DNA from: an uncultured Eubacterium sp.
GTDB lineage: Bacteria; Bacillota_A; Clostridia; Lachnospirales; Lachnospiraceae
Direction of reading: 5' to 3'
Length of the DNA: 12,712 nucleotides
Assembly: GCA_948759685.1 (NCBI GenBank)
Contig: CAQBGY010000070.1
Coordinates: 1-12,712, forward strand
The position numbers and the translations under genes were made by a program. Of the stretch, positions 1-12,712 are shown in pieces. Every line of letters starts with the position of its first letter. The stretch's first letter is position 1. The notes under the pieces are model-generated. The model worked only from the letters and a program-made list of their open reading frames with translations, was not told where the DNA came from and made no database searches.

Positions 1-180
1 TATTCAAAAACTTATTTTCTCTTACCTATTGACTTTTGATAGTTGGTCTTTCTTTTTTATAAATTCACTCGATGGTTATTACCCCCCAATGATATTTGTA
101 GTTTATCACGAAATCGTTTTTAATACAATTATCCCAAAGCCAATAAAAACATCACCACTCTTTTTATTTTAAATAAGATT
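1..180. other. A/T-rich left-edge region, no gene seen
   Basis: No tRNA, credible coding frame or strong promoter is visible here. On the plus strand a TTGACT at 29-34 is followed by TATAAA at 59-64, which is too far apart for a normal sigma-A promoter. Short frames lack a Shine-Dalgarno site. The region lies beyond the terminator of the first tRNA cluster and probably belongs to whatever gene lies off the left edge. Confidence 0.4.
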
Positions 181-226
181 TAAACAAAAAAACGATATCC
201 ATTACTTATAGTAACAAATATCGTTT
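181..226 (-). terminator. Intrinsic terminator of the Pro-to-Lys tRNA cluster
   Basis: On the minus strand the arms AAACGATAT (218-226) and ATATCGTTT (190-198) form a 9-bp stem followed by a T run (complement of 186-192). A smaller stem (TTAC/GTAA) can form in the loop. It sits about 10 bases past the end of tRNA-Lys and would end the six-tRNA transcript. Confidence 0.85.
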
Positions 227-236
227 CCCTTTCAAG

Positions 237-309
237 TGAGGCACGGGGGATTCGAACCCCCGACAACTTGATTAAAAGTCAAGTGCTCTACCATCTGAGC
301 TAGTGCCCC
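237..309 (-). tRNA. tRNA-Lys(TTT)
   Basis: This is a 73-nt cloverleaf. The anticodon loop CTTTTAA sits between CTTGA and TCAAG, giving anticodon TTT. The T-loop is TTCGAAT. The acceptor stem GGGGCAC pairs with GTGCCTC with one G-T pair, and the discriminator base is A. CCA is not encoded. It is the last gene of the cluster in transcription order. Confidence 0.97.
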
Positions 310-347
310 TTATTATTTATTCTATTATGAGTATCTAACCCATGAAA

Positions 348-419
348 CTGGGCTAGCTGGATTCGAACCAGCGAATGCAGGAGTCAAAGTCCTGTGCCTT
401 ACCGCTTGGCGATAGCCCA
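348..419 (-). tRNA. tRNA-Gln(TTG)
   Basis: This is a 72-nt cloverleaf. The acceptor stem TGGGCTA/TAGCCCA begins with the T1-A72 pair typical of tRNA-Gln. The anticodon stem-loop CAGGA-CTTTGAC-TCCTG gives anticodon TTG. The discriminator is G and CCA is not encoded. Confidence 0.97.
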
Positions 420-427
420 TTGTGTAA

Positions 428-501
428 GGTGGCTAGAGGGATTCGAACCCTCGGCCTCCAGAGCCACAATCTGGCGCGCTAACCAACTGCGCTATAGCCA
501 C
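428..501 (-). tRNA. tRNA-His(GTG)
   Basis: The anticodon stem-loop CCAGA-TTGTGGC-TCTGG gives anticodon GTG. The acceptor stem GTGGCTA/TAGCCAC is extended by a genome-encoded G at position 502 (G-1), which can pair with discriminator C73 at 428. The extra G-1:C73 pair is the histidine identity element. CCA is not encoded. Confidence 0.97.
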
Positions 502-526
502 CATGCCTCTGGTTTAATCCAGAAAG

Positions 527-600
<74 letters not shown>

Positions 601-621
601 AAGCTATATATTTCATATAGA

Positions 622-692
622 AGCGGGTGATGGGAATCGAACCCACATATCCAGCTTGGAAGGCTGGTGTTCTACCACTGAACTACACCCGC
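622..692 (-). tRNA. tRNA-Gly(TCC)
   Basis: This is a 71-nt cloverleaf with acceptor stem GCGGGTG/CACCCGC and anticodon stem-loop CCAGC-CTTCCAA-GCTGG, giving anticodon TCC. The discriminator is T and CCA is not encoded. Only five bases separate it from the upstream tRNA-Pro. Confidence 0.97.
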
Positions 693-697
693 ATATA

Positions 698-772
698 TCG
701 GGGTGACAGGATTCGAACCTGCGGCCTCCTGATCCCAAATCAGGCGCTCTAGCCAAGCTGAGCCACACCCCG
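698..772 (-). tRNA. tRNA-Pro(TGG)
   Basis: This is a 75-nt cloverleaf, the first gene of the cluster. The acceptor stem CGGGGTG/CACCCCG begins with the C1-G72 pair typical of tRNA-Pro. The anticodon stem-loop CCTGA-TTTGGGA-TCAGG gives anticodon TGG. The discriminator is A and CCA is not encoded. Confidence 0.97.
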
Positions 773-806
773 GATTGCTATGCTTATTTTTCACAGCGCA
801 AGAGTT

Positions 807-835
807 ATTATAAGTGAAGGTCACAATAAAGTCAA
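807..835 (-). promoter_or_regulatory. Sigma-A promoter of the Pro-to-Lys tRNA cluster
   Basis: On the minus strand TTGACT (830-835) is separated by exactly 17 bases from a perfect TATAAT (807-812). Transcription would begin near 800, about 28 bases before tRNA-Pro. The near-consensus boxes fit a stable-RNA promoter. Confidence 0.88.
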
Positions 836-840
836 GCAAA

Positions 841-866
841 ATTTGTAAATTTTTTTATTTTTTTTT
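841..866 (-). promoter_or_regulatory. A-tract UP element of the tRNA promoter
   Basis: Directly upstream of the TTGACT box, the minus strand carries two phased A tracts (complement of the T runs at 850-866) and then ATTTAC. Such A/T-rich sequence upstream of -35 is where the alpha-subunit C-terminal domain of RNA polymerase binds at strong stable-RNA promoters. The role is inferred from position and composition. Confidence 0.5.
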
Positions 867-867
867 A

Positions 868-929
868 ATGCCTTTTTTCCTGTAAATCTTTTCGCCTTTA
901 GAAGCACTGGATTTACAGGAAAAAGGCAT
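868..929. repeat. Long inverted repeat between the glucanase gene and the tRNA promoter
   Basis: The arms at 868-888 and 910-929 are complementary (about 20 bp, with one extra T in the left arm) around a 21-base loop. It lies 31 bases past the glucanase stop codon, where a terminator is expected. In the minus-strand direction, however, the stem is followed by A tracts rather than T tracts. Only a plus-strand transcript would meet a T run (931-935). It may act as an RNA 3'-end stabiliser or as a barrier to plus-strand transcription. Confidence 0.6.
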
Positions 930-959
930 CTTTTTATCAGAATAATTTATTTGAAAATA

Positions 960-1259
960 CTATTTAACTCTATATTTTTTTACAGCTGAATACTTGCCAT
1001 ATATTTTTTTCTTTCCAACCACTTTATAAGCTCTTACCTTGATGTAATATACTTTTTTCTTTTTCAGTCTTGCTTTAATATAGCGGTTCTTATTTCTTCT
1101 GATTGTTTTTCTGACTTTAAACTTTCCTTTTTTACCAATACGGATTGCTACCTGATAACCACGTACTCCTTTAATTTTTTTCCACTTAATATTAATTTTT
1201 CTACGAGCCTTCTTCTTAATCTTAAGTCTCTTAACTTTTTTCGGTGGTTTTACTTTCTT
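960..1259 (-). other. Region encoding the Lys/Arg-rich FN3-like C-terminal domain
   Basis: Residues 1373-1471 of the glucanase contain 47 Lys/Arg in 99 residues and no Asp or Glu. The hydrophobic pattern (a Trp in an early strand, a GYQV strand, then YYIKVRAY near the end) follows an FN3 fold. A net charge near +47 suggests electrostatic attachment to wall teichoic acid or another polyanion. That role is inference. Confidence 0.7.
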
Positions 1260-4200
1260 CGTAGTAACACTTATTTTTGCTGTAGTTGTAGGATTTTTAT
1301 CCTCCCCACCAGTCACACCCGGAGTAGTTGTCTGATCTGTATTACCTCCAGTTACATCCGGTGTTGTTGTCTGGTCTGTGCCTCCTCCTGTTACATCAGG
1401 TGTCGTTGTCTCCGGTGTAGTAACACCATTTTCAGTGGTTGTTTCAACTGGTGCCGGTGTAGTAACAGGAGGAACTGTTGTCTCTGGTTCTTTATCATAA
1501 TAAACTTCCAATTCCAAAGAATTATCATCCTTAACTACACCTGTCAACTTACTTTTCGCTGTATTGATACTGTATCCGTTAAAGGCTTTTACTTTCGCCA
1601 CAACAGCTTCGCCGACAATGCCTGTAAATTTCTCTGATGCATCGCTCTTTTCTTCATATCCGCTAAAATCTGCTTTCTGCAGGTAATAACGTACACGATA
1701 ATCTGCTTTCTTCTTCTGTGTGCTCTGATCTTTCAGCTCTGCAACAGAAACCATAACCCAGTCTGTAAATTCCTGATCCTGAATATTAAAGCGGTATACC
1801 ACATACTGGCTGTCCTGAACTTTTCCTATATTCTTTTTAAAGGCTGTTCCTTCTTTATCCATATAGTATCCCGGCATTCCTGCACCATTACTTGATACTG
1901 CACTGTCAAATACACTCTGTGCCTCTGTCTTATTATCACATAATTTATAATATACCAATGCCATAGATTTATCCTGTGCATCATTAATTACAAATGTAAG
2001 ACTATTATCCGCTCCAATAAATGCTCCTCTGCCTTCTGTTAACTCGCCGCCATTTCCTTTTTCTAAATCATAATATAAACGTAGTACCAGTTTATTATCT
2101 GCTAAAACAGTACCTTCTGTTACGGAATTAGAATTTAATACATATCCATCATAATTCTTTGCTTCAGCTGAAACTTTAGTTCCAATAATACTGCTGATTG
2201 TCTTCGTATCTTCCGAAACAATCTCATATCCATTTCTTTCTTCTTTCTGCTTATAATACTCTACCGTATAACTGGATATCGTTGATTCATCTAAAAACTT
2301 AGCATAAAGTACCAGATTCCCTGCTGTAGACTCAGTAATTCCCATAATCTGGTTTGTATACTGTGCGTCTGTATACCAGCCTTCAAAACGGAAACCTTCT
2401 TTTACAGCCGGATTTAACGCAATCGTACTTCCATATCTGTAAGAAGCAGGATTATTTCCACTAATTGTACCACCAGCTAACGAATACTGAACAGTATAAC
2501 TGTTACGTTTATAATAAACTTTTATTGTTCCTGAATTATCTTCTTTCACTGGAGCCGTTAAAACATTATTTGCATTGGCTGCATCAAATGTAAATCCACT
2601 GATATTCTGTGGCTGGTATGTATAAGTTTCTGTGTCTGCCTTTACATTAATCTGTCTGTTGCTCTTGTCATAACCTGTTCCTGCATAGTTTTCCAGATAA
2701 ACTTCTAAATTCACTTTCTGTGTATTTCCTAAAAGTTCACTTGCATCTGTTTCCGGATTTTCACCATTTCCCATTTTCGGACCTTCATAAGTAGAATTCG
2801 CAGGAACATCTACATATGTTTTATCTGAGAAATAGATTCTCTGGTCTTCTTTTGTATGGTTTTCTACTACATACGTTTTTACACCATCTTTATTCAATAC
2901 AACTGCAAACGGTGAACTTGCAGTAATTGAGAAATCCTGTGTTCCATATTTCTTCAGACTAGTAATATACCCTAAAGTATGGGCTCTGGACTCACCATTT
3001 TCTATTCTTCCATCATCACTAACATCATACATTTTTAATGCTGCATCTGCATCGTAAAATGCATAATACTCTGCCACAATATCCTGATTAACATCATGAT
3101 TTGTCAGCATATCCATGCCACCGGCAAATCTATCTACAATCGCATCTTTATTATTTACAAAATTGGTCCACTGCATACTGTTTTCACCAATACTGTCCAC
3201 GACTGATTTTACTTTCTCAGGATATTTCCCTAAATAAAGAGATGCACCTGTAATTGGCAGCATAGAGATTGTTGATGCTTCTATAGGATTTTCTGTCCAC
3301 CATGCTGTATGGTCATAACGGCCTCCGAATAATCTTGAAACAATCTGTAAATTAAAATTATCTTTATCTTCATACCCATCTGTGAAAATTTCATCATGAA
3401 CATCATAGAAATAATCTTCGATTGCCGCAATTTCCGTTGTATACATATAAATACCGAGGTCACGTATCTGTTCATCTCCTACGGCTTCACCCCACATAAT
3501 AAGGGATGCCCATGCATTCACTGCCTCTGATGATGATTCCTGATTATTTCCACCACTAAGACCACCTTTTTCAGTTAATAATTTTCCATTCTCATCATAC
3601 TCATAATTTGCTACACCTGATGCCCATGAATGGCCTTCATAAATATCAAAATTTCTAAGGAAAGGATATTTAGCAGGACTATTTTTATTAAAACTGCTTC
3701 CATCCCGATTGGTATTGGCAAAATCACTAATCATCTCATAAACCATACCACCCCATTCTTTTGCCCATTCCGGATCTTTCATCGCAACAGCAGCTGCTGC
3801 CTTAATCCAATATCCATAGTGGAAATGATGATCATTTAACTGTTGATCTGTAGCGTAAGATGCAGGATAACCAATCAATGTTCCATAGTCTTCATTATAA
3901 TAGAAATAATCATCAATAAAGTCACCACTGATATAACCTGAATACGGATCAAACCAGAACTGAAGATAATTTTCTACACCCGCAACCATTTCATCTGTAA
4001 TGACCTTCATATCTTTATCCTCGTCAAACTGACCTGAAAGCCATATTGCATCTGCTAAAGTATTTAAATTCTTTCCTACCCAGTATGTATCATATCCACC
4101 ATATTGACCTTCCAAAAAACAAATCCATTGTGGATCATCTTTGTGCTTTCTATAATCATATAAGTATCCTAACTGATCTTTTATTTGTCCTATGGTAGTT

Positions 4201-5375
4201 TCATCGTCTGTCACCGGAAGTCCAGTCAATATTCCGTTGTATGACATTTGTGTAACATATTCTGTTCCAACAATAGTTTTCATTGTTCCACGTACAGTAT
4301 CATAAGTATACTTGGTATATGCTTCTTCTGAATAACGCCACTGATGTGGATACAGTGCAATAATTGTATCTCCACCAACTGCTCCTGTTTCCATATTTTT
4401 TGTTGTAACACTATATTTTGTAACTAATTTTGAAGAATTTTTAAGATATTCCCACTGTACTTTCGTATCTGTAATAAAATTAAATGCATACTGAGCATAT
4501 AACCCCCATGCCTCATCACTGCCATCCGGTAATATTGCAATGGACAAATATTTTGCATTTGCCGGCATATTGGCTGTCAGTTTTCCGCCTGCATTTGTCC
4601 ATGTTGTTCCTTTTGGTGCGTTCACGCTATAATAATGTGTTTTGCCATCTTTTTTATTTTTCAGGCTGACACCCAGACAGTTAGAAGATGTGGAATTCTT
4701 ATATATTGCCAAATCTGTTGCACCTGCCCCTAATGAAATTGTTGCTTTTAAATTTTCAAAAGTGTAATATGCATAAGGCGTTCCCTTCGCCAAAGTAGCA
4801 CGCATAGAAGATGTTCCTGCATTATTTTCCATCAGAATTTCATAAGTCCAGTCTGTCGTCTTATCCACTCTGGCATCTTTTGCAGAAAATCCTTCTCCAC
4901 CCACTACCAATTCTACCGTATTATCATTGAGATAACTTTCTACCATTGGCTCATTATCAACACTGTTTTTCAAAGTAGTCACAGCCGGTGCTGCCATCTG
5001 CATACCATTACTTGCAGCCCTGTAAGCCAATGGATGTGCATATAAAGATTCTGAATACTGGTCAAAAACAATAGAACTTGCCCAGTCATTTGTAGGCACT
5101 GTTCCAACCGTCTCCCGATAATTATCTGTCAAATATGTTACTGACGGCGGCAGTGTATCCTTTCTGTCTTTCCATGTCTGTCCCCAGTCATCGGTACCTA
5201 CACCGTAAACTTCCGTTTTAAATCCGCCTTTATCAAGCATAACGGAACTTTCTTCTGAGTAAAAATCTACTGTTGCTGCTTGTGTTACATTTCCTGTAAC
5301 CGGTATTCCTGTCACAACCATTGCTGTTGTACACAATAATACCATTGCTTTTTTCAGCATTTTCTGCTTTCTCAT
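960..5375 (-). CDS. Secreted GH81 endo-beta-1,3-glucanase with MucBP-like, InlB-type and basic FN3-like domains
   Basis: This 1471-residue exported enzyme is predicted to cleave internal beta-1,3-glucan bonds (laminarin, curdlan or fungal-wall type) by inversion. A Lys-rich signal peptide covers residues 1 to about 34. The GH81 region covers about 50-780, with the family signature NDHHFHYGY at 514-522. Asp515 matches the family's catalytic acid, and NQESSSEA supplies the base Glu613 with Glu617. The C-terminal part holds a MucBP-like repeat (about 887-957), an InlB/Listeria-Bacteroides repeat (959-1027), MucBP-like repeats (1035-1108 and 1225-1296), an unassigned stretch between the last two, a Thr/Pro linker with three 13-residue repeats, and a very basic FN3-like tail (1373-1471). 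I chose the ATG at 5375 because AGGAGAG precedes it and the signal peptide starts there. An ATG 26 codons upstream lies inside the terminator hairpin. I see no frameshift. Substrate is inferred from the family. Confidence 0.93.
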   Translation of the reverse strand: MRKQKMLKKAMVLLCTTAMVVTGIPVTGNVTQAATVDFYSEESSVMLDKGGFKTEVYGVGTDDWGQTWKDRKDTLPPSVTYLTDNYRETVGTVPTNDWASSIVFDQYSESLYAHPLAYRAASNGMQMAAPAVTTLKNSVDNEPMVESYLNDNTVELVVGGEGFSAKDARVDKTTDWTYEILMENNAGTSSMRATLAKGTPYAYYTFENLKATISLGAGATDLAIYKNSTSSNCLGVSLKNKKDGKTHYYSVNAPKGTTWTNAGGKLTANMPANAKYLSIAILPDGSDEAWGLYAQYAFNFITDTKVQWEYLKNSSKLVTKYSVTTKNMETGAVGGDTIIALYPHQWRYSEEAYTKYTYDTVRGTMKTIVGTEYVTQMSYNGILTGLPVTDDETTIGQIKDQLGYLYDYRKHKDDPQWICFLEGQYGGYDTYWVGKNLNTLADAIWLSGQFDEDKDMKVITDEMVAGVENYLQFWFDPYSGYISGDFIDDYFYYNEDYGTLIGYPASYATDQQLNDHHFHYGYWIKAAAAVAMKDPEWAKEWGGMVYEMISDFANTNRDGSSFNKNSPAKYPFLRNFDIYEGHSWASGVANYEYDENGKLLTEKGGLSGGNNQESSSEAVNAWASLIMWGEAVGDEQIRDLGIYMYTTEIAAIEDYFYDVHDEIFTDGYEDKDNFNLQIVSRLFGGRYDHTAWWTENPIEASTISMLPITGASLYLGKYPEKVKSVVDSIGENSMQWTNFVNNKDAIVDRFAGGMDMLTNHDVNQDIVAEYYAFYDADAALKMYDVSDDGRIENGESRAHTLGYITSLKKYGTQDFSITASSPFAVVLNKDGVKTYVVENHTKEDQRIYFSDKTYVDVPANSTYEGPKMGNGENPETDASELLGNTQKVNLEVYLENYAGTGYDKSNRQINVKADTETYTYQPQNISGFTFDAANANNVLTAPVKEDNSGTIKVYYKRNSYTVQYSLAGGTISGNNPASYRYGSTIALNPAVKEGFRFEGWYTDAQYTNQIMGITESTAGNLVLYAKFLDESTISSYTVEYYKQKEERNGYEIVSEDTKTISSIIGTKVSAEAKNYDGYVLNSNSVTEGTVLADNKLVLRLYYDLEKGNGGELTEGRGAFIGADNSLTFVINDAQDKSMALVYYKLCDNKTEAQSVFDSAVSSNGAGMPGYYMDKEGTAFKKNIGKVQDSQYVVYRFNIQDQEFTDWVMVSVAELKDQSTQKKKADYRVRYYLQKADFSGYEEKSDASEKFTGIVGEAVVAKVKAFNGYSINTAKSKLTGVVKDDNSLELEVYYDKEPETTVPPVTTPAPVETTTENGVTTPETTTPDVTGGGTDQTTTPDVTGGNTDQTTTPGVTGGEDKNPTTTAKISVTTKKVKPPKKVKRLKIKKKARRKINIKWKKIKGVRGYQVAIRIGKKGKFKVRKTIRRNKNRYIKARLKKKKVYYIKVRAYKVVGKKKIYGKYSAVKKYRVK
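1293..1409 (-). repeat. Three 13-codon repeats encoding the Thr/Pro/Gly linker
   Basis: Three tandem units encode TTTPDVTGGGTDQ, TTTPDVTGGNTDQ and TTTPGVTGGEDKN (residues 1323-1361 of the glucanase). They form a flexible extracellular linker between the MucBP-like repeats and the basic tail. Such tandem units often vary in copy number. Confidence 0.85.
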
Positions 5376-5412
5376 AGTCTCTCTCCTATCTTTTTTATTG
5401 TTCGTTCCTCTT

Positions 5413-5424
5413 TGAAACGTTTCA
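5413..5424. promoter_or_regulatory. 12-bp perfect palindrome, LacI-family-type operator
   Basis: TGAAACGTTTCA is a perfect palindrome with the central CG and AAACGTTT core seen in operators of LacI/GalR-family repressors such as PurR, RbsR and GalR. It is two bases shorter than a standard 14-bp CcpA cre site. It lies 38 bases upstream of the glucanase start codon, downstream of both the predicted promoter and the leader terminator, where a bound repressor could block elongation. No regulator gene is in the window. Confidence 0.6.
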
Positions 5425-5431
5425 TCCCCTG

Positions 5432-5462
5432 AAAAAAATAAGCAGCTATACATAGCTGCTTA
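5432..5462 (-). terminator. Intrinsic terminator in the glucanase leader, downstream of the rdgB operon
   Basis: A perfect 10-bp stem (5439-5448 with 5453-5462) with a 4-base loop is followed on the minus strand by seven T residues. It would end the rdgB-phosphoesterase transcript 80 bases past its stop codon. The best promoter for the glucanase lies upstream of it, so the hairpin is also in the glucanase leader and could act as an attenuator. Confidence 0.88.
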
Positions 5463-5484
5463 CATTTGTCCATACTTAAATTTT

Positions 5485-5513
5485 ATTATATTAAGAATTT
5501 CACCATTTCACAA
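5485..5513 (-). promoter_or_regulatory. Predicted sigma-A promoter of the glucanase gene
   Basis: TTGTGA (5508-5513) is 17 bases from a perfect TATAAT (5485-5490), with the start expected near 5478. That gives a leader of about 100 bases containing the terminator hairpin and then the LacI-type palindrome. A weaker pair (ATGAAA, 17 bases, AACAAT) overlaps the palindrome beyond the terminator and is the main alternative. Confidence 0.65.
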
Positions 5514-5541
5514 GTGTTCTAATTTTATTTTAGTTCATTTT

Positions 5542-6024
5542 TTATACATACTGTATTCTTATATCTGTTTTTCCCTTATCATCAATTTTCATCAATGCAT
5601 AAGTAGGTTTATGATTTAATTGTCTCGGCTGGCTCACACTTCCCGGATTTACAATAATAACCCCGCTGTAGACAGAATTATCCGGTATATGAGTATGACC
5701 ATACATTGCAATATTACACTGATTTTCTTTTGCCGCATAACATAATCTGTCTATGCCAAAATTCACACCATAGTGATGCCCATGAGTGATAAAAATACGA
5801 TTATTTCCAATTTCCAATACATCAAACAGTGGATGTGCTGCATTATAATCACAGTTTCCTTTCACAAAACTTATCTCGCACCCACAGATTTCCTTTAATT
5901 GCATCTCCTGACCAATTATATCTCCCAAATGAATTACCCGACTCACATTATGTTCTTTTCCCATGATTTTGCGAACATTATTCAAATTCCCATGCGAATC
6001 ACTAATTATAACCACTTTTATCAT
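5542..6024 (-). CDS. YfcE/MJ0936-family metallophosphoesterase
   Basis: This 160-residue cytosolic protein has the compact calcineurin-like fold of the YfcE/MJ0936 family, metal-dependent phosphodiesterases whose natural substrate is mostly unknown. The two-metal site is complete: DSHG (Asp9, His11), GD (Asp35), GNCD (Asn57), the His at 81 in THGHH, and GHTH (His110, His112). Length is normal for the family. It starts five bases after the rdgB stop codon, with AAGGAAG inside the end of rdgB as the likely ribosome site, so the two are probably translationally coupled. The pairing of rdgB with this phosphoesterase is common in Firmicutes. A perfect terminator follows at 5432-5462. Confidence 0.93.
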   Translation of the reverse strand: MIKVVIISDSHGNLNNVRKIMGKEHNVSRVIHLGDIIGQEMQLKEICGCEISFVKGNCDYNAAHPLFDVLEIGNNRIFITHGHHYGVNFGIDRLCYAAKENQCNIAMYGHTHIPDNSVYSGVIIVNPGSVSQPRQLNHKPTYALMKIDDKGKTDIRIQYV

Positions 6025-6029
6025 TCGCT

Positions 6030-6623
6030 TTAAAGTCTTCCTTTCAAGATTTCTTTCATCTGCTCCAAAGCCTTTCCTCTATGACTGATACTATTCTTTA
6101 ATTCCGGTGCCATTTCTCCTGTCGTCATTTCATACTCCGGAACATATACGATCGGATCATATCCAAAACCGTTCTTACCTTTTTGCTCATAGGCAATCAA
6201 ACCTTCAATCGTGCCTTTACATGTAACAACCTCTCCATTAGGAAATGCTACTGCAATCGCACAGACAAACCTGGCACTTCGATCTTTTCCCTTTGCATCT
6301 TTTAATTTATCAATAATATAGTTATTCTTTATATCATAACTGGTATCCTCGCCTAAAAATCTTGCAGAATATATTCCGGGTGCACCGTCTAAATAATCTA
6401 CTTCTAATCCCGAATCATCCGCAATGGCAATTTCACCTGTAATTTCCATAACCGTCTTTGCCTTGATAACCGCATTTTCTTCAAAAGTTGTGCCGTCCTC
6501 TACAATCTCTACATCAACTCCTGCTGCTTTCATTGTACAAAGTTCCACATCAAAGTCTTCCATCATCATATTAACTTCTCTTACTTTATTTTCATTGGTT
6601 GTCGCAAAAATAATCTTCTTCAT
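6030..6623 (-). CDS. rdgB: XTP/dITP diphosphatase (non-canonical purine NTP pyrophosphatase)
   Basis: This 197-residue cytosolic enzyme hydrolyses dITP, ITP and XTP to the monophosphate and pyrophosphate, keeping deaminated purines out of DNA and RNA. The HAM1/RdgB signatures are present in order: FATTNENKVREV at the N terminus, DGTTFEENAVIKAK, the metal and base pocket IADDSGLEVDYLDGAPGIYSAR, GFGYDPIV, and SISHRGKAL near the C terminus. Two in-frame ATGs exist. The one at 6632 overlaps the Shine-Dalgarno AAAGGA itself, whereas the one at 6623 has AAGGA eight bases upstream and gives the usual MKKIIFAT start, so I chose 6623. It is the first gene of a two-gene operon with its own promoter at 6669-6696. 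Confidence 0.95.
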   Translation of the reverse strand: MKKIIFATTNENKVREVNMMMEDFDVELCTMKAAGVDVEIVEDGTTFEENAVIKAKTVMEITGEIAIADDSGLEVDYLDGAPGIYSARFLGEDTSYDIKNNYIIDKLKDAKGKDRSARFVCAIAVAFPNGEVVTCKGTIEGLIAYEQKGKNGFGYDPIVYVPEYEMTTGEMAPELKNSISHRGKALEQMKEILKGRL

Positions 6624-6668
6624 AATATCCATCCTTTGTGTTTTTTATTTTAATTCATATTCCTTTAC

Positions 6669-6696
6669 ATTATATCTTTACTTATTCGCCTGTTAA
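6669..6696 (-). promoter_or_regulatory. Sigma-A promoter of the rdgB-phosphoesterase operon
   Basis: TTAACA (6691-6696) is followed after 16 bases by a perfect TATAAT (6669-6674). The -35 box overlaps the stop codon of the upstream protease gene, and no terminator separates the two operons. Read-through from the protease could therefore add to rdgB expression. Confidence 0.75.
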
Positions 6697-8417
6697 TTAG
6701 ACGTATATGCCTTCAGACATATATTACATCCCTGCTTTTCAGCTGACTGCCAGTTTAGTCCGCCAGCACTGAAATATCCTTCTCCATCAGACAATTCTAC
6801 TGTCCCTTCCATAGATTCGGTCTCCATTTCAACTGGAATCATTTTAAAGATTTTATTATCTTTTTTATTTGTCACTTTCACAATAACGCTAAATTTCTGT
6901 TCTTCCGCCACGTCATACTTTTTATCCAGCTTAATCGTATAATATCCCTTATTTTTTATTATACCGGAAGCCGCTACATGATTTCTATTATTTAATGAAT
7001 TGACATCTTTATATTTCGGACAAACAAAAACCTCATATTCTAAATCTGTGGTCGTAGCATAAAAACCTACAGCCTCCACCTGTTCCTTTTCCTCAGCAGT
7101 ATATACATTTGAAAAATAAACAGTCTGCTCATCTTCAAACCCCATGGAACCGGTCCAGCCACACAAATCACTCTGATAAATATTTTTATAATTATCTGTA
7201 TCTTCTATCTTTGTGTAACATACATTATTCGTCCCTATCAAATCATCATAATAAGATACATAAAACACACCATGATATCCAAAGTCATCTCCCCAGCTGT
7301 TCATGCAGATAAATGCTCCATCACCCTCTATTGTCTGGTCATTAAACAACTCTTTGGAATAATTGTCATCCCATCCTATAATGACCACATCATGATTTGG
7401 TTTGTTTTTCCCCTTATAACAGTAAGCGTATTCCGTTTCATTATAATAAACCGATGACATATTTCTGCTGCTCATTGACATATACATTGAGCTCTCTACA
7501 CCGCCGTATTTATAAACCATATTTTTTATCTGTTTATAATCCTTTTCCGGAATAATCTGAGCCTCCTGTACATGCTTTACACTGTTCCATGTTTTATTGT
7601 TGTTCTTAGTACCATAGGGATCATCTTTTTCCAACACAGGACCTTTCCAAGACATGAGATAGGACATAGACATCATATAATCTCCACCATCCTGTATATC
7701 ATCTGACAATTCATTATTGTAAATCAGATTATTTTCAGAAAAATCATAATTTTCTTCCGGTGTTAATGATGTCTCCAGTGCAGTAAGTGTCGCAAACGCC
7801 CAGCATGTTCCATAATTTCCCTGATCTTTCACAGGTACAGCACGTTTTTTATCAACATAACTATATCGTTCCGGCAAATAAGAATCTGACAATGCATTGT
7901 CATTCAGGCTTGCCTCATTTTTCCTGCTGTCCCACTCATATGTGTAATTAAAATACTCACTAAAAACTGTAGCAGGAATATACACGACACCTTCTTTTTT
8001 CGCGATTTTATCTTTTAGGTGATATTCATTATCATTGAAAGTTATGCGTTTTTCACCGATATACATAATAGCAATATTACTTCCTTTTTCAATAACAACC
8101 CTATTATTATAATAAATATTTTCAGCACAATTCAATGTATCTTTTATTATATTCAACGGAATCATCAGATTCATATTTTCACTCATATAAATCTGGTTCT
8201 CATCTAATTCGACCTGCCTGTTGTTTACTTTCAGATGTATCGGTTTGTGATTAGCACTTTCTGCCATAATCTGATTCCAATTTTCTTTGGAATCCACATT
8301 TTCTCCCGCCATGCTTTTCTGTACAGTCTGTCTGGAAAACATAAAAAATACAACTGCCAGAATAACAAATAAAATTAATATTGGCAAATATATAATAATT
8401 AGTTTCTTTTTATTCAT
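6693..8417 (-). CDS. Membrane-anchored papain-like (C1) cysteine protease with stalk and lectin-like domains
   Basis: This 574-residue protein has an uncleaved-looking N-terminal membrane segment (about 5-27) after a Lys-rich start, so the rest should face outside. Residues about 60-165 resemble the copper-amine-oxidase N-terminal-like domain common on clostridial surface proteins. Residues about 190-400 are a C1 peptidase with oxyanion Gln199, nucleophile Cys205 in YGTCWAF, His342 in NHDVVIIGW and Asn373 in MNSWG, so the catalytic set is complete. The remainder (about 410-574) resembles the lectin-like domain found behind C1 peptidases of the Cwp84 type. No prodomain is obvious, so the N-terminal module may serve that role. 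The ATG follows the methyltransferase stop codon with no gap, with AAGGA seven bases upstream. Substrate is unknown. Confidence 0.9.
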   Translation of the reverse strand: MNKKKLIIIYLPILILFVILAVVFFMFSRQTVQKSMAGENVDSKENWNQIMAESANHKPIHLKVNNRQVELDENQIYMSENMNLMIPLNIIKDTLNCAENIYYNNRVVIEKGSNIAIMYIGEKRITFNDNEYHLKDKIAKKEGVVYIPATVFSEYFNYTYEWDSRKNEASLNDNALSDSYLPERYSYVDKKRAVPVKDQGNYGTCWAFATLTALETSLTPEENYDFSENNLIYNNELSDDIQDGGDYMMSMSYLMSWKGPVLEKDDPYGTKNNNKTWNSVKHVQEAQIIPEKDYKQIKNMVYKYGGVESSMYMSMSSRNMSSVYYNETEYAYCYKGKNKPNHDVVIIGWDDNYSKELFNDQTIEGDGAFICMNSWGDDFGYHGVFYVSYYDDLIGTNNVCYTKIEDTDNYKNIYQSDLCGWTGSMGFEDEQTVYFSNVYTAEEKEQVEAVGFYATTTDLEYEVFVCPKYKDVNSLNNRNHVAASGIIKNKGYYTIKLDKKYDVAEEQKFSVIVKVTNKKDNKIFKMIPVEMETESMEGTVELSDGEGYFSAGGLNWQSAEKQGCNICLKAYTSN

Positions 8418-9575
8418 TTACTCATCCTTAAATTTTCTCTTGGGTGGTTTTGCCCCCATAAACTGATAAAAATACGTCTTCAGCATTCCATTATATATCT
8501 TACGATTTTTTGTAGCTTTTATGCCCATATCCTTTTCAGCATTTTCATATGAGGTTATAATGAAAGCTGACCAGTCATCTAAAGACTTATACCTCTCACC
8601 AATTTTTGTATACAGTGGTTTTAAAGCAGCTTTTTCTTCCAGTCTTTCACCATACGGCGGATTGGTAATAATAAATCCATATTTTTTACTATGACTTAAC
8701 TCTTCTAATGGTCTTGTTTGAAAATGTATCAAATGCTCAACTCCTGCATTCTTTGCATTTTTTCTGGAATATTCAACCATATCAGGGTCAATATCATAAC
8801 CCTGAATATCAACATCAACATCTTCATTTATTAAATCACAAGCCTGATTGACCGCTTCATACCAGTCTTTCTTTGGAATAATATTTGTCCAACTTTCCGC
8901 TGTAAATTCACGATTCATTCCGGGAGCAATATTAGCCGCAATCATTGCTGCTTCTATAGGAAAAGTTCCACAGCCGCAAAAAGGATCTACCAGTATTCTG
9001 TCCTTCTTCCATGGCGTGAGCATAATAAGGGCTGCCGCTAATGTCTCCGATATTGGTGCCTTCGCCGTGTATTTACGGTATCCTCTTTTGTGAAGGGAAT
9101 CTCCTGTCGTATCCAATGCAACAACAGCTTCATCTTTAAAGAAAAAAACACGGATAGGATATTCTGCTCCATCCTCATCAAACCAATTAATATGATACTC
9201 TGCCTTTAATCTTTCCACAATTGCTTTCTTTACAATTCTTTGTATATCTGAAGGACTAAATAATTTACTTTTAATGGAACTGGCCTTTTTCACCCAGAAT
9301 TTTCCGTCTTTTGGAATAAATCTCTCCCATTCCAAAGCTTTTACAGCTTCAAACAACTGATCAAAGGTTGTTGCCTGAATTCTGCCTACCTGTACTAAAA
9401 TTCTCTCTGCTGTGCGCAAAAAAACATTTGCTCTGCATATTGCCAGACTGTCTCCCTCAAAAGTCACTCTGCCATCCTCAACTTTAATTATTTCATATCC
9501 TAAATCCAGGATTTCTCTTTTTAATACCGACTCTACGCCAAAATGACAAGGCGCTACTAATGTTAATTTTTCCAT
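8418..9575 (-). CDS. THUMP-domain class I SAM-dependent rRNA guanine-N2 methyltransferase
   Basis: This 385-residue cytosolic protein matches the RlmL N-terminal half / B. subtilis YpsC family, which methylates the N2 of a guanine in 23S rRNA. A ferredoxin-like and THUMP RNA-binding region covers about 5-155, and HKRGYR at 162-167 leads into the Rossmann-fold domain. The SAM-binding loop DPFCGCGT is at 197-204, the acidic strand end GYDIDPDMV at 259-267, and the N2-methyltransferase motif NPPYG at 305-309. Length is normal for the single-domain family. GGAAG lies a few bases before the ATG at 9575, and a near-perfect promoter is at 9620-9648. It is translationally coupled to the downstream protease. 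The exact target base cannot be read from the sequence. Confidence 0.93.
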   Translation of the reverse strand: MEKLTLVAPCHFGVESVLKREILDLGYEIIKVEDGRVTFEGDSLAICRANVFLRTAERILVQVGRIQATTFDQLFEAVKALEWERFIPKDGKFWVKKASSIKSKLFSPSDIQRIVKKAIVERLKAEYHINWFDEDGAEYPIRVFFFKDEAVVALDTTGDSLHKRGYRKYTAKAPISETLAAALIMLTPWKKDRILVDPFCGCGTFPIEAAMIAANIAPGMNREFTAESWTNIIPKKDWYEAVNQACDLINEDVDVDIQGYDIDPDMVEYSRKNAKNAGVEHLIHFQTRPLEELSHSKKYGFIITNPPYGERLEEKAALKPLYTKIGERYKSLDDWSAFIITSYENAEKDMGIKATKNRKIYNGMLKTYFYQFMGAKPPKRKFKDE

Positions 9576-9619
9576 TTATCTTCCATTCTTATATTCTATA
9601 TTTTATCATTACCCATTCC

Positions 9620-9648
9620 ATAATAATCGTATTGATTTACAATGTCAA
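9620..9648 (-). promoter_or_regulatory. Sigma-A promoter of the methyltransferase-protease operon
   Basis: A perfect TTGACA (9643-9648) is separated by 17 bases from TATTAT (9620-9625, five of six matches). The start would fall near 9613, giving a leader of about 38 bases. Confidence 0.85.
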
Positions 9649-9686
9649 TGAAGTTATTTTCATTACACAAATAGAATAGAACTGTC

Positions 9687-9971
9687 TCACTCTCTATATC
9701 CGCCAACCACTGCTAAAGCCTTATAACCGTAATCTGATAATTCACTTGCTAATTTAAAACTAAAACTACCTCTCCTGCAATATAAAATCCATGTATGATC
9801 TTTCTTACCAAACTCTAAAATCTGTGACACATCCGCAGATGGTATATTAATAGCATTCTCTATATGAGATTTATAATATTCCTGAGAACCTCTCAAATCA
9901 ACTACAATATATCCATCATCCAATGCAAGTCGTCTGGCCTCTTCCATTGATATAAAACTAAATTTTCCCAC
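9687..9971 (-). CDS. Single-domain rhodanese-like protein
   Basis: This 94-residue cytosolic rhodanese domain probably carries sulfur as a persulfide in thiosulfate or polysulfide metabolism. The DLRGSQEY motif is the usual DxRxxxEY turn, followed by HIENAINIP. The active loop is CRRGSFS, with its Cys at residue 65 from the GTG start (80 from the ATG at 10016). VVGGY near the end is the last conserved segment. The ATG at 10016 has no Shine-Dalgarno site and adds 15 atypical residues. The GTG at 9971 has GGAG six bases upstream and starts close to where small rhodaneses usually begin, so I prefer it. TATAAT at 9991-9996 would start a transcript just before that site, though its -35 is poor. 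Partner and substrate are unknown. Confidence 0.87.
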   Translation of the reverse strand: MGKFSFISMEEARRLALDDGYIVVDLRGSQEYYKSHIENAINIPSADVSQILEFGKKDHTWILYCRRGSFSFKLASELSDYGYKALAVVGGYRE

Positions 9972-9977
9972 AATACA

Positions 9978-9981
9978 CTCC
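9978..9981 (-). promoter_or_regulatory. Shine-Dalgarno site deciding the rhodanese start
   Basis: GGAG lies six bases before the in-frame GTG at 9969-9971. The upstream ATG at 10014-10016 has only A/T-rich sequence before it, so this site favours the GTG start. Confidence 0.55.
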
Positions 9982-10083
9982 AAAAATTTTATTATATAAT
10001 ACTCTATTAGTTCCATACTATAAAGTGCATGTACTTAAATTAAAAAATAACATTTTGAAAAACCAGAAACTTTATTTGATATG

Positions 10084-10119
10084 TAAAAAGCCTACGGTAT
10101 TCATTGAATACCATAGGCT
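10084..10119 (-). terminator. Intrinsic terminator of the NSTSK-repeat small gene
   Basis: A 14-bp stem (10089-10102 with 10106-10119, one G-U pair) has a 3-base loop and is followed by TTTTT on the minus strand. It lies 13 bases past the stop codon of the small gene, which marks that gene as a separate transcription unit from the rhodanese. Confidence 0.93.
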
Positions 10120-10132
10120 CACACTTCAATAG

Positions 10133-10303
10133 CTATCTACAATTTGTACTATCGCTAGTGCTGTTCTTAGATGTGCTGTTTTTAGATGTACTGTTTTTTG
10201 AAGTACTATTCTTTGAAGTGCTGTTTTTAGATGTGCTGTTCTGTGCATCTGTTGCATCACTATAATTAGATGCATTCTGTGAATTTGAATAATTCTTTGA
10301 CAT
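10133..10303 (-). CDS. Small Ser/Asn/Thr/Lys-rich protein with five NSTSK repeats
   Basis: The frame encodes 56 residues, of which 43 are Ser, Asn, Thr or Lys. The N terminus is MSKNYSNSQNASNYSDATDA and Gln. Five exact NSTSK units (residues 22-46) and a sixth degenerate NSTSD follow, then STNCR with a single Cys next to last. There is no signal peptide or membrane segment, and it should be disordered. Translation is well supported: AGGAGG lies five bases before the ATG, a strong terminator lies 13 bases past the stop, and the repeats differ in DNA only at synonymous positions. A sigma-G consensus promoter lies 41 bases upstream, implying forespore expression. I do not recognise a named family. 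It resembles no classical alpha/beta SASP, and a spore-core, coat or DNA-associated role would be a guess. Confidence 0.85.
   Translation of the reverse strand: MSKNYSNSQNASNYSDATDAQNSTSKNSTSKNSTSKNSTSKNSTSKNSTSDSTNCR
10166..10240 (-). repeat. Five 15-bp tandem repeats encoding NSTSK
   Basis: Five contiguous 15-base units encode the same pentapeptide. They differ from each other by AAC/AAT, AGC/AGT, ACA/ACT, TCT/TCA and AAA/AAG, all silent changes. This indicates protein-level constraint after duplication. Confidence 0.95.
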
Positions 10304-10308
10304 AACTA

Positions 10309-10314
10309 CCTCCT
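10309..10314 (-). promoter_or_regulatory. Perfect Shine-Dalgarno site of the small NSTSK gene
   Basis: AGGAGG, fully complementary to the 3' end of 16S rRNA, lies five bases before the ATG at 10301-10303. It is the strongest ribosome site in the window and argues for abundant translation. Confidence 0.9.
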
Positions 10315-10343
10315 AAACATAAACAATTGTTTTGTTACATCAG

Positions 10344-10373
10344 TAGTATGTCATAAATATATTTTTTTATTCA
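10344..10373 (-). promoter_or_regulatory. Sigma-G (forespore) consensus promoter of the small NSTSK gene
   Basis: TGAATA (10368-10373) and CATACTA (10344-10350) are separated by exactly 17 bases. This matches every position of the classical B. subtilis sigma-G consensus (TGAATA, 17-18, CATACTA). I see no good sigma-A promoter between the tRNA-Arg terminator and the gene. Transcription would start near 10337. It is a sequence match only, without expression evidence. Confidence 0.75.
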
Positions 10374-10406
10374 TTAAAAAAGACCTCTGATTTTTCAGAA
10401 GTCTTT
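10374..10406 (-). terminator. Intrinsic terminator of tRNA-Arg(ACG)
   Basis: A 12-bp stem (10379-10390 with 10395-10406, one U-G pair) with an AAAA loop runs into a T tract on the minus strand. It begins two bases past the tRNA and abuts the sigma-G -35 box of the next gene. Confidence 0.9.
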
Positions 10407-10408
10407 AA

Positions 10409-10482
10409 TGTGCGTGAAAGGATTCGAACCCTCGACCTTCTGGTCCGTAGCCAGACGCTCTATCCAGCTGAGCTACACGCAC
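10409..10482 (-). tRNA. tRNA-Arg(ACG)
   Basis: This is a 74-nt cloverleaf. The acceptor stem GTGCGTG/CACGCAC and anticodon stem-loop TCTGG-CTACGGA-CCAGA give anticodon ACG. A34 is normally deaminated to inosine by TadA to read CGU, CGC and CGA. The discriminator is A and CCA is not encoded. It is a stand-alone gene with its own promoter and terminator. Confidence 0.97.
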
Positions 10483-10513
10483 TTATTCGTCACATAAATT
10501 AGCGACATTGCAT

Positions 10514-10542
10514 ATTTTACACCAATAAAATTTATATGTCAA
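10514..10542 (-). promoter_or_regulatory. Sigma-A promoter of tRNA-Arg(ACG)
   Basis: A perfect TTGACA (10537-10542) is separated by 17 bases from TAAAAT (10514-10519, five of six). The sequence upstream is A/T rich. The start would be near 10507, about 25 bases before the tRNA. Confidence 0.87.
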
Positions 10543-10594
10543 TCACTTTTCAAAATAAATACATATCAAAAGACAACTCTTTTTATATTTTTTA

Positions 10595-11923
10595 CTAATG
10601 TACAATATTCAGATTCAAATCTACTGCTGTCTTTATACCACTTACTTTTCCCTTAGCCGAGTACTGCCACATCTGTACATTTGGAAGTCCTCCGTCATAA
10701 AAATTCTTTGCGCTGTTAGTCCATCTCGCAAGCCATATTCCATATTTAGAAACTTTCTTATAATCTACCGCCTTATGAAAAAAATCCATATACGAATAAA
10801 CACTCGTATCAAATCCTTTCTTTTCAAGATAATTACAATATGTAGTAATTATCTTTGTATTAGATTTCTTGTATTTCTTCTTATTTCTATATGTATTTTC
10901 AAAATCAAAGGCCATAGGAAAATCTAACTTATTATACTTCTTTAGCATTTTGTAAGTAAATTTTGCTTCATTCCGTGCCTCTCTTACATTATCTGCATAA
11001 CTATACAAATATAATCCTACCTTTATTCCATTTTTTCTCGCATTTTTATAATTATAATCTAAAGAACTATCTATAATACCACCTTTTGAAGTACCATACC
11101 CCATACGAATCATTGCAAAAGAAATACCGGCTTTTCTGACCTTTTTCCAATCTATCTTCCCATTATGATAAGATACATCTATTCCCTTTAAATCACCTAC
11201 GTTTACAGATGTAGAATAAACACTAATATAATCCTGCCCATCCACATTTTCTATTGCAGCTACTCTATACTGATATTTCCCAGTCGTAACGATATCATAG
11301 TCCTCATACACATCTTTATTCTTAGAAAGTGTTACTATTTCTTTCCAGCTTTCATTATCTTTTTTCCGTAAGATTTTATATCCTGATGCCAATTCGTTCA
11401 AATCCCACGAAATATATTTATGATCTTTAAAAGTAACTACATGAACATTATCTACACCATATGGTTTTGCCAGATATGAACCACTCACAATACTACTCTT
11501 ATCATATACTTTTTTATTCTTTTTATAATAAAACGGTTTAATTTGGTAACGATACGATTCTCCCGTTTCAATATCCTCATCAACATATTGTTTCTTACTG
11601 ACTGTATCAACTTTTTTAAATTTAGCGGTATTAATACTTCTATATATAACATATCCCTTATACTTTTTCGTTGTATTCCATTTTATTTTTGTTCCTCTTT
11701 TAGTACTTGATATTTTTGTAAAAGAAATACTCTCCTCTATTTGGTTATCTACTATTTCAGTTTTTGAAATATCAATATTAGTATTTGCCCCTGTTGTTAC
11801 TAATCCCATAAAACAAACTACTGATGCTATAAAAGCAGTTTCAAATACTTTTCTCATTTGAATAATAATCTTTCTATCTATAATATACTTTTTATTTTTT
11901 TGTTTTTTCTCCTGATTCTTCAT
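10595..11923 (-). CDS. GH25 muramidase with two FN3-like domains and an N-terminal membrane segment
   Basis: This 442-residue protein is predicted to hydrolyse the MurNAc-GlcNAc bond of peptidoglycan outside the cell. After a basic N terminus, a hydrophobic segment (about 25-45) serves as signal peptide or anchor. Two FN3-like domains follow (about 66-152 and 155-241), recognisable from the KIKWNTTKKYKGYVIYR and YISWDLNELASGYKILR strands. The GH25 domain covers about 246-440: GIDVSYHNG with Asp249, the catalytic pair Asp340 and Glu342 in MAFDFE, MWQYS at 418-422, and Asp435 near the end. The GH25 active site looks complete. GAGGAAAG lies about nine bases before the ATG at 11923. A second Met at residue 23 would shorten only the cytosolic part. 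It is monocistronic, between two tRNA units. A role in wall turnover or sporulation is inference. Confidence 0.92.
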   Translation of the reverse strand: MKNQEKKQKNKKYIIDRKIIIQMRKVFETAFIASVVCFMGLVTTGANTNIDISKTEIVDNQIEESISFTKISSTKRGTKIKWNTTKKYKGYVIYRSINTAKFKKVDTVSKKQYVDEDIETGESYRYQIKPFYYKKNKKVYDKSSIVSGSYLAKPYGVDNVHVVTFKDHKYISWDLNELASGYKILRKKDNESWKEIVTLSKNKDVYEDYDIVTTGKYQYRVAAIENVDGQDYISVYSTSVNVGDLKGIDVSYHNGKIDWKKVRKAGISFAMIRMGYGTSKGGIIDSSLDYNYKNARKNGIKVGLYLYSYADNVREARNEAKFTYKMLKKYNKLDFPMAFDFENTYRNKKKYKKSNTKIITTYCNYLEKKGFDTSVYSYMDFFHKAVDYKKVSKYGIWLARWTNSAKNFYDGGLPNVQMWQYSAKGKVSGIKTAVDLNLNIVH

Positions 11924-11967
11924 ATCTTTACACTTTCCTCTTCCCGTATTTTTATCTGATTTACATC

Positions 11968-11996
11968 ATTTAATTTTGTAACCATTTTAATTACAA
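11968..11996 (-). promoter_or_regulatory. Possible promoter of the GH25 gene
   Basis: TTGTAA (11991-11996), a 17-base spacer and TTAAAT (11968-11973, four of six) lie between the tRNA-Leu terminator and the GH25 start. The -10 box is weak, so this is only the best candidate in a short A/T-rich gap. Confidence 0.3.
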
Positions 11997-12010
11997 GTAG
12001 TAGTATAACG

Positions 12011-12041
12011 AAAAAGAGTATCACAAATGTGATACTCTTTT
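12011..12041 (-). terminator. Intrinsic terminator of the Asn-to-Leu tRNA cluster
   Basis: A 14-bp perfect stem (12012-12025 with 12028-12041) is followed by a T run on the minus strand. It starts one base past tRNA-Leu and separates the cluster from the GH25 gene. Confidence 0.93.
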
Positions 12042-12042
12042 A

Positions 12043-12126
12043 TGCCGGTGACCGGAATCGAACCGGTACTGTGTTGCCACAACAGGATTTTAAGTCCTGC
12101 GCGTCTGCCAGTTCCGCCACACCGGC
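12043..12126 (-). tRNA. tRNA-Leu(TAA)
   Basis: This is an 84-nt class II tRNA with a long variable arm (TGTGGCAACACA). The acceptor stem is GCCGGTG/CACCGGC and the anticodon stem-loop CAGGA-CTTAAAA-TCCTG gives anticodon TAA. The discriminator is A and CCA is not encoded. Confidence 0.97.
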
Positions 12127-12129
12127 GCA

Positions 12130-12148
12130 TTGTACATATCATGTACAA
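12130..12148. repeat. Inverted repeat between tRNA-Val and tRNA-Leu
   Basis: TTGTACAT and ATGTACAA form perfect 8-base arms around ATC. The outer six bases of each arm match the palindrome at 12531-12548, in an equivalent position between two tRNAs. Confidence 0.8.
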
Positions 12149-12149
12149 G

Positions 12150-12222
12150 TGGGACCTACAGGGCTCGAACCTGTGACCCCCTGCTTGTAAGGCAGATGCT
12201 CTCCCAGCTGAGCTAAGATCCC
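12150..12222 (-). tRNA. tRNA-Val(TAC)
   Basis: This is a 73-nt cloverleaf. The acceptor stem GGGATCT/AGGTCCC contains one mismatch-like T-G pair. The anticodon stem-loop TCTGC-CTTACAA-GCAGG gives anticodon TAC. The discriminator is A and CCA is not encoded. Confidence 0.96.
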
Positions 12223-12290
12223 ATAATCTAGATATAAAAATATCTGCTGGTTATTCATAAATATAAATTAGTATAATTCACTAATCCTAG

Positions 12291-12364
12291 TGGACCTGCG
12301 GGGACTCGAACCCAGGACCGACCGGTTATGAGCCGGTTGCTCTAACCAACTGAGCTACAGGTCC
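12291..12364 (-). tRNA. tRNA with CAT anticodon, elongator Met or Ile2
   Basis: This is a 74-nt cloverleaf. The acceptor stem is GGACCTG/CAGGTCC and the anticodon stem-loop ACCGG-CTCATAA-CCGGT gives anticodon CAT. The perfect C-G-free first pair and the lack of three G-C pairs in the initiator position exclude an initiator tRNA. GGACCT...GAGCA...CTCATAA is also reminiscent of Bacillus tRNA-Ile2, in which C34 is converted to lysidine by TilS. The sequence alone does not settle which it is. CCA is not encoded. Confidence 0.93.
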
Positions 12365-12372
12365 AAATAAAA

Positions 12373-12445
12373 AGCCGATGAACGGACTCGAACCGTTAAC
12401 CTGCTGATTACAAATCAGCTGCTCTGCCAATTGAGCCACATCGGC
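12373..12445 (-). tRNA. tRNA-Thr(TGT)
   Basis: This is a 73-nt cloverleaf with acceptor stem GCCGATG/CATCGGC and anticodon stem-loop GCTGA-TTTGTAA-TCAGC, giving anticodon TGT. The discriminator is T and CCA is not encoded. Confidence 0.97.
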
Positions 12446-12454
12446 GTGTTTCAA

Positions 12455-12526
12455 TGACTCCTACGGGAATCGAACCCGTGTTACCGCCGTGAAAGGGCGA
12501 TGTCTTAACCGCTTGACCAAGGAGCC
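12455..12526 (-). tRNA. tRNA-Glu(TTC)
   Basis: This is a 72-nt cloverleaf with acceptor stem GGCTCCT/AGGAGTC (one G-T pair) and anticodon stem-loop TCGCC-CTTTCAC-GGCGG, giving anticodon TTC. The discriminator is A and CCA is not encoded. Confidence 0.97.
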
Positions 12527-12530
12527 AAAA

Positions 12531-12548
12531 TTGTACGATATCGTACAA
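12531..12548. repeat. 18-bp perfect palindrome between tRNA-Asn and tRNA-Glu
   Basis: TTGTACGATATCGTACAA reads identically on both strands. In the tRNA transcript it forms a short hairpin followed by TTTT and preceded by TTTTTTT, resembling a weak terminator or a processing stem. A related inverted repeat with the same TTGTAC/GTACAA ends is at 12130-12148. Confidence 0.85.
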
Positions 12549-12553
12549 AAAAA

Positions 12554-12625
12554 CTCCCCGAGTAGGGCTCGAACCTACAACCCCTCGGTTAACAGCCGAG
12601 TGCTCTACCATTGAGCTATCGAGGA
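12554..12625 (-). tRNA. tRNA-Asn(GTT)
   Basis: This is a 72-nt cloverleaf. The acceptor stem TCCTCGA/TCGGGGA begins with the T1-A72 pair typical of tRNA-Asn. The anticodon stem-loop CTCGG-CTGTTAA-CCGAG gives anticodon GTT. The discriminator is G and CCA is not encoded. It is the first tRNA of this cluster inside the window. Confidence 0.97.
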
Positions 12626-12712
12626 ATATTTTCATCAGGTATTACCTGAAATATAAGTGTATTGTACACTCAAAACCACATACTGAAATCTCTTACATCC
12701 AGAGGATAACTC
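12626..12712. other. Right-edge leader of the second tRNA cluster
   Basis: The edge holds two short inverted repeats, TCAGGTA/TACCTGA (12635-12649) and AGTGTA/TACACT (12656-12670). On the minus strand TACAAT (12661-12666) has ATTTCA 17 bases upstream, a poor promoter candidate. The transcript may instead begin beyond the edge, for example in an rRNA operon, but no rRNA sequence is recognisable here. Confidence 0.4.

What the first reader, a model, noticed from the sequence alone, without database searches (positions are those of the whole stretch)
10344..10373. Perfect sigma-G consensus promoter in front of the small repeat gene
TGAATA, 17 bases, CATACTA matches all 13 positions of the classical Bacillus sigma-G consensus with optimal spacing. 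It sits between the tRNA-Arg terminator and the small gene, where no credible sigma-A promoter is visible. A full chance match in about 25 kb of strand is unlikely, even allowing for A/T bias. It predicts that this protein is made in the forespore, the compartment where SASPs are made, and so suggests a new spore component.
Basis: partly seen in the sequence, partly recalled or inferred. Interest (0 to 1): 0.78.

Follow-up and report, generated by a model that had tools for sequence, protein, structure and literature searches.

The report
Spore-type promoter before asparagine-serine repeat gene
A short asparagine- and serine-rich gene of a gut bacterium of the Lachnospira group carries the same kind of switch as the gene for a known DNA-protecting spore protein, so it and its relatives are probably an undescribed family of spore proteins.

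Summary
The site is real: TGAATA-17-CATACTA, minus strand, 10373-10344, no mismatch. A degenerate sigma-G consensus alone has no power in the nearest held genome, G001 (102 sites, reversed control 115). Comparison carries the case.

(1) The one alpha/beta SASP gene found in G001 has the same extended site, CATAMTA-N5-GTAACA; the strict form occurs twice in G001: SASP and this gene.

(2) A matrix from 24 SASP promoters of the same family scores the site 22.4; 490 control upstream regions reach at most 17.0. Of 37 relatives, 30 exceed the controls' 99th percentile (26 of 33 not found by promoter).

(3) In 60 genomes the strict pattern hits 25 places: 8 before SASPs, 5 before such genes (this one included), 12 elsewhere; reversed control 14.

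(4) SigG passes its cut-off in 15 of 16 genomes with the gene near rlmL and in 12 of 34 where none was seen there.

The protein is 56 aa, hydrophilic, without predicted structure. No Pfam or NCBIfam model matches any of 38 relatives. Forespore expression is strongly supported by inference; no expression data were seen. Function is open; favoured guess: a gamma-SASP-like store or filler of the spore core.

The parts
10368..10373 (-). -35 box TGAATA (its GAATA fits GNATA of the printed sigma-G consensus)
   Evidence: GAATA in L002, GTATA in the genus relative L246
10344..10350 (-). -10 box CATACTA
   Evidence: aligned in homologues
10333..10338 (-). GTAACA element 5 bases after the -10 box, probably at or next to the transcription start; shared with SASP promoters of the same family
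   Evidence: the start position is inferred, not mapped
10309..10314 (-). ribosome binding site AGGAGG
10133..10303 (-). 56-aa N/S/T/K-rich protein with NSTSK repeats and one Cys near the C-terminus
   Evidence: homologues
10086..10122 (-). probable terminator of the small gene (long hairpin then T-run; ends approximate)
   Evidence: fold of 10135-10075 gives -27.4 kcal/mol; not listed by the scan
10375..10406 (-). hairpin and T-run that separates the unit from tRNA-Arg
   Evidence: fold -14.9 kcal/mol; not listed by the scan
10409..10482 (-). tRNA-Arg (acg), upstream neighbour

Best explanation
10373-10344 is a forespore promoter read by RNA polymerase with sigma-G, possibly also by sigma-F earlier. 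It drives a one-gene unit between two hairpin terminators that makes a 56-aa, positively charged N/S/T/K-repeat protein in the forespore, together with the alpha/beta SASP. Shown by sequence: the site, its conservation, its shared form with the SASP promoter, and co-occurrence with SigG. Inferred: use by sigma-G, forespore localisation, disorder, presence in the spore core. My preferred role (about 45%) is a bulk hydrophilic protein of the spore core that serves as a nitrogen-rich amino-acid store or as filler, in the manner of gamma-type SASP.
For: Exact site. SASP-trained matrix: window 22.4, maximum of 490 controls 17.0, 30 of 37 homologues above the controls' 99th percentile, AUC 0.98; 0 of 1850 single-base shuffles reach 22.4. 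The strict extended pattern occurs twice in G001: SASP and this gene. In 60 genomes it hits 25 places, 8 before SASP and 5 before N/S-rich genes (this one included); reversed control 14. SigG over its cut-off in 15 of 16 against 12 of 34 genomes, Fisher p = 1.4e-4. SigF, SigE, SigG and one SASP present in G001. Within the genus the boxes persist while the spacer and the free base of the -35 box change (L246 GTATA-17-CATACTA).
Against: No transcript, start site or protein evidence was seen. The window's own genome is not held. 7 of 37 homologue upstream regions score below the controls' 99th percentile, L042 (-1.2) and L030 (0.9) lowest. The GTAAC element is changed in the genus relatives L246 (GTGAC) and L247 (GTACT). 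One genome with the gene (L042's) has no SigG over the cut-off, and G002 has no SASP match; both are probably incomplete. Homologues and genomes are related, so the counts are not independent. The role of the protein is not shown: no GPR-like E-[FILMV]-[AG] motif in 37 members.
Confidence: 0.88

Rival explanations
1. Dual sigma-F and sigma-G promoter, or mainly sigma-F: the gene is switched on early in the forespore, before the SASP genes.
For: A G stands at the second base before the -10 box in 21 of 27 family promoters, the window's included, but in 2 of 24 SASP promoters. The sigma-F -10 box printed in PMC3416734 is GGNAANAMTR. In C. difficile spoVT has both the sigma-F G and the sigma-G A and may be a direct target of both (PMC3789822 passages).
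Against: The other G of the sigma-F pair is T in the window and G in only 4 of 27 family promoters. The first base of the -10 box is C, as in sigma-G sites, in 19 of 27. The GTAACA extension is that of SASPs.
Confidence: 0.25
2. Chance match: the gene is vegetative or silent and the boxes are accidental.
For: A degenerate sigma-G consensus is no more frequent than its reversed control in two genomes (102 against 115, 75 against 73). A weak sigma-A-like site overlaps.
Against: Conservation at a similar distance from the start codon, with the same extended element as SASP, in 30 of 37 homologues; the strict form occurs at only two places in G001.
Confidence: 0.04
3. About the protein's role: a structural or cross-linking spore protein, whose one Cys forms disulfides in or near the inner spore layers while the repeat is a spacer.
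For: 32 of 37 members have exactly one Cys; 13.5 are expected from a binomial. Cys is often near the C-terminus. C. difficile has a gene annotated 'spore coat assembly asparagine-rich protein' (PMC5311115 passage; its sequence was not compared).
Against: Four members have no Cys, one has two, and its place varies. The C. difficile gene is listed under SigK, not SigG, and coat proteins are usually mother-cell products (general knowledge).
Confidence: 0.2
4. About the protein's role: it protects the dry core or binds nucleic acid as a disordered basic protein.
For: Mean net charge +3.7, range 0 to +7; pI 9.6 and GRAVY -1.73 for the window protein; no predicted structure, mean pLDDT 54.6.
Against: No known domain; alpha/beta SASPs already protect spore DNA.
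Confidence: 0.3

Closest known systems
alpha/beta-type SASP genes (SspA/SspB family, Pfam PF00269)
   Same: Small; in G001 the same extended promoter CATAMTA-N5-GTAACA
   Different: No PF00269 match, no GPR-like site; polar repeats instead of the conserved SASP sequence
gamma-type SASP (SspE, Pfam PF04259)
   Same: Works-like candidate: small, repetitive, polar, low in hydrophobic residues (SspE's make-up from memory); gamma SASP is described as a presumed amino-acid reserve (PMC8452069)
   Different: No PF04259 match (0 of 38 members; 0 of 299 family genomes); no GPR-like site; usually one Cys; said in print to be absent from clostridia
sigma-G promoters of Bacillus subtilis and Clostridioides difficile
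   Same: GNATA and CAWAMTA boxes (consensus printed in PMC3416734), 17-base spacer
   Different: SASP and N/S-rich promoters of this family add GTAACA 5 bases after the -10 box; not found at SASP genes of a class-wide sample (0 of 23 with sound starts)

Membership tests
sigma-G promoter | -35 GNATA and -10 CAWAMTA with about 17-18 bp between | tested here: met
   against the consensus printed in PMC3416734; the spacing is recalled
sigma-G promoter | organism encodes SigG and sporulation genes | tested here: met
   In G001, the genome of the contig with the identical RlmL protein (the window's own genome is not held): SigG over the cut-off of NF006071 (430 bits, 372) but under that of TIGR02850 (411, 457); SigE over both its cut-offs; SpoIIAB over its cut-off; SigF over the SigF/SigG subfamily cut-off (315, 311) but under TIGR02885 (308, 321); one PF00269 match
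sigma-G promoter | conserved in homologues and shared with known sigma-G genes | tested here: met
   7 of 37 homologues do not reach the controls' 99th percentile
sigma-G promoter | transcription lost in a sigG mutant | not testable with these tools
   no expression data
sigma-F promoter | GG before the -10 box (GGNAANAMTR) | tested here: inconclusive
   second G present in the window and in 21 of 27 family promoters, first G in 4 of 27 and not in the window
alpha/beta-type SASP | matches PF00269 | tested here: not met
gamma-type SASP | matches PF04259 | tested here: not met
   0 of 299 family genomes have any match
gamma-type SASP | cleaved by GPR at an E-[FIL]-[AG] type site (site recalled) | tested here: not met
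   0 of 37 members have E-[FILMV]-[AG]
gamma-type SASP | abundant in spore core, degraded early in germination | not testable with these tools
   needs spore proteomics

The most novel reading that the evidence does not exclude
Probability: 0.3. Interest if true: 0.75.

Novelty: new variant of a known kind. Interest (0 to 1): 0.62.

Why it matters
Spores let gut Lachnospiraceae pass between hosts. This points to a protein family without a Pfam or NCBIfam model that shares its switch with SASP genes, and to an extended form of the sigma-G promoter that could be used to list forespore genes in these bacteria. It also bears on the printed statement that clostridia have no gamma-type SASP, and gives a cheap test of it.

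Tried and rejected
Degenerate consensus scan of two genomes: no excess over the reversed control, so not used as evidence. Relaxed pattern ATAMTA-N5-GTAACA: 6 sites in G001 and 4 in G002 (controls 3 and 3); apart from SASP and this gene, the 4 others in G001 and 3 in G002 have no ribosome-site-led ORF close behind. Protein database search with the 38-row alignment: 7979 candidates scored, nothing at E <= 0.001; with the single protein: 2 hits. Profile searches: A1 hit 7 of 299 genomes at E <= 0.01, A2 hit 51 of 397 at E <= 0.05, many of them long unrelated repeat proteins, and A2 missed G001's own gene. Prevalence is therefore unknown. AlphaFold gave no structure.

Parsing of class-level SASPs failed once (0 parsed), was redone with a looser expression (25 of 29 parsed, 0 with the extension, 9 starts too far downstream) and again with other start codons while checking this report (24 of 29 parsed, one of them a wrong ORF, 0 with the extension).

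Rows dropped: SASP locus L136 not parsed; of 45 family genomes with SASP only the 30 returned loci were used; 5 of the 29 parsed SASPs lack the element and are not in the matrix, whose -35 part rests on 22 of the 24. L190, L192 and L198 look like relatives but fell outside the fixed filter; L040 has too little upstream sequence; L246 and L247 were fetched later and are not among the 37. For one search I chose 59 of the 73 rlmL loci by hand, and 50 of these 59 were searched.

Papers: passages only of PMC3789822, PMC3416734, PMC3533761, PMC8452069, PMC5311115, PMC5942855 and PMC9658361; all others only as titles and abstract starts in capped listings. In those listings I saw no paper on this family or on GTAACA; no search on the letters GTAACA was made.

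Full report
What is there. The minus strand reads tRNA-Arg (10482-10409), a hairpin with T-run (fold -14.9 kcal/mol), TGAATA at 10373-10368, 17 bases, CATACTA at 10350-10344, GTAACA at 10338-10333, AGGAGG at 10314-10309, ATG at 10303, stop at 10133, then a strong hairpin with T-run at about 10120-10086 (fold -27.4 kcal/mol). The consensus terminator scan lists neither hairpin. It looks like a one-gene unit with its own promoter. The exact match is the only one in the window, and 0.0014 are expected from composition.

Where it comes from. No genome is held for the window. The closest locus is L001, whose RlmL protein is 100% identical (Eubacteriaceae bacterium isolate B88_13_EV_BP, contig MGBC000141.15); its genome is G001.

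Why the match alone is not enough. In G001, KNATR-16..18-CATAMTA has 102 sites and its reversed control 115; in G002, 75 and 73. The consensus alone does not discriminate, and the exact string was chosen after the fact. Comparison decides.

Comparison with SASP. G001 encodes SigE and SigG side by side and SpoIIAB before SigF (a SpoIIAA-like ORF before them was not scanned), and has one PF00269 (alpha/beta SASP) match; G002, at 1.8 Mb probably incomplete, has none. The SASP's upstream region reads CATAATA-GTAGT-GTAACA; the window has CATACTA-CTGAT-GTAACA. In G001 the strict form CATAMTA-N5-GTAACA occurs at exactly these two places. In 60 genomes of the family (G001 among them) it hits 25 places in 19 genomes; the reversed control hits 14. 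Of the 25, 8 precede alpha/beta SASPs (L162, L164, L167, L171, L172, L174, L176 and, by coordinates, L182), 5 precede N/S-rich small genes (L169, L175, L178, L181 = this gene, L184), one precedes another ORF 145 bases on (L173), and 11 have no ribosome-site-led ORF nearby. Two gene families thus account for about the excess over the control.

Homologues. A fixed filter on composition, length and ribosome site over 214 loci gave 37 distinct proteins. Counting L040 too, 16 of the 73 rlmL loci carry one near rlmL. In 26 of 37 a simple expression for -10 plus GTA[AG] is found upstream, against 9 of 491 control ORFs; 22 of 33 without the four found by promoter. A matrix built from 24 of 29 SASP promoters (those with the element; -35 part from 22) gives the window 22.4. 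The 490 controls have 99th percentile 8.0 and maximum 17.0; 30 of 37 homologues exceed 8.0 and 16 exceed 17.0; AUC 0.98; 0 of 1850 single-base shuffles reach the window's score. Without the four found by promoter it is 26 of 33 above 8.0. Seven score below: L027, L036, L025, L054, L087, L030, L042. In the genus, 4 of 23 genomes gave a match. L246 has GTATA-17-CATACTA-N5-GTGACA and L247 GTATA-18-CATAATA-N5-GTACTA, so the boxes persist while the spacer, the surroundings and the extension change.

Co-occurrence. SigG over its cut-off: 15 of 16 genomes with the gene near rlmL, 12 of 34 in whose held locus no gene passed the filter; Fisher p = 1.4e-4. The exception, the genome of L042, has a SigF-like hit only. 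Genomes without the gene at this place may have it elsewhere, the 50 were chosen by hand from 73, and kinship inflates the contrast.

Sigma-G or sigma-F. In 21 of 27 family promoters a G stands two bases before the -10 box; SASP promoters have it in 2 of 24. The sigma-F box printed in PMC3416734 is GGNAANAMTR; the other G of its pair is there in 4 of 27 and not in the window. PMC3789822 (passages) says that in C. difficile a G upstream marks sigma-F, an A downstream marks sigma-G, and spoVT has both. Dual use is a live rival; both factors act in the forespore.

The protein. N 31%, S 26%, Q 9%, K 8% over the 37; net charge 0 to +7, mean +3.7; exactly one Cys in 32 of 37 where 13.5 are expected. 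AlphaFold: mean pLDDT 54.6, no secondary structure. No Pfam or NCBIfam match at E <= 0.01 for any of 38 members. Gamma-SASP (PF04259) is found in 0 of 299 family genomes while the control rings in B. subtilis. PMC3533761 (passages) states that gamma-type SspE was absent from every clostridial genome sequenced to its date (2012); PMC8452069 (passages) says that none had been found in clostridial species to date and that it is thought to be an amino-acid reserve. The N/S-rich proteins are not members of that family, but could do the same job. Against this: no GPR-like site (0 of 37).

Extended promoter. The GTA[AG]C element is at 24 of 29 SASP genes of the family sample and at none of 23 with sound starts in a class-wide sample (24 parsed of 29 loci, one a wrong ORF; one search gave 0 of 25). 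Its distance from the -10 box puts it at the expected transcription start; this is inference.

Verdict. Observation confirmed, interpretation supported; forespore expression about 0.88, function open.

Noticed in passing
L121 and L132-L160 (SASP upstream regions): SASP promoters of this family carry GTAAC or GTAGC 5 bases after the -10 box (24 of 29), not seen in a class-wide sample (0 of 23 with sound starts).
   Followed up: partly
SASP leaders with the element, for example L132, L133, L135, L137, L143, L151: In 8 of 24 SASP leaders a GTTAC follows the GTAAC (0.44 expected from shuffles), so the mRNA may begin with a hairpin; 0 of 12 N/S-rich leaders tested.
   Followed up: partly
37 family proteins: Exactly one cysteine in 32 of 37, though its place varies.
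   Followed up: partly
window 10595-11923, minus strand: GH25 lysozyme-type protein (Pfam) upstream of the tRNA-Arg; the ORF end before the tRNA in L247 looks alike by eye (not scanned).
   Followed up: no
window 6693-8417, minus strand: Papain-like protease with copper-amine-oxidase-N and lectin-like domains.
   Followed up: no
window 960-5453, minus strand: 1497-aa secreted-looking protein with a Thr/Pro-rich stretch; not searched.
   Followed up: no
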